Origin: Clostridiales bacterium | Lineage (GTDB): Bacteria; Bacillota; Clostridia; Christensenellales; Borkfalkiaceae | Assembly: GCA_015069605.1 (NCBI GenBank) | Contig: SVII01000002.1 | Coordinates: 62,001 to 126,000, forward strand | Direction of reading: 5' to 3' | DNA: 64,000 nucleotides | Shown: positions 1 to 64,000 of the stretch, one piece after another | How the letters are laid out: each line of letters opens with the position of its first letter | Numbering within the stretch: the first letter of the stretch is position 1 | Program-made: the position numbers and the translations under genes | The notes under the pieces: generated by a model | The model's input: only the letters and a program-made list of their open reading frames with translations | Told to the model about the DNA's origin: nothing | The model's database searches: none

Positions 1-782
1 AACAACATATTGTTGCCCGTGAAATCGATATACTTCAAGGATTCCAAGCCCACCGTGTATTCCGAAATCATATTGTCGCTGACAATAATGTTCGTCAGGG
101 CATTACAGTTGTTCAATGCATCAATATTTTCCAGGGTGTTGTTTGCAAAGTTTACCTCTTTCAGGTTTTTCATACCAAACAAGTTGACACAGGAAGCAGG
201 TACAGTTTCCGCAGTATACGCTATGGAATGCACACCGCAATCTCTAAGCGCTAACGTTTCCAAACCCGTCAACATAGGAATATCCCCAAAGTTTGTAATC
301 TCACAATCACTCAGCGAAAGTTCCTTGATCGTACGCAATTCCGCCGCCGTATATTTATCGTCAGCACCAATCGTCGAACCGTACAAAATCTTATCACGAA
401 CTTCCGTAGAATTGAACTTCGTCTGATAAGGAATGGTTGCAATCAATTCCTCATTTTCATTGTACACGCTGAGTTTTCCCGAACCAACGCCAATCGCGCG
501 AATCTGATCGTTTCCTTCTTCACGGTGCAACACTTCAACTAGTTCCGCATTTTCTGCGCGCAACGTGTATTTGCCAAGCGTCGTGTACTGTTCGGGCGTT
601 AAATAGTCGGATACTTTCACTTCCAACGTCGAACCTAATGCCAAATCCGTAATACCTTCCGCTCTACGCACTTCGCCGCCGAAATACGCTACGCCCAGCC
701 CCGCTACCGTACCCAGCGCCGCCGTCAACAAAGTGTAAAAGATATACGAGCCTACCCCTCTTACTCCTTTTTTCTTAGCCAT
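1..782 (-). CDS. Membrane-anchored leucine-rich-repeat protein, partial
   Basis: The reading frame starts at the ATG at 782 and runs off the left edge of the window, so the C-terminus is missing. The first 12 residues are basic (MAKKKGVRG) and lead into one hydrophobic segment (about residues 12-32), a signal anchor. A beta-rich stretch of about 100 residues follows. From about residue 150 there are leucine-rich repeats with LxxLxLxxC/N spacing (for example LKEVNFANNTLENIDAL). It is the last visible gene of the eight-gene locus and starts 59 bases after the TIR gene stop. The predicted topology puts the repeats outside the membrane, where they could act as a ligand or stress sensor; that role is inference. 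Internalin- or BspA-type surface LRR proteins are the alternative. Confidence 0.8.
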   Translation of the reverse strand, partial: MAKKKGVRGVGSYIFYTLLTAALGTVAGLGVAYFGGEVRRAEGITDLALGSTLEVKVSDYLTPEQYTTLGKYTLRAENAELVEVLHREEGNDQIRAIGVGSGKLSVYNENEELIATIPYQTKFNSTEVRDKILYGSTIGADDKYTAAELRTIKELSLSDCEITNFGDIPMLTGLETLALRDCGVHSIAYTAETVPASCVNLFGMKNLKEVNFANNTLENIDALNNCNALTNIIVSDNMISEYTVGLESLKYIDFTGNNML

Positions 783-841
783 AAGAACTCCTCTTGTTTT
801 TATCTATATTCTTAATATTTTTTTCGTTGTTGATTCGCGTA

Positions 842-2569
842 TTATTCTTCCTCTTCAAACAGTTCGGAATATACGTCACGGTAATCTTTCGTCGTTTCCA
901 AGATCTCGCGCGCTACGCGTTTGCTCTTCTTTACCCCGATGCCTTGATATACGCACAATCCGTACAAGCACTGCGCGGGATAGAATTTATGAATGATCGT
1001 ACCCAAATCGTCCACCGCTCTCTTTGCTTCGCGCGCATCCTTCCAAATCGTATCGTCGTTTTCGTCTTTATTGAACAACGCCGTATGCGCAAAACACAAC
1101 GCTTTATAATAGATTGCTACGAACGAGTCGTTGTCGTCCAATATATCAAATGCTTTTTCTTGGTCTTTTTTACAGCCTCTGCCATGATACAAACAGAACG
1201 CTCGATGTGCTTGCCCTTCCTTGGAATCCGCGGAAACGAACCATTGATACCCCTTTTCCGTCGAAACCCTCGAATAGATCATACCCAAACGCACTGCCGC
1301 GTTGTTGTTTCTATATCTCGTCCACAGATAACGGTATCTCTCCACCGCTTCTTCTTCGTTGCCTGCCGTTTCCACGCTCTTGGCAAGTTCCCAAAGCTCC
1401 ATTTCTTTGTTGTCGAACAAATCCGTTTTCTTGCCTTTTTTGTTGATTTTTTCCAAATGCGCTTCCACCGTTTGCAACAATTTATTTGCATTCAGCTTCA
1501 ATTTATCCTTTTTCGCACTCTCTACGAACGCATCGAAATAGTTTTCTTGCTCGATACCTTTCGTGCCGTAGATATGGTTCAAGCACGCTCTCGAACAGTC
1601 CTGACCGCCGTACGTTTGCGTTTGGAATACGGGCAGAATGTGCTTTTCGCCGTAGAACCCTTCGTCCATGAATTTGTAGAAGGTTACCCATTCGTTTTGT
1701 ACGTTGGGAGCAAGGACATATTCCGATTTCGTTCCGATAACAATCATAATACGGCTGGTAAGGAGTGCCTCGTAAATCCAGCTGCGCCAGTTGTTATTGA
1801 ATTCCCCCAAACGTTTCAAACCGCTTTGCGTCTTTTTCGTTTCCGGAGCAAAGAACACCTTGTAACGTTTGCTCAGTGCTTTGTACATTTGTTTGCCCAA
1901 CTTATAATCGGGAGTATTTTCATGTCCGCCCGCATCGTCCGTCTTATGACAAATGAAGATGTCAAAGTTATTTAATTTGCCATCCTCTTTATATCCTTGT
2001 AACATTCTTGTGTACGTTGCCGCGGAATAAATCATATCCTCTGCAATTTCTCCAAGAATGCCGTTGTCTTCTTTGCCTAAACCGAAGTTTTCAGCAAAAC
2101 GACTAGCTTTTAATTTTTTCGGAGAGAAAATGTCGATATTACAAGGCGTGAAACAGCCCGTACTGTTTCCGCGCGCGTCGATAATCGGGCCTAATACACG
2201 GAATTCCGCACGGCATTCGATATAATCCATCCACGGCGCAAACATTTCCGCCAAACCGTTTTCATCGTCTTCCAATCTAGTTCTCAAAGAACGCACTCTT
2301 GACAGCACTTCGTCAAATTTACCAAACTGCAACGCCGTATAAATGGACTCGCACTCCTGCTTAATTTCCACTTCTTCGTCCGCAAAAGGATTGTAACAGG
2401 TCTTGCACAGCCAACCGCCGTTTTGTTCCACGAAGTTGCTGCCGCCTTTGTACTGCATCGCGCCGCAAATCGGACATTTCATTTCCTTGCCCGAAGTGCT
2501 CTGTCCCATAAACAGACCGCTTTGATTGCCGCCCCTTTCCGCATCTTTGTTCTTCTTCATTAAAGCCAT
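842..2569 (-). CDS. Zinc-ribbon / TIR domain / SEL1-repeat protein
   Basis: A treble-clef-like zinc ribbon (C32, C35, C55, C58; CPICGA motif) opens the protein. A helical region follows, then a TIR domain at about residues 202-340: FDIFICHKTDD strand A, KVFFAPET strand B, IYEALLTSR helix, MIVIGTKSEY, and NEW with E293 at the position of the catalytic glutamate of TIR NADases. SEL1/TPR-like repeats fill about 425-560 (AHRAFCLYHGRGCKKD, AQCLYGLCVYQGIGVKK). The ATG at 2569 was chosen because GGAGG lies 8 bases upstream; a GTG at 2587 overlaps that site. TIR domains in bacterial defence often degrade or cyclise NAD, so an effector role is plausible but not shown. Its N-terminal ribbon resembles that of the protease at the other end of the locus. 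Confidence 0.85.
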   Translation of the reverse strand: MALMKKNKDAERGGNQSGLFMGQSTSGKEMKCPICGAMQYKGGSNFVEQNGGWLCKTCYNPFADEEVEIKQECESIYTALQFGKFDEVLSRVRSLRTRLEDDENGLAEMFAPWMDYIECRAEFRVLGPIIDARGNSTGCFTPCNIDIFSPKKLKASRFAENFGLGKEDNGILGEIAEDMIYSAATYTRMLQGYKEDGKLNNFDIFICHKTDDAGGHENTPDYKLGKQMYKALSKRYKVFFAPETKKTQSGLKRLGEFNNNWRSWIYEALLTSRIMIVIGTKSEYVLAPNVQNEWVTFYKFMDEGFYGEKHILPVFQTQTYGGQDCSRACLNHIYGTKGIEQENYFDAFVESAKKDKLKLNANKLLQTVEAHLEKINKKGKKTDLFDNKEMELWELAKSVETAGNEEEAVERYRYLWTRYRNNNAAVRLGMIYSRVSTEKGYQWFVSADSKEGQAHRAFCLYHGRGCKKDQEKAFDILDDNDSFVAIYYKALCFAHTALFNKDENDDTIWKDAREAKRAVDDLGTIIHKFYPAQCLYGLCVYQGIGVKKSKRVAREILETTKDYRDVYSELFEEEE

Positions 2570-2620
2570 TCGCTCTCCCTCCTCCACTCGTTTTTAAAGA
2601 TTTTTCTCCTTAAAGACGTC

Positions 2621-4414
2621 TTACTCTTCTTGCGTATCTTGTTCTTCTTTCTCAGGCTCTTCCACGTCCTGCGTTACTTCTATGTCTTCCGCTACTTCCA
2701 CTTCTTCCGTAGCAACGATTTCTGCCGTAGCAGGTTCTTCTTCCGACGTATTCGTTTCGTCCGCGTTCGACGCTTGTACGTCGTATTCCCGAATGTGTTC
2801 GGGTACGGGCAACCCCAAATAACGGTACGCCGACGGCATCGCTACGCGCCCCTTGGGTAACACGTTGATGAAGCCGAGTTTTAATAAATAATTTTCATAC
2901 TGCTGCGAAATGACGTTGACGCTTTCGTTCATGGCTTTGGCGAGATTTTCCTGCCCTGCAGGGCCACCGTTAAACGTTTCAATCAATACCCGAAGCAACG
3001 TTCTATCCCCATTCGTCAAGCCGTATTCGTCAATGCCGTTTTCGTTGAAATACCGTTCAATAACGTCCGCCGTCACCCAAATATCCAACTGTCTAATCTT
3101 TTCAGGGGACGACAGCGCGCCCTTTTCCACAATCCCACGTTCTTCCGCCGTTTTGATCAACGCTTTGTCTGCAATACGCGACACGAAACGATTGACAATA
3201 CGAGGAGTATTTCTCGCGCGTTTAGCAAGCTCTAACGCAAGCTCCTGCGTGATATTCATGCCAAGTTTCGCAAAGGAATTGATTGCGATATTCGCCAAAA
3301 TGTCGTCTGTATATGGCACAAGTCTGCAATCGATCCCGAAACGATCTTTGAAAGGTTTTAATAATTTCCCCGCTTCCGTCGTTGCCCCAACGAGCGTAAA
3401 CCTCGGCAATTCTTTAAACTTATTCTCCGCGCGACGACCCTTGCCTTCCAAATACCGCAAGGAGAAATCTTCCATTGCGGAATACAAAACGCCTTCCGCT
3501 ACCACAGGGGGCAGGTTGTGGATTTCGTCGATAAAAACGATATCTCCTTCCTTTAATTTTAACAGTATCTGCACCACCGTGTCCACCGTCAACGTTCTCG
3601 CGTTGCTGATTTCCACGAACTCCGTCTGCATTTCGTTTGCCAAAATCTTCGCCAGCGTCGTTTTTCCCAACCCTTGCGATCCGTACAGCAATACGTGCGG
3701 CAGAGCCCCACCGCTCAAACGAGTCTTTTTCACTGCGTCGGATAAGATCGCCACCGCTTGCGGCTGTCCGAAATAATCCTGCAACTTTTGCGGACGCATT
3801 GCCGAACCGCCCGATTCATAGCGCGTAGGCGCAGGCTCTTCTTTCGTTTCTTCTTTATGATCCTCTTTCGGCACTTCGGGAAGATCGAGTGCAGGGAAAG
3901 GTTCGGAATGTTCCTCTTCCTTTTCTTCCTGTTCTTCCTCTTGCTTACTCGGTTCTTCTTGCGGTTCTTCCTGTACTTCCTCGATTTTTTCGGGAGTTTC
4001 CCCATCATCAAGGGTAAGTTCAGGCACTTCGTCCTTAGGAGGTTCGTTTTTCATTTTGTCCATATAAGCAGCAAAAGGATCAGGCTTTTTCTCCGTCAGC
4101 GGTTCAAAATCCGTAACGGCAGGCGCGTCCATATACGTAGCGTATTCATCTTTGCTACGGAACACCTGCTTGACACGCGGAGAAAACCCTTCCAAGCGTA
4201 TATCTCTTGCAAGTTGATAAATTTCACTCGCCTTTGCCTCGTAAAACGTGCGACGTTCGTCTGAACGTTCCGCATTATACAATATCTCCAACGCTTTCAA
4301 AGCCTCGAACAAATACTTTCGCGTATTCGCCTTGTCTTCCATTCTCGCCTGATCGCGCGCCTTGGCAAAGTTCATATTGCAATAATTATATAATGTTTGC
4401 GCGGGAGTACCCAT
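2621..4414 (-). CDS. RuvB-like AAA+ ATPase with N-terminal MIT-like domain
   Basis: Residues 8-75 form a predicted three-helix bundle with the AxxA..ED.A...Y..AL.AL spacing of MIT domains (Vps4 type). A very acidic Glu/Lys/Pro linker spans 110-205. The rest is RuvB-like: Walker A GSQGLGKT (245-252), Walker B IVFIDEIHN (292-300), sensor 1 GATTEAG, KDRFGI, and a RuvB-type C-terminal winged helix (GGPAGQENLAKAMNE ... PKGRVAMPSAYRYLG). An acidic tail of about 60 residues ends it. At 597 aa it is far longer than RuvB (about 340 aa), and ruvA and ruvC are not neighbours. It is probably a RuvB paralogue working on another substrate. The AAGGAG site 7 bases before the ATG supports the start. Next to a second MIT-like ATPase and an ESCRT-III-like protein. 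Confidence 0.85.
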   Translation of the reverse strand: MGTPAQTLYNYCNMNFAKARDQARMEDKANTRKYLFEALKALEILYNAERSDERRTFYEAKASEIYQLARDIRLEGFSPRVKQVFRSKDEYATYMDAPAVTDFEPLTEKKPDPFAAYMDKMKNEPPKDEVPELTLDDGETPEKIEEVQEEPQEEPSKQEEEQEEKEEEHSEPFPALDLPEVPKEDHKEETKEEPAPTRYESGGSAMRPQKLQDYFGQPQAVAILSDAVKKTRLSGGALPHVLLYGSQGLGKTTLAKILANEMQTEFVEISNARTLTVDTVVQILLKLKEGDIVFIDEIHNLPPVVAEGVLYSAMEDFSLRYLEGKGRRAENKFKELPRFTLVGATTEAGKLLKPFKDRFGIDCRLVPYTDDILANIAINSFAKLGMNITQELALELAKRARNTPRIVNRFVSRIADKALIKTAEERGIVEKGALSSPEKIRQLDIWVTADVIERYFNENGIDEYGLTNGDRTLLRVLIETFNGGPAGQENLAKAMNESVNVISQQYENYLLKLGFINVLPKGRVAMPSAYRYLGLPVPEHIREYDVQASNADETNTSEEEPATAEIVATEEVEVAEDIEVTQDVEEPEKEEQDTQEE

Positions 4415-4458
4415 TCTTTTGCTCCTTTTTCGTTCTCACAAAACGCTCGTGTTTCGCG

Positions 4459-5622
4459 TTAGCTGATGTACGGCGTGTAATCGGTGGGAACGTCCTCTTC
4501 TTCAAATACCATCAATTCTTCTTTGGAGAACTGAATGTTTGCGCCGCGTTCCGCCAAACGATTGCTTTGATTTTCCTGCATATCCTGCAACAGGTTACGC
4601 ATCTGACGACCGTTACCGAAACAAGCCGTTCTGTTGTCGTAAATATCCCCGATCAACGCAATGACTTTTTCTCTTGCAGACGGCGTTAATTTATACTGAC
4701 CGCTCTTGCATTTCAATTCAAAAATCTTGAACAAAGCGTCTTTGTCATAGTCTTCAAATTCGATAATATTTTTGAAACGGGAATTCAAACCAGGGTTGGC
4801 TTTGAGGAAATCCGTCATTTCCTTTTTATAACCTGCCGCCACGACGATAAACCCTTCGCGCTGATTTTCCATCACGGGCAACAACGTGTTGACCGCTTCC
4901 AAACCGAACGGGTCGTTTCTACCGCGTACCAGCGTGTACGCTTCGTCGATAAACAATACGCCGCCAATCGCTTCTTCGATCACCTTACGGGTTTTCGGAG
5001 CGGTTTGCCCTTCGTATTCTGCAACCAAGTCCGCACGCAACGCTTCGACCATTTGACCTTTTTCCAAGACGCCGATGGCACGGTACATCTGCGCGATCAA
5101 ACGCGCTACCGTCGTTTTACCCGTACCGGGATTGCCCGAAAATACCATATGGTTGGTCGAATCGGACACTTTCATGCCTTGTTGTTTACGCTGCGCTTCC
5201 ATACGCACTTTGTTGATCATCGTGCGAACGCGCTTTTTTACCCCTTCCAAACCAATCATGTCGTCGAGTTCCTGCAACGCTTGTTCCAACGTCACTTCAG
5301 GATCCGCTTCCTTAATAGGTACGGTAGGTTTCTTCTCGTCTTCCTTGTTATCGCCGTTGCCGTTGCCGCTGCCACTGCCGCCGTTTCCGCTCACCTTTTT
5401 CGGCGCGGGTTTCCCTTCGATAAGTTCTTTCAATTTTTCAATCTCATTTTGGTAAAAAGCAACCGTCTGAGGCATAATGTTCGGCGAATACGCGATCATA
5501 GCCGCTACGTTTGCCGCGCGGCGAGCGAGTTCTTTTACTTCCGCCGTATCCCCGCGGCTTTGCGCCTGTTTAATGCCCGCAACAAGCTCGTTATACGTTT
5601 TGCTCAATAACGAATAATTCAT
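4459..5622 (-). CDS. CbbX/SpoVK-type AAA+ ATPase with N-terminal MIT-like domain
   Basis: Residues 4-70 are a helical hairpin or three-helix bundle with MIT-like spacing (NELVAGIKQAQSRGDTAEV ... FYQNEIEKLKELI). A Gly/Ser/Asn linker (77-95) leads to an AAA+ module of the CbbX/SpoVK family: GLEGVKKRV box, Walker A GNPGTGKT (163-170), Walker B VLFIDE (222-227), then GYKKEM, PGLNSRF and FGNGRQMRNLL. Family members remodel protein complexes, such as CbbX on Rubisco. In ESCRT systems the AAA+ partner Vps4 reads ESCRT-III tails through its MIT domain. Here the ESCRT-III-like gene ends only 35 bases upstream of this start. The start has an AGGTGG site 5 bases upstream. Confidence 0.88.
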   Translation of the reverse strand: MNYSLLSKTYNELVAGIKQAQSRGDTAEVKELARRAANVAAMIAYSPNIMPQTVAFYQNEIEKLKELIEGKPAPKKVSGNGGSGSGNGNGDNKEDEKKPTVPIKEADPEVTLEQALQELDDMIGLEGVKKRVRTMINKVRMEAQRKQQGMKVSDSTNHMVFSGNPGTGKTTVARLIAQMYRAIGVLEKGQMVEALRADLVAEYEGQTAPKTRKVIEEAIGGVLFIDEAYTLVRGRNDPFGLEAVNTLLPVMENQREGFIVVAAGYKKEMTDFLKANPGLNSRFKNIIEFEDYDKDALFKIFELKCKSGQYKLTPSAREKVIALIGDIYDNRTACFGNGRQMRNLLQDMQENQSNRLAERGANIQFSKEELMVFEEEDVPTDYTPYIS

Positions 5623-5657
5623 TTGACCACCTACGTTTTCTCAACTTCTACAAACGC

Positions 5658-6215
5658 TTATAATTGTGCGTTCTTTTCCGCATTCACTTTATCCCAAAGA
5701 TCGGTAGAAGCGCCCGAAAGCGAACCCGTCTTGCTCACGTGGCGGGACTGAATGAACATCATTGCCTGCGCTTTTTGTTCAGGCGAAAGGAACGCCTTTG
5801 CAGGGCTGGAACTGCGCATAATTCCCGAAATTTCTTTGCGTGCTTGGCGGGACGTTGCCGTATTCATCGCCAACTGCTTTTGGATTTTCGCCAACTTCTT
5901 CGTGTTGGGCATCTTTACGCCTGCCGACGTGTTGCCTACCGTCGTCAACACTTTTACCATCGTGTTGGAAATATGCGACGTCACCACTTGCAACTTGGTG
6001 TTTACTTTCAAACTCTTCAAAGACGCCAACTGTTCACTGTAAAAGCAGATGCTTTCCATCACTTGATCGACGAGCCCTTGATCCCCCGATTCCAACGCTT
6101 CGCTGCCCAAATCGCCAAGTTCGTTCAACTGCGCTTCCACTTCCCCGATCGCTTCGTTGATCGCGTCCATGCAGCGTTCTTGTTCCATACGAATTTCAAT
6201 TTCACTTTTCGCCAT
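5658..6215 (-). CDS. Small ESCRT-III (Snf7/CHMP)-like protein
   Basis: This 185-residue protein is almost all helical. It has the ESCRT-III core layout: a long first hairpin (residues 5-95, with EALESGDQGLVDQVMESICFY resembling helix 2 of CHMP proteins), then an LKVNTKLQVVTSHISNTM stretch where CHMP1/Did2 has its LRMSARVDAVAARVQTA, a glycine-containing turn, and a shorter amphipathic helix (KKLAKIQKQL). A flexible C-terminal tail (about 140-185) could carry a MIT-interacting motif, but no clear MIM consensus is visible. Bacterial PspA and Vipp1 belong to the same superfamily; this protein is shorter and nearer to Snf7 by pattern. It sits between a coiled-coil gene and two MIT-like AAA+ genes. 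The assignment rests on pattern only. Confidence 0.6.
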   Translation of the reverse strand: MAKSEIEIRMEQERCMDAINEAIGEVEAQLNELGDLGSEALESGDQGLVDQVMESICFYSEQLASLKSLKVNTKLQVVTSHISNTMVKVLTTVGNTSAGVKMPNTKKLAKIQKQLAMNTATSRQARKEISGIMRSSSPAKAFLSPEQKAQAMMFIQSRHVSKTGSLSGASTDLWDKVNAEKNAQL

Positions 6216-6299
6216 TTTTCTTTACCTCGTCCTTTATTTCAGTATCGCGCGCCGCCCTATCAAGCGGCGCGTCCGTCATATTTATTCTTCGCCTATTTC

Positions 6300-7583
6300 T
6301 TATCGATCCAAAGGAGATTTCTTGGAGAAATCTGTCGCTGCGTCGTTATCCGCAACGCCTACGCCCAAGCTGTCAATCTCCGCCTGTGCCGCCGCCTGCG
6401 CTTGTTTTCTTCTAATACGCGCTTCGCGATCCGCCATAATCTTGGGATCTACCGCCGATCTCGTAGGAGCCGCCATATCCATCTTCTTAGGCCCGCCCAC
6501 TTCAATACGCTTAGGCGCTACCTTGTTGATTTCCTTGCTAAATACGTCCAGCAACGCCTGCAAATTGTTGGGATTGCTCAAGCTGACGCCCTTCGCGCTA
6601 AGCTGCTCTTCAATCCATTTCACCGTCTTTTCAGAGCTGTCGCGGCTGAGCAAGTTTTCAATCATCACTTTCAAGCGGGAAAGCCCATCTTTCAAATTGC
6701 TGTAATTTTGAATATCCGAAGATTTCCAATCTCTTTCCGCTTTCAAGGACTCGATGTCGTTTGCAGCCTGTTCGTATTCGGTGTCACGGCTAAGATCATC
6801 CGCAATTTCATCCAAAAATCTGTCTTTTTCCGCAATTTCTTGGTTGAGCGCGTCGATTTCTTCCTGCGCCTTTTCACGCTTGGAAAGCTGTTCTTTTACC
6901 ATAGCATCGATTTCCGCCAACTTCGCGTCCAAAACTTTGCCGCCCGTCGCCGCACCTGCTCCGCTAGGTTTATACGTACCCATATGTACGGAATTTGCAA
7001 GCGAAGAAATCATCTTATACGCTTTCGCTTCATCTCTACCCGAAAGCAACTGGCTGAGCGTCTTTTTGTCCGCTTCCGAAAGCACCGTACCGCGCACTTT
7101 CTTTTCTTCGTACTGCAAGCTGACTTCTTCCAACAACGTATTGAGTGCCGTATTCAAACGTTCGCTGTTGACAAGTTCGGGATTGCCGAATTTGCCACTC
7201 TTCATATCTCTAATCAAACGAATGAGAATTTCTTCATCCTCGTGTTTTACCTGGCCGCCGCCTATGTTTGCGCCAAAAGCAATAATCATTGCTTCCTTGA
7301 CGATACGGTTGACTTCGTTTAAAAATTCACCCGTCGTTTTCAAACCGCGCACTTTCATTTCATACGCTTTGATAATGCTGCCCGTGAAGTTTGCCGAGCT
7401 GTTAGATTTCTTGAAATCGGAAATATTCAAACGATCGAAATCGGAGCTAATTTTTCTCCATTGTTCCAATTCGTTATAAGAAAATTCACTCGAAAGACCG
7501 TCGTTGACTTCCAAGATTACCTTTTCCACTTGTTTCCAATCCGTTTTATTGCCGCCACCGAAAAGTTTATCAAAAATCCCCAT
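6300..7583 (-). CDS. Coiled-coil protein with amphipathic N-terminus
   Basis: The 427-residue protein starts MGIFDKLFGGG, an amphipathic start like those of PspA, Snf7 and YdjI-type proteins that insert into membranes. Residues 15-215 are helical. Residues 228-345 form a long heptad-rich coiled coil (LSKREKAQEEIDALNQEIAEK). The C-terminal 70 residues are Ala/Arg/Lys-rich and probably disordered. No catalytic motif is visible. Its AGGAGG site lies inside the last codons of the SPFH-like gene (gap of 5 bases), so the two are probably translationally coupled. It may be a second filament-forming or scaffold subunit of the ESCRT-like machine, but this is inferred from its N-terminus and neighbours only. 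Confidence 0.7.
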   Translation of the reverse strand: MGIFDKLFGGGNKTDWKQVEKVILEVNDGLSSEFSYNELEQWRKISSDFDRLNISDFKKSNSSANFTGSIIKAYEMKVRGLKTTGEFLNEVNRIVKEAMIIAFGANIGGGQVKHEDEEILIRLIRDMKSGKFGNPELVNSERLNTALNTLLEEVSLQYEEKKVRGTVLSEADKKTLSQLLSGRDEAKAYKMISSLANSVHMGTYKPSGAGAATGGKVLDAKLAEIDAMVKEQLSKREKAQEEIDALNQEIAEKDRFLDEIADDLSRDTEYEQAANDIESLKAERDWKSSDIQNYSNLKDGLSRLKVMIENLLSRDSSEKTVKWIEEQLSAKGVSLSNPNNLQALLDVFSKEINKVAPKRIEVGGPKKMDMAAPTRSAVDPKIMADREARIRRKQAQAAAQAEIDSLGVGVADNDAATDFSKKSPLDR

Positions 7584-7588
7584 AACGA

Positions 7589-8431
7589 TTAGTCCTCCTC
7601 AAGTTCTCTGCGAATGTTGTGCGCGATCTTTGCCGCCTTGTACTGGCTTGCCAAAACGTCTGCATTGCTGACGTGCTGCGCCGCTGCGTTGAAGTTCTTT
7701 TTGATTCTTTCGTACAATTCGCCCATCGGTTCAATCTTGGTTACTTTACAAATGATTTCTACCCAGCCCGATTCTCTATCCGCATCGTACACTTCTCTGC
7801 TCAACTGCAACGCGTAATCGTTAACTTCCCCTCTAATCGATTCCAAAGCCGAAAGCATCACGCCGTTCGCCGTGGAATTTTCAGAAATGCAATCTTCGAT
7901 ATAGCTGAACAAACGAGTCTTAATCGTATCATGGAAATACTGACGAACGTTGAATCCGTTGCTATCCCCCGTATAATCCGCATACAAAGGTTCGCTAGGC
8001 GTCACTTCGTCCATGTGCGCTTTGATAAAGTTCGTGCCGTTCAACACTTTACCAAAACCAAACGTACCAACTACGGTAACGGGCGCCATAAACGACGTCT
8101 TTTCACCGCTCGATTGATTGGTGAATACCAAACGGGTTTCCCCCGTCAATCTACCTCTAAATTCGTTGCCGTCCGTCAAAAGAGATTTGCAATCGCTCAT
8201 CATACCGAACAATCTGTAAGCAACCCCTTTTTTCAGTTCGATTTCACCGCGAACGGGTTCAAAACGTTTTTCGTTCATGTTATACAAATACGCAGCGGTG
8301 TTGGGAGCCGTCGCAACCTTAATTTTTGCGCTTCCCATACCGAACAATCCGCCTTTTTTGTTGGAAATATCGTATTCCCAAAGCAAACACTTATTTTTCC
8401 CCTCGGGGAGTTTAATTTGAATGGTTTCCAT
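7589..8431 (-). CDS. Putative SPFH/band-7-like (YdjI-type) protein
   Basis: The 280-residue protein has a beta-rich first half (residues 1-130). A region then follows with the spacing of SPFH domains: VTVVGTFGFGKVLNGTNFI, then an amphipathic helix block (FHDTIKTRLFSYIED ... LSALESIRGEVNDYALQLSREV) and a closing strand (WVEIICKVTKIEP). SPFH proteins form large membrane-associated scaffolds, and in Bacillus YdjI is encoded with the ESCRT-III superfamily member PspA. That pairing fits the ESCRT-III-like gene two places downstream here. No zinc ribbon is seen at its C-terminus, unlike YdjI. AGGAG lies 8 bases before the ATG. The domain call is tentative; it could be an unrelated beta-sandwich. 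Confidence 0.45.
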   Translation of the reverse strand: METIQIKLPEGKNKCLLWEYDISNKKGGLFGMGSAKIKVATAPNTAAYLYNMNEKRFEPVRGEIELKKGVAYRLFGMMSDCKSLLTDGNEFRGRLTGETRLVFTNQSSGEKTSFMAPVTVVGTFGFGKVLNGTNFIKAHMDEVTPSEPLYADYTGDSNGFNVRQYFHDTIKTRLFSYIEDCISENSTANGVMLSALESIRGEVNDYALQLSREVYDADRESGWVEIICKVTKIEPMGELYERIKKNFNAAAQHVSNADVLASQYKAAKIAHNIRRELEED

Positions 8432-8455
8432 AATATGTACTCCTATGTATCTTTT

Positions 8456-9907
8456 TTATTTTCTTATTTTGTCACCTTCAGTAAAACCACAATTATCACA
8501 ATGGAAGATGTTGTTTTGTATATTTGTGTTCCAAGAATTACAAATGGGACAAGGCGCTTTTGCCTTTTTAATTTCTCCAGTTTGACTCGTGCGTGTAAAT
8601 CTCTTATGACATTGTTGACAAATACAGCTACCTGTGGGATAAACAACCGCCGTTCCACCACATTCTGGGCAAATGCAATATTTTGTAGGCGGTAAAGAGA
8701 ATTCTCCGCTCATCAAACGCACTGCCGTGTGTTCTCCGTTGAGGAATTCCTCTACGATAAACGAGGGAATTGCGTAATTCATACCTTCCGTTGCAGAACC
8801 GTCCGCTTTTACTCTCGAAGAAACGATAACGCCGATGACTTTCCCCTTCGCGTTGAAGATAGGGCCGCCCGAATTTCCGTTGTTGATCGGGCAATCGGTC
8901 ATCAACAATTTGTGCCCGTTCAGCGTTCTGCACTTGTCGCTGACAATACCGCTCGTGATACACGTGCCGTCACCAAGAGAGTTACCGATAACGTACACTT
9001 GTTCCCCAATTCTTACGTTGTCAAAGTTTTCAAAACAAAGGGATTTCCCTCTTGCAGGGAATTTCGACAGTTTCAACAACGCCAAATCGACGCCGTTCCC
9101 TCTGCCGCCTTTATCATCGCCCAACATTACGACACTGGCTTTGATTGTTTCCCCTGCCACTCTTACGGATACGTCGCGGCAAGGCTGCGAATTATGCGTC
9201 ACCACGTGCGTGTTCGTAATCGCATAGCCCGTGTTGCTGATCAAGAAACCCGAACCCGAAGATATACAATTTGCATACCGACAAGTAACTTCCAACACGC
9301 CTGCAATACTCTTTTCGTAAACGTTTACGCCTTCGTTGGAAACGGGCGTCGTATTAGGTCTGGGTGCGTTCTGTTCTTTCGCTGCTCTCTCTTGCGCTAC
9401 GAATTTGGCAAAACGTTCGCGAATGACTATGCCGCAACGGCTATTGCCTGCGCGCAAGCCTTCTTTGTACCAAAAATACGCTTTGGTTTTATTGATCTCC
9501 GTTCCTTGTCCATTTTCGTAAGCATACGCTACTTTGTACATGGATTCGCTGTCGCCTTTTTCCGCCGCTACTTTGAAATATGCAAACGCTTTCGCAAGGT
9601 CTTTCTCTCTTCTCTTTTCGCCGTATTCATATTCATAAGCGATTTTACGCAATTCCTCGACGCTCATTTTTTCCATCGAGACTGCTTTATCCGGTTTCTT
9701 ACCCGTCACCCCATACATTGCCAAAAGGTCACCCATTCCAGCCAAGGGATCTGCCGCGCCCGTTGCAGGGGGCGTTACGCTTGCTACGCTTTCTTTTGCT
9801 GGCCATTGAAAATCGCTGAAACAAAGTTTACAAAAATACGAGCCACCGCCGTTGTCTTTCACGTCTTTCGACGCTGCTCCGCAAATGGGGCATTTCAAAG
9901 TTGCCAT
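8456..9907 (-). CDS. Trypsin-like (S1C) serine protease with zinc ribbons and SEL1 repeats
   Basis: Order of domains: an N-terminal zinc ribbon (CPICGA ... CKLC), SEL1 repeats (about residues 80-160, AFAYFKVAAEKGDSESMYKVA), and an S1 protease domain with His234 (TNTHVV), Asp274 (GVDLALLKL) and Ser346 (GNSGGP). Two C-terminal zinc ribbons follow (CPECGG ... CQQC and CPICNS ... CDNC). There is no signal peptide, so it should act in the cytosol. As the first gene of the locus it follows the promoter at 9977-10006. The start is uncertain: ATG at 9907 fits the zinc ribbon best, TTG at 9922 is an alternative, and the only strong AGGAGG site is far upstream. Cytosolic trypsin-like proteases occur in several bacterial conflict systems. 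Confidence 0.88.
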   Translation of the reverse strand: MATLKCPICGAASKDVKDNGGGSYFCKLCFSDFQWPAKESVASVTPPATGAADPLAGMGDLLAMYGVTGKKPDKAVSMEKMSVEELRKIAYEYEYGEKRREKDLAKAFAYFKVAAEKGDSESMYKVAYAYENGQGTEINKTKAYFWYKEGLRAGNSRCGIVIRERFAKFVAQERAAKEQNAPRPNTTPVSNEGVNVYEKSIAGVLEVTCRYANCISSGSGFLISNTGYAITNTHVVTHNSQPCRDVSVRVAGETIKASVVMLGDDKGGRGNGVDLALLKLSKFPARGKSLCFENFDNVRIGEQVYVIGNSLGDGTCITSGIVSDKCRTLNGHKLLMTDCPINNGNSGGPIFNAKGKVIGVIVSSRVKADGSATEGMNYAIPSFIVEEFLNGEHTAVRLMSGEFSLPPTKYCICPECGGTAVVYPTGSCICQQCHKRFTRTSQTGEIKKAKAPCPICNSWNTNIQNNIFHCDNCGFTEGDKIRK

Positions 9908-9976
9908 AATCCGTTCAGACAAGCCTTTTATAGACTGTGCCTTTCCTCCTTATATATAAATATAAATATTTTTACT

Positions 9977-10006
9977 ATTTTATCATATTTTGTCGTATAT
10001 TGTCAA
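9977..10006 (-). promoter_or_regulatory. Sigma-A promoter of the ESCRT-like/TIR locus
   Basis: On the minus strand TTGACA (-35, 10001-10006) and TAAAAT (-10, 9977-9982) are 18 bases apart, with a TGn extension before the -10. It lies about 70 bases upstream of the protease start, and no other strong promoter was seen inside the eight-gene run. Confidence 0.7.
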
Positions 10007-10082
10007 TAGGTTAGGAAAAATTTGTTTATTTATTTTATCTTTGTTCACTTTTTTAGCAAATTGTTTAAATTTTTTGCATAAA

Positions 10083-10114
10083 AAAACACCGCTCTCCTTA
10101 GAAAACGGTGTTTG
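10083..10114 (-). terminator. Rho-independent terminator of pfkA
   Basis: An AAACACCG / CGGTGTTT stem is followed on the minus strand by a T tract, 27 bases past the pfkA stop. It separates pfkA from the promoter of the ESCRT-like locus. Confidence 0.85.
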
Positions 10115-10140
10115 TGTTTTATTGAGTTTTTGCTCTCTTC

Positions 10141-11262
10141 TTAGTCCCCGAAGCATACGCCCATTGCTTTTGCCATGGTAACAAGTTCGCCGTTGGGATC
10201 AACGTTTTTGGTTTTTTGACCGATAACGTCTTCCAACGAAATCGCGTGCATCGTGCCCCCCTGCAAGGTGACCATCTTACCAAATTCACCCTTCATGCAA
10301 AGTTCCACCGCCGCATAACCGTAACGAGAGGAAAGTACGCGATCGTGCGCTGTGGGTACGCCGCCGCGCTGAATGTGACCAAGCGTCGTTGCGCGCGCTT
10401 CCGAACCGACCAACTTTTCCAACTGATCGGCTACGACCGCGCCTACGCCACCCAAACGAATGGAGTCCGCGCTGTCTTCAATCACCTTCAATACCACTTG
10501 CTTACCATCCAACGATTTTGCGCCTTCGGAAACGGCAACGATGGAAAATTCTTTCCCGTTCGCTTTGTCAGCTTTGATTTTTTCTGCAACTTTATTGATG
10601 TCATAAGGGATTTCAGGGATCAAAATGACGTCTGCCGCGCCTGCGATACCCGAATGCAACGTCAACCAGCCTGCGCCACGACCCATGATTTCTACGACCA
10701 TAATACGGTGATGAGACATACCCGTAGTGCGGATTCTATCCAAACCGTCCGTCGCTACACTGATCGCGCTGTCAAACCCGAACGTGTAATCGGTGAATGC
10801 CAAATCGTTGTCAATCGTCTTGGGGATTGCGACTACGTTCACCCCTTTTCTTGCGAAATCTCTACCCGAAGTCAACGTACCATCGCCGCCTAAAATGAAC
10901 AGTGCATCAATGCCTTCTGCATTCAAATGCTCTACCGCAACGTCGGAAACGTCCTCATAGGTAAGCTTACCATTTTCATCGCGAACGAAGTTTCCATTTT
11001 CGTCCTTTATGGGATACTGGAACAAATTATCCTTGTTCGAACTGTACAAAATCGTACCGCCACGCGTGATAATTTCTTCCACGTCTTCCAAACCGAGTTT
11101 TACAAAATCCCCATGATACAAACCGTGATAACCGTGACGAACGCCAACGACTTCCAAACCGTATTTCATAATCGCGGTTTTTACCACCGCGCGAATGACG
11201 GGATTCAAGCCGGAGCAATCGCCGCCGCCTGTCATAATTGCAATCTTCTGTGCCTTCTTCAT
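10141..11262 (-). CDS. pfkA: 6-phosphofructokinase
   Basis: Phosphorylates fructose 6-phosphate in glycolysis. TGGGDCSGLN (residues 11-20) and GGDGT (125-129) make up the nucleotide site, and PKTIDND (147-153) carries the catalytic Asp. The GGDGT glycine points to ATP as donor, while PKTIDND with Lys is the form found in the PPi-dependent and mixed group III enzymes; the combination is typical of group III ATP-PFKs. The 373 aa length also fits group III rather than the 320 aa allosteric type. Monocistronic, with its own promoter and terminator. Confidence 0.95.
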   Translation of the reverse strand: MKKAQKIAIMTGGGDCSGLNPVIRAVVKTAIMKYGLEVVGVRHGYHGLYHGDFVKLGLEDVEEIITRGGTILYSSNKDNLFQYPIKDENGNFVRDENGKLTYEDVSDVAVEHLNAEGIDALFILGGDGTLTSGRDFARKGVNVVAIPKTIDNDLAFTDYTFGFDSAISVATDGLDRIRTTGMSHHRIMVVEIMGRGAGWLTLHSGIAGAADVILIPEIPYDINKVAEKIKADKANGKEFSIVAVSEGAKSLDGKQVVLKVIEDSADSIRLGGVGAVVADQLEKLVGSEARATTLGHIQRGGVPTAHDRVLSSRYGYAAVELCMKGEFGKMVTLQGGTMHAISLEDVIGQKTKNVDPNGELVTMAKAMGVCFGD

Positions 11263-11343
11263 TTCCTATCTTCCTTTTTTAACGTTAAACTTCACCACAG
11301 ATAAAAAGTTTTTCCACCTTAAATCTTCCCACTTATCCATGGT

Positions 11344-11372
11344 ATTATACAGTATTTTAAAAATAAATGCAA
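11344..11372 (-). promoter_or_regulatory. Promoter of pfkA
   Basis: TTGCAT (11367-11372) and TATAAT (11344-11349) on the minus strand, 17 bases apart, about 80 bases upstream of the pfkA ATG. Confidence 0.7.
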
Positions 11373-11441
11373 TAATTTCTAATAGCTGTATAAGAAAATT
11401 TTTCAACAAAATCATTATGCAAAATTAACAAAATAATATTT

Positions 11442-11470
11442 AAGGGGGAAAACTTCCTGATTTCCCCCTT
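11442..11470 (-). terminator. Hairpin after the Mrr-like gene
   Basis: Perfect 10-base stem AAGGGGGAAA / TTTCCCCCTT downstream of the endonuclease stop. The tract after the stem on the minus strand is A/T-mixed rather than a clean T run, so termination strength is uncertain. A 14-base palindrome (AGGCAATATTGCCT, 11514-11527) and a copy of the dispersed repeat lie between it and the gene. Confidence 0.5.
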
Positions 11471-11527
11471 ACTGCCTTATAGTTTTTTTGCATACATTGA
11501 TTGCGCTCATTTGAGGCAATATTGCCT

Positions 11528-11544
11528 TTCAACGCATACCTGCC
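11528..11544 (-). repeat. Dispersed intergenic repeat, copy 1
   Basis: Reads GGCAGGTATGCGTTGAA on the minus strand, just past the stop of the Mrr-like gene. Confidence 0.7.
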
Positions 11545-11547
11545 TGC

Positions 11548-13272
11548 TTAATATAACGAGAAAAACGCCTTACTGCCTGAAAGCAAATGCTCATCCAATA
11601 CCCATTCGCCGTTCTTTTTGATGACGCCGAATTGACATTCTTTCGCCGCTTCGTATAAATCGTTTCCGTCGTACCCTACAATCTTATCCGACATTTCGTC
11701 TAAAATACGTTTTGCTTCGGGCGTAAATCTCGACGTCGTAATGAAAATACCGCGACAATGCTGTTTCCCGTCTTTCGCCTGACGACACATACACGCGCCG
11801 ATAAATTGTTGCAACAGCGTTTCGCCTACCACCCACAATTTTTCGTCGCCCTTATCGGGATTCCAGTTCTTCGACTGTATGTAGATGGTTTCCTTAAAAC
11901 CGAGTTTATCCGTCAATTCAATCTCGCCGTCAATGCCGCCGTCGCGTTCTCCCGCCGTGATCTTCATGCCTTCCAAACGTCTGCCGTTTTTCATCGAATA
12001 TCTTTCCAACAAATACACCGAATAGTATTCAAAATAATCGCCGCCAAGCGCGCGCATCTTCCTCAAAAACGTTTCGCGCAATCTCTCGTCTGCCGTCAAA
12101 GGTCTGCCAATCACCACACGACGATTCTCCGCCGTTATTGCCGTTTTGACACCGCCGACGGGACGAAGAGCCTTTTTCTGTTCTTTCGCCGTCGTTTGTT
12201 CTTTTACGGGTTCTTTCACGATAGGAGCTTTCTTCTCCGCAAGTTTTTCTACGGGTTTCGCCGTCTTCATTTCCGCCTTAACGGGCTCTTTCTTTTCTAC
12301 GGGTTTTACATCCGATTTTTCTTCCTGAATAGGCGTCTTTTCCGCCTTAGTCGGTTTCACCGAGCCAAAGAGAAAACTCATATCCATGAGCGTTCCTTTT
12401 GGCCCGTCTTCCGCTTTCTTTTCTTCCTGTTTTTCTTGCGGTTTTTCTTGCGGTTTTTCTTCCTTTGCAGGTTCTTTTTCCGCTTTGGGTTCTTCCGCAA
12501 TTTCCGTTTTCATCTCGACCACGGGTGCTTGTTCTTGCGTTTTTTCCGTCTTTACTTCTTCCGCTGGTGCAACCGTTTCCGCCTTGTCTTCTACCTTGAC
12601 CGATTTCGCTTTTCTGCCGCGTTTTTTGGGCACAACTTCGGGCATGGGTTCGGGCGCAGTTTCAGGCGTCACGGGCGCAACGGGCGCGATGGGTTGCAAA
12701 GGGGCAGGGGGAAGAGGCAAAACTTCTTCCGTTTCTTCCTTTTTCGGCTCTGCGTCGGGCGCAGGCGTCGTTTGAGGTTCGGGCTTTTCTGCAGGCAAAG
12801 GCTGAATTTTTTCCGCTTTTACCGTCTTCGTCTTTTTCGCCGTTTTTTTAGCGGGTTTTTCTTCCTTACCTTCCGCTACAATTTGCGTTTTTACTTCTTC
12901 CGCAACCGTCGTTTCCTTCTTCGCTTTCCCGCGGCGTTTCGTCGTTTTTTCTTCTTTTACTGCTTCGGTCTTTGTAGGTTCTTCCGACGTTTTTACCGCT
13001 TTCAACGCGTACATACCCCCGTCAAACGTTACGTCACCGTCCTTTTTCATGATATCGAGTACCGACCCGATTCTACCCTTGACGTCGTTGATATTTTCCG
13101 TGTCTTCACCGCTGTATCTTTCGGTGTACAGTTTTGATGCCGCGTCGATTAAATCGTTGTGTTTGTACGTCTTTTTTGCAAGCACTTCACGAATCAAACC
13201 TTTCGCAGCGTCTTTTTTTTCCGCGCGCGTAATCAAAGGCGCGGAGTCTTTCTTCTTGCTGATTCTTGCCAT
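11548..13272 (-). CDS. Mrr-type restriction endonuclease-like protein with winged-helix N-terminus
   Basis: Residues 1-80 form a winged-helix-like domain (AAKGLIREVLAKKTYKHNDL ... GGMYALK), perhaps of the HARE-HTH kind known from bacterial endonuclease fusions. A roughly 300-residue Lys/Glu/Pro-rich linker holds two AT-hook-like cores (RRGKAKK, KKRGRKAK). The C-terminal 170 residues are an Mrr-type PD-(D/E)xK nuclease: GGIDGEIEL then IYIQSKNW supply the D...QxK site, followed by LQQFIGA and GIFITTSRFTPEA. The start at 13272 has AGGAG 7 bases upstream; a start 30 bases further upstream lacks one. Mrr enzymes cut modified or foreign DNA. No methylase gene is near. It sits one gene away from the ESCRT/TIR locus, so a defence role is plausible. 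Confidence 0.8.
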   Translation of the reverse strand: MARISKKKDSAPLITRAEKKDAAKGLIREVLAKKTYKHNDLIDAASKLYTERYSGEDTENINDVKGRIGSVLDIMKKDGDVTFDGGMYALKAVKTSEEPTKTEAVKEEKTTKRRGKAKKETTVAEEVKTQIVAEGKEEKPAKKTAKKTKTVKAEKIQPLPAEKPEPQTTPAPDAEPKKEETEEVLPLPPAPLQPIAPVAPVTPETAPEPMPEVVPKKRGRKAKSVKVEDKAETVAPAEEVKTEKTQEQAPVVEMKTEIAEEPKAEKEPAKEEKPQEKPQEKQEEKKAEDGPKGTLMDMSFLFGSVKPTKAEKTPIQEEKSDVKPVEKKEPVKAEMKTAKPVEKLAEKKAPIVKEPVKEQTTAKEQKKALRPVGGVKTAITAENRRVVIGRPLTADERLRETFLRKMRALGGDYFEYYSVYLLERYSMKNGRRLEGMKITAGERDGGIDGEIELTDKLGFKETIYIQSKNWNPDKGDEKLWVVGETLLQQFIGACMCRQAKDGKQHCRGIFITTSRFTPEAKRILDEMSDKIVGYDGNDLYEAAKECQFGVIKKNGEWVLDEHLLSGSKAFFSLY

Positions 13273-13370
13273 ATATTCTCCTATTTTTGAGCGTATCGTC
13301 ACATCTTACGAGTCGCCCACTTCTTAAAATACGTACGAAGAATAGCAAACCGCCTTTTGCGTATTTCCCC

Positions 13371-14096
13371 TTATTCCTCGTACAGGCGAATGACTTCGCC
13401 TAAATTGTCAAACCTACCTTCCGTCTTTTCGCCAAGGTAGGCTTTTATCAGCCGCAGGGCGCGTTTTTTACCCCCTGCAAGCGCGTCTTCATCATACGTC
13501 AGCCCCTCGCATTTTCTCAACGTATGATAGGTGGAAACGCTGGCGCGTTCCCCTTGGTTGCAACGTTCAAACGTCGAAAAACGTCCGTCCGCAAAATCAA
13601 ACCACAATTTCTCGCCAATATCCCCGTCGCATTCTTCCAAAAAGCTCAAATCGATGGGGTATCCGCTTTCACGGAGCGCGATCAATAAAAAGGAAATCAA
13701 AGGTTCAGCAACGTCCTCTTCGCCGAGGGAAAGCGCTTTCAACAGCTCGATCAAGCCGATGAAAATCCCCTCGTACGTTTCGTTTTCTTGCAGGATTGTA
13801 CGACATACTTCCGCCGCCGCGCACGCCGCGTAAAAGCGCGTAATATCGGTGCGGAGTTCAAAAAAGCTCTCATGTAAATACGCCGCTGTCACCGTGTACC
13901 TGCCCCCTTTTTCCGCTAAAACGTATTCAGCGAAACAAAAGGGTTGTGCCGCAAACGCGAGCTTTGCTGTGGGCTTTTTCACGCCGCGGATACCAGCCGT
14001 GATCTTGCCCAAAGAGGGAGAAAACAACGTCAGCAATTTATCGTTATCTTTATAATCGAGGGTCTGTAAGACGATCGCCTCCGTTTTAATCTCCAT
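13371..14096 (-). CDS. recO: DNA repair protein RecO
   Basis: RecO helps load RecA at SSB-covered gaps. The 241 aa protein has the N-terminal OB-fold (TEAIVLQTLDYKDNDKLLTLFS ... GIRGVKKPTAKL) and the helical C-terminal domain. The four-cysteine zinc site of many RecO proteins is reduced to two cysteines (EEC and ERC), so zinc binding is doubtful. Last gene of the yqfC-to-recO cluster, in the place it occupies in Bacillus next to era. Confidence 0.92.
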   Translation of the reverse strand: MEIKTEAIVLQTLDYKDNDKLLTLFSPSLGKITAGIRGVKKPTAKLAFAAQPFCFAEYVLAEKGGRYTVTAAYLHESFFELRTDITRFYAACAAAEVCRTILQENETYEGIFIGLIELLKALSLGEEDVAEPLISFLLIALRESGYPIDLSFLEECDGDIGEKLWFDFADGRFSTFERCNQGERASVSTYHTLRKCEGLTYDEDALAGGKKRALRLIKAYLGEKTEGRFDNLGEVIRLYEE

Positions 14097-14112
14097 CTTT
14101 TTTTCGTCCTTT

Positions 14113-14226
14113 TTATTCTTTTCGGATCAAGTCGTAGTACAGCATATAGTAACTGATACTACCCGTTTTTTCAAACAACTGCCAAGCCATTTTCGCCGCG
14201 CCGCTTTCTTGGTTTTTGTCGTGCAT
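14113..14226 (-). CDS. yqzL: YqzL family small protein
   Basis: A 37-residue ORF with a clear GGGAGGAC site 8 bases upstream of its ATG at 14226. It carries the family signature WQLFEKTGSISYYMLYYDL. It lies between era and recO, exactly where yqzL sits in Bacillus and many Clostridia. Function unknown. It is short enough to be missed by automatic gene callers. Confidence 0.85.
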   Translation of the reverse strand: MHDKNQESGAAKMAWQLFEKTGSISYYMLYYDLIRKE

Positions 14227-14318
14227 ACTGTTCCGTCCTCCCAACCTTATTGTGCGGAAAGAGAAAACCTTTTATGCGTATGAAAGCGGAAAGGCAAAAT
14301 CATACAACAAAACGCCTC

Positions 14319-15209
14319 TTAGTCTTTTAAATCCTCGTAACCGTATTCGCGGAGTAAACCTTGCTTATCCCGCCAATCTTCCTTGACCTTGACGTACGTT
14401 GTCAAAAAGACTTTCGCACCCAAAAACTTCTCCATGTCCTGACGGGCAAAAGAGGACACTTCTTTAATCGCTCTGCCCTGCTTGCCGATCAAGATCGCTT
14501 TGTGGTTCGCTCTTTCGCAAACGATATCGAGGTTGATGTCGTACACGCCGTTGTCCTGTAACGTGAAATGGTTGATGACAATCGCAATCCCGTGCGGAAT
14601 TTCTTTGTCGAACTTCAACAAAATTTTCTCGCGCATGATCTCGGAAATCATGAACCGTTCGCTCTTGTCCGACACGATATCCTCTTCAAACACCTTTTCC
14701 CCTTCAGGCATTTGCTTAACGAGAAATTCCTTGAGGTTACGTACGTTTTTCCCCTTTCTTGCAGACAGCGGGAACACGTCGATATCCAGCCCCGAATCCG
14801 CGAATTTTGCCATATCCAAAGGAATGTTTTCCTTGGGCATAATGTCAATTTTCGTATATGCTACCGCCATCGGCAATCCGTAGTCTTTATATTTTTTGAT
14901 CAACTCGAAATCTTCGTCCTTGACCCCTTCGTGACCGTCGAGCACGTACAAAATAAAGTCCACTGACCGCGCGCTTGTATCCGTCGTGCGCATCATCATA
15001 TCCGTCAATGCGTTACGCGCTTTGTAAATACCGGGCGTGTCCACGAAAACGATTTGATAATCGTCCTCCGTCAATACCCCCAAAATACGATCGCGCGTAG
15101 TTTGAGGCTTGGGAGAAACGATCGAAACTTTCTCCCCTACCATCACGTTGATTAACGTACTTTTTCCTGCGTTTGCTCTGCCAATGACCGCTACGTATCC
15201 GCTTCTCAT
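14319..15209 (-). CDS. era: GTPase Era
   Basis: Essential GTPase that binds 16S rRNA during small-subunit maturation. G1 is GRANAGKS (10-17), a variant of the usual GRPNVGKS; the switch region has PKPQTTRDR, G3 is DTPG (57-60), G4 is TKID (119-122) and G5 is SARKG. The C-terminal KH domain is present (HKAILIGKQGRAIKEV). 296 aa, normal length. Followed by yqzL and recO. Confidence 0.97.
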   Translation of the reverse strand: MRSGYVAVIGRANAGKSTLINVMVGEKVSIVSPKPQTTRDRILGVLTEDDYQIVFVDTPGIYKARNALTDMMMRTTDTSARSVDFILYVLDGHEGVKDEDFELIKKYKDYGLPMAVAYTKIDIMPKENIPLDMAKFADSGLDIDVFPLSARKGKNVRNLKEFLVKQMPEGEKVFEEDIVSDKSERFMISEIMREKILLKFDKEIPHGIAIVINHFTLQDNGVYDINLDIVCERANHKAILIGKQGRAIKEVSSFARQDMEKFLGAKVFLTTYVKVKEDWRDKQGLLREYGYEDLKD

Positions 15210-15248
15210 TATGTCCTTTAAAAACTCCTTTGTTTTTACGTTGTGTAT

Positions 15249-15297
15249 TTTTTGCGTAGATTGGTTCTACGCACCGTAAGGAAGCGATTTCCTCGCT
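15249..15297 (-). other. Two stem-loops between ybeY and era
   Basis: The 93-base gap holds a perfect 8-base stem (TGCGTAGA / TCTACGCA, 15249-15270) and a second stem pairing GAAGCGA with CGCTTC near 15276-15296. On the minus strand neither has a T run, so they are more likely mRNA processing or stability elements than terminators. Confidence 0.45.
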
Positions 15298-15302
15298 TCT
15301 TT

Positions 15303-15782
15303 TTAATCGCGGGTAATGCCTAATTTTCCAAGTATTTTTTCTTCCTGTTCGCGCATTTCCGCTTTTTCTTCGTCTGTCATATGATCGTAACCAAGACAAT
15401 GCATGATGCCGTGTACCAACAAATAGTGCAATTCACGGTTGTACGAATGTCCAAATTCTTCCGCTTGTTCTTTCGCGCGATCGCAACAAACGACTACCGA
15501 GCCGATCAAAAGGTTGTCCTCTTCGTCCATCTCGTATGGATGATCCTCGCCATAAATCGCCTCGCCTTTGATGCCATCCAAGGTGGGATAACTCAACACG
15601 TCCGTCACTTTGTCTATTCCGCGCGTTTCGCGGTTTAAACGGCGGATTTCCGTGCCGTTCACAAACAAAAATTCAATCGCGAGCGTCACGTCCGTTTCCA
15701 CGAACCCGTCCATCGCTTTTTCCAACGCCGCTACGTTTTCTTTGGGGAATTCGTCCCCCTCGCAATAAATACGAAAATTCAT
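15303..15782 (-). CDS. ybeY: Endoribonuclease YbeY
   Basis: Metal-dependent RNase in rRNA maturation and quality control. The zinc motif HGIMHCLGYDH places ligands at His124, His128 and His134; RRLNRETRGIDKVTDVLSYP is the other family block. 159 aa, normal length. Its ATG overlaps the stop of the HD gene upstream by one base (TAATG). Confidence 0.95.
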   Translation of the reverse strand: MNFRIYCEGDEFPKENVAALEKAMDGFVETDVTLAIEFLFVNGTEIRRLNRETRGIDKVTDVLSYPTLDGIKGEAIYGEDHPYEMDEEDNLLIGSVVVCCDRAKEQAEEFGHSYNRELHYLLVHGIMHCLGYDHMTDEEKAEMREQEEKILGKLGITRD

Positions 15783-17293
15783 TACAAACTCTCTCCCTTC
15801 GTGCCGCTTTCCGTGTGTCTGTATTTGATGTTGGGATACTTAATTCTGTGGTGATATACCCCCGTCAACGCCGCTACCAGTGCCAAACGAATTTTTGTGA
15901 GATCAACCAGCGTGATGTCACATTCGGAAAACTGTTCCAAATCCATTCTTTCTTCAATCACCGAACGGATCGCCTTTTCCGCCGCCTCAGGCGTGCGCGC
16001 GTTGGTGGCGCGAACTGCCGCTTCCGAAGCGTCTGCAATCATAATGATCGCCGCAATCTTCGTTTGAGGTTTCGGGCCAAGATAGGAGAAATCTTCGATA
16101 TTTAACTCCCCGTCCGTCAGTTTCAACGCTTTCGCATAGAAATAACGAATGGGCATCGTGCCGTGGTGTTGAATAGCTACGTCCGCCAAAAACTCAGGCA
16201 AGTGCCGCGCGCGAATAAGTTTATACCCATCTTGCGCATGCGAACGAATGATGTCCGCGGACAGTTCAGGCGTCAATTCATCATGCAAATTGTAATCGCC
16301 TTGGTTTTCGGTGAAATGTTCTGGATTGTGCAATTTCCCGACGTCGTGATACATTGCCGCTGCGCGCGCATAGTCCACGTTTTCGCCAATCGCCGCCGCA
16401 CAAGCCTCCGACAATTGCGCTACCATCATACAATGGTTGTACGTGCCAGGAGCTTTTTGTTTTAATTCTTTCAAAATTTTTGCATCAGAGCTTGTCAATT
16501 CACGAAGTCTATACGCCGTAAGGCAGTTGAAAATACCCTCAAAAATAGGCAAAATCGTCAAATACAAAACGGTGGACGTAATCCCGCCAAACAGTCCGTA
16601 ACCCATGTGCATTACGATACGGTCAAACGCAGGCATTTCCCCTACCGATACCGGCCCAGCATTGACAAGCGTAGTTACTTCCAACAACAAAATAATCAAA
16701 TCGATAGGCACAACAATCGCGATGCCGATCAAGACCACCCCAAAACGAGTTTTGGTTCTGCCGCAGAAAAAGACAGCAAACATACCTGCCGAGAAAGATA
16801 TAATCAACGACGAATAATACGCCGTTGCGTCCGCCGTACCGCCCGTGAACGTATCAATGATAAAAATTAACAACGCACTGATGATATTGAGAAAAATCGC
16901 TTCTCTTCTGCCTATTAAAATGAAAATCATTAACGCTACGAACGCTACGGGACGAGCGTAAATATCCAACTTTTCACCGATTAAATAAGACAGCACGATA
17001 TATACGTCCAGCACCGCAAACACCAACGCCGTTTGCTTGCCCGATAACAAAATGGATTTATTTTCAAATATAAAGTACAAATAGGTAATCAGCACCAACA
17101 GGAAAAGACAGAACAGCGCGTACAAATACCCCGCGCCTTTTTCTTTCATATATTCCCCGATATTCGACATTTTATTGCCAAGCAATAAAACCGCCGCTAT
17201 GGCTATCATAATCACAAAATGCAACAAAAATAACATCGAGCTTTTCAGCGTGTCACGTTTTGTCCAGTCGGTTACGAATTGTTTTACCGCCAT
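15782..17293 (-). CDS. 7TM-HD phosphohydrolase, PgpH-like short form
   Basis: About seven or eight membrane helices (residues 20-250) are followed by a cytosolic HD domain (RAAAMYHDVGKLHNPEHF, with IIRSHAQDGYKL and IQHHG). The relative in Bacillus is YqfF/PgpH, a c-di-AMP phosphodiesterase, and the gene is in the same position between phoH and ybeY. At 503 aa it lacks the roughly 200-residue extracytoplasmic domain of the 711 aa PgpH, so extracellular ligand sensing may be lost. The ATG at 17293 was preferred over a GTG at 17302 that directly abuts the AAGGAG site. c-di-AMP as substrate is inferred from family and context. Confidence 0.85.
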   Translation of the reverse strand: MAVKQFVTDWTKRDTLKSSMLFLLHFVIMIAIAAVLLLGNKMSNIGEYMKEKGAGYLYALFCLFLLVLITYLYFIFENKSILLSGKQTALVFAVLDVYIVLSYLIGEKLDIYARPVAFVALMIFILIGRREAIFLNIISALLIFIIDTFTGGTADATAYYSSLIISFSAGMFAVFFCGRTKTRFGVVLIGIAIVVPIDLIILLLEVTTLVNAGPVSVGEMPAFDRIVMHMGYGLFGGITSTVLYLTILPIFEGIFNCLTAYRLRELTSSDAKILKELKQKAPGTYNHCMMVAQLSEACAAAIGENVDYARAAAMYHDVGKLHNPEHFTENQGDYNLHDELTPELSADIIRSHAQDGYKLIRARHLPEFLADVAIQHHGTMPIRYFYAKALKLTDGELNIEDFSYLGPKPQTKIAAIIMIADASEAAVRATNARTPEAAEKAIRSVIEERMDLEQFSECDITLVDLTKIRLALVAALTGVYHHRIKYPNIKYRHTESGTKGESL

Positions 17294-17298
17294 TGAAA

Positions 17299-18354
17299 TC
17301 ACTCTCCTTCCGTGTCCGTTTCACAGACTTCTTCTTTTGCTGTTAAGAAATTCTTTTTGCGTTGTTTGGATAACGCTTTTTTCTCCTCTTGTTCTTCGGT
17401 GTCTTTTTCATATGCGCGAATGATCCGCATCACCAACGGATGTCTTACAACGTCCTTCGCCGTCAAACGACACACTGCAATCCCTTCCACACCCTCTAAT
17501 ATCTTGGTCGCATGGACAAGTCCGCTCTCTTTTCCGTCTAAGTCGATTTGAGTAACATCACCCGTCACGACCATTTTACTCCCTTCGCCCATACGGGTTA
17601 GGAACATTTTCATTTGCTCTCTCGTCGTATTTTGCGCTTCGTCCAAAATGATGAACGCATTAGACAACGTTCTACCGCGCATATATGCTAGAGGAGCAAC
17701 CTCAATCACGCCACGTTCCATCAATTTTGCGTACGTTTCTAACCCCAACATTTCTTGCAGCGCATCATATAAGGGACGCAAATACGGATCAACTTTCGTC
17801 TGCAAATCCCCAGGTAAAAAACCAAGTTTTTCCCCCGCTTCCACAGCAGGACGAGTCAAGAGGATTTTTTCCACTTGCTTACTTTTGAACGCCGCCACCG
17901 CAAGACACACCGCCAAGTACGTTTTCCCCGTACCCGCAGGGCCGACGCCAAACGTCACCGCGTTTTTCTTGATTGCGTCCACGTATGCCTTTTGCCCTAC
18001 CGTCTTGCATTTGATTTGCTTGCCGCGCGCCGTGATTGCCACAACCCCTTCGGTCAACGAAGCGATTTCGTCCGCTCTACCCTCTTTGGCAAGTTCGATG
18101 CAGTACGCCAACCGACCTTTGTCGATCTCTTCGCCTTGCTCTGCAAGTGTTAAAAGCGCGGTCAGAACTTTATAGCACAAAGCCGTTCCTTCCGCTTCGC
18201 CTTCCACGCGAATTTTCACACCTTCCACGTACGCCGCTACCCCGAGCTCTCTGGACAAATACGTGATATTTTCATCAAACGCGCCCAAAATGCGCGCCAG
18301 CTTGTCCACAGATCCGGTGTCCACCGTTTCCATTGTCTTTATAACGTTTGACAA
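17299..18354 (-). CDS. phoH: PhoH-like ATPase
   Basis: P-loop ATPase related to the N-terminal part of superfamily 1 helicases, thought to act in RNA metabolism together with YbeY. Walker A is GPAGTGKTYLAV (about 138-149); RPAVEAGEKLGFLPGDLQTKV and FIILDEAQNTT (Walker B) match the family. TTG is used as start, with GGGAGG 7 bases upstream and no ATG in between. The basic C-terminal tail (KKALSKQRKKNF) is a little longer than usual. The HD gene starts 5 bases after its stop. Confidence 0.93.
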   Translation of the reverse strand: MSNVIKTMETVDTGSVDKLARILGAFDENITYLSRELGVAAYVEGVKIRVEGEAEGTALCYKVLTALLTLAEQGEEIDKGRLAYCIELAKEGRADEIASLTEGVVAITARGKQIKCKTVGQKAYVDAIKKNAVTFGVGPAGTGKTYLAVCLAVAAFKSKQVEKILLTRPAVEAGEKLGFLPGDLQTKVDPYLRPLYDALQEMLGLETYAKLMERGVIEVAPLAYMRGRTLSNAFIILDEAQNTTREQMKMFLTRMGEGSKMVVTGDVTQIDLDGKESGLVHATKILEGVEGIAVCRLTAKDVVRHPLVMRIIRAYEKDTEEQEEKKALSKQRKKNFLTAKEEVCETDTEGE

Positions 18355-18381
18355 TATGCTTCCTCCCCGCCTTTGCGGTTT

Positions 18382-19296
18382 TTAAAAATTCACCGTTTCG
18401 ATCGTTTCGTATTCGATCTTGACATAAAAAATAGTTTCTTGTTCCGTACTTTCTACTATCGTTTGTTTCACGCAATCTTCCGCGCCGAGTTCAGCGTTCA
18501 AATACGCAATCGCAAACGCTTGGGTTTTGTTTTCCGCCTCGATTTTTTCCTCGTACGTACACGCGATACGTGCGCGCGCGATAGGTTCAACGCGTACCTG
18601 CTCCCCTGTTTCGGTGGAAAAATACCCGCCGACGAGGCTCTCGCCAGCCGTCACCGTATCCCCGATTTTTTTCAGAGCTGATCCGCGCAATACCGTCAGA
18701 GCGATAATTTCGCCCGTATGTTTTACAATCATATCCCCTTTTTGCAACGTGGACGTGGAAAAAGGCGACAAACGAATCTCCACTTTCGTCCGCAACCCCT
18801 CTTTTTTAATCGAGCAAAACTCCACCCGATCCAAGCGCAATATTTGCGAACATATCCAGTCCTCGTTCCCCGTTGTGTACGGATGAAAGGGCGCAATTCC
18901 ACCCTCTTCCAGCGCCATATATACTTCTCGTTTATATACGTCGCTGCCGATAAAATCTACACCGAACACAAACCCATTGAAAAAGAGGGTACTGCCTAAA
19001 AACAGCAACCCGCCCAAGAGTAACCCCACACGGTTTTTTGCCGTTTCTAAATATTTTGCCATTCCTTCGTAACCAACGTGTTTGGTTACATACGGAGTAT
19101 ATACGGATATATTATAACATACATTTGGATAAATTGCAAAAACTTTTTTGCTGTCTTTTTTGTTTACCGACAAAAGTATTTGATTTTTTTGCACTTTTTT
19201 GACGTTATAGACGTCAATATTGGCTCGTTTTAAACGCAGGAGCGCACGTTCAGGCATTATCCCCTCAATTAAAATACGTTCGCGTAACCACGTCAT
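18382..19296 (-). CDS. yqfD: Sporulation protein YqfD
   Basis: One membrane helix at about residues 91-111 (VGLLLGGLLFLGSTLFF) and a long domain on the far side match YqfD/SpoIV-type proteins made in the mother cell. 304 aa, shorter than the roughly 400 aa Bacillus protein. Its ATG overlaps the yqfC stop (ATGA). Confidence 0.85.
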   Translation of the reverse strand: MTWLRERILIEGIMPERALLRLKRANIDVYNVKKVQKNQILLSVNKKDSKKVFAIYPNVCYNISVYTPYVTKHVGYEGMAKYLETAKNRVGLLLGGLLFLGSTLFFNGFVFGVDFIGSDVYKREVYMALEEGGIAPFHPYTTGNEDWICSQILRLDRVEFCSIKKEGLRTKVEIRLSPFSTSTLQKGDMIVKHTGEIIALTVLRGSALKKIGDTVTAGESLVGGYFSTETGEQVRVEPIARARIACTYEEKIEAENKTQAFAIAYLNAELGAEDCVKQTIVESTEQETIFYVKIEYETIETVNF

Positions 19297-19595
19297 CTTA
19301 CGCCTCGCTGATCGGCGTTAGCGTTTGTTTTTCGTGTTGCCCTCGCCCCATCCTCTACCGTTAGGGAAAAAATTTTACCTGCAATTTGCAAATCTCCGTC
19401 GCAGTATTTTTTAATGGACAACCCCTGCCCCTCTACACGCACACTCGCGCGAGGAAAGCACACGACGATTTGCTCCGAAGAAAAATCATCCACCGCTTTT
19501 ACGCCCTCAAAATATCCGCCGCCCGCAGGAATCAACGAACACCGCGATAATGCTGCTCCGTCTGTGTCCTTAAAAATTTCGTCGTATAGCCTCAT
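19293..19595 (-). CDS. yqfC: YabP/YqfC family sporulation protein
   Basis: 100-residue beta-rich protein with the family pattern of a short acidic N-terminus, F-S-S-E-Q-I-V-V, then VRVEGQGLSIKKY and GDLQIAGKI. First gene of the yqfCD-phoH-HD-ybeY-era-yqzL-recO run. Expressed during sporulation in Bacillus; the exact role is unknown. The upstream SD is weak (GGAAACGGAT). Confidence 0.82.
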   Translation of the reverse strand: MRLYDEIFKDTDGAALSRCSLIPAGGGYFEGVKAVDDFSSEQIVVCFPRASVRVEGQGLSIKKYCDGDLQIAGKIFSLTVEDGARATRKTNANADQRGVR

Positions 19596-19676
19596 ATCCG
19601 TTTCCGCCCAACACTGTATTCTTTTTCAGTATATGACGAAACGAACAAATATATGACTTTTTAGCGCTCACCCATA

Positions 19677-19695
19677 GGCATGTATGCGTTGAACG
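19677..19695 (+). repeat. Dispersed intergenic repeat, copy 2
   Basis: GGCATGTATGCGTTGAACG on the plus strand, one mismatch from the common core, between yqfC and the ABC exporter genes. Confidence 0.55.
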
Positions 19696-19699
19696 TGTT

Positions 19700-19873
19700 T
19701 TTAAAGCGATAGGGAAAGATAGAAAGACTCACCCGCGGAGAGTGCTTGTACAAAACAGTTCAAATGCGAGCAAGACAAGGCGAACGCGGATTTATCGATG
19801 GGAGCGTACATAGACGTACGTGACCAAGACAAAACGCAAGTTCAACGCCGTATTGCGACACATTTCAAGCGTT
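19700..19873. other. Structured intergenic stretch without a convincing gene
   Basis: Contains a 17-base word (GGAAAGATAGAAAGACT, 19713-19729) that recurs at 43327-43343, and a CGTAC...GTACG inverted repeat near 19804-19820. A short open frame on the plus strand has no ribosome binding site and no recognisable product. It resembles a longer intergenic repeat unit, but only the 17-base word has a second copy here. Confidence 0.45.
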
Positions 19874-21607
19874 TTATTCAAATTGCCCGCGATGCAACGC
19901 CGCGTAAGCTCCACCCTTTTGCAAAAGCTGCATATGCGTGCCTTGTTCAACAACGCGACCTGCTTCCATAACCAAAATAAGATCAGAATGGACAATCGTT
20001 GATAAACGGTGCGCTACGACAAAAGAAGTTCTGCCTTCCATCAATTTATCAAACGCCTCGGAAATTTTACGTTCGGTACGAGTATCGATGGAAGAGGTCG
20101 CCTCGTCCAAAATCAACATGGACGGCAACGCCAACATAATACGCGCGATACATAAAAGTTGTTTTTGCCCTTCGGACAAATCCCCCCCCGATTCACTCAG
20201 CACAGTGTCGTACCCTTTTTCCATTCGCATGATAAACCCATGCGCGCGCGTCGCTTTCGCCGCCGCAATCATCTCCTCGTCCGTACAATCAGGCTTGCCA
20301 AGTTTTAAATTTTCACGCACAGTACCGCTTTTCAACCACGTTTCTTGCAGCACCATACCGTAATTTTCACGCAACGATTTCCGCGTGAGTTCGCGCACGT
20401 CCTTGCCTTCCACCTTAATCGCTCCGCCATTCACGTCGTAAAACCGCATCAAAAGATTGATCAGCGTACTCTTGCCTGCGCCCGTTTTCCCTACGATCGC
20501 CACTCGCTGTCCAGGGGTTACTACCAAGGAAAGATCCTCGATCAAACGCTTATCGGGAGTATATGAGAAAGACACGTTTTCCAAAGCTACGTTGCCTTGC
20601 GCTTTGCCCAGCTCGATATTTCCCGCATCGGATACTTCTTCCGTTTCGTCGATAAGTTCAAAAATTCGCGCCGCGCACGTGAACGCGCCTTTGAGTTCGG
20701 TCACGACGCCCGAAATTTCATTGAAAGGTTTGGTGTATTGGTTCGCGTAAGATAAAAATTTCGTCAATCCGCCGACGGTGAACACACCGCCTACAACATC
20801 AAACGCTCCGATTAATGCTACCAACGCATACACTAGATTGTTGATAAAACGCGTGGACGGGTTAACAAGCGAAGAATAAAACACCGCATTCAGGGAAGAT
20901 TTTTGTAATCGATCGTTGATTTCGTTGAATTTATCTTCGTTGGCTTTTTCCTGCGAAAAGGCTTTCGTCGTTTTCAAACCCGTGATCGCCTCTTCGACAA
21001 ACGCCGTTTGCTGACCGCGCGTTTTGGTTTGCTCTTTAAAGAATTTATGGGTATGCGTTGCCACGAACCGTGCCACAAACAAGGACACGGGTGTCACAAA
21101 TACAACGACAAGTCCGATTTTTACGTTGGTGACGAGCATAAATGCAATCGTGCCCAAAATCGTCATAACCCCTGTAAAAAATTGCGTAAAACCCATCAAT
21201 AATCCATCGGAAAATTGATCGGCGTCCGCTACGATACGGCTGAGCGTTTCCCCATGCGCGTGCGTGTCAATATACGACAAAGGCAACGCGCCCAGCTTTT
21301 CAAAAGCGTCGTGGCGAATATCCCGCACTACGTTGCAAGAAATACGGTTATTGCAAAGGCTCATCAGCCATTGCGCTATCGCTGCGATCCCCACAATCGC
21401 CGCCGTTTTGATAAAAATTTTCGTCAACTCTTCCCATTGTACGCCGTATTCAACGATACAATCGATCGCGTCCCCGAAGAATACAGGCACGCAAAGGGTC
21501 GCCGCCACCGATACAATTGCGAGCAGCAGTGAACCAAACAGCGACAACGGATATTTGCCTACATAGTGTAAAATTCGTTTTAACGTGGAAGGTTTTTGCT
21601 TGCTCAT
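19874..21607 (-). CDS. ABC exporter subunit, TMD-NBD half-transporter (second of pair)
   Basis: Six membrane helices (residues 15-300) and a C-terminal ATPase: Walker A GKTGAGKST, Walker B MLILDEATSSID with the catalytic Glu intact, H-loop VAHRLST. Its signature is LSEGQ instead of LSGGQ. The partner at 21604-23382 has the reverse arrangement, so together they form a heterodimer with one active and one degenerate site, as in BmrCD or LmrCD multidrug exporters. Starts inside the partner's stop codon (4-base overlap). Substrate unknown. Confidence 0.9.
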   Translation of the reverse strand: MSKQKPSTLKRILHYVGKYPLSLFGSLLLAIVSVAATLCVPVFFGDAIDCIVEYGVQWEELTKIFIKTAAIVGIAAIAQWLMSLCNNRISCNVVRDIRHDAFEKLGALPLSYIDTHAHGETLSRIVADADQFSDGLLMGFTQFFTGVMTILGTIAFMLVTNVKIGLVVVFVTPVSLFVARFVATHTHKFFKEQTKTRGQQTAFVEEAITGLKTTKAFSQEKANEDKFNEINDRLQKSSLNAVFYSSLVNPSTRFINNLVYALVALIGAFDVVGGVFTVGGLTKFLSYANQYTKPFNEISGVVTELKGAFTCAARIFELIDETEEVSDAGNIELGKAQGNVALENVSFSYTPDKRLIEDLSLVVTPGQRVAIVGKTGAGKSTLINLLMRFYDVNGGAIKVEGKDVRELTRKSLRENYGMVLQETWLKSGTVRENLKLGKPDCTDEEMIAAAKATRAHGFIMRMEKGYDTVLSESGGDLSEGQKQLLCIARIMLALPSMLILDEATSSIDTRTERKISEAFDKLMEGRTSFVVAHRLSTIVHSDLILVMEAGRVVEQGTHMQLLQKGGAYAALHRGQFE

Positions 21608-23382
21608 ACCGCCGCACCTCCTTCCGCCGAGTTGTTTTCCTTGCTTTCGTCGTACTGCGAAAAATAGATTTCACGATACACTTCGCAACTGTTCATCAGC
21701 TGTTCATGCGTACCCATCCCTACAGCTGCGCCTTCATCGAGGACGAGAATTTTATCCGCGTCGCGCACCGCCGAAGCGCGCTGGGATACGATTACCACCG
21801 TCGTATTCAATCCGCGAATCGCTTTCCGAAGCGCCGCGTCCGTTGCGTAATCCAACGCCGACGCCGAATCGTCCAAAATCAAAATTTCAGGATTTCTTGT
21901 TAACGCACGCGCAATCGTCAAACGCTGTTTTTGTCCGCCCGAAAAGTTTTTTCCGCCCTGTTCCACCGTCGCGTCCAAACCGCCTTTGTCCAAAATTACT
22001 TCTTCCGCTTGCGCCAACCGCGCCGCCTGCATCAATTCCTCATCTGTTGCGTCCGCTTTCCCCCACAATAAATTCTCGCGAATTGTGCCTTTGAACAGCA
22101 AAGCCTTTTGCGGTACAATACCCACTTTTAAACGCAGTTCTTCCTGATAATCCGCTTCGCAAACGTCCCTGCCTGCCACAAAAATTTTACCTTCCGTTAC
22201 GTCATAAAAATGTGGAATTAAGTTCACCAAAGTCGTTTTACCCGAACCCGTACCGCCGATAACGCCTAACGTTTCCCCACGTTTTAAGGTAAAGGACAAC
22301 TCAGTGAGCGCATTCTCCGCGCCCTCGTTATACCGCGCCGACACCTTATCAAAGACAATCATGTCGCCACTTGCGTTTTCTAAAAGCGTATTTTCTCTCT
22401 CTTTCAAAAGAATGGTGGGCTGTCTGGTGAGCACCGTTTCAATACGCCCTGCGCAAGCCGCCGCTTTCGTCACCGTTACAATGAGGTTAGCAAGTTTGAT
22501 AAGTTCAATTAAAATTTGCCCCATGAGGTTATACAATGCCAACACACTACCCTGCGAAAGGTCTCCGACGTCCACTTTCAACGCGCCTACCCACAACAAC
22601 CAAATAATAGCAAAATTGATCAAGACATACGTCAAAGGGTTAGTGATCGTAGCCACGCCCCCTACAAATTTCCGTCCTTTTGTCAATTCTTCATTGCGAG
22701 TTTGGAAAATTTCACGCTCTTCCTCCTCTTGACAAAACGCACGTAACACTCTTGCGCCAGTCAAATTTTCGCGCGCAGAAAGAACTACTTTATCCAGCTT
22801 TGCTTGTGTTTTTTTGTACAAGGGCATACACGCAAACATCACCGCATACACAACGATTGCCAACACCACGATGGTCACGGCAAACACCCCGAACGAATCG
22901 GGAGAAATGATACACGCCACCGCCATTGCGCCAAATACAATAAACGGCGAACGCAAAAATAAACGCAAAAACAGGTTGATCCCCGATTGCATTTGATCGA
23001 CGTCGCTGGTCATTCTGGTCAACAGCGTGGACGCGCCCACTTGGTCTATATCCTTGTAGGAAAGAGATTGTATCTTACGGAACAAATCTTTGCGAACGCC
23101 TGCCGACACCCCCGTCGCCGTTTTCGCCGCGAAATATTGCGCTATGACAGCGAACACCAAGCCAAACAAGCCAAAGAGTGCCAACACTACGCACATCCAG
23201 ACGATAAACGGTTTGTCCGCATACGGATACCCCCCGTTTACGCGCTCGCCAAGCCCCTTGTCCACGATCAAGCCTACAATAAAAGGCACCAACAATTCAA
23301 ACGTGGCTTCGAGTAATTTAAACAGAGGCCCTAACAAGCTCTGCCATTTATACGGTTTAAAATAAGTCAAAATTTTCTTCAT
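21604..23382 (-). CDS. ABC exporter subunit, TMD-NBD half-transporter (first of pair)
   Basis: Six membrane helices and an ATPase domain with Walker A GGTGSGKTT and signature FSGGQKQR. The Walker B reads ILILDDSASALD, with Asp in place of the catalytic Glu, and the H-loop His is replaced (VIVSQRASA). This half-site should be catalytically weak, the usual sign of an asymmetric heterodimeric exporter. 592 aa. Transcribed first, then overlaps the second subunit gene by 4 bases. Confidence 0.9.
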   Translation of the reverse strand: MKKILTYFKPYKWQSLLGPLFKLLEATFELLVPFIVGLIVDKGLGERVNGGYPYADKPFIVWMCVVLALFGLFGLVFAVIAQYFAAKTATGVSAGVRKDLFRKIQSLSYKDIDQVGASTLLTRMTSDVDQMQSGINLFLRLFLRSPFIVFGAMAVACIISPDSFGVFAVTIVVLAIVVYAVMFACMPLYKKTQAKLDKVVLSARENLTGARVLRAFCQEEEEREIFQTRNEELTKGRKFVGGVATITNPLTYVLINFAIIWLLWVGALKVDVGDLSQGSVLALYNLMGQILIELIKLANLIVTVTKAAACAGRIETVLTRQPTILLKERENTLLENASGDMIVFDKVSARYNEGAENALTELSFTLKRGETLGVIGGTGSGKTTLVNLIPHFYDVTEGKIFVAGRDVCEADYQEELRLKVGIVPQKALLFKGTIRENLLWGKADATDEELMQAARLAQAEEVILDKGGLDATVEQGGKNFSGGQKQRLTIARALTRNPEILILDDSASALDYATDAALRKAIRGLNTTVVIVSQRASAVRDADKILVLDEGAAVGMGTHEQLMNSCEVYREIYFSQYDESKENNSAEGGAAV

Positions 23383-23469
23383 ACGTTTTTATTATATCAC
23401 GAACGACAAGGGAATTGCAACCACTTTTTGCTTCCTTATAAATATATAAATTTGCGCAAAGTAACATTA

Positions 23470-23495
23470 AAGCGGAAAGGTCGCCCTTTCCGCTT
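23470..23495 (-). terminator. Terminator-like hairpin after the two-TM protein gene
   Basis: AAGCGGAAAGG / CCTTTCCGCTT stem just past the stop at 23503. On the minus strand only TTTAATG follows, so it may be weak; on the plus strand it is followed by a T run. Confidence 0.5.
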
Positions 23496-23502
23496 CGATT
23501 TT

Positions 23503-24492
23503 TTATTCTTCGCCGTCTTCCGTTTCTTCGTCGAATTCTTCGTCATCTTCAATGATGGCTCTGCCGATTAAGAGCTGTTCGTACCAAGCCTTGTATCTTC
23601 TAATCTCCAACAATTCATCCCCATCATCCGTGGACGAAAGTTTTTCGTTGGCGCGACGCATACGCGCGGCGTTGAGGAATTTGTTCGTAAAAATCAAGAA
23701 CACGATAAAGCACACGAACGCGATACAACCCAGCACAATCGTCGGAATTACGTACCTCGAATCAGGAGTTGTAAAGTTCTTCAAACCGAACACCACCGTT
23801 AAAATCAACGATGTCAAGAAGGGCACCATGGCTGCGATGAACATCACCGTAGCCTTTTTGAAACGCTCTTTCAAATACACGCGACGATTGGCTTGTTTAC
23901 TTTCCACTTTTTCCGCCAAAGGCGCTTCTTCCGTCTTTAATTCTTCCAAACGCTTTTCAAAAACCGAACGATAATCCTGTTTGATTTTATCCACCGCTTT
24001 AAAGCCCAAATCGTATTCCAAATCTTCAATGGGGTTGTCCGCTTTCACGTATTCGTCCGCAAGCACGTCGGGCTGGGTGAAGTTCGAGGTCTTTGCGCGC
24101 CAGTATCCTACCGCCGCTTCCACCGCATCACCGTCCAGCTTTAATGCCTTTTCAAATTTCAATTCAGCCGATTTAAAACTGCCTGAAGCGAGCAATGCTT
24201 CCCCCTCGCGACAAGCGCGGTCGTATTCCGCTTTTTGACGAGCAATTTCCGCCTCTTGCTGTTTACGCAATTCCGCCGCTTCTTCGGGAGTCAATTCCGC
24301 ATATCTCTCGTCGTAATCGCCCTCGTCCGTTTCAGGAAATTGAAAAGTAATTTCTTCCGCGTCCATCACTTCTTCGCCCTCAGCGTTTTCATTGCCTTCC
24401 GCAAGTTCGTCTGTGACGTCCACGTACCCATCCTTCGTCTTTTTCAAGCGAATGCCCCTGCCGTATTCGTCGTCAATGATTCTTTCTTCCAT
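23503..24492 (-). CDS. Acidic two-TM protein with TPR-like segment, function unknown
   Basis: The first 70 residues are highly acidic. Residues 75-160 have a TPR-like helical repeat (GEALLASGSFKSAELKFEKALKL). Two membrane helices follow at about 215-237 and 247-270 (VMFIAAMVPFLTSLILTVVF; VIPTIVLGCIAFVCFIVFLIF), and the C-terminus is again acidic. No catalytic motif is visible. It starts 28 bases after ispE stops and may be co-transcribed with it. Not recognised as a named family. Confidence 0.75.
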   Translation of the reverse strand: MEERIIDDEYGRGIRLKKTKDGYVDVTDELAEGNENAEGEEVMDAEEITFQFPETDEGDYDERYAELTPEEAAELRKQQEAEIARQKAEYDRACREGEALLASGSFKSAELKFEKALKLDGDAVEAAVGYWRAKTSNFTQPDVLADEYVKADNPIEDLEYDLGFKAVDKIKQDYRSVFEKRLEELKTEEAPLAEKVESKQANRRVYLKERFKKATVMFIAAMVPFLTSLILTVVFGLKNFTTPDSRYVIPTIVLGCIAFVCFIVFLIFTNKFLNAARMRRANEKLSSTDDGDELLEIRRYKAWYEQLLIGRAIIEDDEEFDEETEDGEE

Positions 24493-24520
24493 GCTCTTTT
24501 CGCTCCGTTTTTATTTTTCG

Positions 24521-25483
24521 TTATTTCTCGGTTTCCTTACCGTTTGTCAACGCTTTTTCTTCGTCCGACAAAACGAAAGGATTTTTCCATATTATTTTTT
24601 TCTTTTTCGTATAATCAGGCAATACCGTTTGCGCTACGTACGCGCGATGCTTGCCTTTATAACGGCTCTTTGCCCATTCGCACAGTTCTTTGGTTTCAAA
24701 CCATGCCGCCACACAACTGCCCGAACCCGACATCACTACGCCGAGCGGTGAAAAGGATTTCGCCTCTTCGTAAGCTTGTCTTACGTCCGCATTCAAGCTC
24801 GCTGCAGGTGCAAAAAGGTCATTCATCAAATACCTGCCTGCCACCTCGTAGTTTTTTTCACGCAACGCTGCGATACAATTTTCCGTCGCATTTTCTTTCG
24901 TTACAACCGAATTTTCCGTTTGTAAACGGTCGTATTCCCGATAACAGCCCCCTGCCGACACCGACGAGGACGGACAAAGCAACAAAAAGTGTAATTTTTC
25001 CGTCAAGTCTAACGTTTCAATTTCTTCGCCGCGGCCTTGCATTCTTGCAAAACCGCCCGTCAGCATATACCCCGTATCGCTGCCAAGAGCGTCCGCAAGT
25101 GCTTTCAACGCGACCCTGTCCCCCACTTCATAGAGCTTCGCCATGCCGTTGATGACGCCTACAATATCCGCAGACGAACCGCCAAGCCCTGCACCGATGG
25201 GGATATCTTTATAAATTGTAATATCCGCGCCGTTGCAACCGAAAGTTTGTGAAAAGGCTTCTGCGGCTTTTAACGCATTGTTGTGTTCGGGGGGAATACT
25301 TTCACTGCCCATCCCGTGCATCGTGACGGAAGATAACTTGTCCTTACGCTTTTTCAAAACGAGAAGATCGAAGATGTCCAAACTTGCCACCAAAGAATCA
25401 AGTAAATGATACCCATCCTTTTCGCCGACGATCTCCAACGTCAAATTGATTTTTGCATAAGATTTGATTTTGACCGTATTCAC
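24521..25483 (-). CDS. ispE: 4-diphosphocytidyl-2-C-methyl-D-erythritol kinase
   Basis: GHMP kinase of the non-mevalonate isoprenoid pathway. KIKSYAKINLTLEI is the family N-terminus, GAGLGGSSADIVGVING the ATP-binding loop and SGSGSCVAAWF the GHMP C-terminal motif. The frame is open much further upstream, but that part crosses the promoter and a GC hairpin, so I place the start at the GTG at 25483. The C-terminus has a basic extension of about 35 residues (KKKKIIWKNPF ...). Lies near sipL and veg as in other Clostridia. Confidence 0.92.
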   Translation of the reverse strand: MNTVKIKSYAKINLTLEIVGEKDGYHLLDSLVASLDIFDLLVLKKRKDKLSSVTMHGMGSESIPPEHNNALKAAEAFSQTFGCNGADITIYKDIPIGAGLGGSSADIVGVINGMAKLYEVGDRVALKALADALGSDTGYMLTGGFARMQGRGEEIETLDLTEKLHFLLLCPSSSVSAGGCYREYDRLQTENSVVTKENATENCIAALREKNYEVAGRYLMNDLFAPAASLNADVRQAYEEAKSFSPLGVVMSGSGSCVAAWFETKELCEWAKSRYKGKHRAYVAQTVLPDYTKKKKIIWKNPFVLSDEEKALTNGKETEK

Positions 25484-25501
25484 TTTCCACACCCGAAAAA
25501 T

Positions 25502-25523
25502 GCGGCGAGGAACACCCCGCCGC
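25502..25523 (-). promoter_or_regulatory. GC-rich hairpin in the ispE leader
   Basis: GCGGCGGGG / CCTCGCCGC stem followed by ATTTTT on the minus strand. It begins within about 15-20 bases of the predicted transcription start and ends about 20 bases before the ispE start. Could be a 5' stabilising stem or an attenuator; if the sipL-like transcript reads through, it could also end that message. Confidence 0.55.
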
Positions 25524-25537
25524 GCGTTCACGGTCTT

Positions 25538-25566
25538 ATTGTACCATATTTTTTCCAAAATTTCAA
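25538..25566 (-). promoter_or_regulatory. Promoter of ispE
   Basis: TTGAAA (25561-25566) and TACAAT (25538-25543), 17 bases apart, minus strand. Confidence 0.7.
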
Positions 25567-25634
25567 TATTTTATAATGTTTTTCTTAGCGTTTTTTATGA
25601 AATCAGCCTAAAATAGCTGTATCTTTCGTGCTTT

Positions 25635-27122
25635 TTACTTAATTTGCCTATAAACAAAGATGCGTTCCCCCTCACGAATCGGGAATTGCAGGTCGGGATT
25701 GCTCTTTTTTAATTCCTCAGGATCGCAAACAAGGCGTTTGGAAACCTGCCAAAGATCCTCGCCCGCACGGGGAATATACACCGAAAACGCCGCATCGTTT
25801 ATCGGGTATTCGTCCCCCGATTTCGCCTCACCGATATATTCCCAAACACCGTTTTGATAACAGCGCGCTACGCATTTCAAGGTCGCTTCCGCTTCCGTTT
25901 CCCCATTCTTTTTACGGCGTACGTTCAAGCCGCAAACCATACAATCCAGCTCCGCTTCTTCCGCGTCCGTGTCCAAAGGGAAGATGACGGGCAAAGACAA
26001 ATTTGCCGCTCGATACGAGCCGTCCGTGCCACGCAACAACACTTCCGCCTGCACAACACCTTCCGCTTCCAAACCGCGTTCCCCTTTCCTGCATACCATA
26101 TCCGCACGTGGCAACACCGCCGCCTGCAAGACGTACTCCCCGTCAAGCGCAGGGGACAACACCGCCTCCCCGCTGACTCTTTCTACGCATTTTTCCACGT
26201 TCGTCAAATACCTGCCCCCATCGTTTACAGTTTCCAACAGCAATTCTTCCCGAGTCGAAAATGCGTCCACTGCCACCGAAATTTCCTCTTCTACGCACAC
26301 GTAACAATCTGCCGCAAGACAATATGCAAAGACGATTTTCGCCGTTCCTTTTTCCTCGTCCACGCCTGCCGTCAAATGCGCCGACCGAACATCCACACGA
26401 GCGCATACACTCACCTTTCCAAACGCTTCGTCGCAAGGCACTTGCATTTTAAAAGGTATTAAGCGTTCGTAAGAACACACCGATTCGTCGCTTTTTAACA
26501 CACAAATATTTAAATTGACTTCTCCTTCGACGTCAATCTGCCCCGCTGAGGCTGTTACACGTGAAACAGATGCCGTTTCGCTGTGCAGCAAAATATCCCC
26601 AACGTAATCGGTTTCAAATTCGTCCTCAGCTTCCGTTTCCCCCGTTACGCACAGCGTTTTGCGTAAATTCAAAAAGTCTTTTTTGACAATCATATCCTCG
26701 CCGCCGACAAGGTATTCCATCTGCTTATTTCCGTACACGGTGAGCGCCGCATCCACCACAACGGCAAGATACAGCCCTGACCCTTCCCTGCGCCAACTGA
26801 CGTTTTCCGTAGTAAACGCCGCCTTGGCAAAACACGCAGGCGTGACGTTTCCGTGTTCGGCTTTATGGAAAAATTCCGCGCCGCGTTCCGCGCGACAAAT
26901 CTTGCGTTCACTGTCCTCATATACAATATTTAATAAAATTTTTCCGCTATATCGCACTTCCCCATCCGCGCACACACATTCAGTAGGCACAGCTTTGGCG
27001 TTGACGGCAAGAATACAACTAATTTCGCTGCCCGATAAACGACACTCCACGATAGACTGACTTTTCAATCGACAAACTTCCCCGACGTAGCGATAAGTTT
27101 CATATTGCGGTTTTACAGACAT
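25635..27122 (-). CDS. sipL: SipL-like spore morphogenesis protein (DUF3794 repeats + LysM)
   Basis: Three DUF3794-like beta-domains (about 20-145, 160-290, 300-430) and a C-terminal LysM-type domain (VYIPRAGEDLWQVSKRLVCDPEELKKSNPDL is its core) end in a basic YRQIK. This is the architecture of SipL, which in Clostridioides difficile binds SpoIVA and ties the coat to the forespore membrane. The place between veg and ispE agrees with the clostridial sipL locus. AAGGAG lies 6 bases before the ATG. Confidence 0.82.
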   Translation of the reverse strand: MSVKPQYETYRYVGEVCRLKSQSIVECRLSGSEISCILAVNAKAVPTECVCADGEVRYSGKILLNIVYEDSERKICRAERGAEFFHKAEHGNVTPACFAKAAFTTENVSWRREGSGLYLAVVVDAALTVYGNKQMEYLVGGEDMIVKKDFLNLRKTLCVTGETEAEDEFETDYVGDILLHSETASVSRVTASAGQIDVEGEVNLNICVLKSDESVCSYERLIPFKMQVPCDEAFGKVSVCARVDVRSAHLTAGVDEEKGTAKIVFAYCLAADCYVCVEEEISVAVDAFSTREELLLETVNDGGRYLTNVEKCVERVSGEAVLSPALDGEYVLQAAVLPRADMVCRKGERGLEAEGVVQAEVLLRGTDGSYRAANLSLPVIFPLDTDAEEAELDCMVCGLNVRRKKNGETEAEATLKCVARCYQNGVWEYIGEAKSGDEYPINDAAFSVYIPRAGEDLWQVSKRLVCDPEELKKSNPDLQFPIREGERIFVYRQIK

Positions 27123-27259
27123 TTTTTACTCCTTACATTTGGTTTCGTTGCCTTTTATCCTATGCCGTCGCCCTGCATTTTAGAACAAACTGCCCCATTC
27201 TTTGTAAAAATGTAAGAATAGCAAGGATAAAAAAGGAAAAATTTGGACATACTGATACT

Positions 27260-27499
27260 ATGATAAAGCCTACCAAAAATATAAAAGACGTTAAACAAAT
27301 GGTAAAAAATTGTTCCGCACAACGCGTTGCCGTACGCGTGAATCTCGGCAGAAATAAGAGCGTCAGCTTTTCAGGAGTGCTTACAGGCATCTATCCCGCG
27401 CTATTCACCATCAAGCCCGACGACGCGGATTTTTTAGGCAAAACGTCCTACTCGTATTCGGACGTGCTGTGCGGAAACGTAAAAATCAAACCTCTATAA
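27260..27499 (+). CDS. veg: Veg family protein
   Basis: 79 residues with the Veg pattern: IKDVKQMV, GRNKSVSFSGVLTGIYPALF and SYSYSDVL. Veg is a small conserved Firmicute protein, linked in Bacillus to biofilm gene control; its biochemistry is unclear. Divergent from the sipL-like gene over a 137-base gap, matching the yabG-veg-ispE neighbourhood of Bacillus. No strong ribosome binding site is seen upstream of the ATG. Confidence 0.88.
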   Translation: MIKPTKNIKDVKQMVKNCSAQRVAVRVNLGRNKSVSFSGVLTGIYPALFTIKPDDADFLGKTSYSYSDVLCGNVKIKPL

Positions 27500-27531
27500 C
27501 TCCTCCCTCGCGTTTGTCGCCCACAAAATGA

Positions 27532-27572
27532 AAAACTACCCGACGGAAACCCCGTTGGGTAGTTTTATTTTT
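27532..27572 (+). terminator. Terminator of veg
   Basis: AAAACTACCC / GGGTAGTTTT stem followed by ATTTTTT. Confidence 0.9.
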
Positions 27573-27651
27573 TATAGATTTTCACCGTTCGTTTCGCCCC
27601 GTCCCCGCGCATTTTTATTTTTTACGCCAAGCTCCAAACAAAACAAATTCT

Positions 27652-28194
27652 TTATTTTACAGATTGCCCCATTTCATAAGCAATCGTCATGAGTTCCGAC
27701 CGTTGCAACACGTCGCCCTTTTCATAAACACCTTTGCCGTACAACGTACCCTTTTCTTCATAACCGTTGATACATTTCGCAAAGCCATGAAAACAAGCCA
27801 ACGTTGTATCCAAAGTATCCTCATCCGATTCCGCCGCCGTTGCGATATAATACAAATCTTTGTTGGCAATTTCCGTCCAACGCGCTACCGTTCGATCGAT
27901 CACCGCTTTCAACTGCGCGGAGATGGAATAGAAATACACGGGACTGGACAAAACCAATACGTCACAATCGATAATTTTTTGTAAAATTTCCGCCATGCCG
28001 TCGTTCATCACGCACCTGCCCCTTTGCTTTGCGCAAAAATAGCACCCCATACAAGGCGAGATTTTCTTTTCCGCAATGAAGATTTTTTCCACTTCGTTGC
28101 CCGATTCTTTTGCCCCACGCGCAAATTCATCACATAAAATATCCGAATTTCCGCCCTTTCTAGGACTGCCCGATAAAATAAGCACCTTTTTCAT
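27652..28194 (-). CDS. Flavodoxin-fold NAD(P)H-dependent FMN reductase
   Basis: GSPRKGGNSD at the N-terminus is the FMN phosphate loop, followed by CMGCYFCAKQRGRC, a cysteine cluster as in iron-sulfur flavoprotein-like reductases, and LSSPVYFYSISAQLKAVIDR, the second FMN loop. 180 aa. Likely reduces quinones, nitro compounds or flavin; substrate unknown. Single gene, SD weak, downstream of the XRE gene on the same strand. Confidence 0.85.
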   Translation of the reverse strand: MKKVLILSGSPRKGGNSDILCDEFARGAKESGNEVEKIFIAEKKISPCMGCYFCAKQRGRCVMNDGMAEILQKIIDCDVLVLSSPVYFYSISAQLKAVIDRTVARWTEIANKDLYYIATAAESDEDTLDTTLACFHGFAKCINGYEEKGTLYGKGVYEKGDVLQRSELMTIAYEMGQSVK

Positions 28195-28263
28195 ATTTAT
28201 TTTTCCTTTTTAAATTTTGAGATACACGTCACCTGCTAACGCTCGGTCAGTATGACAAGAAAA

Positions 28264-28464
28264 TCAATCTTCCAACCCCAACAAATAATCTGCACTGACG
28301 TCAAAGATTTGACATAATTTCACCAAAGTCGCAATGTTCGGCTCCGTTCGCCCTTGTTCATAGCTCGCATATCCGTTCTGCGATAAACCAAGCTGTTCAT
28401 ATACCTCTTTTTGTGTTAAACCGCTTTCCATTCGTATCGCTTTTAAGCGTTCGTTAAATTTCAT
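28264..28464 (-). CDS. XRE-family transcriptional regulator (66 aa)
   Basis: A stand-alone helix-turn-helix of the Cro/CI type: MKFNERLKAIRMESGLTQKEV, then LGLSQNGYASYEQGRTEPNI as the recognition helix region, and DYLLGLED at the end. The start at 28464 has GGGAGGTGGG upstream; the frame extends further upstream only through the operator. Divergent from a small gene, with a 19-base perfect inverted repeat between them, so it very likely represses that gene and itself. Confidence 0.92.
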   Translation of the reverse strand: MKFNERLKAIRMESGLTQKEVYEQLGLSQNGYASYEQGRTEPNIATLVKLCQIFDVSADYLLGLED

Positions 28465-28490
28465 AACCCACCTCCCTATCATTTTACCAT

Positions 28491-28536
28491 ATACTACCCA
28501 AAATGGGTTGACAAAACCCATTTTGGGTAGTATAAT
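28491..28536 (+). promoter_or_regulatory. Consensus promoter embedded in a perfect 19-bp operator palindrome
   Basis: ATACTACCCAAAATGGGTT (28491-28509) is repeated inverted at 28515-28533. The promoter TTGACA (28508-28513) N17 TATAAT (28531-28536) has its whole spacer inside the right arm. A bound repressor dimer or tetramer would block polymerase completely. Confidence 0.88.
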
Positions 28537-28569
28537 ATTGATACTTACTTGATAAAAGGAGAACTCCAA

Positions 28570-28851
28570 ATGCAATCCATATTAGATGCTTTATTTTATA
28601 CAGAACTTGAAGAAAGGAAATATTTTCAACACCTTACTGCAAACGCGCAGGAAGTTTCGGCTTATGACGTTTTTTATGAACAACTGACCCCGAAACAAAA
28701 AGAAGATTATCTGCAATTTGAAGAATTGTGGATTGCTCGAAACGCTTGTTTTCAAAAAGAAATTTTTAAACGCGGTTTTAAGTTGGGCATTCAATCCATA
28801 TTAGAGTTATTCCCCGAAATTTCCACTTTGTCAAACAACTCCAAAACATAG
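28570..28851 (+). CDS. Small protein of the XRE-linked pair (DUF6809-like), copy A
   Basis: 93 residues, start ATG at 28570 with AAGGAG 8 bases upstream. Mostly helical, no signal peptide or membrane helix. The closing motif F-K-R-G-F-K-L-G-I is matched by FVEGFRFGF in the protein at 55622-55900, which also lies opposite an XRE gene. Resembles small Firmicute proteins I associate with DUF6809, function unknown. Tightly repressed by design of its promoter. Confidence 0.75.
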   Translation: MQSILDALFYTELEERKYFQHLTANAQEVSAYDVFYEQLTPKQKEDYLQFEELWIARNACFQKEIFKRGFKLGIQSILELFPEISTLSNNSKT

Positions 28852-28856
28852 AAAAA

Positions 28857-28890
28857 CTCCCGTCGGCACAAACCGACGGGAGCGTTTTTT
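28857..28890. terminator. Bidirectional terminator
   Basis: CTCCCGTCGG / CCGACGGGAG stem with T run on both sides, shared by the small gene (plus) and PEP carboxykinase (minus). Confidence 0.9.
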
Positions 28891-28900
28891 GCGTTATCAA

Positions 28901-30679
28901 TTAGTTAGCGCAGTTCTTTTTAAGGATTTCGAGGTTTTCCATGATTTCCTTAGGCATCTTGTCGCCGAAGTTTTCAGCGTAGTAGGTCGTGATTTCTTCA
29001 GCTTCTGCTGCCCAACGCTGTTTGTCAACTTCGAGGAGCTTATCAAGCGTTTCCGCCGTAATGTCGCAGTTTTCGATGTTGATGTCTTTTGCGTAAGGAA
29101 GGTAACCGATTGCCGTTTCCTGAGCTTCTACTGTGCCTTCGCATCTGTCAAGAATCCAGTCAAGTACGCGCATATTGTCGCCGAAACCAGGCCACATGAA
29201 GTTGCCGTTTTCGTCCTGACGGAACCAGTTAACGTTGAAGATCTTGGGTTGCTTGCTTTCTTCTACTTTTGCACCCATATTGATCCAGTGCTGGAAGTAC
29301 TGATCAACGGAATAACCCATGAAAGGTTTCATTGCCATGGGATCGTGACGAAGTACGCCTACTGCGCCCGTAGCTGCTGCCGTCGTTTCAGAGGACATAA
29401 TCGTACCAACGAACGTACCATGGTTCCAATCTCTGGATTGATATACAAGGGGGGTCGTCGTAGCTCTTCTACCGCCGAAGATGATCGCGGAAAGAGGAAC
29501 GCCTGCCTTGGAGTTAAATTCGGGAGAGATGCAAGGGCAGTTTTCTGCAGGAGCGGTGAAACGGGAGTTGGGATGCGCTGCGTTGCGGCCGCAATCAGGC
29601 GTCCAAGGCTTGCCCGTCCAATCGATAAGTTCTGCAGGAGCTTCTTTCGTCAATTTTTCCCACCAAACGGTGTTGTCTGCGGGGTTAAGAGCTACGTTGG
29701 TGAAAATCGTGCCTTTCATCGTAGCTGCCAATGCGTTGGGGTTGGATTTCTTGTTCGTACCAGGAGCAACGCCGAAGAAACCGTTTTCGGGGTTACAAGC
29801 CCACAATCTTCCGTCTTCGCCTACGCGAATCCAAGCGATGTCGTCGCCTACGCACTGTACTTCGTAGCCAGCGTCAAGATACTGCTTGGGAGGAATCAAC
29901 ATTGCAAGGTTAGTCTTACCGCAAGCGGAAGGGAACGCTGCTGCAACATATTTCATTTCCTTATCCTGAGGACGTTTTACGCCGAGGATAAGCATGTGTT
30001 CTGCCATCCAGCCTTCTTTCTTACCAAGGTTGGTAGCGATACGAAGCGCGAAACACTTCTTACCAAGCAATACGTTACCGCCGTAAGCAGAGTTCACGGA
30101 GATGATCGTGTTGTCTTCGGGGAAGTGCATAATATATCTCTTTTCGGGATCTACGTTACATTTTGCGTGGAAGCCTTTAACGAAATCGCCGTCAGCACCA
30201 AGCTGATCAAGGCACATTTTACCAACGCGGGTCATGATCATCATGTTGAGTACAACGTAGATAGAGTCGGTGACTTCAATACCGATTTTGGAGAAAGGCG
30301 AACCTACAACGCCCATCGAATAAGGGATAACGTACATCGTTCTGCCCTTGTATGCGCCCTTTGCGATTTCATTTACCATCGCATAAGCGTCTTTGGGTGC
30401 TTTCCATTTAACAATGGAATGAGGAAGCGCATCCGCTTCGTTTTCACAGCAAATGAACGTTCTGTCTTCTACACGCGCAACGTCATTTTCCGCCGTTCTG
30501 TGATAATAGCAATCGGGAAGAAGTTCCTGATTAAGCTTGATGATTTCGCCCGTAGCGCAAGCTTCTTCTCTAAGCGCATCTCTCTGCGCGTCGCTACCGT
30601 CAATCCATACAACTTTGTCGGGCTGTGCAAAAGCCTGGCAATCTGCAACAAATTGAAGCACTTTCTGATTGTTCGTCAT
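28901..30679 (-). CDS. pckG: Phosphoenolpyruvate carboxykinase (GTP)
   Basis: Interconverts oxaloacetate and PEP with GTP/GDP. FPSACGKTN (250-258) is the GTP-type P-loop, VGDDIAW (277-283) the second kinase motif, and GVAPGTNKKSNPNA and GVVGSPFSKIGIEVTDS are family blocks. 592 aa. The start at 30679 follows AAGGAGATAAACAAA; the longer open frame upstream crosses the promoter. Single gene. In anaerobes it may run in the CO2-fixing direction as well as in gluconeogenesis. Confidence 0.97.
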   Translation of the reverse strand: MTNNQKVLQFVADCQAFAQPDKVVWIDGSDAQRDALREEACATGEIIKLNQELLPDCYYHRTAENDVARVEDRTFICCENEADALPHSIVKWKAPKDAYAMVNEIAKGAYKGRTMYVIPYSMGVVGSPFSKIGIEVTDSIYVVLNMMIMTRVGKMCLDQLGADGDFVKGFHAKCNVDPEKRYIMHFPEDNTIISVNSAYGGNVLLGKKCFALRIATNLGKKEGWMAEHMLILGVKRPQDKEMKYVAAAFPSACGKTNLAMLIPPKQYLDAGYEVQCVGDDIAWIRVGEDGRLWACNPENGFFGVAPGTNKKSNPNALAATMKGTIFTNVALNPADNTVWWEKLTKEAPAELIDWTGKPWTPDCGRNAAHPNSRFTAPAENCPCISPEFNSKAGVPLSAIIFGGRRATTTPLVYQSRDWNHGTFVGTIMSSETTAAATGAVGVLRHDPMAMKPFMGYSVDQYFQHWINMGAKVEESKQPKIFNVNWFRQDENGNFMWPGFGDNMRVLDWILDRCEGTVEAQETAIGYLPYAKDINIENCDITAETLDKLLEVDKQRWAAEAEEITTYYAENFGDKMPKEIMENLEILKKNCAN

Positions 30680-30776
30680 TTTGTTTATCTCCTTATAAAC
30701 TATAAATATTTTTTCTGTTTCGTAATGCGAAAATATATGCAAGTCATTTTTCAGCTTGCCAATTTTCACCAATTAC

Positions 30777-30805
30777 ATTATACCATAACTACAAGCAAAT
30801 GTAAA
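30777..30805 (-). promoter_or_regulatory. Promoter of pckG
   Basis: TTTACA (30800-30805) and TATAAT (30777-30782), 17 bases apart. Leaves a leader of about 90 bases before the ATG. Confidence 0.75.
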
Positions 30806-30852
30806 CACTTTTTTGAAAAATTTTTTTGCCATTTTGAAAAAGATTTTTTTTA

Positions 30853-30887
30853 TGAAAAAACAAGAGCCGCTTTATAGAAAGCAGCTC
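30853..30887 (-). terminator. Terminator of the glycosyltransferase gene
   Basis: GAGCTGCTTT / AAAGCGGCTC stem followed by TTGTTTTTTC on the minus strand. Confidence 0.85.
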
Positions 30888-30901
30888 GTTCTTCGTTTTG
30901 G

Positions 30902-32563
30902 TTATTTTTCTTTCACGGGCACGTTTGCAACTAAAATTGCAAGCGGCGTCAACGCGCAACACAGCACAATCAACACCGTCGGCGCAAAGGAAAAATAGGT
31001 GGCGTACGTCAACAGCCCCACAACGAGCGCGAAAATAATGGAATCGTACGATCCCAACACTGCATCTTTCCACGAAAGCCGTTTCTCTTCTTTGGGCGTA
31101 ACGATAAATTTTGCTTTTTTGCCAAACAGAGCCAAGAGCACCGTTCCAATCATCATGGGAACGAGCGACGCGTACACTATGAAATTAAGCAATGCATAGC
31201 CGAGCAGCTTGAATACGTTGTGTTTTTTGCCATGCACGAAGAAATCGGGAATGAGCGGCGATACCAAAAACAGCAACATCAAGCCTACAATCGCCAAAGA
31301 GTATCTCGTCACGTCAAAGCCCAAAAATCCCATAATAATCGTGTTAATTATGATAAAAAAGGACAGCATGGGGATAATCGGAAGATTGTAATGAGAGAGT
31401 TTTACGTCCATCTTTTCATACCACGTCATTTTGGACTCGGTGATACTGCGATTATATTTTTTCATAAACTCCACGTTACCTTGCACCCATTTCGCCTGAC
31501 GTTTTTTTAAGCACAGATAATTGACAGGGAATTCCTCCTCGCAAACAATATTCGGCGCGTACATTACTCGATACCCGCTGTTTTTTACGTCCACAGCAAA
31601 AGAAATATCTTCCGCCACGACCTGCGGAAAACCATGCGTTGCCTCGTAGCATTTTCTGCTGATTGTCATACCATGCCCGATCAATGCGTTGCTGCCGTAG
31701 AAATTTTTCATTACTTGGCAAATTTTACCGTTGCTTTTCACGGAAAGTCCCATCAAATTTTGGAACATATTGCTACCCTTGGTCGCTTTATGCGCCGCCT
31801 GCACTACACCCACGCTTTCGTCGTAAGCGTAATATTTCAACGTTTCCTTAATATATTCTTTGGGGATACGTTCGTCGCTATCCAACACGACGAAATAATC
31901 GTAATCCGTTTTTCCTTGTAAATAATTGTTTAAATTTCCTGCTTTAAAACCCTTTCGATCGGCGCGACGCACCACCGTTACGGCGTGTGTTTGCGCAAAT
32001 TCATCAATCTTTTGTTGGTATTCGGGATTACTGCTGTCATCCAAAATCACTGTTTGAAAATTGTCGTAATCCTGCTGCATACTATGCGCCAAAGCGTCGG
32101 CATTGAAATCGTTACACGTGCAATACAACAGTAAAAATTTAGGGTTTTTCGTTGTGATCCCCCCACCCGTGTCCGTGTTGAAACCCGTTTTCGTTTGTAT
32201 GATGGGATCGTAGCGTTTCATGATTTTTTTGCCGAACAGTAAAAACAAAAACGAGAACATAAAGTCTTTGACGCTACCCAGCCACATATACGAAAGCATA
32301 ACGGCGTTCGCTATTAAAAGTAGCGCAACTGCTACCGTTTTTCCAAGCACGATATTGCTGGTTTCGGGATCGATCAGAGTGGGATCGCCGCGGAATAAGT
32401 CGTAAAGAATGATGCCGCAAGTTGTCAGCAAAAACGCTGTACACAGCAGCCAAACCACGATGATCGCCACGTACACGGACGGCGTTTTTTGCATCGCATT
32501 GATTGCCGTGCCTTGCGTGTGTTTTGCGGAAAGATTTTGATTTTGCTTTTTCACTTTTTTCAT
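30902..32563 (-). CDS. Membrane-bound family 2 glycosyltransferase
   Basis: Two N-terminal membrane helices (28-50, 68-95), a cytosolic GT-A domain (about 135-345) and five or so C-terminal helices, the layout of cellulose synthase-like and MdoH-like enzymes. Catalytic features: VLDDSS, VVLDSDER (DxD metal site), VAEDISFAVD (the ED base) and KRQAKWVQGN, a variant of the QxxRW motif. It should polymerise and possibly export a polysaccharide or glycolipid head group; donor unknown. The AGGAGG site is 25 bases upstream of the ATG with a hairpin in between. Confidence 0.88.
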   Translation of the reverse strand: MKKVKKQNQNLSAKHTQGTAINAMQKTPSVYVAIIVVWLLCTAFLLTTCGIILYDLFRGDPTLIDPETSNIVLGKTVAVALLLIANAVMLSYMWLGSVKDFMFSFLFLLFGKKIMKRYDPIIQTKTGFNTDTGGGITTKNPKFLLLYCTCNDFNADALAHSMQQDYDNFQTVILDDSSNPEYQQKIDEFAQTHAVTVVRRADRKGFKAGNLNNYLQGKTDYDYFVVLDSDERIPKEYIKETLKYYAYDESVGVVQAAHKATKGSNMFQNLMGLSVKSNGKICQVMKNFYGSNALIGHGMTISRKCYEATHGFPQVVAEDISFAVDVKNSGYRVMYAPNIVCEEEFPVNYLCLKKRQAKWVQGNVEFMKKYNRSITESKMTWYEKMDVKLSHYNLPIIPMLSFFIIINTIIMGFLGFDVTRYSLAIVGLMLLFLVSPLIPDFFVHGKKHNVFKLLGYALLNFIVYASLVPMMIGTVLLALFGKKAKFIVTPKEEKRLSWKDAVLGSYDSIIFALVVGLLTYATYFSFAPTVLIVLCCALTPLAILVANVPVKEK

Positions 32564-32568
32564 ATTAC

Positions 32569-32594
32569 TGCGCGTTCACCGCGCAACTCCTCCT
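32569..32594 (-). promoter_or_regulatory. Displaced ribosome binding site with intervening hairpin
   Basis: AGGAGG (32589-32594) is followed by a TGCGC / GCGCA stem-loop (32569-32585) before the ATG at 32563. Folding of the stem would bring the site to about 8 bases from the start. Confidence 0.5.
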
Positions 32595-32698
32595 TTGATT
32601 TTTATGTATCTTTCCGCCTTTACTTGCCAAATATTAAACACCGACTGCGGCATCTTTTCTCTATATTTTCGAAAGGGAATTTTTACCACTATACCTAT

Positions 32699-32718
32699 TT
32701 CAACGCATACCTACCCCC
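32699..32718 (-). repeat. Dispersed intergenic repeat, copy 3
   Basis: Reads GGGGGTAGGTATGCGTTGAA on the minus strand. Confidence 0.65.
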
Positions 32719-32735
32719 TTGTTTTGTTGTTTTTG

Positions 32736-32771
32736 CATAAAAAAAGAACCTCTCTATTATGAAAGGTTCTT
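32736..32771 (-). terminator. Terminator of the cysE-cysS-alaS operon
   Basis: AAGAACCT / AGGTTCTT stem followed by TTTTTTTA on the minus strand, just past the 127-residue hypothetical gene. Confidence 0.8.
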
Positions 32772-32779
32772 CTTGATGT

Positions 32780-33163
32780 TTATATTTTTATTCCAAAGAA
32801 ATCGCCGCCGCTAAAAAGTTCTTTCTTTAAAATCTCCGCAACAAACACTCGCTTTTCCGCCATCGTTGCCTTTTTGAAAAAGTGCTTGATTGCAAACGCA
32901 CGGTATTCTTTTTTATACACCGTTTTTAAAGAGGGAAAACGGTATTCGCCACCAACGTACGCCACGATATTGATCTCGTTACCGCCCGACACTTCTCGCC
33001 AATCGAAAAAATCTCGCCCTTTTCGAAAACGACATATATACACGCAACTGCTATCCCCGCCCTTTTCGTACAGGTATTCAAACGTAAACCCCCGTTCGAT
33101 AAAAGGCGTGGTTAGTTTTTTTATATCGTCCACAATCGCCGTTTGTCCGTTCATCTCATACAT
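32780..33163 (-). CDS. Hypothetical protein at the end of the T-box operon
   Basis: About 127 residues, mixed alpha/beta, no membrane helix or known motif. Visible features are YICRFRKGRDFFDWREV, a beta-strand pair (NEINIVAYVGG) and a basic helical C-terminus. It follows alaS directly: a TTG at 33178 abuts the alaS stop, while the ATG at 33163 has GGACGAG upstream and is preferred. Not recognised. Confidence 0.65.
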   Translation of the reverse strand: MYEMNGQTAIVDDIKKLTTPFIERGFTFEYLYEKGGDSSCVYICRFRKGRDFFDWREVSGGNEINIVAYVGGEYRFPSLKTVYKKEYRAFAIKHFFKKATMAEKRVFVAEILKKELFSGGDFFGIKI

Positions 33164-33178
33164 GGATAGCTCGTCCAA

Positions 33179-35008
33179 TTATTCAAGGATCGCCTTGATA
33201 CGACGAAGCCCGCTACCGCAGCTTTGTTCTTTTTGAATCTTGAATTTACCAAGTTTGCCTGTCGATTCCACGTGAGGGCCGCCGCAAATTTCCTTAGAAA
33301 AATCCCCGATCGTGTACGTTTTTACCACTTCGCCGTACTTGCTTTCAAACAAGCCCGTAAAGCCTTCCGTCTTCGCTTCGTCCAACGTGATTTCTTTCAT
33401 CACAACGGGAATATCCGCTTGAATCACTTCGTTGACAAGATCTTCTACTTTCTTGATTTCTTCCGCTGTCATGGGTTGAGGTAAGTTGAAATCGAAACGC
33501 AATCTTTCTTCGGTGATGTTCGAGCCCTTTTGGTTGACTTCGGACGAATATACTTTCTTCAAAGCCGCGTGCAACAAGTGGGTTGCCGTGTGTAATTTCG
33601 TCGTTTCTTCCTTATGGTCGGCAAGACCGCAAGCAAATTTCTGCTCACTGCCCGCTTTGCTCTTGTTTTGGTGTTCTTCAAATGCCGCTTTGTACCCCTC
33701 GATATCCACCGTAAGACCGCGTTCTTTTGCCATTTCGTCCGTAATTTCTACGGGGAAACCGTAGGTGTCGTACAAATGGAACGCCTGCTTACCGCCGATC
33801 ATTGTTTCAGGTACGTATGCGGGATCTTTTTGCGACATAAACGCATTCTTTCTTTCAATACCGTTTACGCACTTTTCAAATTCTTTCAAGCCCTGCTGCA
33901 AAGTCTTGTTGAACTTCGTTTCTTCCTTGTTGAGTTCTTCCGCTATCTTCGCGCGATTGATATTCAATTCGGGATATACGTCTTTGTATTCTTCGATAAA
34001 CGCTTCGGAAATCTTCGCAAGACTGCCTTCAGGAAGATTGATCTTTCTTCCGTAACGCACCGCGCGACGAATGATACGGCGCAAAATATAACCCTGGTCG
34101 GTATTGGAAGGTACGATACCCTTTTCATCACCGAGCATAAAGGTTGCCGTTCTCGTATGGTCAAGAAGTACGCGGAACGCCTTCGTGGTTTCCTCATCCT
34201 CACCGTAGGTCTTGCCCGTAAGCTGAGAAATCGCCTTGATTGCATTTTCAAAGAGGTCAGTTTCATATACGCTGGATTTACCGTTCAATACGCAAAGCGC
34301 ACGCTCTAAACCCATACCCGTGTCCACGTTCTTTTGCGAAAGTTCGACGTACGAACCATCCGCTTGTTTGTTAAAACGCATAAATACGTCGTTCCAAATT
34401 TCAAGGAACGCGCCGCAGTTACAATCGGGGTTGCAGGTGGGCGAGCATTTGGGTTTACGAATAACAAACATTTCGGTATCCGTACCGCAAGGCCCGGTCA
34501 AACCAGCAGGCCCCCACCAGTTGTTTTCACGGGGCATGAAATAGATATTTTCTTTCTTAATACCTGCTTTTTCCCAAAGCGCAGCCGCTTCGTCGTCACG
34601 GGGCAACGTTTCGTCACCGCCAAACACCGTTACGGCAATCTTATCCGAAGGAATATGCAAATAGTCTTCCCCCGTCAAAAATTCATAACTCCAAGGAATC
34701 ATTTCTTCCTTGAAATAATCGCCAAGCGACCAGTTGCCGAGCATTTCAAAGAACGTACAATGTCTTTCGTCGCCAACGTCGTCAATATCCCCCGTACGCA
34801 CGCATTTTTGCACGTCGGTGAGGCGTTTGCCTGCAGGGTGTCTTTCCCCCAAAAGGTAAGGCACGAGGGGGTGCATACCCGCCGTCGTAAACAAAACGGT
34901 GGGATCGTTTTCAGGGATCAAAGACGCCGAAGGAATCACTTTATGTCCCTTGTCTTTGAAGAAATTGAGATACATTTCACGCAAAGTTTTGCCTGTATAC
35001 GTTTTCAT
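33179..35008 (-). CDS. alaS: Alanine--tRNA ligase, short form
   Basis: Catalytic core (LREMYLNFFKDKGHKVIPSASL; TTAGMHPLVPYLLG; GMGLERALCVL) plus the editing domain (HTATHLLHAAL and CGGPHVEST, the four zinc/editing ligands). The protein ends soon after with SGLRRIKAILE. At 609 aa it lacks the C-Ala/DHHA1 domain of the usual 870 aa enzyme. There is no frameshift or stop in the sequence after it, so this is a natural short AlaRS. The ATG at 35008 has GAGGATAAGATT upstream. Confidence 0.95.
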   Translation of the reverse strand: MKTYTGKTLREMYLNFFKDKGHKVIPSASLIPENDPTVLFTTAGMHPLVPYLLGERHPAGKRLTDVQKCVRTGDIDDVGDERHCTFFEMLGNWSLGDYFKEEMIPWSYEFLTGEDYLHIPSDKIAVTVFGGDETLPRDDEAAALWEKAGIKKENIYFMPRENNWWGPAGLTGPCGTDTEMFVIRKPKCSPTCNPDCNCGAFLEIWNDVFMRFNKQADGSYVELSQKNVDTGMGLERALCVLNGKSSVYETDLFENAIKAISQLTGKTYGEDEETTKAFRVLLDHTRTATFMLGDEKGIVPSNTDQGYILRRIIRRAVRYGRKINLPEGSLAKISEAFIEEYKDVYPELNINRAKIAEELNKEETKFNKTLQQGLKEFEKCVNGIERKNAFMSQKDPAYVPETMIGGKQAFHLYDTYGFPVEITDEMAKERGLTVDIEGYKAAFEEHQNKSKAGSEQKFACGLADHKEETTKLHTATHLLHAALKKVYSSEVNQKGSNITEERLRFDFNLPQPMTAEEIKKVEDLVNEVIQADIPVVMKEITLDEAKTEGFTGLFESKYGEVVKTYTIGDFSKEICGGPHVESTGKLGKFKIQKEQSCGSGLRRIKAILE

Positions 35009-35089
35009 AATCTTATCCTCTATGGTTTGATTTTCTTTTACATTATATATGGATTGCGAAAGTTTGTCAAGCAATACCAAGCCTGCGCG

Positions 35090-36493
35090 TTAAATTTTCG
35101 TCAATTCGTAACCCGTCTTGCTATCTTTCACCGCATAACCCATTTCCATGAGTTTCGCGCGAAGTTCGTCACTCTTCGCCCAGTCGCGATTGGTTCTTGC
35201 CGCCCAGCGTTCTTCCGCTACGGCTTTGACGTCCGCAGGAATGTCTTCCGCGTTTTTCGCATCAAACCAAGCCACGTATTCTGCCGCAGGTTTGGTGAAC
35301 AAACCAAGAAGCGAATAGGTCTTTCTAATCTGTGCTGCATACGCCGCCGCTTTCGCATCCCCTGCCGTCGTCCATTTTTTCATTTCTTTGAAATATCCAA
35401 ACAAATTCGACAACGCCAATGCGGTGTTGAAATCGTCGCTCATACAAGCGTTAAACTCTTCATCGATAACGTTTGCCGCTACCATGTCCGCGTCCGTTGC
35501 GGTGAGGTTGGCTTTTTCCACCGCCAAAAGCGCGGAGTAAAAATCATACAAATGCTTTTCGGCATCAGGGAACAAATCGTCCGTGATGTTGATATCGTTA
35601 CGGTAATTGGTGGCAAGCAATGCAAATTTCACCGCTTCATCCGAATATTTTTCCAAAAGATCGGCAAGCAACAAGCTGTTACCGAGCGATTTACTCATTT
35701 TTTGACCGTTGACTTTGATCAAACCGTTATGCGTCCAATATTTAACGAACTGTTTGCCCGTCAAGGCTTCCGTTTGCGCGATTTCGTTTTCATGGTGGGG
35801 GAAGATTAAGTCCCTGCCGCCGCCGTGGATATCGATTTGATCGCCAAACGCCGCACGATTCATTGCCGAGCATTCAATATGCCAACCCGGTCTGCCCTGT
35901 CCCCAAGGCGATTCCCAATAAATTTCTCCGGGTTTCGCGCTCTTCCAAAGCGCAAAGTCATAAGCGTTTTTCTTCTCGTCGTCGTTATCTACACGCACCC
36001 CGTCCAGCGCGTCTTCAATATTTCTGTTGGAAAGTTTACCGTATCCAGGGAAGGATTCCACGTCAAAATATACGTCCCCATTTTTCGTGGGATATGCGTG
36101 GCCTTTTTCAATCAACGTCGATACAAACCCAATAATATTTTCAATATTTTCCGTCGCTTTCAACCAAACGTTGGGGTCTTGCACGTGGAACTTTTCCATA
36201 ATCGCATTGATGTTTTCAATCATTTTCGCTGCGTATTCATCCGCAGGAATTCCCGTTTCACGAGATTTTGCGATAATCTTATCGTCCACGTCCGTGTAAT
36301 TGCGCGCATATGTTACGTCATAACCCTGCTTTTCCAAATATTTACGCATAATATCGTAAATAAGAGCCTGATACCCGTGCCCGATATGCGCTTCGCCCGA
36401 CACCGTAATGCCACAAGCGTACATCTTTACTTTATTGCCTTCCAAAGGGATAAATTCTTCCTTTCTTTTCGTCAACGAATTGTAAATTTTCAT
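35090..36493 (-). CDS. cysS: Cysteine--tRNA ligase
   Basis: Class I synthetase with zinc ligand CG in YACGITVSGEAHIGHG, which also holds the HIGH motif, and KMSKSLGNSL. GWHIECSAM and HGGGRDLIFPHHENE are the other zinc-site blocks. 467 aa. Normal enzymes read CGPTVYD at the first motif; CGITVSGE is a divergent form, shared by other clostridial members as far as I recall. Second gene of the T-box operon. Confidence 0.95.
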   Translation of the reverse strand: MKIYNSLTKRKEEFIPLEGNKVKMYACGITVSGEAHIGHGYQALIYDIMRKYLEKQGYDVTYARNYTDVDDKIIAKSRETGIPADEYAAKMIENINAIMEKFHVQDPNVWLKATENIENIIGFVSTLIEKGHAYPTKNGDVYFDVESFPGYGKLSNRNIEDALDGVRVDNDDEKKNAYDFALWKSAKPGEIYWESPWGQGRPGWHIECSAMNRAAFGDQIDIHGGGRDLIFPHHENEIAQTEALTGKQFVKYWTHNGLIKVNGQKMSKSLGNSLLLADLLEKYSDEAVKFALLATNYRNDINITDDLFPDAEKHLYDFYSALLAVEKANLTATDADMVAANVIDEEFNACMSDDFNTALALSNLFGYFKEMKKWTTAGDAKAAAYAAQIRKTYSLLGLFTKPAAEYVAWFDAKNAEDIPADVKAVAEERWAARTNRDWAKSDELRAKLMEMGYAVKDSKTGYELTKI

Positions 36494-36540
36494 ATATCTA
36501 TTCTCCTTACGTTTTTGTGTTCCTTGCGGACATGGGTAGT

Positions 36541-37206
36541 TCATTTTTTACCGCTCCGCTCCTCCTCAGCAATCCGAGCCGCCTCTTTCGCCCTTTCCTC
36601 GTCCGCCGCCTTTTTCTCTAAATCAATTTCCGCGTTCAATGCCGCTACGGCAATAATCCCCGTGTGCGTTGCGTCCTCGGTTTCAGGAGTCCGAATCCGC
36701 ACAATACGCCCAGGAACACCCACCACCGTTGCGTACGGCGGCACTTCTTTTAACACCACCGCGCCCGCGCCGATTTTTGCGCCCTTACCGACGGTAAATC
36801 CACCAAGCACTTTCGCGCCTGCCGATAGCGTCACGTTCTCCATAATCGTCGGGTGACGTTTGCCGTGTTCCTTACCAGTACCTCCAAGGGTGACACCTTG
36901 ATAAATCACCGTGCCCTTATGCACTTCCGCTGTTTCCCCGATGACAACCCCCGAACCATGGTCAATAAATACGCCCGGTTCGATTTTCGCCGCAGGGTGA
37001 ATTTCAATCCCCGTGAAAAATCTACCCAACTGACTGACGATACGCGCCAACAATTTTAATTTGATTTTATGAAAAAAGTACGCCCAACGATGCCACGACA
37101 ATGCGTGCACGCCCGCATAGGTCAGCCATATTTCAAAACCATTTCGCGCCGCAGGGTCGTTGCGTTTTGCCGCTTTGATATCTTCTCGCAAACCCTTAAA
37201 CCACAT
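36541..37206 (-). CDS. cysE: Serine O-acetyltransferase (EpsC-type)
   Basis: Makes O-acetylserine, the acceptor for sulfide in cysteine synthesis. Left-handed beta-helix hexapeptide repeats run from about residue 65; IDHGSGVVIGETAEV and GVTLGGTGKEHGKRHPTI hold the catalytic Asp-His pair. The tail (about 190-221) is a charged helix. First gene after the T-box leader, AAGGAGG 7 bases upstream of the ATG. Confidence 0.95.
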   Translation of the reverse strand: MWFKGLREDIKAAKRNDPAARNGFEIWLTYAGVHALSWHRWAYFFHKIKLKLLARIVSQLGRFFTGIEIHPAAKIEPGVFIDHGSGVVIGETAEVHKGTVIYQGVTLGGTGKEHGKRHPTIMENVTLSAGAKVLGGFTVGKGAKIGAGAVVLKEVPPYATVVGVPGRIVRIRTPETEDATHTGIIAVAALNAEIDLEKKAADEERAKEAARIAEEERSGKK

Positions 37207-37265
37207 AGGCAACCTCCTTACCATCTATTTTTGTAAAAAATCAATCCACGATTCTCAAAACCAAT

Positions 37266-37525
37266 TAAAAAGCGCCCTTATACCATTGTATAAAGGCGCG
37301 GTGATACGCTGTTCCACTTTACTTTAGAAAATTTCGCAAAATAACGCAATTTTCCCTCATTCGCTCGATAACGGGAGCCCCCGCAGAGGATTAGTCTGTC
37401 CTGCAAACGCGAAAGCGCACTTTCTTCCCCGCTTATCACTTGTCACGCTTTCAGCCAACGGCGCGTCTCTCTTGTCTTGTGATATGCAAAAGGAATACTC
37501 TTCTTCCGCTCGGATATTCTATTGT
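37266..37525 (-). ncRNA. T-box leader of cysE-cysS-alaS (probably tRNA-Cys specific)
   Basis: Minus-strand order matches T-box RNAs: AGTA-containing internal loop (GAAGAGTATTCC), AGAGAG, GGCTGAAAGC apical loop, then the antiterminator element GTGGAACAGCG...ACCGCG, and a terminator stem (GCGCCTTTATAC / GTATAAGGGCGC, 37272-37299) with TTTTT. A TGC triplet (37417-37419) lies in the expected specifier-loop strand, which would read tRNA-Cys and suits cysE and cysS. Uncharged tRNA would favour antitermination. The T-box core has a small insertion compared with the usual GGTGGNACCGCG. Confidence 0.82.
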
Positions 37526-37532
37526 TAATCCT

Positions 37533-37562
37533 ATTATAGCACGGAGCGCAACAAAAACGCAA
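37533..37562 (-). promoter_or_regulatory. Promoter of the T-box operon
   Basis: TTGCGT (37557-37562) and TATAAT (37533-37538), 18 bases apart, with TGC before the -10. Confidence 0.65.
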
Positions 37563-37585
37563 CCGTTTCTATGCCTTTGCCGAAA

Positions 37586-38212
37586 TTATTTCAAAAACAA
37601 ATTCGTCACTTTGTATTCAGCAAGCGCCGCATCGATCATATCACGATTATACACTTTTTGATGGAGCAGGTATGCGATCACGACGTCTTTGACTACGGTA
37701 TAATCAAATTCGCAATAACAAATTTCCATCATTTTTTTTGTATCTTCAAAAGACCAATGTGCCGTCAATGCCAACGAGAATAATAAATTTTTCGTTGGAA
37801 CAAATTTCCCTTTCCAAATCCCCTGCAAAATTTCAGGTTCGATGTTTAAATTTTCGCCTGCCGCCGCTTGCGTCACGCCGTATTTTTCCAGCATCGATTT
37901 TAAATGCTTATGCGGAGCGTATTTGGAAAATACGTTTTTGATGCGCGTAAAAATATTACAAGGCGAAAACGAAAAAGAAAACGTCTTATCTAGCATACGG
38001 GTTTTCAGTTCCGCAAGCAATTCCGCTTTCCCCTCTTGCTTGGCAAGCCGCATTGTATTCGCAGGCAACGTGTACGCATACGTTCTCCCGTCCTCGCGCA
38101 CCTCCGACGTCTGCATTTTCGGCATACGATAGCCAGGCAACGAAGTTATTTTATCATAATCTGCATACTTTTCGCAAAAATACGCATCTAAATCGACAAG
38201 AAAATCGTACAT
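37586..38212 (-). CDS. Hypothetical protein with a possible HTH segment
   Basis: 208 residues, soluble, mostly helical. Residues 100-155 (MLEKYGVTQAAAGENLNIEPEIL) look like an XRE-type helix-turn-helix, followed by a helical block (EDTKKMMEICYCEFDYTVVKDVVIAYLL). No catalytic motif. It stands alone between the T-box operon promoter and the DeoR gene. Not recognised; a regulator is the most likely reading. Confidence 0.65.
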   Translation of the reverse strand: MYDFLVDLDAYFCEKYADYDKITSLPGYRMPKMQTSEVREDGRTYAYTLPANTMRLAKQEGKAELLAELKTRMLDKTFSFSFSPCNIFTRIKNVFSKYAPHKHLKSMLEKYGVTQAAAGENLNIEPEILQGIWKGKFVPTKNLLFSLALTAHWSFEDTKKMMEICYCEFDYTVVKDVVIAYLLHQKVYNRDMIDAALAEYKVTNLFLK

Positions 38213-38434
38213 CTTTATTCTCCGTTTCTTTTTCTTGTATTATACCATACCCAAAGAAAAAACGCAACCGTTTTCCTCTTGATTCATTTATACCACATTC
38301 CTCTTTTGATGAAACGCCTTTTTCCACTTTGTTACTTTATTGTAAAAAAGTAACATTTTTATAGTACATTTTCAAAACGAAATGAAAAAATATCACAGAA
38401 AAATCAACTTTTTACGACTATACACTTGCTTTTT

Positions 38435-38463
38435 TTGTAAATTTGTGATAAATTTGATATGGT
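38435..38463 (+). promoter_or_regulatory. Possible promoter of the DeoR-FucU pair
   Basis: TTGTAA (38435-38440) N17 TATGGT (38458-38463), about 25 bases upstream of the deoR-type ATG. The 270-base gap before it is A/T-rich and holds nothing else recognisable. Confidence 0.4.
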
Positions 38464-38488
38464 GATACTACACATAAGGAGGAAACGA

Positions 38489-39247
38489 ATGAAGAGAGAG
38501 CGCATTACGGAAATTGCGGAACTTTTGGACAAACGCGGAAAGCTGTCGCTAGAGCAACTAGAAGAATATTTTCCCAACGTTTCGCAGATGACCTTACGTA
38601 GAGATTTATTCCAATTGGAAGAAGAAGGCAAAATCATTCGCGTCCGCGGCGGCGCAATGTCCGTTCGTGAAGTACAAAAAACTTCGGGCGAGCCTTACAC
38701 CAAGAAAACCACGATACATACTGACGAAAAAATCGTCATTGCGCAAAAAGCGGCAGGCTTGATTGACGAGGGCGCGTCCCTGTTTATCGACGGCGGTACA
38801 ACGGCGTTGTATCTCGCCAAAGAAATGCCCGATTTTAATTGTAACGTATTCACCAACGGGCTTGCGGTGGCTACCGAGCTCGCCAAAAAGAAAAACGTAG
38901 TCGTCAACCTTTTGGGCGGCCAGTTAATTAAAGAAAACCTGTCCACGGCGTCCGCGTTTTCGTCTATGTATTTCACGGACACAAATTTTGAGCTCGCTAT
39001 CATTTCCGCATCGGCGTTTACGGCTGAAAACGGTTTTTCGTGCAGTTCGCAAGTCGAGGCAGAGCTTCTTCGCGTCGTTTGTAAAAAGGCGAAATTTATC
39101 TATATGATGTTGGATAGTTCCAAAATTGGTAAAATTAAGCCCTATACTTTTGCTCGCACGAATGAAATCAACGTTTTGATTACCGATCAGGACTTCCCTG
39201 AGGGTTTGAAAAAGCAATTTAAAGATATGGATATCGTAGTTATTTAA
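38489..39247 (+). CDS. DeoR/GlpR-family transcriptional regulator
   Basis: N-terminal winged helix (MKRERITEIAELLDKRGKL ... MTLRRDLFQLEEEGKIIRVRGGA) and the DeoR sensor domain (FIDGGTTALYLAKEMP, NVFTNGLAVATEL, DSSKIGKIKPYTF). Such regulators bind phosphorylated sugars. ATG at 38489 has AAGGAGG 7 bases upstream. Directly followed by a FucU/RbsD-type mutarotase, which suggests the inducer is a fucose- or ribose-like sugar phosphate. Confidence 0.93.
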   Translation: MKRERITEIAELLDKRGKLSLEQLEEYFPNVSQMTLRRDLFQLEEEGKIIRVRGGAMSVREVQKTSGEPYTKKTTIHTDEKIVIAQKAAGLIDEGASLFIDGGTTALYLAKEMPDFNCNVFTNGLAVATELAKKKNVVVNLLGGQLIKENLSTASAFSSMYFTDTNFELAIISASAFTAENGFSCSSQVEAELLRVVCKKAKFIYMMLDSSKIGKIKPYTFARTNEINVLITDQDFPEGLKKQFKDMDIVVI

Positions 39248-39258
39248 GGAGAAAAATC

Positions 39259-39678
39259 ATGTTAAAAAATATACCGAAAATCGTTAGTCCTGAACTTTTG
39301 AAAATTTTATGTGAAATGGGTCACGGAGATGAAATTGTAATCGCTGACGGAAATTTCCCTTCTGAAACCAACGGTAAACGCGTTGTGCGCGCGGACGGTC
39401 ATGGCGGTGTGGAAATTTTGGACGCAGTGCTTTCCCTCATCCCCCTCGATACGTATGCGGAACATAACTTTATGTTGATGCAAACGACAAACGGCGACCC
39501 CACCCCCACTATTTGGGCGGAATATTTCGACGTAGCAAATAAACACGACGACAATCTTCGTTCGACGGAAATTGAAAGATTTGCTTTCTACGAACGCGCA
39601 AAAAATGCATACGCCGTGATCGCAACGGGCGAAAGTGCAATCTACGCCAACATCATCATTAAAAAAGGCGTTATTTAA
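39259..39678 (+). CDS. fucU: RbsD/FucU family sugar mutarotase
   Basis: 139 residues. MGHGDEIVIADGNFP holds the catalytic His and the pyranase-family block, and RFAFYERAKNAYAVIATGE is the FucU-type C-terminal motif with the Tyr/Arg pair. Interconverts sugar anomers for fucose or ribose use. Eleven bases after the DeoR gene and before a terminator, so the pair forms a closed dicistron with no kinase, aldolase or transporter. Confidence 0.88.
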   Translation: MLKNIPKIVSPELLKILCEMGHGDEIVIADGNFPSETNGKRVVRADGHGGVEILDAVLSLIPLDTYAEHNFMLMQTTNGDPTPTIWAEYFDVANKHDDNLRSTEIERFAFYERAKNAYAVIATGESAIYANIIIKKGVI

Positions 39679-39700
39679 ACATTATTGACAAGATTTCAAA

Positions 39701-39732
39701 GAGCCTGCGGAAGTGTTCCGCAGGCTCTTTTT
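39701..39732 (+). terminator. Terminator of the DeoR-FucU pair
   Basis: 12-base perfect stem GAGCCTGCGGAA / TTCCGCAGGCTC followed by TTTTT. Confidence 0.92.
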
Positions 39733-39738
39733 GTAGCG

Positions 39739-40176
39739 TTATTCTTGATAAATCATATACACGTGCGGAATCCCGTCCTCGTCATATTCCTCCGAAATCC
39801 GAGAAAAACCCACGCTTTCGTAAAAAGGCTGCGCGTACGCTTGCGCACCGATTTTAATCACTCTTGCGCCAAACTTCTCTTTCGCAACCGCAATCCCCAA
39901 CCGCATCAATTTTGAGCCTAAACCGCAACGGCGTTTTAAAGAAATAACTCTGCCGAGCGATACCTCATCCAAACGTTTCCCTTTGTCCACTACACGAAGA
40001 TACGCTAAAATTTTGCCATTCTCCTCAAACCATACGTGATATGCGTCTAAATCCACTCCATCCAAATCTTGATACGCGCAATTTTGTTCCACGACAAAAA
40101 CTTCCGCGCGAGCGCGTAAAATTTCGTATAATTCCTTTGTCGTCAATTCGTCAAATCTTTTAATTTTGCTTTTCAT
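39739..40176 (-). CDS. elaA: ElaA-type GNAT N-acetyltransferase
   Basis: 145 residues. FDELTTKELYEILRARAEVFVVEQNCAYQD is typical of ElaA, followed by LGRVISLKRRCGLGSKLM (acetyl-CoA loop, R-x-x-G-x-G/S) and AYAQPFYESVGF. Substrate unknown. The ATG at 40176 has AAGGG upstream. Confidence 0.88.
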   Translation of the reverse strand: MKSKIKRFDELTTKELYEILRARAEVFVVEQNCAYQDLDGVDLDAYHVWFEENGKILAYLRVVDKGKRLDEVSLGRVISLKRRCGLGSKLMRLGIAVAKEKFGARVIKIGAQAYAQPFYESVGFSRISEEYDEDGIPHVYMIYQE

Positions 40177-40208
40177 TCGTTTGCACCCTTTGCCATAAGG
40201 CAACTGTT

Positions 40209-40245
40209 TTAAAAAAGCAGGGGCGCGCTTTTCACGTCCCTGCTT
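40209..40245 (-). terminator. Terminator after the CvpA-like gene
   Basis: AAGCAGGG / CCCTGCTT stem with TTTTTT on the minus strand. Confidence 0.82.
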
Positions 40246-40284
40246 CCTTATATATAATACTATATTCTTTCACTTTCTAACGCT

Positions 40285-41502
40285 TTACGCCTTTACTAGT
40301 AACTTGTCGAAAATGGGTCTGATATACGTTTCGCCAAAACGGAACATACCTTTCGCCAACGCTGCGTTTTCGTTAAAGATTTCCGTGCTCTTGAAAATAC
40401 CGCAATAATCTACAAGATACAATACACTCCACATCGCCAAGACGATCAATACGCCGATTACGAAATACAATAAGCATGCAAGCACACCGTCAATAATACG
40501 CGCGGGCGCAGAACCTCTAATCGAACGGGAGCACTTCGCCAAAAGGAAGTTGACAAGCCAAAGCACCAAAGACGCCAACACAAAAATACAAACACCCGAA
40601 AGAATTTTTGCCGCCAAACCGCGAATAAGCTCGTTTACGCCGCCAAGGAGATTGATCCATCTGGTGATCAATAAATTTAAGAAATGTGCTTTTTCACTGC
40701 CAGCAAACGACGAGAATGGCAACCAGAAGGAAATCACCGCCGCGATTATGACACCGAACATAACGACCAACGAACGGATACTGCCGATCAAACCGTTTTT
40801 ATACCCCTTGCAGGATATTACAATAATGATGCCGATCGTCAAGAAATCCAACGCATACACGGACGCATAATTACGCAAAATCGGCACGATTTTGATGTCG
40901 AATAAATACCCCAAAGGCCCATTTATAAGCGCCGTTGCACTGATTAAAAGAAGAACAAACGAAATGCCCAGCACAAGAATTACCGTCACATTGATAGCGC
41001 ACACGATACCACCCAAGACTCTACCCAAAAAATTAGGTTTTTTCTTGCGTGCATCTACCATATGGCTAGGCGCATCGTAATCGTCGTAATCATCGTAATC
41101 ATCTTCGTATTCATAACCGCTGTAAATACTGATTTCGGGATCGCGTTTTTTAATTCTCCTGTGCTTGAATATCAGCGAACATACGCCGTAAGCAAACAAA
41201 CCTGCCAACGCGCAAAGAAGCGCAATGCTAAACGACGATACAAACGATCTCATACCCTCATCCAGCGCCGCTACAGCAGGCATCTTAAGAATAGGATTGC
41301 GGTTTCTAAGCAATTTGTTGCCCACAATGAACGCAAAACCGCTTGCAGCCCAAACCACACCGCCCCAACTGACTCTGCGGAAACCTTTCGCAAAACCAAT
41401 GATGAAGGCTATTGCCAAGATCGCCGCGCAAACGATTGCTGCTAGCAAAGGCACTTTATACATGACGTCCTGAATAGCCAAAACAGAATGTAAAGGAATC
41501 AT
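40285..41502 (-). CDS. Polytopic membrane protein with two CvpA-like halves
   Basis: 405 residues with about eight membrane helices. Both halves contain a G-F/Y-x-x-G-x-x-x-S segment followed by helices (GFAKGFRRVSWGGVVW near 37; GYKNGLIGSIRSLVVMFG near 232), as at the start of CvpA/YrhK-type domains, suggesting a duplication. A cytosolic loop (130-150) is extraordinarily Asp/Tyr-rich (YEYEDDYDDYDDYDAP). Function unknown; CvpA proteins are linked to colicin V production and envelope homeostasis. Downstream of glnS on the same strand. Confidence 0.6.
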   Translation of the reverse strand: MIPLHSVLAIQDVMYKVPLLAAIVCAAILAIAFIIGFAKGFRRVSWGGVVWAASGFAFIVGNKLLRNRNPILKMPAVAALDEGMRSFVSSFSIALLCALAGLFAYGVCSLIFKHRRIKKRDPEISIYSGYEYEDDYDDYDDYDAPSHMVDARKKKPNFLGRVLGGIVCAINVTVILVLGISFVLLLISATALINGPLGYLFDIKIVPILRNYASVYALDFLTIGIIIVISCKGYKNGLIGSIRSLVVMFGVIIAAVISFWLPFSSFAGSEKAHFLNLLITRWINLLGGVNELIRGLAAKILSGVCIFVLASLVLWLVNFLLAKCSRSIRGSAPARIIDGVLACLLYFVIGVLIVLAMWSVLYLVDYCGIFKSTEIFNENAALAKGMFRFGETYIRPIFDKLLVKA

Positions 41503-41596
41503 ATTTTTCTCCTTAAATTTTTTCCGCTATACAAGCGGAATTATGTTCAACCCCGTCGGTTTGACATTTTTCCGAGGGTCGTTCTTATGTTTTCGA

Positions 41597-43231
41597 TTAT
41601 TTATTGAAATTGTCTTTCAACGATACGATTTCGGACAACACCAAACCGCCCGATTGCGATTGACACTTCTTATAATACCCAACGCGCATCAACTGGAAGG
41701 GCTTGCCGTCCTTGCTTTCCGCAAGATAGGGTTCTGCCTTACCATAGAAAATATGCTCGCTGTCAAGGTTCATTCTTTCGCCAAAATCTTGACCTGCATA
41801 TTCCGCATCTTTCAAAAGCACACCGTAACGACGAATCTCCGCGTCCACGCCCGTCAAGCCGTCCACCCATTGAATCGTACCCTTTACCTTGATACCGCTG
41901 GTGTCGCTAGACGATCTGCTTTCAGGGATATACGAGCATTTGAGTTCCACCACTTCGCCGTTGTCGTCCGTAATCACTTCGTCACAATGAATGATATACG
42001 CGCCCTTCAAACGTACGTATCCATCCGGTTTCAAACGCTGGTACTTCGGCGGAGGATTTTGCGAGAAATCCGCCTTGTCGATATACACAACGTTGGAGAA
42101 CGCCACTTGTCTTGTTCCCATTTCTGGTTTCAAAGGATGCAACGCCGTTTCCAGCATTTCCGTCCCCTCATAGTTCGTAATCGTCACTTTCAAAGGCTCT
42201 AACACAGCCATAGCGCGTTCCGCATTTTCGTTGAGGTTGTCACGAATACACGCTTCCAAATAGGAAAGCTGACATTCGGAATTCGCTTTTACGATACCGA
42301 TTTTCGTACAGAAATCCAACAACGCTTCAGGGGGAACACCGCGGTTTCTAAGCCCTGCCACCGTCGGCATACGGGGATCGTCCCAACCGTGCACGTGACC
42401 CTCTTCCACTAATTTTTTCAAATATCTCTTAGACATCACCGTGTTGGTTACGGCAAGACGCGCAAATTCGATTTGACGAGGTTTGGGTTCAAAACCAAGG
42501 TTGATGCCCACCCAATCATACAAGGGTCTGTGATCTTCAAATTCTAACGTGCAAAGGGAATGAGTTACGCCCTGCAAGTAATCGCAAATGGGATGCGCAT
42601 AGTCGTACATAGGATAGATACACCATTTATCACCCGTACGGTGATGGGTACAACGCAAGATACGGTAGATAACAGGGTCGCGCATATTCATATTCGGCGA
42701 CGCCATATCAATCTTCGCACGCAAACACTTGCTTCCGTCGGGATATTTCCCGTCACGCATTTCACGGAATAATTGTAAATTTTCCGCAACCGTGCGGTTT
42801 CTGTACGGACTTTCCTTACCAGCCTCCGTCAGCGTACCGCGCGTAGCGCTGATTTCTTCAGGCGACAAATCACAAACGAACGCTTTGCCGTCAAGGATTA
42901 ATTTTTCCGCGTAATTATAAATCGTTTCAAAGAAATCGGACGCGTACACTTCCTTCGCCCAATCATAACCTACCCACGAAATATCTTTACGGATTGCGTC
43001 CACAAATTCCGTCTTTTCCTTGGAAGGGTTGGTGTCGTCAAAGAACAAATTACATTTCCCCTCGTATTTCTTCGCCGTACCGAAATTGACAAGCATACTC
43101 TTGATATGCCCGATATGCAAATACCCGTTAGGTTCGGGAGGGAAACGAGTCTGTACGGCGTTAATCTTGCCGTTTTCAATGTCGTCGTTGATGATTTGTT
43201 CAATAAAGTTCGTAGCTTCTATCGTGTTCAT
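41597..43231 (-). CDS. glnS: Glutamine--tRNA ligase
   Basis: FPPEPNGYLHIGHIKS holds the HIGH motif, VMSKR the KMSKS-type loop; DDTNPSKEK and YPMYDYAHPICD are GlnRS blocks; the C-terminal half is the beta-barrel anticodon-binding domain. 544 aa. GlnRS gives direct Gln-tRNA charging, less common in Clostridia, which usually rely on GatCAB transamidation. Confidence 0.95.
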   Translation of the reverse strand: MNTIEATNFIEQIINDDIENGKINAVQTRFPPEPNGYLHIGHIKSMLVNFGTAKKYEGKCNLFFDDTNPSKEKTEFVDAIRKDISWVGYDWAKEVYASDFFETIYNYAEKLILDGKAFVCDLSPEEISATRGTLTEAGKESPYRNRTVAENLQLFREMRDGKYPDGSKCLRAKIDMASPNMNMRDPVIYRILRCTHHRTGDKWCIYPMYDYAHPICDYLQGVTHSLCTLEFEDHRPLYDWVGINLGFEPKPRQIEFARLAVTNTVMSKRYLKKLVEEGHVHGWDDPRMPTVAGLRNRGVPPEALLDFCTKIGIVKANSECQLSYLEACIRDNLNENAERAMAVLEPLKVTITNYEGTEMLETALHPLKPEMGTRQVAFSNVVYIDKADFSQNPPPKYQRLKPDGYVRLKGAYIIHCDEVITDDNGEVVELKCSYIPESRSSSDTSGIKVKGTIQWVDGLTGVDAEIRRYGVLLKDAEYAGQDFGERMNLDSEHIFYGKAEPYLAESKDGKPFQLMRVGYYKKCQSQSGGLVLSEIVSLKDNFNK

Positions 43232-43326
43232 AAACTTCTCACTTTTTTCAATCTAATTCTACTAATTTTCTTGTTTACCTATTCTATCTATCCGCCCGTC
43301 ACCGACCAAACATTTAGCCTCGACTA

Positions 43327-43343
43327 GGAAAGATAGAAAGACT
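43327..43343 (+). repeat. Second copy of the 17-base GGAAAGATAGAAAGACT word
   Basis: Identical to 19713-19729; lies between glnS and the fhs stop. Confidence 0.55.
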
Positions 43344-43362
43344 TGATCCAACGGAACGTTGG

Positions 43363-45018
43363 TTAGGATAAGCCGACGATTGTGCCGTCGCTTAAAAGAT
43401 CAATCTTCTCCGCCGCAGGATGCGCGCCGAGCCCCGGCATCAGCATAATCTTGCCTGCGATTGCTACGATAAATCCCGCTCCGCCTTTCAAAACAATATC
43501 CCGAACGGAAATTCTAAATCCCGTAGGTCTGCCAAGCAATTCCGCATTATCCGAAAGCGAATATTGCGTTTTCGCTACGATTACGGGCAAATTGCCACAG
43601 CCTTTTTCCTCAATCGTCTTGATTTTTGCCAAAGCCTCATCCGAGAAATCTACCCCATCCGCGCCGTAAATCTTCTTCGCTACGTTTTCAATCTTCTCGC
43701 AAACGCCTTCATTCAAATCATAAGGGAAACAAAGTTTTGAGGGAATCTCACAAGCCTTCACCACTTCTTCCGCCAGCTCTTTACCGCCGTCGCCGCCTTT
43801 CAAGAACACATCCGTGAATACGGCTACGGAGCCTGCCTCTTGCACCGTCTTGATGACAAAATCCGTTTCCGCCTGCGTGTCCGTGAAAAATCTATTCATT
43901 GCTACGACTACGGGTTTCTTATATACGTTTTTCACGTTTTCAATATGTTTCAAAAGGTTGGGCATACCCTTTGCAAGCGCATCCAAGTTCTCTTCCGACA
44001 AAGTTTCCTTCGCCGCGCCGCCGTGCAACTTCAATGCTTTTACGGTAGCTACGATGACAACGCAATCGGGTTCAATCCCCGCCGCGCGACACTTGGTATC
44101 CAAGAACTTCTCCGCGCCAAGATCCGCACCAAACCCCGCTTCCGTCACCGCGTAATCCGCAAGACTCATCGCCGCATACGTAGCCTGTACGCTGTTGCAG
44201 CCGTGCGCAATATTCGCAAACGGGCCGCCATGAATAATTGCAGGCGTATGTTCAAGCGTTTGTACAAGGTTGGGTTTCATAGCGTCTTTCAAAAGCACCG
44301 CCATCGAACCGACTGCGCCAGGAATATCTTTCGCGCGTACGTATTCGCCGTCCGTATTCAAACCAACGATGATGTTGCCCAAACGCTTTTTCAAATCGTC
44401 GATATCGGTAGCCAAACACAGCACCGCCATCACTTCGCTTGCCGCCGTGATGTCGAAATGGTCTTCTCTTTCCACACCTCTGCCCTTGCCGCCGATCGTC
44501 ACGTTGATGAGCTGACGTTCGTTCATATCCATGCAACGGTGGAAATAAATATTATTCGTATCAATTTTCAATTCATTGCCACGGAAAATATGGTTATCCA
44601 TCAACGCGCACAGCAAATTATTCGCCGCCGTGATCGCGTGCAAATCGCCCGTGAAATGTAAATTGATTTCAGACATAGGCACTACTTGCGCATAGCCGCC
44701 GCCCGCCGCGCCGCCTTTAATCCCAAATACAGGCCCAAGCGAGGGTTCTCTCAAAGCAAGACACGCGCGTTTGCCGATCTTGGATAACCCATCCGCAAGC
44801 CCAATGGAAACCGTCGTTTTTCCTTCTCCTGAAGACGTGGGGTTAATCGCCGTCACCAAAATGAGTTTGGCTTTGCGTTTCGCGTCTTTGGGCAACGAAA
44901 TCTTTGCCTTATACTTACCGTACAATTCCAACTCGTTCTCTGTCAAATCGAGCTTCGCCGCCACTTCGCGTATGTCTATTAGTTCCGCTTTTTCCGCAAT
45001 TTCAATATCCGAAAGCAT
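43363..45018 (-). CDS. fhs: Formate--tetrahydrofolate ligase
   Basis: ATP-dependent activation of formate to 10-formyl-THF, in acetogenesis or purine and serine metabolism. [19 protein letters not shown] is the P-loop (about 61-79), with [21 protein letters not shown] and [14 protein letters not shown] as family signatures. 551 aa, normal length. Own promoter, TATAAT at 45065-45070. Confidence 0.97.
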
Positions 45019-45349
45019 ACTTTCCTCTCTCGTTTTATTAACTCTATATAATATCGGTCATATCATTATACCACATAATTTCAAAAAATGGAATAATTCT
45101 CCCACTATTTTTATAAATTTTTTTTAAATTTTTTGTTAAATTTTTAGAAAAAAAGCCAAGAGGTTACCAAAATCGCCAAAATTTTCTTTTCCGCATTTTT
45201 CAAAGAAAATTTTTTTAAAATTATCCCCTTTCGATTGACTTGACAACGTAAAACATTGTATAATAACTGCGTGAAATATAAGGCTACGTCGCAAACGGCT
45301 AAGCACGGCGTGCGGTGAAGCCTACAAAAAATCTCGTGAGGTTACGGTT
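45019..45349. other. Divergent A/T-rich intergenic region, fhs/glyS
   Basis: 331 bases without a gene. It holds the fhs promoter -10 (45065-45070, minus), a very T/A-rich middle (45107-45215) and the glyS promoter and leader (from 45235, plus). The glyS leader (about 45270-45345) can form a GGCT...AGCC stem but has no T-box element. Confidence 0.6.
45235..45264 (+). promoter_or_regulatory. Promoter of glyS
   Basis: TTGACT (45235-45240) N18 TATAAT (45259-45264). Confidence 0.7.
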
Positions 45350-46750
45350 ATGGCAGAAAAAAGAGCGGTAACGATGGATAAACTCGTTTCCCTTTGCAAA
45401 AACAGAGGCTTTATTTTCCCTGGCAGCGAAATTTACGGCGGCTTGGCAAACACGTGGGATTACGGTCCTTTGGGCGTGGAATTAAAAAACAACGTCAAGA
45501 AAGCTTGGTGGAAAAAATTCGTACAGGAAAACCCCTACAATACGGGCGTGGACTGCGCTATCCTTATGAACACCCGTACGTGGCAGGCGTCGGGACACCT
45601 TGGCGGTTTCTCCGATCCTTTGATGGATTGTAAGAGCTGTAAAGCCCGTCACCGCGCGGATAACCTCGTTGAGGCATACGTTGCAAAAAAAGGCTTGGAC
45701 GTGAAAGTGGAAGCGATGGATAACGACGCGCTCGAAGCATTCATCACTGAACATAAACTCGTTTGTCCTATTTGCGGTAATGCAAATTTCACTTCGATCC
45801 GTAAATTCAATTTGATGTTTAAAACTTTCCAGGGCGTTACGGAAGATTCCGCAAACACGGTATATCTCCGTCCCGAAACGGCGCAAGGTATTTTCGTCAA
45901 CTTTGAAAACGTACAGCGTTCCACCCGTTTGCGCGTTCCTTTCGGTATTGCGCAGATCGGTAAATCTTTCCGTAACGAAATCACGCCCGGTAACTTCACG
46001 TTCCGTACCCGTGAATTTGAACAAATGGAACTGGAATTCTTCTGCAAACCCGGCACCGACCTCGAATGGTTTGCATACTGGAAAGATTATTGTAAAAACT
46101 GGTTGTTGTCGCTTGGCATGAAGGAAGAAAATCTTCACCTTCGCGACCACGATCCCGAAGAACTTTGCTTCTATTCCAAAGCGACCACCGACTTTGAATA
46201 CAAATTCGCGTTCGGTTGGGGCGAACTTTGGGGCATTGCGGACAGAACGGATTACGACTTGTCCCAGCACGCAAAAGAATGCGGCAAACCCATCACCTAT
46301 CTTGACCCCGTCACCAACGAAAGATACGTACCTTACGTTGTCGAACCCTCTTTGGGCGCTGACCGCGTAGTGCTTGCTTTCCTCACCGACGCTTACGACG
46401 AAGAAGTGGTGGACGCGGAAAAGAACGACGTGCGTACGGTACTTCGTTTGCACCCTGCCCTTGCGCCTTACAAGTGCGCGGTGTTGCCTTTGCAGAAAAA
46501 CCTTTCCGAAAAGGCTGACGAAATTTACGCGAAGATGATGAAGAAATTCCCCACTACTTACGACGTAACGGGCTCGATTGGCAAACGTTACCGCCGTCAA
46601 GACGAAATCGGTACACCGTTCTGCGTAACCATCGACTTCGATACGTTGGAAAACAACACCGTAACGGTGCGTGACCGCGATACCATGGAACAAATCCGTG
46701 TTACCGTAGACGAAGCAATCAAATACATCGAAGAAAAGTTGGAATTCTAA
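45350..46750 (+). CDS. glyS: Glycine--tRNA ligase (single-chain, alpha2 type)
   Basis: Class II synthetase of the archaeal/eukaryotic-like dimeric type, not the alpha2beta2 GlyQS. Motifs: [34 protein letters not shown] (motif 2), [25 protein letters not shown] and [14 protein letters not shown] (motif 3). A CxxC pair (VCPIC) and C-K-S-C suggest zinc. 466 aa. TGAGGT lies 7 bases before the ATG. Confidence 0.97.
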
Positions 46751-46772
46751 TCCAAAATGAATACAAATGACA

Positions 46773-46814
46773 AGGGCAGGTATGCGTTGAATGCATTTCC
46801 TGCCCCTTTTTCTC
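46773..46814 (+). terminator. Terminator of glyS built on the dispersed repeat
   Basis: AGGGCAGG / CCTGCCCC stem followed by TTTTT, 23 bases after the glyS stop. Confidence 0.8.
46774..46791 (+). repeat. Dispersed intergenic repeat, copy 4
   Basis: GGGCAGGTATGCGTTGAA on the plus strand; forms the left arm and loop of the glyS terminator. Confidence 0.75.
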
Positions 46815-46918
46815 TCTTGTTGAGATACACTCCGCTCACTTACTTTCGGTCGGTAGAACAAAAAACAAACGGGCGCGACTTTTGTCACACCCGCAAGTTT
46901 TTCGTTGTTTGGTTTTAA

Positions 46919-47266
46919 TTATTTTTCAAGAATAAGTTCGGTCCCCAAAAGATTAATCGTCATTACGCCTTTTTCAATCGTAGCATTATATTTAACGCCT
47001 TCAATCGTAAGAACATATGCATTGTCTTCGCCCTTTTCACAGGTACCAGTTCCTTCCAACTTTACAGAGCCAACTTTAATAGACATCGTTACTTCATCGC
47101 CTTTTACCTTAATATAGGATTCATTGTCTTCTTCTACTTCAATAGAAATAGGACCAGCTTTATAGGACGTTACTTTATAAGTACCCGAAGCACCACAAGA
47201 AGCCAAGCAGAATACACTCATAATAACAGTAAGAATAGCAACTAGAAACAGTTTGAATTTCTTCAT
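46919..47266 (-). CDS. Small predicted lipoprotein
   Basis: 115 residues. A basic start and hydrophobic stretch lead to a lipobox LASC with Cys at about residue 24, so it should be lipid-anchored outside the cell. The rest is a compact beta-rich domain (YKVTSYKAGPISIEV, VTMSIKVGSVKLEGTG, MTINLLGTELILEK). AGGGAGGAG lies upstream of its ATG. Resembles small DUF-type lipoproteins; function unknown. Confidence 0.8.
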   Translation of the reverse strand: MKKFKLFLVAILTVIMSVFCLASCGASGTYKVTSYKAGPISIEVEEDNESYIKVKGDEVTMSIKVGSVKLEGTGTCEKGEDNAYVLTIEGVKYNATIEKGVMTINLLGTELILEK

Positions 47267-47384
47267 AAGAAAAAACTCCTCCCTAAATTATTTTTGTAAA
47301 TGTATTATATCACTCCCATTTTCGTTTGTCAATATTTTTTATGACTTTTTTTATTTTTCCACACTTTTCAAAAAAGTTGTCGAT

Positions 47385-47549
47385 TTACTTATTTTCCTCT
47401 ACGGAAAGAACAAACTGCTGTCCGTTCAAAAAACACAAACGTATTTGTGCTCCCTCTTGCGAACAAGAGCAAATCAACTCGTCCTTTAAAATCGTCGCCA
47501 CCACGTTCATCAATTCCTCGCATTTAATTTTATTCATTTGTTCCGTCAT
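47385..47549 (-). CDS. Hypothetical 54-residue protein
   Basis: AAAGGAG sits 8 bases before the ATG at 47549. Sequence MTEQMNKIKCEELMNVVAT... is one helix and a beta-pair (AQIRLCFLNGQQFVLSVEEN); three cysteines cluster in C-S-C and nearby. No signal peptide. Function unknown. Confidence 0.6.
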   Translation of the reverse strand: MTEQMNKIKCEELMNVVATILKDELICSCSQEGAQIRLCFLNGQQFVLSVEENK

Positions 47550-47733
47550 AACCATTCTCCTTTGCATTTTTCGACGTTGTCGATCTTTGTCTATATTATA
47601 TCACGGCGAAGCGTGACGCTTCAAGTATTTTTTTGTCGAATGGAATGGGAGATTTTGTTGCATTTTGTCTTTGTTTATCGAATTTTGTCGAAAGCTATAA
47701 ATTATGTAAAAATGTGTCGATTTTCTAAAAATG

Positions 47734-47760
47734 AAAGGCTCTCAATCGAGAGCCTTTTTT
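47734..47760. terminator. Terminator of uvrA
   Basis: AAAGGCTCTC / GAGAGCCTTT stem, T tract on either side; on the minus strand it follows the uvrA stop by about 50 bases. Confidence 0.8.
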
Positions 47761-47784
47761 ATTTAGATTTTTCCTAAATACCCT

Positions 47785-47802
47785 ACCCGTGTACGCATTG
47801 AA
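47785..47802 (-). repeat. Dispersed intergenic repeat, degenerate copy 5
   Basis: On the plus strand ACCCGTGTACGCATTGAA resembles the core with about four mismatches, downstream of uvrA. Confidence 0.35.
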
Positions 47803-47806
47803 TAGA

Positions 47807-50623
47807 TTATAACACCTTTTTTAAGAACCGTCCTGTGTAGCTGTTTTCCACCTCCGCCACTTGTTCGGGTGTGCCTTCGCAGACAATCGTACCGCCGCCG
47901 TTACCCCCTTCAGGGCCTAAATCAATAAGATAATCGGCAGTTTTGATAACGTCCAAATTGTGTTCAATGACCAACACCGTATTGCCACTCTCACGAAGTT
48001 GCAACAATATCTTAATCAATTTATCCACGTCGTAGCTGTGCAAGCCCGTCGTGGGTTCGTCCAAAATATACAACGTTTTACCCGTCGAACGTTTGGCAAG
48101 CTCGGTCGCCAATTTAACACGTTGCGCTTCTCCGCCTGAAAGCGTAGTAGAGCTTTGCCCCAATTTAATATACCCCAGCCCCACGTCGTTGAGCGTTTTG
48201 ATTTTATTATAAATCGTGGGTACGGGTTGGAAAAATTCGCAAGCCTCTTCCACCGTCATATCCAACACGTCGGCAATGCTCTTGCCTTTGTATTTGACTT
48301 CCAAAGTTTCGCGGTTGTAACGCTTTCCGCCGCACACTTCGCAAGGCACAAAAATATCGGGCAAGAAGTGCATTTCAATCTTAATAATACCGTCCCCAAA
48401 ACAATGCTCGCAGCGACCGCCTGAAATATTGAACGAGAACCTGCCTGCCTTGTAACCCCTTTCTTTCGCATCGGGAGTCATAGAAAACAAATCACGAATC
48501 GCATTGAACACACCCGTGTACGTGGCAGGATTGCTGCGCGGCGTCCTACCGATAGGCGATTGATCAATGGCAATCACTTTGTCGAAATATTCCACGCCGT
48601 CCATTTTCTCAAATTTTCCTTGCGCGTGTTTCGCGCCGTTGTGGATATTCGCAAGCGTGGGGTACACGATTTCGTTGACGAAACTCGATTTACCGCTGCC
48701 CGAAACTCCCGTCACCGCCGTAATCAAGCCCACGGGTACTTTGACGTCGATATTTTTTAAATTGTTTTGCTGACAGCCGTACACTTTCAGCCATTTATCA
48801 CTCGGCACGGCACGCACCGCAGGCGTTTGGATTTTGCGTCTGCCCGCCAGATAATCGCCCGTGATAGAGCGCGGCTCAGCCATAATGTCCGCTTGCGTAC
48901 CGCACGCCACCACTTCTCCCCCGTGAACGCCCGCTTTCGGGCCGATATCGACAATATAATCTGCCGCGCGCATAGTGTCCTCATCATGCTCGACAACAAT
49001 CAGCGTGTTGCCAAGATCCCGCAAACCTTTCAAGGAATTTAACAATTTTTCATTGTCGCGTTGATGCAAACCGATGCTCGGTTCGTCCAAAATATACAAC
49101 ACGCCCGTGAGCGCACTGCCGATCTGCGTGGCCAAACGGATACGTTGGCTTTCCCCGCCCGACAACGTTACCGCCGTACGCGTCAACGTCAAATAGTTCA
49201 ATCCCACGTTCCGCAAAAAGCCTAAACGGCTGTTGATTTCTTTGATAATCGCGTCCGCGATCAAATGCTGGGTAGGCGTCAGCTTTTGACTGACTTCGTC
49301 CATGAAATCGCACAGTTTATCCACGGACATATCGCATACGTCCCAAATGTTTTTACCGCAAACGTACACCGACAACGCCTCTTTTTTCAAGCGTTTGCCG
49401 TGGCAACCATCACAAGGCGCGTTCCGCATCAAGCGTTCAATTTCCCCCTTGACACCGTCGGACGTGGACGTCGCATAACGTCTTTGCAAGTTGTTTACAT
49501 ACCCTTCCCACGTCTTTTTAAAACTACCCGAAAAGGAACGAGTTTGGTATTGCATATCCACACGCTCGTCACTGCCATACATTAAGATATCGTACACTTC
49601 TTTGGACAAATCCTTCACAGGCACGTCCAAAGAAAAACCGTACGCACGCGCAAGCGCCGACACTTCCATCAGTGCCATGGAGTTAGAACCCAAACTCCAA
49701 CCCGTCACTTTCATCGCGCCTTCACGGAGCGTTTTTGTCTTATCGGGACAAATCAAATCAGGATCGACGAACTGTTTAAATCCTAAACCCGAACAGGTTG
49801 GACACGCCCCATATACCGTGTTAAAGGAAAACATACGGGGTTCAATCTCTTCCAACGACACACCGCAATCGGGGCAGGCATAGTTGACGGAATACAACTC
49901 CTCCTCCCCTTCGTGATCGATCACAACCAGCCCGTCCGCGAGCTTTAACGCCGTTTCCAAACTATCCGTCAAACGTTTTTGCACCGTGGGTTTCACCACC
50001 AAACGATCGATAACCACGGAAATGTTGTGCTTGATATTCTTTTCCAGCTTGATTTCTTCTTGTAAATCGTACACGATTCCGTCAATTTTCACTCTGCCAT
50101 AACCGCTCTTTTTAAAGCCGTTGAGCTCTTTAACGTATTCGCCTTTACGACCGCGAACGACGGGAGCATTGATCAAAATTTTACTGCCCTCGGGCATTGC
50201 CATCACTTTATCGCAAATCTCGTCCACCGTTTGACGGCGAATTTCACGACCGCATTTTGGACAATGTGGCGTACCGATTCTCGCGAATAGCAAACGGAAA
50301 TAATCGTAAACTTCCGTCACCGTCCCCACCGTCGAACGCGGGTTGCGGGAAGTCGTTTTTTGATCGATAGAGATTGCGGGGGACAAGCCCTCAATGCTCT
50401 CCACGTCGGGTTTTTCCATTTGCCCTAAAAACTGACGGGCATAGGAAGACAGGCTTTCCACGTACCGTCTTTGCCCTTCCGCAAAGATCGTGTCGAATGC
50501 CAAAGTGGATTTACCGCTCCCCGAAAGCCCCGTAAATACGGTGAGTTTGTTACGAGGAATGGTAACGTTCACGTTTTTTAAATTATTCTCTTTTGCGCCT
50601 TTAATTACAATTTCTTCTTTCAT
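47807..50623 (-). CDS. uvrA: Excinuclease ABC subunit A
   Basis: Damage-recognition ATPase of nucleotide excision repair. Two ABC modules with Walker A GLSGSGKST and GVSGSGKSS, signatures LSGGE twice, and the zinc modules (CPDCGV ... CPTCSG and CEHCFG ... CEVCGG). 938 aa, full length. Follows uvrB by 54 bases in the same operon. Confidence 0.98.
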   Translation of the reverse strand: MKEEIVIKGAKENNLKNVNVTIPRNKLTVFTGLSGSGKSTLAFDTIFAEGQRRYVESLSSYARQFLGQMEKPDVESIEGLSPAISIDQKTTSRNPRSTVGTVTEVYDYFRLLFARIGTPHCPKCGREIRRQTVDEICDKVMAMPEGSKILINAPVVRGRKGEYVKELNGFKKSGYGRVKIDGIVYDLQEEIKLEKNIKHNISVVIDRLVVKPTVQKRLTDSLETALKLADGLVVIDHEGEEELYSVNYACPDCGVSLEEIEPRMFSFNTVYGACPTCSGLGFKQFVDPDLICPDKTKTLREGAMKVTGWSLGSNSMALMEVSALARAYGFSLDVPVKDLSKEVYDILMYGSDERVDMQYQTRSFSGSFKKTWEGYVNNLQRRYATSTSDGVKGEIERLMRNAPCDGCHGKRLKKEALSVYVCGKNIWDVCDMSVDKLCDFMDEVSQKLTPTQHLIADAIIKEINSRLGFLRNVGLNYLTLTRTAVTLSGGESQRIRLATQIGSALTGVLYILDEPSIGLHQRDNEKLLNSLKGLRDLGNTLIVVEHDEDTMRAADYIVDIGPKAGVHGGEVVACGTQADIMAEPRSITGDYLAGRRKIQTPAVRAVPSDKWLKVYGCQQNNLKNIDVKVPVGLITAVTGVSGSGKSSFVNEIVYPTLANIHNGAKHAQGKFEKMDGVEYFDKVIAIDQSPIGRTPRSNPATYTGVFNAIRDLFSMTPDAKERGYKAGRFSFNISGGRCEHCFGDGIIKIEMHFLPDIFVPCEVCGGKRYNRETLEVKYKGKSIADVLDMTVEEACEFFQPVPTIYNKIKTLNDVGLGYIKLGQSSTTLSGGEAQRVKLATELAKRSTGKTLYILDEPTTGLHSYDVDKLIKILLQLRESGNTVLVIEHNLDVIKTADYLIDLGPEGGNGGGTIVCEGTPEQVAEVENSYTGRFLKKVL

Positions 50624-50677
50624 ACGTATTTATCCTTAACGTTAAGGTTTTTCTCCCCTCCAATACAACCAACCGCT

Positions 50678-52639
50678 TTATTTTTGCGCTTTGCGGAGTT
50701 TCATTTTCAATTCCGCAATCTTTTCTCTAATCTCAATCGCGCGCTCGAAATCCAACTGTCCGCTTGCCACTTTCATCAGTGCCTTGAGTTTCTCAATTTC
50801 GTCGGGAATATCCTGCATCTTAATATCGTCGTCCGTCTTTTTCTTCGTAATATTCAACGTCGATTTGACTTCTTTGATAATCGTTTTCGGTACGATTCCG
50901 TGCGCTTTGTTATATTCGTCCTGAATTTTTCGACGGCGGTTGGTTTCCCCGATCGCTCGTTTCATACTGTCCGTAATCATGTCCGCGTACATCACTACCC
51001 GACCTTCGCTGTTTCGTGCCGCGCGCCCGATCGTTTGAATAAGCGCCGTATCGCTACGCAAGAACCCTTCCTTATCCGCGTCCAAAATCGCCACCAATTT
51101 CACTTCGGGCAAATCCAACCCTTCGCGCAATAAGTTGATACCGCAAAGTACGTCAAATTCCCCCAAACGCAAGCCGTTGACAATGTCGATACGTTCCAAC
51201 GTATCCACGTCGCTGTGCATATATTTCACCTTGATAGAATGCTCTTTTAAAAAGTCGGTGAGCTCCTCTGCCATACGCTTGGTAAGTGTCGTAATCAAGA
51301 CCCGTCCCCCGTCATTTATGACATTATGAATCTCCGAAAGCAAATCGTCGATCTGCCCTTTCGTCGGTTTTACCGTAATTTCAGGGTCAAGCAGTCCCGT
51401 GGGACGGATTAGCTGTTCTACGCGCTGACCTGCCTGTTCTAATTCATACGGAGCAGGGGTCGCCGACACGCATACCATTTGCGGTACACGCGCGTCAAAT
51501 TCCGCAAACGTCAAAGGTCGGTTGTCGAACGCGGCGTTCATTCTAAACCCGTATTCTACCAAATTTTTCTTTCTCGATAAATCGCCGTGATACATTGCGC
51601 GGATTTGCGGGATCGTCATATGGCTTTCGTCGATAAATACCAAAAATTCCCCCGAAGGAAAATAATCCAACAACGTAAAAGAAGGTTCGCCTGGTTTTCT
51701 GCCGTCAAAATATCGACTGTAATTTTCAATGCCGCTGCAATACCCGATCTCGCGCATCATTTCCAAATCATGCTCGGTGCGCTGCTTGAGCCGTTGCGCT
51801 TCCAAAATTTTGCCCGCTTCTTCAAACGCGCGCACTTCCCCTTGCAAATCCTCTTCAATCATCGCCAACGCACCGCGTAATTTCTCCGTTCCTACGGCGT
51901 ACTGGCTGGCAGGGAAAATGGCTACGTGCGACAATTCGTTGAGTTTATTCCCCGTCAATGCTTCCACTTCAAAAATTTTTTCGATTTCGTCCCCAAAAAA
52001 TTCCACACGGATTGCCACATCGGAGTTGGACGCAGGGAAAATCTCCAACGAATCCCCGCGCACGCGGAAAGTCGAACGCTTGAAATCCATATCGTTTCTC
52101 GAATACTGCAACTCGATGAGTTTTCGCATCAAATCATTGCGTTCCCATTCCATACCAGGTCGCAAAGACAAGGACAAACGGAAATATTCTTCGGGAGCGC
52201 CCAAACCGTAAATGCACGACACCGACGCCACCACCAACACGTCTTTTCTTTCCATCAACGAGCCCGTCGCGCTGTTGCGCAATTTGTCAATCTCGTCGTT
52301 CATACTCAAATCTTTTTCGATATACGTATCCGTGGACGGAATATAACTTTCGGGTTGATAATAATCGTAATAGGACACAAAATATTCCACGCGGTTTTCA
52401 GGGAAAAATTCCCGAAACTCATTACAAAGCTGCGCGGCGAGCGTTTTATTGTGCGCAATCACCAGCGTCGGGCGGTTGACGTTTTTAATGACGTTCGCCA
52501 TCGTGAAGGTTTTACCACTGCCAGTAACCCCGACCAACACCTGCGTGCGAATCCCGTCCAACACACCTTCCGTCAATTTTTCAATCGCTTGCGGTTGATC
52601 CCCCGTGGGCGCAAACGGAGCGTGTAACGTAAAGTCCAT
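50678..52639 (-). CDS. uvrB: Excinuclease ABC subunit B
   Basis: Helicase-like damage verifier. Walker A GVTGSGKT, beta-hairpin block [12 protein letters not shown], helicase motif DESHMT, and a C-terminal UVR domain ([17 protein letters not shown]) for UvrC binding. 653 aa. The ATG at 52639 has AAAGGAG 7 bases upstream. Confidence 0.98.
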
Positions 52640-52733
52640 ATTTTCTCCTTTCGTATAATGCAAACATTCGTTTGTATTATACCACAATCACAAACAAAAG
52701 TAAACTGTCTGCACCAAAAAAATTACGAGGATT

Positions 52734-53090
52734 TTAAAATATCCCTTTCAAAAGTAACCCCACGGCAAACGCGATGACAGCAGAGACGATTGCCCAAGCC
52801 AATTTTACCGCCCAATCCCGTTTAATCTGTGTGAAATTGCGTTTAAACGCATACCCGTTGGCGCGCAGGGAAATGACGTACATCTTCTCTCCCTTTCGAT
52901 CAGACGATAAGAGTTCGAAATACTCATCCAAAGCAAGCGCGGAAAGAATTTTCTCCACCTGCTCTTCCGTATATTTTTTTCGAGGCGGCAATAAATCAAT
53001 CAGTTCCGTCGGCGAAATCAGACATATTCCCTTCTCGTGACAGAGCGAATACACCGCGTTCATGACGTCTAACTCACTTTTATTTAGCAT
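52734..53090 (-). CDS. Small membrane-anchored winged-helix-like protein
   Basis: 118 residues: a helix-turn-helix-like N-terminal domain (MLNKSELDVMNAVYSLCHEKGICLISPTELIDLL is its first half) and one C-terminal membrane helix (AWAIVSAVIAFAVGLLLKGIF). ATG at 53090 has AAAGGAGAAG upstream, directly behind a copy of the dispersed repeat. Upstream of uvrB on the same strand. Function unknown; perhaps a membrane-tethered regulator. Confidence 0.7.
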   Translation of the reverse strand: MLNKSELDVMNAVYSLCHEKGICLISPTELIDLLPPRKKYTEEQVEKILSALALDEYFELLSSDRKGEKMYVISLRANGYAFKRNFTQIKRDWAVKLAWAIVSAVIAFAVGLLLKGIF

Positions 53091-53103
53091 ATTTTCTTCT
53101 CCT

Positions 53104-53120
53104 TTCAACGCGTACCTGCC
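53104..53120 (-). repeat. Dispersed intergenic repeat, copy 6
   Basis: Minus strand GGCAGGTACGCGTTGAA; its end runs into the ribosome binding site of the gene at 52734-53090. Confidence 0.75.
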
Positions 53121-53134
53121 TGCCACATTTATTT

Positions 53135-53151
53135 TTCAACGCGTACCTGCC
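53135..53151 (-). repeat. Dispersed intergenic repeat, copy 7
   Basis: Minus strand GGCAGGTACGCGTTGAA, 31 bases from copy 6, same orientation. Confidence 0.75.
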
Positions 53152-53279
53152 CTATCCTTTCCTATTTAGTATTTGCTGGTGACAGTTCTTTCATTCGTAA
53201 AATTTTTCCACGTTTTTTAGGTTTTTTGATGATTTTTTATATTTTTTTTCGTCTAACACTATCTTTTTTAGGAAAAATA

Positions 53280-53288
53280 TGTTATAAT
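53280..53288 (+). promoter_or_regulatory. Extended -10 promoter of the phospholipase-UMF1 pair
   Basis: TGTTATAAT, about 30 bases upstream of the start codon; no clear -35. Confidence 0.55.
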
Positions 53289-53319
53289 ATAGGCAATGAT
53301 TTGATAGAGGTAACTTGTT

Positions 53320-54156
53320 ATGCCTGCATTATACGCACACAATCGGTTTGGAGAGGACGTCCTCGCGACCATGCCCCCTGCCTTGAAAGGATTTTTCGAA
53401 AAATATACAGAAGCCTTCCATCTTGGCTTGCAGGGGCCCGACATCTTGTTCTATTACAAGCCCTTGACAAAAAACACCATTAAAAAATACGGTATGGCGT
53501 TGCATCATGAAACGGGTAGAGGGTTTTATCTCGAAGCGGCGGAACGTATTTTCAACGACGAAAAGAATAAAACCGAAGACGGAACATTCTTCCCCGACAC
53601 TGCTTATGCCGCGTATATCGGCGGTATGATTTGCCACTTTACGTTGGATTGCTCGTTGCACGGTCTTATCAACGAAAAAACGACGGAAAAAACGACGCAT
53701 GGCAAGATTGAATCGGAATTTGATAAATATTTAATGAGAATGGATGGTAAAGCCATTCGCGGCGTCAACAACGCAGGACATTTGACGGATAAAAACGGTA
53801 CGGCGGAGGCCTGCGCGGAAGCGTACGACATCGACCTGCCCGAAATCAAGCGTTGCATCAAAACCATTCGCCGTATCAACGGCTGGTTCGGCGCAAAAAG
53901 CGAAGCTTTTCACGTCTTTGCTCACGCCTTTTTGACGTTGGCGCGTATGGAAAGAAAATTCGGGGATATGTTTTTGCACAAAAAGGACGACCCCAACTGC
54001 GCGAAATTGAACGAAAAACTCTATAAACGCTATAAAACGGCAATTCCGAAAGCGAGCGCCGTGTTGGAAGAATATTTTACAAATCTTCCCCTTTGTGTTA
54101 AAAATAAACAGCTTAACGCGCTGTTTAAAAATACTTATGCAGGAGATAACGCATAA
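53320..54156 (+). CDS. Zinc-dependent phospholipase C-like protein
   Basis: 278 residues. LGLQGPDILFYY, HHETG and ICHFTLDCSLHG with several His/Asp match the zinc-dependent phospholipase C/S1-P1 nuclease-like family in its clostridial cytosolic form. No signal peptide, so it probably acts inside the cell or is not a classical secreted lecithinase. Its stop overlaps the ATG of the transporter by one base, so translation is coupled. Confidence 0.82.
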   Translation: MPALYAHNRFGEDVLATMPPALKGFFEKYTEAFHLGLQGPDILFYYKPLTKNTIKKYGMALHHETGRGFYLEAAERIFNDEKNKTEDGTFFPDTAYAAYIGGMICHFTLDCSLHGLINEKTTEKTTHGKIESEFDKYLMRMDGKAIRGVNNAGHLTDKNGTAEACAEAYDIDLPEIKRCIKTIRRINGWFGAKSEAFHVFAHAFLTLARMERKFGDMFLHKKDDPNCAKLNEKLYKRYKTAIPKASAVLEEYFTNLPLCVKNKQLNALFKNTYAGDNA

Positions 54157-55547
54157 TGGAACAAAACGTAGAAAACGTACAAACTGTACAAGCTCCACCC
54201 CTTGCCGCAAACGGCAAACTGACGAAGAAGGAAAAGAACTGGATTTTGTATGACGTCGCGAACTCGGCATACACCTTGCTTGCCACGGCGTTGCTTGCTT
54301 TCTATTTCGACTTCCTCTCCCCCTCGGAAAGTCTGACGACGGTGTGGGGTTCGGTCAACGTCATCGTTACGATCATTGCCGTAATTCTTTGCCCGATCAT
54401 GGGTACGTATGCAGACTTCAGCCAAAAACGGAAAGTGTTTGCCATTTTTGCCAGCATCGGTATCGTCGGCTGTACTTTGCTTTCGATTTTTAGCGCAATG
54501 AAGAGCCTTGCGTTTGCAGGTATTCTTTTCTTGGTCGTATATATTATTACGGAAGTGGGCTACACTTCGGCGAACGTATTTTACGATTCCATGCTCTCCG
54601 ACATCACGACGGACGAGAAAATGCACAAAGTGTCCGCAAATGGTTACGCTTGGGGCTATATCGGTAGCTGTATCCCCTTTATCGTTTGTTTGGTGCTGTA
54701 TATCCTTGGGGATATGGTTCTTGTGACCAAAGTGGACGGCATTGTTACGGACAAGCCTTTCCTCGGCATCGCGTACACCCTTTGCTGTTTGGTGACGGCG
54801 GTTTGGTGGTTTATCTTTACCCTGCCCCTTTATAAGAGTTATCAACAAACGAACTTCATGCCCAAGCCCGAAAAACCCGTCAAGGAAACCTTCGTACGTT
54901 TGGGTTCCATCTTCAAGGAATTGGCGAAAAACAAAAAGGCTTTGTTCTTCTTGATCGCGTATTTCTTCTATATCGACGGCGTACATACCATTATTAAAAT
55001 GGCAATGAGTATCGGGAAAGACTTGCAATTTGAAAACTTCGGTACGGTAAAATTGGTTATCGCGTTATTCGTTACGCAAATCGTAGCTTTCCCTTGCGCG
55101 ATCATCTTTGGGAAATTGTCCTCGAAATATAAATCCAACAAATTGTTGGTGGCTTGTATCGCAGCATACACGGCAATTGGTATTCTTGCCGTATTCCTTA
55201 GACAAGAATGGCAATTCTGGGCGATGGCAGTCGGCGTTGGTATGTTCCAAGGCGGTGTACAAGCTATGTCCCGTTCCTATTTCACCAAGATTATTCCCAG
55301 CGAAAAAACGGGGGAATATTTCGGTATTTACGACATCTTCGGCAAGAGCGCGGCAATCGTCGGTGTGGGCTTGATCTCCCTTTTGAGTGGATTCTTCCCC
55401 TTGGCGGAACGTTTCTCCATCTTCAACATTGCATTGCTTCCTTTGCCCATTCTCTTCCTCGTTGGTTTGGTATTCTTCTTGCTTTCGATGAAAATCCCCG
55501 CCGATCCTAACAGCAAGCTGGCGGAAGAAGAACGCACGAAGCTGTAA
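54156..55547 (+). CDS. UMF1/Atg22-type MFS transporter
   Basis: 463 residues, about 12 membrane helices. WILYDVANSAYTLLATALLAFYF near the N-terminus, GTYADFSQKRK loop and YFTKIIPSEKTGEYFGIYDIFGKSAA are characteristic of the UMF1 family, related to the vacuolar Atg22 effluxer. Substrate unknown. Coupled to the phospholipase-like gene, so a lipid breakdown product is one possible cargo (inference). Confidence 0.88.
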   Translation: MEQNVENVQTVQAPPLAANGKLTKKEKNWILYDVANSAYTLLATALLAFYFDFLSPSESLTTVWGSVNVIVTIIAVILCPIMGTYADFSQKRKVFAIFASIGIVGCTLLSIFSAMKSLAFAGILFLVVYIITEVGYTSANVFYDSMLSDITTDEKMHKVSANGYAWGYIGSCIPFIVCLVLYILGDMVLVTKVDGIVTDKPFLGIAYTLCCLVTAVWWFIFTLPLYKSYQQTNFMPKPEKPVKETFVRLGSIFKELAKNKKALFFLIAYFFYIDGVHTIIKMAMSIGKDLQFENFGTVKLVIALFVTQIVAFPCAIIFGKLSSKYKSNKLLVACIAAYTAIGILAVFLRQEWQFWAMAVGVGMFQGGVQAMSRSYFTKIIPSEKTGEYFGIYDIFGKSAAIVGVGLISLLSGFFPLAERFSIFNIALLPLPILFLVGLVFFLLSMKIPADPNSKLAEEERTKL

Positions 55548-55552
55548 TCGCT

Positions 55553-55575
55553 TCATTGCATACCTGGTATGCCCA
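55553..55575 (-). repeat. Dispersed intergenic repeat, degenerate copy 8
   Basis: TTCATTGCATACCTGGTATGCCC on plus; shares GCATACCTG and ends in a local GCATACC/GGTATGC palindrome. Confidence 0.4.
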
Positions 55576-55586
55576 TTTAAGAGAAA

Positions 55587-55618
55587 AACCGCTCGTTTTC
55601 ACACGAGCGGTTCTTTTT
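55587..55618 (+). terminator. Terminator of the UMF1 gene
   Basis: AACCGCTCGT / ACGAGCGGTT stem then CTTTTT; also usable by the convergent small gene. Confidence 0.9.
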
Positions 55619-55621
55619 GTG

Positions 55622-55900
55622 CTATTCCGTAATTTTCCCCATAACGTCCAACGCCATTAAAAAACCAAAACGAAATCCTTCCACGAAATGATTTTCTACC
55701 TCTTCACATTGCATATTTCCTTTCGCCCATACAAATTCGTCATATAGTGTCAACGCCTCAGGATTATTCTTCCACTTTTCTCGTATTTCTTCGTCTTTTT
55801 TCACCACTTCTGAAAGCGCTTTTTTGTATTTTTCGCTTTGCGGTATTAACTCCTGCAAGCCATTCTCCCCATAATATATTTGTGCAATCGGTGATTTCAT
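55622..55900 (-). CDS. Small protein of the XRE-linked pair (DUF6809-like), copy B
   Basis: 92 residues from the ATG at 55900 (AGGAG 9 bases upstream; another ATG at 55906 is too close). Helical and charged, ends ENHFVEGFRFGFLMALDVMGK, similar in pattern to the C-terminus of copy A at 28570-28851. Divergent from an XRE gene with a palindrome in its promoter spacer. Function unknown. Confidence 0.72.
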   Translation of the reverse strand: MKSPIAQIYYGENGLQELIPQSEKYKKALSEVVKKDEEIREKWKNNPEALTLYDEFVWAKGNMQCEEVENHFVEGFRFGFLMALDVMGKITE

Positions 55901-55925
55901 TTCCATATTCTCCTTGTTTTTATAT

Positions 55926-55955
55926 ATTATATGATACAAATTTGTATTTTGTCAA
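55926..55955 (-). promoter_or_regulatory. Promoter with operator palindrome for copy B
   Basis: TTGACA (55950-55955) N18 TATAAT (55926-55931) on the minus strand. The spacer contains the perfect palindrome ATACAAATTTGTAT (55934-55947); a related ATAC...GTAT pair lies at 55965-55978, next to the XRE start. Confidence 0.8.
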
Positions 55956-55987
55956 ACATTTTTGATACGTTTTTGTATAATTAAGGT

Positions 55988-56200
55988 ATGGAATATAATT
56001 TTAAAAATAATAAAATTGCAGAATTAAGAAAAGGGTTAAAACTTTCCCAAAGGGCACTCGCCAAAGAAATAGGAACGAGCCAAGCAAATTTATCGCGTTG
56101 GGAGCAGGGAATCAACGAACCCAGCATTGTAGAATGTTGGAAATTAGCAGACTATTTCGACGTCACCATTGACGTTTTATGTGGTCGTAAAGAATATTAA
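55988..56200 (+). CDS. XRE-family transcriptional regulator (70 aa)
   Basis: Helix-turn-helix protein: IAELRKGLKLSQRALAKEIGTSQANLSRWEQG is the DNA-binding unit, ending DVLCGRKEY. Starts immediately after the divergent promoter, likely autoregulated through ATAC...GTAT boxes. Same size and arrangement as the XRE at 28264-28464, but a different operator. Confidence 0.92.
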   Translation: MEYNFKNNKIAELRKGLKLSQRALAKEIGTSQANLSRWEQGINEPSIVECWKLADYFDVTIDVLCGRKEY

Positions 56201-56227
56201 ATTTTTTTGTCGTTATTTTATATGTAA

Positions 56228-56258
56228 AAAACCGCTCGTTTGAGCGGTTTTTATTTTC
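56228..56258. terminator. Bidirectional terminator, XRE/ridA
   Basis: AAAACCGCTC / GAGCGGTTTT stem with T tracts on both sides; stem sequence nearly the same as the one at 55587-55612. Confidence 0.85.
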
Positions 56259-56280
56259 ACATTTTTGCTTTTTGCTCTTT

Positions 56281-56661
56281 TTACAACGTTGCGATAACTT
56301 CCACTTCCACAAGCACGTTTTTAGGCAACGTTTTCACAGCGACGCAGCTTCTTGCAGGTTTTTCGGTGAAGTATTTTGCATATACGCCATTGAACGCTGC
56401 AAAATCCCCCATGTCCGCCAAAAAACAAGTCGTTTTAATCGCTTTTTCAAAGCTCGTGCCTGCGGCTTTTAACACTTCGCCGAGGTTTTTCATGACCTGT
56501 TCCGCCTGTTCTTCAATCGTCACCGCTTCAATTTCGCCGTTTGCGGGATTGATAGGGATTTGTCCCGAAGTGAACACCATGTCCCCGAATACGATAGCCT
56601 GCGAATACGGGCCGATCGCCGCGGGAGCTTTTTCCGTTGATACTTTCTTCAATTCTGCCAT
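56281..56661 (-). CDS. ridA: Enamine/imine deaminase RidA
   Basis: 126 residues of the YjgF/UK114 family: IGPYSQAIVFGDMVFTSGQIP, CFLADMGDFAAFN and PARSCVAVKTLP with the catalytic Arg. Hydrolyses 2-aminoacrylate and 2-aminocrotonate released by PLP enzymes. Directly after ilvA (21 bases), whose product it detoxifies. AAGGAG 9 bases upstream. Confidence 0.97.
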   Translation of the reverse strand: MAELKKVSTEKAPAAIGPYSQAIVFGDMVFTSGQIPINPANGEIEAVTIEEQAEQVMKNLGEVLKAAGTSFEKAIKTTCFLADMGDFAAFNGVYAKYFTEKPARSCVAVKTLPKNVLVEVEVIATL

Positions 56662-56682
56662 TTTATTTTTCTCCTTATGATT

Positions 56683-57876
56683 TTACAACAACTTAAATCC
56701 AGCGTTCGTCAATGCGTCGCGGATTTTTTGTACGTGTTCGTGATTTCTCGTTTCCAACGTGATACGCATACAGCAACCGTTGACGTCCGAGCCTTCGCAC
56801 GCGCGTTCATGCCGTACAGACGTAAAGTTTCCGCCCTGCTCTGCAATAATGCCCGCCACTTCTTTCAGTTGCCCAGGTTTATCCGTCAATTCAATCGCAA
56901 GCTGACAATTTCTACCCGAAATCAACAATCCACGGGAAATAACTCTGGAAAGAATGGTCACGTCGATATTGCCGCCCGACACGACGCAAACGGCTTTTTT
57001 GCCCTGCAAATCAATCTTGCCAAACATTGCCGCCGCCACAGCGACCGCACCCGCGCCTTCAGCGACCAGTTTATGTTTCTCCATCAACGCCAAAATCGCC
57101 GCCGAGATTTCATCTTCCGTCACCGTCACAATTTCGTCCACGTATTTACAGCAAAGTTCATAGGTAAGGTTGCCAGGTTTTTTGACGGCAATCCCGTCCG
57201 CAATTGTCGAAACGGAAGGCAATTCCTCAATTTCACCGTGCGCCACAGAATTACGCATAGACGGCGCGCCCTGCGCCTCTACGCCGTACACTTTGATATT
57301 CGGATTGAGCGTTTTTAACGTGAATGCAATCCCCGAAATCAAGCCGCCGCCCCCAATGGGAACAACTACCGCGTCCATATCCGCTACTTGTTCCATGAGT
57401 TCTAATGCAATCGTACCCTGTCCTGCGATAACGTCCTCATCGTCGAAAGGATGTAAAAAGCTATACCCATTCTCGTCGCGAAGCTGCAACGCTTTTTGAT
57501 ACGCGTCGTCGTAAACACCCTCGACAAGACACACTTCCGCGCCATAGCTTTTGGTAGCTTCCACTTTGGAAATGGGCGCGCCTGCAGGCAAGCAAATCAC
57601 TGCTTTGATGCCGTTTTTCCGCGCCGCCAACGCTACGCCTTGCGCGTGGTTGCCCGCGGAACAAGCAATCACACCGCGCGCCTTTTCTTCTTCGGAAAGG
57701 CAGGTCATTTTATAATACGCGCCGCGCACCTTAAACGAACCCGTCACCTGTAAGTTTTCCGTTTTTAAATACAAATCCGCACCAGGACAGAGTTTCGGAG
57801 CGTAAATCACGCCCGTTTTTCTCGCTACGCCTTGCAGTGCTTCACTTGCGCGTTGCACCTTATCAATCGTCAGCAT
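56683..57876 (-). CDS. ilvA: Threonine ammonia-lyase with C-terminal ACT domain
   Basis: PLP fold type II. K49 in GSFKVRGAYYK binds PLP, SAGNHAQG and GGGGLISG (175-182) hold the phosphate. The C-terminal 75 residues are a single ACT domain (LAIELTDKPGQLKEVAGII ... NHEHVQKIRDAL). The 397 aa length with one ACT domain fits the clostridial TdcB/IlvA type. Makes 2-oxobutanoate from threonine, via an enamine handled by RidA downstream. Confidence 0.95.
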   Translation of the reverse strand: MLTIDKVQRASEALQGVARKTGVIYAPKLCPGADLYLKTENLQVTGSFKVRGAYYKMTCLSEEEKARGVIACSAGNHAQGVALAARKNGIKAVICLPAGAPISKVEATKSYGAEVCLVEGVYDDAYQKALQLRDENGYSFLHPFDDEDVIAGQGTIALELMEQVADMDAVVVPIGGGGLISGIAFTLKTLNPNIKVYGVEAQGAPSMRNSVAHGEIEELPSVSTIADGIAVKKPGNLTYELCCKYVDEIVTVTEDEISAAILALMEKHKLVAEGAGAVAVAAAMFGKIDLQGKKAVCVVSGGNIDVTILSRVISRGLLISGRNCQLAIELTDKPGQLKEVAGIIAEQGGNFTSVRHERACEGSDVNGCCMRITLETRNHEHVQKIRDALTNAGFKLL

Positions 57877-58060
57877 TTTTCACCTCATATTTTTAGACAT
57901 GGTACGTCCTTTTCTCTTTTGAAAGGGAAACCAAGCCACCTTATTTTCTTAAAAATAATCATACCACACGCCATTCGGTTTGTCAATATTTTATAAGGAA
58001 ATATTTTCATTTTTTACAAATTTTCCTTGCCTCGAAACGCTGGATTTTTCCTTGAAAAAC

Positions 58061-58069
58061 TGTTATAAT
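58061..58069 (+). promoter_or_regulatory. Extended -10 promoter of galM
   Basis: TGTTATAAT, about 30 bases upstream of the ATG; weak -35. Confidence 0.5.
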
Positions 58070-58099
58070 ATTCCTATATAAAAGCAAATGGGAGTTCCT

Positions 58100-59128
58100 A
58101 TGATTACCAAAACCTATTCCTTTGAAAAAGATGGCAAAATCAACGACGTGTACACTCTTTCCAACGCCAACGGCGCGGAAGTGGACGTACTCACTTACGG
58201 CGCGCGACTCATTCGCATTTCCATGCCCGATAGAAAAGGCAAGTTTGCAGATTGCCTTGTCGGCTGCGCTCGTCCTGAAGATTATTATGAAGAAAACCCT
58301 TATTTCGGCGCAACAATCGGGCGTTTTGGCAACCGTATCAGCGGCTCATCTTTCACGATTAACGGCGAAACTTACCACGTGGAAGCCAACGAAAAAACAA
58401 ACTCTCTCCACGGCGGTTTTACAGGCAATTTCGACCGTAAAATTTGGGACGCGGAAATCGTGGGAAATCGATTAAAACTCTCCCATTTTTCCCCCGACGG
58501 TGAGGGCGGCTATCCTGGAAATATGCAGGTAACCATTTGGTTTACGTTGACCGATTCCAACGAGATTGCCATTGAATATAACGCTACGACAGACAAGGAT
58601 TGTCCTTGCAATTTGACCAACCACGCCTATTTCAATATCGGCGGTCAGGACACCGTCCTTTCCCATGAATTGATGATTAACGCTTCCAAAATCACCCCCG
58701 TGGACGAGGAGCTCATTCCCCACGGCGAGTATTTAGATATTCGCAACACGCCGTACAGTTTTATGCCCGCAAAACCTCTTGGAAAGGATATGTTTTCGGA
58801 TGCAAAACTCATCAAACAATGCGGTGGCTACGATTTTAATTACTGTTTAGATCGTATCGGTAAGGGCTTGGAGCATTTCGCCTACGTTTACGACCCTGAA
58901 TCAGGCAGGAGAATGGATTGCTACACGACGCTCCCTGGCGTACAGTTATATACGGCTTGCGCAACGGGTGGGTTTGTCGGCAAGAAAGCATACGTCAATC
59001 ATTGCGCGCTGTGTTTGGAAACGCAAGGATATCCCAACTCCCCTAACTGTCCTCAGTACCCTTCGACCATTTTGAAAGCGGGCGAAACCTATCAAGAGAT
59101 TACGGTGTATAAATTCTCCGTAAAATAA
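58100..59128 (+). CDS. galM: Aldose 1-epimerase
   Basis: 342 residues. GRFGNRISGSSF, NLTNHAYFNIGG (catalytic His) and LCLETQGYPNSPN (catalytic Glu) are the mutarotase signature. Converts anomers of glucose or galactose. The ATG at 58100 has GGGAG 6 bases upstream. Single gene with own promoter and terminator, no gal operon around. Confidence 0.95.
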   Translation: MITKTYSFEKDGKINDVYTLSNANGAEVDVLTYGARLIRISMPDRKGKFADCLVGCARPEDYYEENPYFGATIGRFGNRISGSSFTINGETYHVEANEKTNSLHGGFTGNFDRKIWDAEIVGNRLKLSHFSPDGEGGYPGNMQVTIWFTLTDSNEIAIEYNATTDKDCPCNLTNHAYFNIGGQDTVLSHELMINASKITPVDEELIPHGEYLDIRNTPYSFMPAKPLGKDMFSDAKLIKQCGGYDFNYCLDRIGKGLEHFAYVYDPESGRRMDCYTTLPGVQLYTACATGGFVGKKAYVNHCALCLETQGYPNSPNCPQYPSTILKAGETYQEITVYKFSVK

Positions 59129-59155
59129 AGGAGTTTCCTTGTTTTAACATTAACA

Positions 59156-59190
59156 AAACCGTTTGTTTTTCGGCAAGCGGTTTCTTTCTA
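59156..59190 (+). terminator. Terminator of galM
   Basis: AAACCGTTTG / CAAGCGGTTT stem followed by CTTTCT. Confidence 0.75.
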
Positions 59191-59253
59191 CATTTTTCAC
59201 AAAACTTTTTCCTTTTTCACGCCTTTCCCCCCTTCTTTTAGCCGTTATCACTA

Positions 59254-59282
59254 TTGACAAAAAAGGAAAATTAAGGTATAAT
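59254..59282 (+). promoter_or_regulatory. Consensus promoter of the DUF1538-PII-PII operon
   Basis: TTGACA (59254-59259) N17 TATAAT (59277-59282). The leader to the first ATG is about 75 bases. Confidence 0.8.
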
Positions 59283-59364
59283 AATGATAGTGTCGTTTGA
59301 CTTTACGCAAACGCCGCGTTTTTTCATAAATGATTGTAAAAAATACGCTTTTTAGGTGATCGAT

Positions 59365-60888
59365 ATGCTGAAAGCTCTGCTGACAAAATTTAAAGAAGCG
59401 ACCGTTTCGGTTTTGCCCGTGACGGTGATTGTTTTGCTTCTCAATTTTACTCCGCTCGTCAATTTCACGGCAAAGGAATTGTGGGTGTTTGTCGGCGCGG
59501 CAATCGCATTGATTATAGGTATGTCCTTGTTCAACCTCGGCGCAGACATCGCTATGACCCCTATGGGCGAACAAATTGGTTCAGGACTTTCTAAATCGGG
59601 GAAATTTAAAACCTTGCTGTTGATCTGCTTCGTAATGGGCTTGTTTATCACGATTGCAGAACCCGATCTTTCCGTTTTGGCTGAACAAGTTGCCAGCTTT
59701 ATCGACCCCACCCTGTTGAAAATCACAATCGGCGTAGGTGTGGGATTATTTCTTGTGCTGGGCATTGTAAAAATCGTTTTCCGCGTCAGTTTGTCGTGGA
59801 TGCTGACTTTCTTTTATATGTTGTTGTTTGCGCTTGTTTCCATCGTAATCGTTGCAGGCGGTGGCGAACAATTCCTCCCCCTTGCTTTCGATTCGGGCGG
59901 CGTTACAACCGGCCCCATCACCGTACCTTTTATCATGGCACTCGGCGTGGGTGTTGCGACGACGCTTGGGGACAAACGGCAACGTGAAAACAATTTCGGG
60001 TTTATCGCGCTTTGTTCGATTGGTCCGATTTTGGCGGTGATGATGCTTGGCGCGGTTTCCAAAGGCGAGATTGATTACGAAGTTTCTACCTATCCCATGC
60101 ACGCGGAATTTATTGAAATTGTCAAATCTTTCTTAGATACAATGTTGGAAGTCGGTATCGCGCTTGCCCCCATCGTCTTGTTCTTCTTTATTTTGCAAGC
60201 GATTTTTATGCAATCCTCAAAGAAACGTTTAAAACAAATTATTATCGGTATTTTTTACACCTTCTTTGGATTGGTAATTTTCCTTACGTCCGTCCACGTC
60301 GGCTTTATGCCCATCGGGTATAAAATGGGTACACAGCTAGCGACAAACAATCCCGTAGTGATGGTGGTGATGGCGTTTATTCTCGGTTTTGCGGTAGTTC
60401 TTGCCGAACCTGCCATTCACGTCCTTAATAAACAAGTGGAAACGGTTACAGGCGGCGCAATTAGCAAACGTTCTATGTTGATTGCTTTGTCCGTCGGTGT
60501 CGGCGCGTCTATCGGACTTTCCGTCATCCGCGTCATCTTTGATTTCAGTATTTTGTATTATTTGATTCCAGGGTATTTCCTCTCCCTTGGGCTTTCGTTC
60601 TTCGTACCTAAGCTGTACACGGCGATTGCATTTGACTCGGGCGGCGTAGCCAGCGGGCCTTTGACTTCCACTTTTATCCTGCCTTTTATCGTCGGTATTT
60701 GTTTCGTATTACAACCCGAAAAAATCTTACTGGATGCATTCGGGCTTGTGGCGATGGTTGCTATGACCCCCTTAATCACCATTCAGGTGTTGGGCTTTAG
60801 AGCCGTTGCCGCAAGGCATATCAAAGAAAAAATCGCCATGAAGCGCATCTTGAGCGCGGACGACGAACAAATCATTCAATTTATGTAA
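59365..60888 (+). CDS. DUF1538 family membrane transporter-like protein
   Basis: 507 residues with about 12 membrane helices and an internal duplication. The first half has GLFITIAEPDLSVLAEQV and FDSGGVTTGPITVPFIMALG; the second has GFAVVLAEPAIHVLNKQV and FDSGGVASGPLTSTFILPFI. The paired AEP and DSGGV(T/A)(T/S)GP motifs probably line a substrate path. Substrate unknown. ATG at 59365 preferred over a GTG 9 bases earlier. Two P-II-like genes follow, which suggests control by nucleotide binding as for AmtB-GlnK. Confidence 0.85.
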   Translation: MLKALLTKFKEATVSVLPVTVIVLLLNFTPLVNFTAKELWVFVGAAIALIIGMSLFNLGADIAMTPMGEQIGSGLSKSGKFKTLLLICFVMGLFITIAEPDLSVLAEQVASFIDPTLLKITIGVGVGLFLVLGIVKIVFRVSLSWMLTFFYMLLFALVSIVIVAGGGEQFLPLAFDSGGVTTGPITVPFIMALGVGVATTLGDKRQRENNFGFIALCSIGPILAVMMLGAVSKGEIDYEVSTYPMHAEFIEIVKSFLDTMLEVGIALAPIVLFFFILQAIFMQSSKKRLKQIIIGIFYTFFGLVIFLTSVHVGFMPIGYKMGTQLATNNPVVMVVMAFILGFAVVLAEPAIHVLNKQVETVTGGAISKRSMLIALSVGVGASIGLSVIRVIFDFSILYYLIPGYFLSLGLSFFVPKLYTAIAFDSGGVASGPLTSTFILPFIVGICFVLQPEKILLDAFGLVAMVAMTPLITIQVLGFRAVAARHIKEKIAMKRILSADDEQIIQFM

Positions 60889-60895
60889 AAGGAGG

Positions 60896-60915
60896 GGGCA
60901 GGTATGCGTTCAACG
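60896..60915 (+). repeat. Dispersed intergenic repeat, copy 9, carrying a start codon
   Basis: GGGGCAGGTATGCGTTCAAC; its ATG (60904) starts the first P-II-like protein. Confidence 0.6.
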
Positions 60916-61305
60916 AAGAAAACTAAAACCAAGACAACGAAACCCGTTGCTTCCGATTTCCGTAAATTGAAACTTCTCGTCACCGTTGTCAACCGTAATA
61001 AAACGGAATTTTATATGGATTTTTTAAGCGGTTTTGAAGTCAATTTCCAAACCAGTGTTTTGGCGCAAGGCACGGCAAAATCGGAAACGTTATATATGTT
61101 AGGTCTGGAAGATTCGGACAAGAGTGTTATTTTTAGCATTGTTCGGGAAGATAGAGCCGTGGAAGCTATGCACGCTTTGGAAGACAAGTTCCACACCCTA
61201 AAAAATGGAAAAGGTATTGCTTTCACCATTCCCCTTTCCAGCGTAATTGGGGTGGCGATTTATCAATTTTTAAGCAACAGCAATGCGACCAACCGTCGCG
61301 GATAA
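60904..61305 (+). CDS. P-II-like regulatory protein, first copy
   Basis: 133 residues. A Lys/Thr-rich N-terminal extension (1-20) precedes a ferredoxin-like P-II fold: LKLLVTVVNRNKTEFYMDFL, FSIVREDRAVEAMHALEDKF and NGKGIAFTIPLSSVIGV. The T-loop Tyr of GlnB is absent. AAAGGAGG upstream. Likely binds a nucleotide or metabolite and acts on the DUF1538 protein; ligand unknown. Confidence 0.8.
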   Translation: MRSTKKTKTKTTKPVASDFRKLKLLVTVVNRNKTEFYMDFLSGFEVNFQTSVLAQGTAKSETLYMLGLEDSDKSVIFSIVREDRAVEAMHALEDKFHTLKNGKGIAFTIPLSSVIGVAIYQFLSNSNATNRRG

Positions 61306-61315
61306 GGAGAAAATT

Positions 61316-61657
61316 ATGGCAGAATATACGCACGAAGCGATTTTTTGTATAGTCAACAGCGGTTACAGCGAAGCGGTGATGGACGCGGCGAAGAAATTCG
61401 GCGCGCGCGGCGGCACGGTCATCAATGCGCGCGGTACGGCAAGCAAAGAAGCGGAAACCTTTTTCCATATCACAATCGAGCCCGAAAAGGAAATTGTTAT
61501 GATTCTTGTTCCTGCCAACATCAAGGACGACGTTATGCACGCCTTGTATAAAGAAGTTGGATTGGACACCGCAGGGCAAGGCATTGCCTTTTCCATGCCC
61601 GTGGACGGCGTAGCAGGGCTTTCTACCAATGAGCCCGAACCCAAGAAGGATCACTAA
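61316..61657 (+). CDS. P-II-like regulatory protein, second copy
   Basis: 113 residues, P-II fold: EAIFCIVNSGYSEAVMDAAKKFGARGGTVINARG, HITIEPEKEIVMILVPAN and GQGIAFSMPVDGVAGL. Standard P-II length, 10 bases after the first copy, AAGGAG 6 bases before the ATG. With the first copy it may form two homotrimers or a mixed trimer, one per half of the duplicated membrane protein (inference). Confidence 0.85.
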   Translation: MAEYTHEAIFCIVNSGYSEAVMDAAKKFGARGGTVINARGTASKEAETFFHITIEPEKEIVMILVPANIKDDVMHALYKEVGLDTAGQGIAFSMPVDGVAGLSTNEPEPKKDH

Positions 61658-61663
61658 TTTTTT

Positions 61664-61683
61664 CGTTCATCTCGTACCTGCCC
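61664..61683 (-). repeat. Dispersed intergenic repeat, partial copy 10
   Basis: Plus strand TTCATCTCGTACCTGCCC; the GGGCAGGTACG half is intact on the minus strand. Confidence 0.5.
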
Positions 61684-61710
61684 ACTTCCTTTACTATTGA
61701 TTGCATACAA

Positions 61711-61746
61711 AAAGGACTTATCGAAATTGATAAGTCCTTTCTTTTT
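61711..61746. terminator. Bidirectional terminator, P-II/pnp
   Basis: 12-base stem AAAGGACTTATC / GATAAGTCCTTT with T tracts on both sides. Confidence 0.92.
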
Positions 61747-61756
61747 TAATTCTTGA

Positions 61757-63850
61757 TTAGTCCATCTTTTCAAGCAATTTAAGGTCGATACCCTTTTCGC
61801 TGATCTTGATGATTTCTACTTTCACTTTGTCGCCGATATTCACAACATCTTCCACTTTGTTTACTCTTTGCGAGGACAATTTGGAAATGTGGATCATACC
61901 GTCTTTACCGGGTGCAAATTCAACAAACGCGCCGATTGCAATCGTACGAACAACTACGCCAACGAACATATCGCCCACTTCGGGATCGTGTACAATCGAT
62001 TGAATGATTGCCTTTGCGCGTTCTGCGTTTGCAACGTCGCCGAAGCAAGCCACGCATACGGTACCATCTTCTTCGATGTCAATCTTCGTACCTGTTTGTT
62101 CGATAATCTTGTTGATAACTTTACCTTGCTTACCAACAACGTCACCGATCTTTTCAGGGTTGATTTTGAAGGAAATAATCTTCGGAGCATAATCGGAAAG
62201 TTTTTCAGCCGTTTCAGGGATACATTCAAGCATTTTACCCAAAATGTGCTTTCTAGCTTCCTGCGCCTGCGCGATAGCGTCAAGCATAATTTGTTCGGAA
62301 ATACCCTTAATCTTAATATCCATTTGGATTGCCGTGATACCCTTATCCGTACCTGCTACCTTGAAGTCCATATCGCCAAGGAAGTCTTCAAGACCTTGGA
62401 TATCCGTCATGATAACGTATTTGCCCGTTTCGGGATCTTTTACAAGACCCATTGCGCAACCTGCTACGGGTGCTTTGATGGGAACACCTGCGTCCATAAG
62501 CGCCATCGTCGAACCGCATACGGATGCCATCGAGGACGAACCGTTCGAGGACATAATGTCGGATACGACACGGATTGCGTAAGGGAATTCGCTTGCTTCA
62601 GGAATTACGGGAACAAGCGCACGTTCCGCCAAAGCACCGTGACCGATTTCACGACGGCCGGGGCTTCTCAGCGCCTTTGCTTCACCCGTCGAATAGCCGG
62701 GGAAGTTATATTGATGCATATATCTCTTTTCTTCTTCTTCGTCAAGACCTTCCATTCTCTGCGCTTCACCGAGCATACCAAGCGTACAGGTCGTCAACGC
62801 CTGCGTTTGTCCTCTCGTGAATACAGCCGAACCGTGTACTCTGGGAAGAATGCCGTGTTCGCACCAGATAGGACGAACTTCGGTCAATTTTCTGCCGTCG
62901 GGACGAACACCGTCGAAAATCTTTGCACGAACGATACCTTTTACGATATAGTAAATGGAATCCTTCACTTCACGCATCTGTTCGGGATAGATTTCTTCAA
63001 AGTGCGCGATAATTTCCGCTTCTGCTTCCGCCTGACGAGCCTGACGTTCCTGACGGTCAAACGTATCGAGCGCTGCATACAATTTATCGTAGCCGTACGC
63101 CTTTACCGCTTCGTCAATTTCTTCGGGAATGTGGTAAAGTTCCATTTCTTTCTTGGGTTTACCTGCTTCCTGCGCGATACCTTCAATCCAAGCGCACACT
63201 TTCTTAATTTCTTCGTGACCGTACATGATCGCGCCAACCATTTGCGCGTCGGTAACTTCGTTTGCGCCTGCTTCGATCATCAAGATCGCATCTTTCGTAC
63301 CTGCCAAGGAAAGGTGAATGTCACTCTTTGCTCTTTGTTCCATATCGGGATTGATCACGTATTCACCGTCCACCATCCCCACGATTACCGAACCCGTGGG
63401 GCCTGCCCAAGGAATATCGGAAATGGACAACGCAATGGACGAACCGATCATAGCGATAGGTTCGGGAGCAACGTCGGGATCTACCGAAAGTGCCGTAGCA
63501 ACAACCACTACGTCATTGAAAATTCCCTTGGGGAACAAAGGACGAATGGGACGGTCGATCAAACGGCTGACAAGAATCGCCTTATCGGACGCTCTACCTT
63601 CACGTTTTTTGAAACCGCCGGGGATTTTACCCACAGCGAACATCTTTTCTTCAAAGTCAACCGAAAGGGGGAAGAAATCCATACCCTCTCTTGCCGTTTC
63701 GGACATACATACGGATACGTGTACCGCTGTGTCGCCGCAACGTACCAAACAAGCGCCGTTTGCCTGTTCTGCGTATTTGCCGATTTCTACTACGAGTTCT
63801 CTGCCTGCGTAGTTGGTCTTAAATACTTTTGCATTGTTCAAATCTGGCAT
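61757..63850 (-). CDS. pnp: Polyribonucleotide nucleotidyltransferase
   Basis: 3'-5' phosphorolytic exoribonuclease. Two RNase PH domains (SVDFEEKMFAVGKIPGGF; TRGQTQALTTCTLG ... SSNGSSSMASVCGSTMALMD), a KH domain (IGDVVGKQGKVINKIIEQT) and an S1 domain (GDMFVGVVVRTIAIGAFVEF). 697 aa, full length. AAGGAG upstream. Confidence 0.98.
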   Translation of the reverse strand: MPDLNNAKVFKTNYAGRELVVEIGKYAEQANGACLVRCGDTAVHVSVCMSETAREGMDFFPLSVDFEEKMFAVGKIPGGFKKREGRASDKAILVSRLIDRPIRPLFPKGIFNDVVVVATALSVDPDVAPEPIAMIGSSIALSISDIPWAGPTGSVIVGMVDGEYVINPDMEQRAKSDIHLSLAGTKDAILMIEAGANEVTDAQMVGAIMYGHEEIKKVCAWIEGIAQEAGKPKKEMELYHIPEEIDEAVKAYGYDKLYAALDTFDRQERQARQAEAEAEIIAHFEEIYPEQMREVKDSIYYIVKGIVRAKIFDGVRPDGRKLTEVRPIWCEHGILPRVHGSAVFTRGQTQALTTCTLGMLGEAQRMEGLDEEEEKRYMHQYNFPGYSTGEAKALRSPGRREIGHGALAERALVPVIPEASEFPYAIRVVSDIMSSNGSSSMASVCGSTMALMDAGVPIKAPVAGCAMGLVKDPETGKYVIMTDIQGLEDFLGDMDFKVAGTDKGITAIQMDIKIKGISEQIMLDAIAQAQEARKHILGKMLECIPETAEKLSDYAPKIISFKINPEKIGDVVGKQGKVINKIIEQTGTKIDIEEDGTVCVACFGDVANAERAKAIIQSIVHDPEVGDMFVGVVVRTIAIGAFVEFAPGKDGMIHISKLSSQRVNKVEDVVNIGDKVKVEIIKISEKGIDLKLLEKMD

Positions 63851-64000
63851 TGTAAATTTTCTCCTTATTATTTCTTTTTTCTGACACGCCTACGTTTACG
63901 CCGCCGGCATAAACGGTTTTTTATGGATATATCGGTTTTGTCCTCGCCCATGCCAAGGCTTGTCCAAAATGCCTATATATCGACAAAAAGAGCGAGTTAA
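63851..64000 (-). other. Upstream region of pnp
   Basis: 150 bases to the window edge with no coding frame. It can form a GTTTA...TAAAC stem around CCGGCGGCG (about 63888-63912). Many pnp genes have such a leader hairpin for autoregulation. No rpsO end is visible here. Confidence 0.4.

What the first reader, a model, noticed from the sequence alone, without database searches (positions are those of the whole stretch)
1..10010. Eight-gene locus combining ESCRT-III-like, MIT-AAA+, SPFH-like, TIR, protease and LRR proteins
Seen: one promoter, eight same-strand genes with short gaps, encoding a Snf7-like helical protein, two AAA+ ATPases with MIT-like N-termini, an SPFH-like scaffold, a coiled-coil protein with an amphipathic start, a TIR protein, a trypsin-like protease and a membrane-anchored LRR protein. 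Known: ESCRT-III filaments are remodelled by MIT-containing AAA+ Vps4; PspA is an ESCRT-III relative and partners with SPFH protein YdjI in Bacillus; TIR and cytosolic trypsin domains are effectors in bacterial defence. Inference: a membrane damage or phage sensing system that remodels membrane and triggers protease or NADase effectors. I know of no characterised system with this set.
Basis: partly seen in the sequence, partly recalled or inferred. Interest (0 to 1): 0.93.

Follow-up and report, generated by a model that had tools for sequence, protein, structure and literature searches.

The report
Bacterial ESCRT-TIR membrane surveillance operon
A bacterium with relatives among Clostridia carries a twelve-gene operon that joins a predicted relative of our cells' membrane-cutting ESCRT-III proteins to ATPases, a predicted TIR protein, a protease and a membrane-anchored LRR protein, a set that likely senses and answers damage or attack at the cell membrane.

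Summary
The 185-aa protein belongs to a bacterial family; one branch matches eukaryotic ESCRT-III by profile comparison (probability 92%, 0 of 40 shuffles as high), and the model of another branch has only ESCRT-III-superfamily chains among its ten best Foldseek hits, none significant alone. Main-branch operons keep SPFH, coiled-coil, ESCRT-III-like, AAA+ and TIR genes together, often with a trypsin-like protease. Some AAA+ partners carry the Vps4 C-terminal domain. In several relatives one protein holds TIR, a predicted TM segment and LRRs, which links the window's separate TIR and LRR genes. The window's own motors are SpoVK-type and RuvB-type on N-terminal domains related to those of the relatives' motors. 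Not settled: whether those N-termini are MIT or TPR, whether the window's 280-aa protein is SPFH, and the function. Defence or envelope surveillance is inferred from effector-like parts, BrxL in three relatives and patchy occurrence; two relatives beside the ftsA-ftsZ cluster keep a division role open.

The parts
10084..10113 (-). terminator-like stem-loop after pfk, upstream boundary
   Evidence: L010 11114-11085
9977..10006 (-). promoter-like site TTGACA-18-TAAAAT, TG before the second hexamer
   Evidence: L010 11007-10978, 11 of 12 matches
8456..9922 (-). gene 1: trypsin-like (HtrA-type) protease with Sel1 repeats and CxxC pairs, 488 aa; H239, D279, S351 in place
   Evidence: hhalign to relatives' proteases prob 99.95
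7589..8431 (-). gene 2: 280 aa, putative SPFH-like protein, in the slot where relatives carry Band_7 proteins
   Evidence: position; hhalign score 22.1 vs 30 shuffles mean 14.6 max 18.9, but 20.3 vs max 22.0 with a second profile; no match
6300..7583 (-). gene 3: 427-aa coiled-coil-like protein, related to the relatives' gene next to SPFH
   Evidence: hhalign prob 53, E 1.3e-4, 228 columns (no shuffle control)
5658..6215 (-). gene 4: ESCRT-III-like protein, 185 aa
5664..5705 (-). C-terminal helix of gene 4 (residues 171-184, low model confidence), MIM1-like in position only
   Evidence: MIM1 pattern recalled
4459..5622 (-). gene 5: SpoVK/CbbX-type AAA+ ATPase, N-terminus related to that of relatives' type A AAA
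   Evidence: TIGR02881 E 1.2e-81 but below its cut-off; AAA and AAA_lid_6 over cut-off; N-terminus
2621..4414 (-). gene 6: RuvB-type AAA+ ATPase, N-terminus related to that of relatives' Vps4_C-type AAA; a second, stronger RuvB match lies elsewhere in the genome
   Evidence: RuvB_N 150 bits, RuvB_C 58 bits; NF000868 288 bits here, 513 bits at C8; N-terminus
842..2587 (-). gene 7: TIR-like protein with CxxC pairs and a sub-threshold Sel1 match, 581 aa, candidate catalytic E299 in a NEW motif
1..782 (-). gene 8 (N-terminal part): TM-anchored LRR protein, 698 aa in full (L009 10686-12782)
   Evidence: genes 9-12 lie outside the window at L009 10689-5385

Best explanation
The operon encodes a predicted bacterial ESCRT-III-type membrane-remodelling machine, with two AAA+ ATPases, that would be coupled to a membrane-anchored LRR protein, a predicted TIR protein and a protease so as to detect and answer damage or attack at the cell envelope. 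Likely order of events (all inferred): the LRR protein senses outside; the DO-GTPase-GAP1 pair gates the response; the SPFH-like and coiled-coil proteins form a platform at the membrane; ESCRT-III-like polymers assemble there and are turned over by AAA+ motors that bind them through their N-terminal domains; the TIR protein (possible NAD hydrolysis) and the protease act as effectors if the threat is not contained. Shown by calls: the gene cluster, the domain matches, the family link to ESCRT-III, the conserved neighbourhood and the TIR-TM-LRR proteins of relatives.
For: ESCRT-III: window branch to main branch hhalign prob 98.2, E 5.3e-14; main to third branch prob 98.2, E 3.5e-14; third branch to a CHMP/Snf7 profile prob 92.4, E 5.3e-7, 142 columns, score 49.1 against 40 block shuffles mean 14.6 max 20.8; PspA, a known relative, scores 29.0 on that profile. 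Both AlphaFold models show a long helix hairpin, shorter helices and a C-terminal helix; for the main-branch model the ten best Foldseek PDB hits, and 18 of the best 20, are ESCRT-III-superfamily chains. Motors: Vps4_C matches 6 of 6 type B AAAs, 3 over the cut-off, and is over it in 2 of 5 third-branch AAAs; at E 0.001 it matched 0 of 245 genomes of the class and, of 14 control genomes, two archaea. Co-occurrence in 14 main-branch loci: coiled coil 14, SPFH 13, AAA 13, TIR 13, HTH 10, trypsin 8. A predicted TM segment lies between TIR and LRRs in 5 of 7 TIR proteins scanned. Effectors and gating: TIR NEW motif and protease triad, DO-GTPase2 and GAP1-M over cut-off, BrxL in 3 of 7 third-branch loci.
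Confidence: 0.55

Rival explanations
1. It is a housekeeping cell-division or envelope-maintenance machine, a bacterial analogue of archaeal Cdv, rather than defence.
For: In L090 the SPFH gene follows ftsZ-like directly; in L087 three genes stand between (gene names recalled from sequence). No relative found in phages, plasmids or viral contigs. ESCRT-III works in archaeal division (PMC11188069, passages).
Against: Patchy: 13 of 347 genomes of the order, seven of them weak matches; TIR, protease, BrxL and GAP1/DO-GTPase parts look like conflict effectors and gates.
Confidence: 0.25
2. It is a further variant of the DO-GTPase/GAP1-N2 conflict systems of Kaur et al. 2020, whose assembled structure is an ESCRT-like polymer instead of tubulin or HSP70.
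For: DO-GTPase2 49.4 bits and GAP1-M 32.9 bits, both over cut-off; published themes use tubulin, HSP70 or kinase partners; a GAP1 locus of another genome (L066) carries an HSP70-like protein by its N-terminal sequence (family recalled).
Against: In the stretches held of the relatives, phmmer with the window's own GAP1 and GTPase found no match, so the ESCRT/SPFH/TIR core stands alone there; GAP1-N2 is below cut-off (19.0 of 24) and no FNIII domain was listed.
Confidence: 0.4
3. The 185-aa family is only a generic long helical hairpin that resembles ESCRT-III by convergence.
For: No Foldseek E below 0.001; BAR domains and other hairpins score alike; sequence searches alone find nothing.
Against: Third-branch profile match far above shuffles, and rank enrichment in Foldseek; partner AAAs with Vps4_C, and SPFH partners.
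Confidence: 0.15

Closest known systems
Archaeal and eukaryotic ESCRT (ESCRT-III plus Vps4)
   Same: ESCRT-III-like protein, with short hydrophobic N-terminus in two branches and a C-terminal helix; AAA+ partner with Vps4_C in some relatives; SPFH partner, with zinc ribbon in two third-branch loci scanned, as reported for some archaeal ESCRT loci (PMC11188069, passages)
   Different: bacterial; tied to TIR, LRR and protease genes; the window's motors are SpoVK- and RuvB-type
PspA/PSP systems (PMC11237479) with Band-7/SPFH partners
   Same: ESCRT-III superfamily protein beside Band-7 and sometimes AAA+ genes
   Different: no PspA match in the own genome; TIR-domain, LRR and trypsin partners are not in the passages and section read
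DO-GTPase/GAP1-N2 conflict systems (PMC7159879)
   Same: DO-GTPase2 (with a sub-threshold zinc-ribbon match) followed by GAP1
   Different: ESCRT-like module instead of tubulin, HSP70 or kinase; no FNIII component found
Toll-like receptors (LRR-TM-TIR)
   Same: several relatives combine TIR, predicted TM and LRR in one chain
   Different: reverse order (TIR first), TPR and InlB-type repeats added; split into two genes in the window; homology not claimed

Membership tests
ESCRT-III superfamily | long alpha1-alpha2 hairpin followed by shorter helices | tested here: met
   models: helices 5-43, 46-96, 105-118, 122-134, 145-163, 171-184 and the same layout in a second branch; moderate to low confidence (pLDDT 76 and 64)
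ESCRT-III superfamily | sequence-profile homology to ESCRT-III | tested here: met
   at family level: third branch prob 92.4, linked to the window protein; window branch alone inconclusive, no Snf7 hit with HMMER
ESCRT-III superfamily | C-terminal MIT-interacting motif | tested here: inconclusive
   conserved C-terminal helix, MIM1-like in the third branch by eye
ESCRT-III superfamily | forms membrane-bound polymers | not testable with these tools
   none
Vps4 (window AAAs) | Vps4-type AAA with C-terminal Vps4_C | tested here: not met
   SpoVK-type and RuvB-type AAA; no Vps4_C in own genome at E 10
Vps4 (relatives' type B and third-branch AAAs) | Vps4_C domain | tested here: met
   over cut-off in 3 of 6 type B and 2 of 5 third-branch AAAs
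Vps4 (relatives) | N-terminal MIT domain | tested here: inconclusive
   third branch vs MIT prob 55, vs TPR 27; type A vs MIT 39, vs TPR 73; type B neither
SPFH (window gene 2) | Band_7/SPFH domain | tested here: inconclusive
   no Pfam hit; no hhalign match; above shuffles with one profile, not with another; relatives met
DO-GTPase/GAP1-N2 system | DO-GTPase and GAP1 middle domain | tested here: met
   49.4 bits (cut-off 27) and 32.9 bits (cut-off 24)
DO-GTPase/GAP1-N2 system | GAP1-N2 domain | tested here: inconclusive
   19.0 bits, cut-off 24
DO-GTPase/GAP1-N2 system | FNIII-repeat component | tested here: not met
   no FNIII Pfam match listed for the twelve proteins (for one AAA only the best 25 of 28 families were shown)
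catalytic TIR | catalytic glutamate | tested here: inconclusive
   E299 in NEW, aligned by motif only

The most novel reading that the evidence does not exclude
Clostridia possess a true bacterial ESCRT system, with an ESCRT-III family nearer to eukaryotic CHMP proteins than PspA is and with Vps4_C-type AAA partners, wired through SPFH platforms to membrane-spanning TIR-LRR receptors and proteases: ESCRT and Toll-like parts in one bacterial immune or envelope-repair pathway.
Probability: 0.4. Interest if true: 0.93.

Novelty: new variant of a known kind. Interest (0 to 1): 0.82.

Why it matters
[quoted passage not shown] A bacterial operon family with an ESCRT-III-like protein beside AAA+ ATPases bearing the Vps4 C-terminal domain would bear on that view and on how ESCRT arose. 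Its coupling to TIR, LRR and protease parts would link membrane remodelling to bacterial immunity and make both directly testable in bacteria.

Tried and rejected
Sequence searches with HMMER did not reveal ESCRT-III; profile-profile comparison of the window and main branches alone was not clearly above shuffles. The first PspA control set held wrong reading frames and was replaced. PADLOC gave only partial domain matches, such as IetA for an AAA and RT-Protease_XI for the protease. A search for an empty site in three genus mates failed because pfk there lies in a different neighbourhood. Scans of phages, plasmids and viral contigs gave nothing. The phylum-wide scan (0 of 398) is weak evidence, because the same profile also misses the window's own copy. 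A direct hhalign of the window's gene 2 to the main branch's SPFH failed. That gene 6 is simply the genome's own RuvB was rejected: a stronger match lies at C8 (513 bits against 288). Paper searches in which I saw no listing that describes this gene set; the library holds only open PMC papers.

Full report
The locus. The window is bases 62001-126000 of contig C11 of an unnamed 1.34-Mb genome, 84% complete. Genes run on the minus strand from 9922 to the left edge, with gaps of 5-84 bp. Fetching the bases to the left shows that the LRR protein is 698 aa long and is followed, at gaps of -4, 0, 1 and 51 bp, by a 354-aa protein with three predicted TM segments, a 111-aa protein, a 421-aa protein with DO-GTPase2 (49.4 bits, cut-off 27) and an 861-aa protein with GAP1-M (32.9 bits, cut-off 24) and a weak GAP1-N2 match (19.0 bits, cut-off 24). 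A terminator-like stem follows at L009 5376-5340, then a 12-of-12 promoter match before the next gene; upstream are a terminator-like stem at 10113-10084 and an 11-of-12 promoter match at 10006-9977. These are pattern matches, and other promoter-like and terminator-like matches occur inside the region, but together with the spacing they suggest one twelve-gene operon.

Sequence evidence. The window and main branches alone were not clearly above shuffled controls against ESCRT-III profiles. A scan of 347 genomes of the order with the main-branch profile found 13 matches, six strong and seven weak. The seven weak hits led to a third branch; six of these seven loci (L086-L091) gave an ESCRT-III-like open frame that I aligned, with N-termini such as MGLFKSKQEKEIEK; in L092 I did not extract it. 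The third branch matches a profile of 38 CHMP/Snf7 sequences with probability 92.4, E 5.3e-7 over 142 columns, score 49.1; 40 block shuffles gave mean 14.6, maximum 20.8. It matches the main branch (prob 98.2), which matches the window branch (prob 98.2). PspA, an accepted relative, scored 29.0 on the same profile. Limits: the CHMP profile is dominated by vertebrate CHMP1 and CHMP2 sequences, and the third branch did not rise above shuffles against PspA (5 of 40 as high) or a two-sequence Snf7 profile (8 of 40).

Neighbourhood. A pattern scan of the genome contigs with the main branch gave 14 loci: thirteen Clostridia or Clostridiales MAG records and one titled Elusimicrobiaceae. By tblastn over these 14 loci: coiled coil 14, SPFH 13, AAA 13, TIR 13 (plus a weak match in L033), HTH 10, trypsin 8; of the six without a protease match, five end inside or soon after a TIR or AAA gene. 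The ESCRT-III-like protein was the query, so its 14 of 14 is by construction. Order is HTH, SPFH, coiled coil, ESCRT-III-like, then AAA, TIR and protease in varying order. In the seven third-branch loci similar neighbours recur: AAA in seven; SPFH in four by phmmer to main-branch SPFH, in L086 by Pfam, in L092 by profile and in L089 by hhalign, probability 75; a second conserved protein of about 205 aa in four; BrxL in three.

SPFH. Pfam Band_7_1 is over its cut-off in 3 of 3 relatives scanned (36.3, 64.2 and 54.1 bits; cut-off 24); the two third-branch ones also have zinc ribbons, as the archaeal ESCRT-locus SPFH protein of PMC11188069 is said to have (passages). The window's own 280-aa protein has no Pfam match and no relative but itself in 396 genomes of the order. 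It scores 22.1 against the third-branch SPFH profile (30 shuffles: mean 14.6, max 18.9) but 20.3 against a mixed profile (max 22.0). I treat it as SPFH-like mainly by position.

Motors. Relatives carry two kinds of AAA. Type B has the Vps4 C-terminal domain in 6 of 6 (19.2-24.5 bits; 3 over the cut-off of 21.3). Third-branch AAAs: 23.9, 24.5, 20.3 and 17.2 bits in four of five scanned; in the fifth it was not among the 25 families shown. At E 0.001, 0 of 245 genomes of the class match Vps4_C, and among 14 control genomes M. jannaschii and S. acidocaldarius do; at E 10, 3 of the 14 controls pass the cut-off and the own genome has no match. In the window the motors are SpoVK/CbbX-type and RuvB-type; the genome has a second, stronger RuvB match elsewhere (513 bits at C8 against 288 here). 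Their N-terminal domains correspond to the relatives': RuvB-type N-terminus to type B (score 27.6; 25 shuffles mean 11.0, max 16.0), SpoVK-type to type A (22.9; mean 10.1, max 15.1). L030 shows an intermediate state, with a RuvB-type AAA whose N-terminus matches type B with probability 96. So the motor domain seems to have been exchanged while the N-terminal adaptor stayed (inference). The adaptors resemble both MIT and TPR: third branch 55 against 27 percent probability, type A 39 against 73, type B neither; Pfam lists TPR_2 for 7 of 9 type A N-termini (the window's included in the nine) and no MIT.

Receptor and effectors. Of 16 TIR proteins in the 14 loci, 14 have at least one predicted TM segment by hydropathy. 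Of 7 scanned with Pfam, 6 have LRR_5 over the cut-off, and in 5 of these a predicted TM segment lies between TIR and LRRs. The window splits these parts into a TIR-like protein without a TM segment and a TM-anchored LRR protein. That the LRR part is outside the cell is inferred. The TIR NEW motif and the protease triad are present; their activity is untested. L023 and L028 each also have a TIR protein without a TM segment.

Function. Pointing to conflict or surveillance: the TIR and protease parts, the DO-GTPase-GAP1 pair described as a conflict-system core (PMC7159879, sections 27 and 29 read, passages of others), BrxL in three relatives, and patchy occurrence. Pointing elsewhere: absence from phage, plasmid and viral collections, which does not exclude defence, and two loci beside ftsA-ftsZ: in L090 the SPFH gene comes next after ftsZ, in L087 three genes stand between (names recalled from sequence). 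I commit to a membrane surveillance and remodelling machine, with defence likelier than division.

Compared with what is known. [quoted passage not shown] PMC11237479 (passages and section 18) reports bacterial PspA and Snf7-clade proteins with AAA+ genes, Band-7 partners, and Vps4 transfers in which snf7 is displaced. Parts of the idea are therefore in print, and I call this a new variant. Its combination with TIR, LRR and protease genes, and with GAP1/DO-GTPase, was not seen in the searches.

Noticed in passing
window 11548-13302 (-): Protein with an Mrr-type restriction endonuclease domain (48.4 bits, cut-off 21), upstream of the operon beyond pfk.
   Followed up: no
L087 2690-5118 and L090 5158-7608: ftsA- and ftsZ-like genes lie upstream of third-branch ESCRT-III loci, directly in L090 and with three genes between in L087 (names recalled from sequence).
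   Followed up: partly
L087 11901-13343, L090 11546-12985, L091 6508-7947: BrxL-like proteins inside third-branch loci: Pfam for L087, phmmer to it for the other two.
   Followed up: partly
L086 6239-6853, L087 9195-9815, L088 9873-10487, L090 8893-9519: A second conserved protein of about 205 aa near the ESCRT-III-like gene; not clearly ESCRT-III by profile.
   Followed up: partly
L031 8126-10074: Recombinase-like genes (by sequence recall) on the opposite strand after the TIR gene; no AAA or protease match follows.
   Followed up: no
L023: Record titled Elusimicrobiaceae carries an operon like those of Clostridia MAGs; transfer or mis-binning.
   Followed up: no
L066 15007-17109: HSP70-like protein (by N-terminal sequence, recalled) beside a GAP1 gene in another genome of the order, matching the published HSP70 theme.
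   Followed up: partly
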